DNA of 9,286 nucleotides from Candidatus Alcyoniella australis. Its GTDB lineage: Bacteria > Lernaellota > Lernaellaia > JAVCCG01 > Alcyoniellaceae. The notes below the pieces were generated by a model that worked only from the letters and a program-made list of their open reading frames with translations, was not told the DNA's origin and did not search any database. Location of the stretch: assembly GCA_030765605.1 (NCBI GenBank), contig JAVCCG010000111.1, positions 1 through 9,286 of the forward strand. Direction: 5' to 3'. Each line of letters begins with the position of its first letter. Position 1 is the stretch's first letter. Positions 1 through 9,286 of this stretch are shown piece by piece. The translations under genes and the position numbers were made by a program.

Positions 1-1127
1 ATCGTGTAGACCTCGACCTTGGGGTAGTGCGGCACTTTCCCGCACTCGACCAGGCTGCGGCGGCAGAGGCGGTCGAGAACTGGAATGGGCTCGTCAAGCT
101 CAGCTATAAATCCCGCAGCCTCGGCAGTGAACGGCCCCTCAAAGATCGATACCGCCTCGATCAGTCGGCGCTCGTCAGCGGAGAGCGCGTCCAGGCTCAG
201 AGATAGGGAGCCATCAAAACTGCTGAGGCTGGGGTCTACGTTCGCAGCGTGCGCCTTGGTTATAAGGTTCCGCGCCTGTTTAACAGCCTGATCCGGTTTC
301 AAGGATGACTCGGCCAGGAAGCCGCCGATCAGGCGACAGGCCAAAGGATGGTCCGATAGCTTGCCCGCGATCTCGGACAGCACATCAGCCTTATAGTCCT
401 CTTGCTTGATGGAAAGTTCGTCTCGAATGACAGCCACCGCAGGCTCTCGGTCAAGGGACGGAACTTGGATAGTTTTCTCTCCCGTTAAATGCGTGGGAGC
501 CTCGCGGGATGTGATCAGCAGGGTCGCGTTTGGACTGATTCGGTTGAGAAATCCGAGCAGCGCGTCAACGTCAGTATCGCCGTGTTCCTGGGCATGCAGC
601 ACGGTCTCAAAATTGTCCAGGATCAGCAGGCGGCGGGCATCGGCTAAGCCATTGAGCACATCCGTTTCTAGCTCTTCCCCAGATAGCCCCTCTATTGCAC
701 CCTTGCCCAGGAGCCTCTTCCCGATCTCGTTAAGAAAATTTTGCAGGGTTGTGTCGGTCTTGAAGCTGAAGCCCCAGACAGCGTCGAAGCGGTCCTTGAC
801 CCGCTCGGCCGCTTTGCACGCCAGCACTGATTTGCCGATGCCGCCCATGCCCAACAGGGTAAGCACGCGATGCTCTTGCAGCAGCGCCTCGATCGCGTCC
901 AATTCCTTTTCCCGGCCGTGAAACGAGGCGGGGGCGTAGATAGCGGAGAGGTCGAAGGTGGGAGAGATTTCCAATGGTTCCGATACAATAGGCTCGACTT
1001 TCCCCCGGTGTTTCAGACCAATACGTACTAATTGTATTGAGATATAAGTACAACTAAGTGCAACAATTATCCCCAATACGGGAATCAATACTTGTACAAC
1101 AAAATCTTGAGTTAAATACCATCCCAT
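1..1127 (-). CDS. Membrane-anchored NB-ARC/STAND-type ATPase, 3' end outside window
   Basis: The first 375 residues are visible and the gene continues past base 1. The ATG at 1127 is the first start after an in-frame TAA at 1131-1133, with GGAGG about 14 nt upstream, a rather long spacing. Residues 8-34 form one hydrophobic segment, so the protein is probably anchored with its ATPase in the cytoplasm. NB-ARC landmarks follow in order: FHGRE entry motif (69-73), Walker A GMGGIGKS (93-100), Walker B RRLLILDNFE (165-174), sensor-type LLITSRE (203-209), a GxP-like HPLACRLIGG (260-269), then a winged-helix-like stretch (about 310-365). STAND ATPases are signal-triggered switches that oligomerise on ligand sensing; the sensor, often TPR or WD repeats, normally lies C-terminal and would be off-window. 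The visible part has no recognisable effector besides the membrane segment. Family call is firm; role (defence, signalling or regulation) is open. Confidence 0.88.
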   Translation of the reverse strand, partial: MGWYLTQDFVVQVLIPVLGIIVALSCTYISIQLVRIGLKHRGKVEPIVSEPLEISPTFDLSAIYAPASFHGREKELDAIEALLQEHRVLTLLGMGGIGKSVLACKAAERVKDRFDAVWGFSFKTDTTLQNFLNEIGKRLLGKGAIEGLSGEELETDVLNGLADARRLLILDNFETVLHAQEHGDTDVDALLGFLNRISPNATLLITSREAPTHLTGEKTIQVPSLDREPAVAVIRDELSIKQEDYKADVLSEIAGKLSDHPLACRLIGGFLAESSLKPDQAVKQARNLITKAHAANVDPSLSSFDGSLSLSLDALSADERRLIEAVSIFEGPFTAEAAGFIAELDEPIPVLDRLCRRSLVECGKVPHYPKVEVYT

Positions 1128-1190
1128 GGTTTAAATAAAAACCTCCACCAATTCCAATAGAATATATTCGCCGTATGGTCAAGTTATTCT

Positions 1191-1208
1191 GCGAAAAAGG
1201 CGAAAAAG
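1191..1208. repeat. Perfect 9-bp tandem duplication in divergent intergenic region
   Basis: GCGAAAAAG occurs twice head to tail. It lies in the AT-rich 109-bp gap between the divergent NB-ARC and Cache genes, about 30-45 bp before the Cache start. Its position would suit a regulator-binding or promoter-spacing element, but I could not assign a convincing -35/-10 pair in either direction, so no function is claimed. Confidence 0.4.
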
Positions 1209-1236
1209 TGATATTATTTTTCCAGGAGGTTGATTA

Positions 1237-1707
1237 ATGAAGAATATCGCATTGTGGGTTCTTTTGCTGACGTTGGCCGCGGCTTCGGTTTTGGCAGCCC
1301 AGGACAAGCTCGTCGCGCCGACGAACCCTGACGAGCTGGTCGTTTTCGTGAATCAGGCCGCTGCTTTTGCCAATCTGGAGGGCAAGGATGCGGCGCTTGT
1401 TGTGTTCAACGACAAGAACGGCAAGTTCACGGTCGGCGATGTCTACGTGTTCGCCTACAACTTCGACGGCATGTGCCTAGCGCACGCCCTGCGGCCCGAG
1501 CGCGTGGGGACCAACACCCTGGCGGACAAGGACGTCAACGGGGTGCCGTTCATCAAGAACCTGCTGGAAACCGCCCGCGACAAGGGCCAGGGCTTTGACG
1601 AATACTCCTACGTAAATCCCAACAACGGCCAGCTCGCTCAGAAAACAAGCTATGTGATCAAGATCGACGACACATGGTGGATCGGCGCGGGGATCTATAA
1701 GAAGTAG
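1237..1707 (+). CDS. Secreted single-Cache-domain (sCache_2-like) protein
   Basis: A 156-residue protein with a clear Sec signal peptide: MKN, a hydrophobic core, and probable cleavage near residues 20-21 after a VLAA sequence. The mature part is essentially one Cache domain. It has a LVVFNDKNGKF strand (55-64), a CLAHALRPERVGTN segment (80-93) equivalent to the family's 'AHP..VGKN' motif, KDVNGVPFIKNLLE (98-111), GFDEYSYVNP (119-128), and the typical ending YVIKIDDTWWIGAGIY (139-154). Cache domains bind small extracellular ligands such as carboxylates or amino acids and usually form the sensor part of chemoreceptors or histidine kinases. Here there is no membrane helix or signalling domain, so it is probably a free periplasmic binding protein. 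The start is well supported by AGGAGGT at 1224-1230, six bases before ATG. It is divergent from the NB-ARC gene. Confidence 0.85.
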   Translation: MKNIALWVLLLTLAAASVLAAQDKLVAPTNPDELVVFVNQAAAFANLEGKDAALVVFNDKNGKFTVGDVYVFAYNFDGMCLAHALRPERVGTNTLADKDVNGVPFIKNLLETARDKGQGFDEYSYVNPNNGQLAQKTSYVIKIDDTWWIGAGIYKK

Positions 1708-1780
1708 GGCACACAAGATTTAACACTATCTTATTGCGTATATTGTCGTCCCGTACCTGTTTCGGGATCGCTAATACTGG

Positions 1781-1797
1781 AAAACGCGACGGGTCGC
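1781..1797 (-). terminator. Weak intrinsic-terminator-like hairpin
   Basis: Read on the minus strand, GCGA-CCCG-TCGC forms a 4-bp stem (1797-1786), followed after one base by TTTT (1784-1781). It begins 6 bp past the stop codon of the propeller lipoprotein and lies in the short convergent gap with the Cache gene. The stem is short, so this is tentative. Confidence 0.3.
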
Positions 1798-1802
1798 CGT
1801 AC

Positions 1803-2777
1803 CTAGTTGCAGTAGTGCAGCAGCGTTCCGTTGAGGCCCGAGGCGAACACGTCGTCGGCTGACGCGCCCCAGATCGCTTGCAGGCCTTCGCTCACGCCGG
1901 AGTCCATGGCGCTCCAGGTTGCGCCGTCAAAGTGCAGGATATTGCCGCCCAGGCCGACCACGAAGATCTGATCGGCGGACGCGCCCCAGATGTCGGCGGG
2001 CACGAACTCGAGCTCGCGCAAAGCCGACCAGGATGCGCCGTTAAAGTGGAAGATCGCGCTTGAATCGGCCCCCTGCCCCACTGCGTAGACATCGTCGCCG
2101 GACGCGCCCCACACGCCGTAGAGGATGTAGTCGTTGCCCACGCTGTGCTCGGACCAGTTCGCGCCGTCGAAGTGCGCAATGCGGCCCTGCGCGCCCACAG
2201 CAAACACTTGGGCGTCATCAGCCCAGATGTCGAGCAACGCGGCATCGTGGGTCTCGCCGTAAATCGCGGACCAGTCTTGGCCGTCGAACTCAAAGACCCG
2301 GCTGGTCACGGCCACGGCCCGGCCTGCGGGCAATGCCTGCGTCGCGTTGAACGGCTCGTCGATCGCTTCGTCGAGCTGCTGTTGCGTCCACTGTGCGCCG
2401 TCGTAATGCAGCCAGAACAGGGATGCGCCGTTGCCAAAGTCGCCGATCGCGTGCACATCGTCCGACGCCCTGCCCCAGATGCAGCTCACCGAGGCCTGGG
2501 GCAGATCATCGCCGACCTGCTGTTGCGTCCACTGGGTTCCGTCGTAGCGCAGGATCATTGGCGCGTCATCAGCCCCGCCACCGGCAAACACGTTGTTCGC
2601 ATCGGCGCCCCACAGCTCGAACAGATGGCTGGCGCTGGGCGAGTCCATCGAATGCCAGGACGCCGCATCGTCGTCGTCAAGATCGTCGTCATCGTCGCCC
2701 GCGCAACCCAGGCAGAGCAGCAGCGCGGCCGGCGCAATCAGCAGCAGCCAAAGCAAAATCGAGCGCCGTTGGTTCAT
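1803..2777 (-). CDS. Lipoprotein with seven propeller-type WG/DG-W repeats
   Basis: The start at 2777 is chosen because it gives a proper lipoprotein signal (hydrophobic 7-23, then LCLGC with Cys25 as likely lipidation site) and has TGAGG, overlapping the upstream stop codon, at ribosome-binding distance. The frame is open further upstream to 3059, but that part lies inside the neighbouring gene. After Cys25 comes an Asp-rich linker (28-37). Seven repeats follow with the pattern IWGAS.DDVFAVG..G.ILHFDGA.W, beginning near residues 53, 98, 148, 181, 218, 261 and 299. The third is degenerate and the last ends at the C-terminus (LLHYCN). Seven such units suggest a seven-bladed beta-propeller displayed at the cell surface. 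The spacing of 8 bp from the FG-GAP lipoprotein gene indicates one transcript. Ligand unknown; enzymatic activity is neither shown nor expected. Confidence 0.82.
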   Translation of the reverse strand: MNQRRSILLWLLLIAPAALLLCLGCAGDDDDDLDDDDAASWHSMDSPSASHLFELWGADANNVFAGGGADDAPMILRYDGTQWTQQQVGDDLPQASVSCIWGRASDDVHAIGDFGNGASLFWLHYDGAQWTQQQLDEAIDEPFNATQALPAGRAVAVTSRVFEFDGQDWSAIYGETHDAALLDIWADDAQVFAVGAQGRIAHFDGANWSEHSVGNDYILYGVWGASGDDVYAVGQGADSSAIFHFNGASWSALRELEFVPADIWGASADQIFVVGLGGNILHFDGATWSAMDSGVSEGLQAIWGASADDVFASGLNGTLLHYCN

Positions 2778-2785
2778 CAATCGCC

Positions 2786-4519
2786 TCAGAGCATTGGGCC
2801 CAAGAAGCTGAAATATTCGTTTGCGCCGAACTCGATGGTCGTCGGGTCGGTGCAGTCGCTGCTGTCGCACTCGAACAGGTAATATCTCTCGCCCGTACCC
2901 GTGTACTCCCTGAGTAAAATCTCGGGGTGCCAATCGCCGGTCAGGTCGTAATAGGTGTAGAGATTGATCGAGTTGGTGGCCAGCACTCCCAGGTTGTAGG
3001 AATAGATCAGGCTCAGGTCGGCGCCGGAATAGACGTAGAGCGTGTAGTTGTACTGCCACTCGCTGCCGGTCCAGGTTGACGCCTTGGCCACCACGACCAG
3101 ATCCATTGCGCCATCGCCGCCCAAATCGGCCACGCCGTACTGCGCGGTCCCGGACTCGCCCAGATCAAAAGTCGCCAGCACGCCGGAGCTCGCTCCGCCA
3201 TTGACGTCGAGCAGCTCGATCCGGCCCTCGGTCGAACCTACGGTGTGAAACTGGCCGATAAAGGCCAACTGCGGATCATCGGCAAAAGAGTAACCGACTT
3301 TTAGATAAGAGCGTCCCGTGCAATAGGCGAAGTCTCCGTTGGTGTCGGTCGGCAATGTGAAGTCCATCAGGCTCGAATAGCTGTCCGCGCCGTTCAGGGC
3401 GTAGAAGTCGCTGGCATACCCGCCTTGCGACTGCTCGTAAAACGGGTCGAGTACGCCGTCTGAATTTAAGTCCGCCTGGCGCATGGCATAGGAATAGCTA
3501 TCAGCGTAGTCCGGCGAGGCGTACTCATCGACGAAATCGTCGTTAAAGCCGACGATCTGAACCGAGCCGGTGCGGGTCGCTTTGTCCGAGGGGTCGGAAT
3601 AGGTCTTGGTGATCATCACCTCGGCCCGCCCGTCGCCGTCGTAATCTCCGGCCCTGGCCCCGCTCCAGCCTCCGCCCTCGTAAAAGTCGATGGGCGCCGA
3701 GCTGTGCTTGAGCTCGCCGCTGTCCAGATCAAAGATCATCAATTGGCCGTAATCGTGTCCGCCGTCCTCGTACTCGTGGTAGCCCAGCAGCTCGTGGGCG
3801 CCCTCATCGCCGGTCATGTCGGCCGCGTGAAGATAGATTTGATCGACATGGGCGTAGAACATCGGCGAGAACAGATCGATGCTCGGATCGTTGATTGTGG
3901 CGCTCAGGGTCATCGCGTCGGGCGTGATCTGATAAAGGTTGTAAGTGCCGCTGCCGCAGCAGCCCTCGGCCGAGGTAAGCAGCTCGGGCAGGCCGTCGCG
4001 ATTCGCATCGATGATCATGATCCAGGGATAGGCGTCGGCCACGAAGTCGGTCTCAAACGCCGGAGTGTCGAACTCGCCGTTGAGATACACGCTGTAGACC
4101 GTGCCGGTCGTCGCTTTGACCTCGACCACGTTGCCCAGAACGAGATCCCACACGCGGTTGCCGTCGAAGTCGGCCACCGCGATATACGGCTCGCCCTGAT
4201 ATCCGATGATCTGCTCGCGCTCCAAAGTACCGGGCTCGACCAGGTACAGGGCGAACTCGTCGCCAACGTAGGATTCCATCAGCAGCTCGTTGTCGCCGTC
4301 GCCGTCGTAATCGACCGGCACAATGCAGTTGACCACGGGCAGCGGCGGCAGATCGTCGTCGTCGTCATCGTCATCGTCGTCATCGTCGTCACCTGGATTA
4401 TCATCGTCATCATCGTCGTCGTCATCATCATCGCAGCCGCAGGAACACGACACGGCGAACAAGGCGCTGAGCAACAGCGCCAGGACAATCCAGAGCAGAA
4501 GCAGTGCGCGATTTTTCAT
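2786..4519 (-). CDS. FG-GAP/VCBS-repeat lipoprotein with poly-Asp linker
   Basis: A 577-residue protein starting MKNR with a hydrophobic segment (4-23) and a cysteine cluster SCSCGC (24-29); Cys25 is the likely lipidated residue. Residues 30-56 are 11 Asp, NPG, 13 Asp. The body contains repeated acidic calcium-type loops of the FG-GAP/VCBS family: DYDGDGDNELL (70-80), DFDGNRVWDLV (117-127), DANRDGLPELL (171-181), DMTGDEGAHELL (234-245), DYDGDGRAEVM (292-302), DLNSDGVLDPF (350-360), DLGGDGAMDLV (465-475) and DLTGDWHPEIL (525-535). Eight loops fit an integrin-alpha-like propeller that binds calcium and probably acts in surface adhesion or as a scaffold. AGGGA lies about 6 nt before the ATG. It is the first gene of a minus-strand pair with the other Asp-linker lipoprotein, so both are probably made together and exported by Lol machinery. 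The binding partner cannot be read from sequence. Confidence 0.85.
   Translation of the reverse strand: MKNRALLLLWIVLALLLSALFAVSCSCGCDDDDDDDDDDDNPGDDDDDDDDDDDDDLPPLPVVNCIVPVDYDGDGDNELLMESYVGDEFALYLVEPGTLEREQIIGYQGEPYIAVADFDGNRVWDLVLGNVVEVKATTGTVYSVYLNGEFDTPAFETDFVADAYPWIMIIDANRDGLPELLTSAEGCCGSGTYNLYQITPDAMTLSATINDPSIDLFSPMFYAHVDQIYLHAADMTGDEGAHELLGYHEYEDGGHDYGQLMIFDLDSGELKHSSAPIDFYEGGGWSGARAGDYDGDGRAEVMITKTYSDPSDKATRTGSVQIVGFNDDFVDEYASPDYADSYSYAMRQADLNSDGVLDPFYEQSQGGYASDFYALNGADSYSSLMDFTLPTDTNGDFAYCTGRSYLKVGYSFADDPQLAFIGQFHTVGSTEGRIELLDVNGGASSGVLATFDLGESGTAQYGVADLGGDGAMDLVVVAKASTWTGSEWQYNYTLYVYSGADLSLIYSYNLGVLATNSINLYTYYDLTGDWHPEILLREYTGTGERYYLFECDSSDCTDPTTIEFGANEYFSFLGPML
4352..4432 (-). repeat. 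Trinucleotide GAY tract encoding the poly-Asp linker
   Basis: Twenty-four Asp codons (13 at 4352-4390, 11 at 4400-4432) are separated by nine bases coding Asn-Pro-Gly. GAC and GAT are mixed irregularly, so the tract is not a pure microsatellite. The codon mixture suggests selection for acidic residues rather than recent slippage, although slippage-driven length variation remains possible. Confidence 0.8.
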
Positions 4520-4631
4520 TATTTTCCCTTTTAGTATTGGAACACGCCGATGATAGCCATGGTGCTGTCAACCGATCAAGGAATATAATTTTGAAACCAC
4601 CTTTGGCAGGGCGGTGGGCGGCGTAAAAATA

Positions 4632-4680
4632 ATGTCAACGGGTACTCAAGGAAAAATCCCGTGAAATTGCCCGTTGACAT
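4632..4680. repeat. 11-bp perfect inverted repeat with 27-bp spacer
   Basis: ATGTCAACGGG at 4632-4642 is exactly inverted as CCCGTTGACAT at 4670-4680. It sits in the 337-bp divergent gap between the lipoprotein pair (minus) and the CoA-transferase gene (plus). Each arm carries TTGACA pointing outward on its own strand. The right arm supplies the -35 box of a good promoter, so the repeat may be an operator or a site for a dimeric or looping regulator. The left arm has no matching -10 at 16-18 bp. Confidence 0.6.
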
Positions 4681-4702
4681 GCGGCCCGATGCTCACTAAT
4701 CT
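4674..4702 (+). promoter_or_regulatory. Sigma70-type promoter for the CoA-transferase gene
   Basis: TTGACA at 4674-4679, a 17-bp spacer, then TAATCT at 4697-4702, reading toward the gene at 4857. The expected transcription start near 4709 leaves a leader of about 148 nt. The -35 box lies inside the right arm of the inverted repeat, so a protein bound there would block polymerase. Confidence 0.6.
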
Positions 4703-4856
4703 AACTTTACCACTAGCTTAGCTCGAAGATTTTGATACGAGCGGATCAACGCCTTCCAATAAATACTCGAACGGCCGCACTGTAGGCGGTTTGAGAATCA
4801 ATACGCAACGCGAGTGAAAACCCGTATCAAGCGACCCCGCAACCAACGGTGAGGCA
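4703..4856 (+). other. Long 5' leader of the CoA-transferase gene
   Basis: About 150 nt without a gene. It contains an 8-bp inverted pair, TTGATACG at 4732-4739 and CGTATCAA at 4823-4830, that could close a long-range helix. The downstream arm ends 26 bases before the ATG, and GGTGAGG lies at 4848-4854. I recognise no known riboswitch and see no intrinsic terminator in the leader. Confidence 0.3.
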
Positions 4857-6515
4857 ATGGCAAGCAAAAAATATCCAAAGTGGTTCAAAGACTGTTTCGT
4901 CAGTAACTCCGAGGCGCTGGACGCCACGATCAAGTCCGGAGTCTATATCTCCTCGGGGTTCGCCACCTCGGAGCCCCATACATTTTATGATGCGCTGTGG
5001 GAGCACATCCAGTCCCACGACCTGCACGATATCAACATCCGACAGGCGTTGTTCATGGCGCCGTTCAATCTGCTGGTGGGCGATGCGCTGCAGGCCAAGG
5101 GCCTGCTCAACGGCCTGGCCAATCGCGTATCCGGCGTCTCGCTGCTGAACAACATCGCCAGTCGCGCCAACCAAATCACGCAGAAGCTCGAGGGGCTGCA
5201 CAAACTGATCGAGCATTTCAAGGAGCTTCAGCAACGCAAGATCGTCTTTGTCTCGGCGTTCATGGGTCCGGCGTCGAACATGGTGATCCCCGACAATCCG
5301 ATCACCAGGCTGCGCTACCCCGAGTTCGTGGGCCGCAATAAGTCGCGGATGGGCATCGTCGACCACCAGTCGTGCCACTTTCCCGACGCGCCCGACGGCA
5401 TGGCCTACGATCAACAGGGCAAGATGATGATCGACGTGTTCGCCCTGGTAATGACCCCGCCCAACGCCAAAGGCGATATGAGCCACGGACTGGCCAACGG
5501 CGCCAACGGTCCGACCATCGAAATAGCGCTGCAACCGAGCTCCAAAATCAAGCTCGTGCTCTACATCAACAAGAAATATCCGTTCACCATCGGCTTTAAC
5601 GACGCGCCGAACACCGTCAACATCAGCCGCTTTAAAGACGCGGCCAAGCAGGGCCGACTGTTTCTCATCGAGGATGACGGCAAACTGCCCGCCCTGCCCG
5701 CCCACAGTTTTGAAAACCCGGCCCCGGTCGAACTGCAGATCGCCAATAACCTGGTCAACCACATGGAGATGCACAAGGATTTGACCCAAGGACGGGCGAT
5801 CCAGGTCGGATTCGGCGGCACCGGCGTACTGGCGATCAGGGGACTGGCCGACTCGAGCTGGACCGGACGGATGTACACCGAAATGCTCGAGCCGTTCACC
5901 ATGGACCTCTGGGAACAGGGCAAGATCGCCGGTTCCCACAAGATCGAGATCGACGGCAGACGCACAATGCTCGACCACAAGATGGTCTGCACCTTCACGG
6001 TCTGCGAGGAAGATTCGGACTTTTACGACAAGCTCAACAACAATCCCGACGTGCTGGTCGCCCCCTCATCGCGCGTGGTGATTCCCGAGGCGTTCTACTA
6101 CGGACTGGGGATCAACAATATTCTGGGCATCGACTTCCACGCCCAAGTCAACTCCGGCGGTCGCGACAAGAACCACTACTCGGGAATCGGCGGCGCAGCC
6201 CAGATCATGCGCGGACTGGCCCGCGGCGGCGTGGCCTACCTCTGCCTCAAATCAACCCACAAGACGCCCGAGGGCAAAGTGCGCTCGTCGGTCTTCCCGT
6301 TTATGCCCGAGGGCACGCCGATCAGCATGATCGGGTCGGACATCCTGGGCACGCGCGAGAACGCCCAGGTCTTCCTGGTCACCGAGCACGGCGTGACCAA
6401 GATCAACGCCATGAGTCAAGCCAACTTTATCCGCAACGCGATCTCCGTGGCCCACCCGGACTACCGCGATTGGCTGGCCCACAGCGCCTGGGAGGAATTC
6501 CGCGCCAAGATCTGA
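4857..6515 (+). CDS. Acetyl-CoA hydrolase/CoA-transferase family protein
   Basis: A 552-residue enzyme of the acetyl-CoA hydrolase/4-hydroxybutyrate CoA-transferase family. These proteins move CoA between an acyl-CoA and a free acid such as acetate, or hydrolyse it, through a glutamyl-CoA thioester in the cytoplasm. Visible landmarks are an N-terminal SGVYISSGFATSEP motif (27-40), the central MIDVFALVMTPPNAKGDMSHG block (191-211), IQVGFGGTGVLAIRGL (315-330), MYTEML with Glu342 as the likely catalytic glutamate, FHAQVNSGG (427-435), SGIGG (442-446), and the closing VTEHGVTKINAM...AHPDYRDWL (508-540). It is longer than common members (about 430-500 residues), with extra sequence around 100-180. 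ATG at 4857 has GGTGAGG just upstream. The physiological acid/acyl-CoA pair cannot be assigned from sequence. A 383-residue antisense frame over it is a GC-rich shadow. Confidence 0.85.
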   Translation: MASKKYPKWFKDCFVSNSEALDATIKSGVYISSGFATSEPHTFYDALWEHIQSHDLHDINIRQALFMAPFNLLVGDALQAKGLLNGLANRVSGVSLLNNIASRANQITQKLEGLHKLIEHFKELQQRKIVFVSAFMGPASNMVIPDNPITRLRYPEFVGRNKSRMGIVDHQSCHFPDAPDGMAYDQQGKMMIDVFALVMTPPNAKGDMSHGLANGANGPTIEIALQPSSKIKLVLYINKKYPFTIGFNDAPNTVNISRFKDAAKQGRLFLIEDDGKLPALPAHSFENPAPVELQIANNLVNHMEMHKDLTQGRAIQVGFGGTGVLAIRGLADSSWTGRMYTEMLEPFTMDLWEQGKIAGSHKIEIDGRRTMLDHKMVCTFTVCEEDSDFYDKLNNNPDVLVAPSSRVVIPEAFYYGLGINNILGIDFHAQVNSGGRDKNHYSGIGGAAQIMRGLARGGVAYLCLKSTHKTPEGKVRSSVFPFMPEGTPISMIGSDILGTRENAQVFLVTEHGVTKINAMSQANFIRNAISVAHPDYRDWLAHSAWEEFRAKI

Positions 6516-6574
6516 GCTGCGGACGACCGACGTCGGGCGAGGAGATCTCGCTGCTGGTCGAGGGCATCAAGATC

Positions 6575-6979
6575 ATGGCCCTGCAGAACTGCTCCTACAA
6601 GGAGTCGCAGGACAAGGAGCCGATCTACGGCGCCGGATTCATCAAGGCCCACGCCATAGGCCGGGGCAAGCGGAAGTTTGAGCTGGACTTCGAGGTCAAG
6701 GAGCTCAACCAGTCCGTGATCGAGGAGCCGACCAACGCGCCGAGAAGCAAAACGATGCAGCTCAAGGTGGTCAAGGTCAACGGCAAGGAGTACGCCTCGC
6801 TGCTCGATATCAAGAACGCCACGGTGCTGATCGTCTACCCGGCCAAGAACGGCGTGCAGAAGATCAAGAAGTTTACCGGCTTTGAGTTTACCGATGTCGA
6901 GGAGGGCTTCGCCTTTGACGACTCGGCCGTGGGCAAGAAGTGCTCGGGATTGGCAATATGGGGCGAAGGAATGGTCTGA
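6575..6979 (+). CDS. Phage tail-tube-like protein, probably 5'-truncated
   Basis: The 134 residues from ATG 6575 include NCSYKESQDKEPIYG, then AGFIKAHAIGRGKRKFELDF (about residues 16-35), two later beta-rich stretches, and the ending CSGLAIWGEGMV. The 'kE.iyG.G..kp.aigRGkrkye' pattern resembles tail tube proteins of phages and phage-like particles, which stack into the inner tube of the tail. Family-like sequence (GRPTSGEEISLLVEGIKI) continues in frame upstream to about 6518, just after the CoA-transferase stop, where no ATG or GTG exists. The only earlier start is a TTG at 6470 inside the enzyme gene, without a ribosome-binding site. This suggests that the natural 5' end was lost at a recombination junction and that the remaining frame starts internally or is a relic. 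Family call is moderate; it might instead be an unrelated small beta-rich protein. Confidence 0.5.
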   Translation: MALQNCSYKESQDKEPIYGAGFIKAHAIGRGKRKFELDFEVKELNQSVIEEPTNAPRSKTMQLKVVKVNGKEYASLLDIKNATVLIVYPAKNGVQKIKKFTGFEFTDVEEGFAFDDSAVGKKCSGLAIWGEGMV

Positions 6980-6994
6980 TTTGAGAAGCGGATA

Positions 6995-7042
6995 CTAGGC
7001 GTTGTTGTTCCAGCTATTGCCGCGCACAACGCGATACGTTTT
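6995..7042 (-). pseudogene. 3' remnant of a second FGE/SUMF1-domain gene
   Basis: On the minus strand this piece translates as KTYRVVRGNSWNNNA followed by TAG at 6997-6995. It matches the TYRVVRGGCW motif near the C-terminus of the intact SUMF1-domain gene at 7213-8010. Twenty-two bases (7019-7040) are identical to 7321-7342, 302 bp away on the same strand. No preceding SUMF1 sequence is recognisable in this frame, so it is a broken copy. Confidence 0.6.
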
Positions 7043-7063
7043 CGGCCTCTGCCCCATTAGTGT

Positions 7064-7134
7064 CATGCCGAGCTCTTCTCAGCATCTTGATGTAGCTATC
7101 CCGAATTCGGGATAGCTGTGTGCCTTTCGGCATG
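7064..7134. repeat. Nested palindromic intergenic element
   Basis: A perfect 24-bp palindrome (7094-7117, centred on the GAATTC at 7103-7108) is enclosed by an outer pair, CATGCCGA at 7064-7071 and TCGGCATG at 7127-7134. The whole could fold into a two-part stem of about 70 nt. Such elements beginning TGTCATGCCGAG resemble dispersed intergenic repeats or non-autonomous mobile elements in other bacteria, but copy number cannot be tested in this window. It lies between the tail-tube-like frame and the convergent SUMF1 gene, beside the SUMF1 remnant. Confidence 0.6.
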
Positions 7135-7159
7135 GCGGCTAAAAAGCATTTGTAGCGAA

Positions 7160-7182
7160 CCAGAGAGGGAAGCCCTCTCTGG
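7160..7182 (-). terminator. Strong hairpin after the SUMF1-domain gene
   Basis: CCAGAGAGGG and CCCTCTCTGG form a perfect 10-bp stem with a 3-nt loop, about 30 bp past the stop codon of the SUMF1-domain gene. No T-run follows directly on either strand; the minus strand has TTTTT only about 15 nt beyond. It is a likely 3'-end stabilising hairpin or weak terminator, not a classical intrinsic terminator. Confidence 0.45.
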
Positions 7183-7212
7183 ACTCTCCCCGCCAAGTGC
7201 TCAAGGGTACAA

Positions 7213-8010
7213 TCAGTCCCGGGCGCAACGGAAACCCAGAGGGCCGCCCCTGTTCGTCGGAGCGCCGTAGTACCGGTACGACGCGCGCAGGTACCTGCCG
7301 AAGCCGTCGCCCCAGCAACCGCCGCGCACAACGCGATACGTTCCCGACGACGGGCCACGCGGGTCACTAGAGGGACTGGAAGAATAATATCTTTCACCGT
7401 ACCAATCCGACACCCATTCCCAAACATTGCCGTGCATGTCGTAGAGACCCCAGGAATTGGGCCGCAGCTTCCCAACAGGATTCGTGCACCCGGAAGATTT
7501 ACAGGAATCATAACTTTTATCGTACCAGGCGTACTGGGAAAGAGCGCCCTCGTCATCGCCGAAACAGTACTTGCCTGTCGACCCGGCACGAGCCGCGTAC
7601 TCCCATTCCGCCTCGGTCGGAAGCCGATAGGCGCTCGTCCCTTCCTTCGCGTTGAGCCTGCGTATGAATTCCTTGGCGTCGTTCCAGCTCACTTTCTCAA
7701 CCGGCCGATCGCGCCCCTTGAACTCGCTCGGATTGCTGCCCATAACCGCCACCCATTGCTCCTGAGTCACCTCGTATGTGCCCAAGTAAAACGGCTTGCT
7801 GATCGTGACCCGGTGCTGGGGATCATTACCGAAGCAATTTTCGAAATTCTTGTTGCAGCCCATCGTGAAGCTGCCTGACGGAACCAGGACAAACTTCATG
7901 CCAATGGAGTTGGTCATGGTCTTCGCTTGGGAGGATTGGGCCAATGTCGCCTGTTGGAAACCAAGGGCCGCAACAGCCGCCAGAATCAAGTAAACCAGTG
8001 CTCGTTTCAT
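7213..8010 (-). CDS. Secreted FGE/SUMF1-domain protein
   Basis: The start at 8010 gives 265 residues with a Sec signal peptide (MKRALVYLIL..., cleavage near LA-Q at 24-25) and has GAGGAG at 8019-8024. A longer frame to 8148 lacks both and is rejected. The mature part is one formylglycine-generating-enzyme/SUMF1 domain: FVLVPSGSFTMG (40-51), FYLGTYEVTQEQW (74-86), RPVEKVSWNDA (102-112), RLPTEAEWEYAAR (129-141), GLYDMHGNVWEWVSDWY (188-204), RVVRGGCW (226-233) and final LGFRCARD. Genuine sulfatase-activating FGEs need a paired active-site cysteine motif after RGGS/F. Here the segment after RGG has one cysteine (232) and then GDGFGRYLRASYRYYG, so that chemistry looks absent and the role is unknown. 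It is probably co-transcribed with the small secreted protein 68 bp upstream. Confidence 0.88.
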   Translation of the reverse strand: MKRALVYLILAAVAALGFQQATLAQSSQAKTMTNSIGMKFVLVPSGSFTMGCNKNFENCFGNDPQHRVTISKPFYLGTYEVTQEQWVAVMGSNPSEFKGRDRPVEKVSWNDAKEFIRRLNAKEGTSAYRLPTEAEWEYAARAGSTGKYCFGDDEGALSQYAWYDKSYDSCKSSGCTNPVGKLRPNSWGLYDMHGNVWEWVSDWYGERYYSSSPSSDPRGPSSGTYRVVRGGCWGDGFGRYLRASYRYYGAPTNRGGPLGFRCARD

Positions 8011-8030
8011 CCTGTGTACTCCTCGAAGCA

Positions 8031-8062
8031 GGCGACTCCGACGACCATGCGCCGGAGCCGCC
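8031..8062 (-). repeat. Intercistronic hairpin between small secreted gene and SUMF1 gene
   Basis: GGCGACTCCG (8031-8040) faces CGGAGCCGCC (8053-8062) across a 12-nt loop. Transcribed from the minus strand the 10-bp stem is complete with one G-U pair; from the plus strand the same position is an A-C mismatch. The structure therefore fits the mRNA of the two minus-strand genes. It ends 6 bp upstream of the SUMF1 gene's Shine-Dalgarno sequence and could affect relative expression. Confidence 0.45.
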
Positions 8063-8078
8063 ATCAGTCGCGTTTTAC

Positions 8079-8369
8079 CTACTTGCAGTGGACGTTGAAC
8101 TCCTCGTCGCCCGAAACGTGGACGCTGCCCACGGAGTTGCCGTCGCAATAGACCGTGATCGTTTTATCGACAGAGCCGCCCAAATTGAGAGAGTAACGGC
8201 CCTGCGAATCCGGATAGGCCTTGTTGCCGTTCCACGATGTTGAAATCGTATGATTGCTCTCCATGCACTTTTCGCCGCTCGAGGCGTAGCACTGGCCATG
8301 GATCCCGTCAGCGTAGGCCAGGGCGGAGATGAGGCACAACGCACAAACCAGCACAAATATTCGCTTCAT
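8079..8369 (-). CDS. Small secreted four-cysteine protein, unknown function
   Basis: A 96-residue product with a signal peptide (MKRIFVLVCALCLISALAYA, cleavage after residue 20). The mature 76 residues contain four cysteines (27, 35, 75, 95), enough for two disulfides in the periplasm or outside the cell. The pattern of short polar strands (TISTSWNGNK, GRYSLNLGG, KTITVYCDG, GSVHVSGDEEFNVHC) looks like a small beta-sandwich, somewhat like carboxypeptidase-regulatory or transthyretin-like modules, but I do not recognise the family. GAGGGA precedes ATG at 8369 by about 6 nt. A good promoter ends about 20 bases upstream. It heads a probable two-gene unit with the SUMF1-domain protein. Real-gene confidence is high; function is unknown. 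Confidence 0.75.
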   Translation of the reverse strand: MKRIFVLVCALCLISALAYADGIHGQCYASSGEKCMESNHTISTSWNGNKAYPDSQGRYSLNLGGSVDKTITVYCDGNSVGSVHVSGDEEFNVHCK

Positions 8370-8396
8370 GGGAATTCCCTCAAGATGTTTATCGTT

Positions 8397-8426
8397 TTAA
8401 TAGTTCCTTCAAGGCCGGAAAGTCAA
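8397..8426 (-). promoter_or_regulatory. Sigma70-type promoter for the secreted-protein pair
   Basis: On the minus strand TTGACT (8426-8421), an 18-bp spacer, and TATTAA (8402-8397) point at the gene starting at 8369. The predicted start near 8390 gives a leader of about 20 nt. A G5-ACT-C5 inverted repeat at 8438-8450 lies 11 bp upstream of the -35 box and might be a binding site. Confidence 0.55.
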
Positions 8427-8482
8427 CTGCAATAACTGGGGGACTCCCCCTTCTATGTGGAGCGTCAAGGTTTTTATTTCAA

Positions 8483-8532
8483 GCGTTTTTTTAAACAGTC
8501 GCTTTTATCGCAAGATATTCGGATAAAAACGC
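8483..8532. repeat. AT-rich nested inverted repeats
   Basis: GCGTTTTT (8483-8490) is inverted as AAAAACGC (8525-8532), and inside it TTTTATC (8503-8509) pairs with GATAAAA (8522-8528). The two foldings compete because they share bases 8525-8528. A further 6-bp hairpin, TATCGG-TACT-CCGATA, is at 8555-8570. They fill the geneless stretch 8427-8600, where I see no coding sequence. Confidence 0.35.
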
Positions 8533-8601
8533 ACATCAGCTTTTCTTGTATCCATATCGGTACTCCGATAATTTGACTACATAGGGTTATCGAAAACATC
8601 G

Positions 8602-8640
8602 AGCCCCGGTTTGGTCTCTCGCAGGCCACCGGGGCTTTTT
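8602..8640 (+). terminator. Strong intrinsic terminator upstream of the chaperone-like gene
   Basis: AGCCCCGGT (8602-8610) and ACCGGGGCT (8628-8636) form a perfect 9-bp GC-rich stem with a 17-nt loop, followed by TTTTT ending at 8640. The Shine-Dalgarno GGAGGA of the next gene starts five bases later. No plus-strand gene precedes it for 1.6 kb, so it is either an attenuator for that gene or the relic end of an operon whose upstream part has been displaced. Confidence 0.8.
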
Positions 8641-8653
8641 CTTTGGAGGACAC

Positions 8654-8929
8654 ATGGACGACAGACTGCAAGGGGCGATCGCAATAGTCCGGGCCGAATA
8701 TCCCGAGGCCCGGCTGTTCCAGATCTGCATCCCGGGCGACGAGGAAGTCTACCTCGCCCGCAAGTGCGCCTGGAACGAGTACAAGCGGCTGATCGGAGCG
8801 GTCAAGGACGAGGTCACAGCCAACGAGGTGCTGGTCCAGAAGTTCCTGGTGCACCCGAAGCTCAGCTACGAGCAGATCGACCTGGAGCTCGACCCGGGCA
8901 AGGTCGTGATCCTGGCGCACAAGAAGTAG
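8654..8929 (+). CDS. Phage tail-assembly-chaperone-like small protein
   Basis: A 91-residue protein with GGAGGA at 8645-8650 and ATG at 8654. The pattern AEYPEARLFQICIPGDEEVYLARKCAWNEYKRL (14-46), then EVLVQKFLVHPKLS (58-71), resembles phage tail assembly chaperones. Those have a '-eVYlyRpltr.EYk.l' first half and a 'vv.k.vlyP' second half, and guard the tape-measure protein during tail building. Known ones are usually longer and end with a hydrophobic 'la..I...SGF' segment. This one stops at VVILAHKK, so it may be truncated. No tape-measure or other tail gene follows; the stop codon runs directly into a hairpin array. The link to the tail-tube-like frame 1.7 kb upstream strengthens the idea modestly. 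An independent small cytoplasmic protein is the alternative. Confidence 0.45.
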   Translation: MDDRLQGAIAIVRAEYPEARLFQICIPGDEEVYLARKCAWNEYKRLIGAVKDEVTANEVLVQKFLVHPKLSYEQIDLELDPGKVVILAHKK

Positions 8930-9158
8930 GCACCTTTGAGGTGCCCGCAAAGCTCGCGTAGTACGCTGGTCGTAGCGCCACGACCTTTTCCGCGTAGATA
9001 GCTTTGAGCTACAGCAAAACTCGAGCAGGACGATGGGCTTAGTGCTACCAACCTCTCCGCGCCCGGGCGGCTTAGAGCCGCCACAAAACTCGCAGCACCT
9101 TTGAGGTGCCACAAAACACGCGGATTACGCTGGTAGTTGACCAACGTGCCACTCCGCG
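8929..9158. repeat. Tandem array of about 66-bp units with covarying hairpins
   Basis: Four stem-loops share a 5-nt loop but differ in their stems: GGCACC-TTTGA-GGTGCC (8929-8945), TAGC-TTTGA-GCTA (8999-9011), GGCGGC-TTAGA-GCCGCC (9066-9082) and GCACC-TTTGA-GGTGC (9095-9109). Each is followed within two bases by a tail of the form CAAAACTCG (CAAAGCTCG, CAAAACTCG, CAAAACTCG, CAAAACACG). Units 1, 2 and 4 continue with alignable 48-49-bp segments ending CCGCG (at 8994, 9061, 9158); unit 3 is cut to 13 bp. Unit 1 also holds GGTCGT-AGCGCC-ACGACC (8968-8985) followed by TTTT. Stems change on both sides together, which indicates selection for structure. The array begins at the last base of the chaperone-like stop codon. 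I see no plausible protein in it. Confidence 0.75.
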
Positions 9159-9181
9159 ACCAAAGATCGGGGAGGTGGGGT

Positions 9182-9203
9182 AAAGATCGTTAAAACGATC
9201 TTT
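9182..9203. terminator. Symmetric terminator-like hairpin after the array
   Basis: AAAGATCGT (9182-9190) and ACGATCTTT (9195-9203) form a perfect 9-bp stem with a TAAA loop. A-rich and T-rich flanks are built into the stem, so it could act weakly in either direction. A second AAAGATCG lies 20 bp upstream at 9162-9169. From 9204 to the window end I see no gene. Confidence 0.45.
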
Positions 9204-9286
9204 GTGTATAAGGCGAGCGGCGCATTGCCTCAGGGTTTTCATAAACTCCTCACCTTGCCACCTCGAATAACACCTCTTCTCTCGGC

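Follow-up and report, generated by a model that had tools for sequence, protein, structure and literature searches.

A probable REPIN/BIME-like family of two-hairpin repeats that is often fused to stop codons

The hairpin array near the end of the window (the whole stretch analyzed, which is one complete contig, C111, of 9286 bp) probably belongs to a REPIN/BIME-like family, specific to this lineage, of small palindromic repeats that are dispersed and non-autonomous; they would be moved by a REP-associated tyrosine transposase (RAYT) and would often form structured 3' ends of mRNAs. We hold this reading, drawn from sequence comparison, with fairly good confidence. A puzzling array in the window thereby becomes a familiar kind of genome-wide repeat, and REPIN/BIME-like biology would be extended to a class of bacteria that has been little sampled, where the unit lacks a tag and has two hairpins. 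The most interesting part is the sharp fusion of one end of the repeat to stop codons. The pattern is clear and can be counted, so that it could serve to tell the choice of insertion sites from selection; the repeat also offers many natural 3'-UTR hairpins for tests of translation termination.

Positions 8929-9158 of the window hold four units on the forward strand, three of them full (66 bp) and one truncated. Unit 1 (8929-8994; covariance model score 78.3 bits over 8928-8994, nhmmer E 7e-17) is full and consists of a first hairpin, H1 (8929-8945, GGCACCTTTGAGGTGCC), a tail, a second hairpin, H2 (8968-8985, GGTCGT(AGCGCC)ACGACC, from the sequence and its predicted fold), and CCGCG. Unit 2 (8996-9061, 60.4 bits) is also full, with a variant TAGC/GCTA stem in its H1 (8999-9011); its H2 has decayed, and its predicted fold is no better than those of shuffled sequences. 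Unit 3 (9066-9093) is truncated to H1 (9066-9082, GGCGGCTTAGAGCCGCC) and tail, a truncation with a 28-bp period that recurs elsewhere in the genome (spacing class -38). Unit 4 (9093-9158, 66.9 bits) is again full, with H1 at 9095-9109, an H2-like hairpin at about 9127-9147 and a z of -3.0 for its predicted fold. An earlier note on this DNA had described four stem-loops with TTTGA or TTAGA loops and with conserved linkers in three units. All of these are present, at 8929-8945, 8999-9011, 9066-9082 and 9095-9109, with tails that read CAAAAC or CAAAGC and with three linkers of ~50 nt that are 70-72% identical. The period of ~66 bp given there is right for the length of the unit and wrong as a uniform spacing: from one CTTNGAG core to the next the distances are 68, 69 and 28 bp, uneven because the third unit is truncated to H1 and tail.

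The array abuts an upstream ORF of 91 aa and unknown family (8654-8929, forward strand) with a TAG stop at 8927-8929. The last G of this stop codon is the first base of the array, and the junction reads AAGTA followed by GGCACC. Downstream of unit 4 lies the H3 module (9182-9203, forward strand), a second repeated hairpin, AAAGATCGT(TAAA)ACGATCTTT, that is often found 3' of units; 54 places are listed for it in the genome, some of which are the two strands of a single copy. H3 hairpins of the form AAAGATCG..CGATCTTT show a T-A/A-T exchange at the loop-closing pair, have loops such as TAAA, GAAA, AAAA and GTAA, and usually lie just 3' of the CTTNGAG units. A further repeated module (9205-9286, forward strand) is common to contigs C25, C1 and C112, and the window contig breaks within it.

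The genome that holds the window is a 4.29-Mb assembly of 157 contigs that is 98% complete. Throughout this genome the natural unit is 66-67 nt long, with H1, tail, H2 and CCGCG in that order. H1 has 6-7 stem pairs and a CTTNGAG loop, the tail is CAAAACTCGC, or C(A/G)AAACTCGC as a consensus, and H2 is a weaker hairpin of the GGTCGT..ACGACC type. The core pattern of H1 and tail is matched exactly at more than 60 places in this genome, far above chance: a reversed control pattern has no match here, and none of 40 other genomes, of which six are from the same class, contains the core pattern. A covariance-model search, which the earlier note had proposed, gave at least 154 matches in this genome with model R1 and none in the six same-class genomes. 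The count with nhmmer was 251 units, grouped in 105 clusters, a lower bound in that only the stretches fetched around matches were scanned. Pattern scans of public collections returned 19 single matches in genome contigs and 3 in viral contigs, the chance level for 17 fixed bases. The family is lineage-specific, present in this genome and not found in the six others of its class. Its clusters are scattered across most contigs, one or a few on each, between ordinary genes; the repeat is interspersed genome-wide and is peculiar neither to the window nor to phage genes. Eight contigs (C1, C4, C5, C36, C104, C111, C115 and C157) end within or near repeats, and the family is probably a main cause of the fragmented assembly.

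Pairing in H1 is strongly maintained by compensatory changes, as 216 units show. One H1 pair is G-C in 111 units and A-T in 100, with five exceptions, one of them G-T; the next pair is G-C in 142 and C-G in 61. Watson-Crick pairs are seen at these two positions in 211/216 and 204/216 units, as against 108 and 120 expected from independent columns, and the H1 covariation score of 0.229 falls to at most 0.081 after sliding the partner columns. The sample consists of paralogues from a single genome, whose shared ancestry inflates these counts, and the near absence of mismatched intermediates is a stronger argument for H1 pairing than the counts. For H2, 80% of cells are paired, one pair has changed on both sides and most changes are one-sided, which weakly suggests pairing. 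The claims that the units covary, fold and form a structured repeat thus carry over from the window to the whole genome for H1, and find weak support for H2. At L102 (C136:125), L113 (C142:10038) and L044 (C63:119), H1 is exchanged for another sequence, CAGCCCTCTTTCATGTATACGC, identical at all three and followed by a normal tail; this is possibly an alternative end.

The arrangement of neighboring units points to a mobile dimer. Head-to-head (+/-) neighbors (n = 38) are separated by exactly 1 nt in 32 cases, the single base lying between CCGCG and CGCGG, and the opposite order (-/+) is nearly absent (n = 3). The 32 dimers so formed are imperfect palindromes of 132-136 bp, two head-to-head units around one central base. 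Pairs of dimers at unrelated places are 97.8%, 96.3% and 94.8% identical, and the 60-bp flanks of such near-identical dimers are at the random-flank baseline of ~48% or little above it. Because copies that are 95-98% identical sit within unrelated flanks, the head-to-head dimer is probably the mobile unit, with the outer H1 stems as its edges. None of the 32 dimers shows a visible target-site duplication. Units also stand in direct tandem arrays, as they do in the window; among same-direction neighbors (n = 96) the commonest spacing gives a period of 64-69 bp.

Exactly one Y1 transposase was detected in the genome. It is a RAYT (NCBIfam NF047646, 146 bits against a cut-off of 80), and its sole relative in the PDB is TnpA-REP, 4ER8. 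The tnpA-REP gene is usually present in single copy, and its product is thought to move REPs (PMC8266576). When the flanks of the RAYT gene were searched for the repeat they proved to be free of it, the best match being a short, 14-nt tail fragment (E 0.14-0.39); the closest units are ~3.7 kb off, and a search for terminal inverted repeats around the gene gave only an 8-mer. Some RAYT genes described elsewhere also lack flanking REPs (PMC3733652). RAYT-like matches were found in five of the six same-class genomes, all six of which lack the repeat; this fits the species-specific character of REPs and leaves the link between repeat and RAYT unproven. At L057:1160-1175, right after the stop codon of the gene beside the RAYT, stands CCCGCAAAGCTCG, which is identical to the tail of unit 1 in the window and has no hairpin, perhaps an excision remnant.

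We compared the family with the known kinds of palindromic repeat. It resembles REPs as a short intergenic palindrome in high copy (the clusters counted above). REPs are usually 20-50 nt long; here the unit is 66-67 nt, H1 alone accounting for ~17 nt, and the bases before H1 carry no conserved tetranucleotide tag (over 159 outer units, positions -2 to -10 hold 0.21 bit or less). GTAG does stand after CTCGC and before H2 in 54 non-dimer units, and is absent from dimers. As in a REPtron, the genome has a single RAYT, though one that cognate repeats do not flank. Because the GTAG/CGTC tag is missing, the RAYT is unflanked and the unit is longer than a REP, the repeat is a variant of the REPIN/BIME kind and not a formal REP member, and its link to the RAYT is correlative.

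In REPINs it is the inverted REP doublet that replicates as the unit (PMC3116915). Like the REPINs of Pseudomonas fluorescens SBW25 (PMC3116915), the dimers described here are pairs of inverted short palindromes at a fixed distance (the 1-nt gap of 32/38 neighbors) that are intergenic, present in high copy and accompanied by a RAYT, with single units and ordered tandem clusters alongside the doublets; their apparent mobility as doublets is suggested indirectly, by the near identity of copies in unrelated flanks. Unlike REPINs, they are 132-136 bp long with a 1-nt center and two hairpins per half, carry no GTAG tag at the palindrome and leave the RAYT unflanked, and their common clusters are direct arrays of half-units. 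The likeness to GTAG/CGTC-tagged REPs (PMC3733652) lies in dispersed palindromes that are mostly between convergent or unidirectional ORFs, near 3' ends, with termini that often give TAG; the differences are the lack of a conserved tag, the longer unit and an outermost base that is often fused to the stop codon. As in BIMEs, mosaic clusters are built from a few recurrent modules (H1 plus tail, H2, H3 and longer 3' modules), whereas the units mostly run in the same direction rather than alternating and the module sequences are unrelated. ERIC (about 127 bp) and BOX are palindromic or modular repeats; the family resembles ERIC as a ~130-bp imperfect palindrome and BOX in its modularity, with one module variable in copy number, a likeness of size and style in which no kinship of sequence is expected, and differs from both in the accompanying single-copy REP-type transposase. 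The earlier note knew of no CRISPR, attC or REP pattern that the array matches; its arrangement is REPIN/BIME-like, and the canonical REP tag is indeed absent.

The resemblance to ERIC and BOX raises the alternative of a MITE-like palindrome of other origin (of the ERIC, Correia/NEMIS, RUP or BOX sort), mobilized by an unrelated or extinct transposase, with the RAYT present by coincidence. An untagged imperfect palindrome of 134 bp in a modular array, a RAYT gene that the repeat does not flank, and RAYT-like matches in five of six same-class genomes without the repeat would all suit such an origin. We nonetheless consider it unlikely, in that no target-site duplication is visible at the dimers, both ends of the element are short hairpins of the type used as substrate by HUH/Y1 enzymes, and, in a survey of Y1 transposases, the only one in the genome is a REP-type RAYT.

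The position of the repeat relative to genes was assessed with simple codon-usage gene calls. Clusters lie between convergent (42), co-directional (28) or divergent (9) genes, with the remainder at contig ends. The units might also have been decayed fragments of a coding gene, which the earlier note had named as a test of its reading; they are not, for only 1 of the 105 clusters has a large overlap with a predicted gene, an ORF of weak score. The outer H1 end faces the 3' end of a gene 100 times and the 5' end 32 times, and a stop codon falls within -3 to +6 nt of the H1 end in 44/100 cases, versus 2/33 for the CCGCG end. Many of these junctions read TA followed by G, the G being base 1 of the hairpin, as in the window; in a second group of about eight, the stop codon is a TGA inside the H1 loop. 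In two species most REPs are close to where convergent ORFs end, less than 20 bp from the 3' ends, and the termini of GTAG REPs frequently supply the TAG stop of ORFs (PMC3733652). In this single genome the one-sided fusion may reflect either target choice or the survival of insertions that do no harm. We would give rather low odds to a class of mobile palindrome that is set at the stop codons of co-directional genes with single-base precision, through target choice beyond purifying selection. If this were true, a targeted palindrome would remodel how dozens of genes end and give their mRNAs a uniform hairpin directly behind the point of termination.

Under the REPIN/BIME-like reading, we infer that single-stranded dimers would fold via H1 and be moved by the RAYT, an HUH/Y1 enzyme, and that direct arrays and fragments of H1 and tail would have grown where the repeated CGCG ends recombined or slipped. 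Insertions would persist at gene ends, where they are least harmful, and there the element would often provide part or all of the stop codon, as the G that completes TA or as the TGA in the H1 loop. After insertion the 3'-UTR of the mRNA would begin with the hairpin, which could slow ribosomes at termination or shield the 3' end, as E. coli REPs are reported to do.

A second alternative reverses this order and places RNA function first: a 3'-UTR structure selected for translation termination, mRNA stability or transcript end formation, with its spread secondary. The polarity of the H1 end toward stop codons and the conservation of H1 pairing through compensatory changes are consistent with it, as is a report, cited in PMC12306157, that E. 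coli REPs up to 15 nt from a stop codon stall ribosomes (Liang et al. 2015). However, the repeat is restricted to one genome in its class, 32 of the 132 outer H1 ends point toward the start of a gene, an Rfam search of the window gave no match above the gathering score, and dimers are nearly identical at unrelated sites, which suggests selfish spread. We therefore regard selection for an RNA function as an improbable origin. The data do not support the free-standing non-coding RNA or the one-off recombination site that had been suggested for the array; a transcribed 3'-UTR structure is possible. An integron attC array, a CRISPR or a phage-linked recombination site, which folded tandem repeats beside a small, supposedly phage-like ORF had brought to mind, can be set aside almost entirely, since copies occur genome-wide at scattered intergenic sites between ordinary genes with no cassette array, the unit spacing is inconsistent with CRISPR spacers and no RNA or phage family was matched.

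The upstream 91-aa ORF, previously called phage-tail-like, matches no family in Pfam or PHROG at E 0.001. Elsewhere in the window, a 169-aa ORF right after an acetyl-CoA hydrolase-like gene (6470-6979, forward strand) weakly matches a major head protein in PHROG, with E 1.4e-7 across 51 residues. On the reverse strand, 2786-4519 encodes a putative lipoprotein with two long poly-aspartate runs past the signal sequence, and 3-1127 an NB-ARC/STAND-type NTPase fragment that is cut at the contig start.
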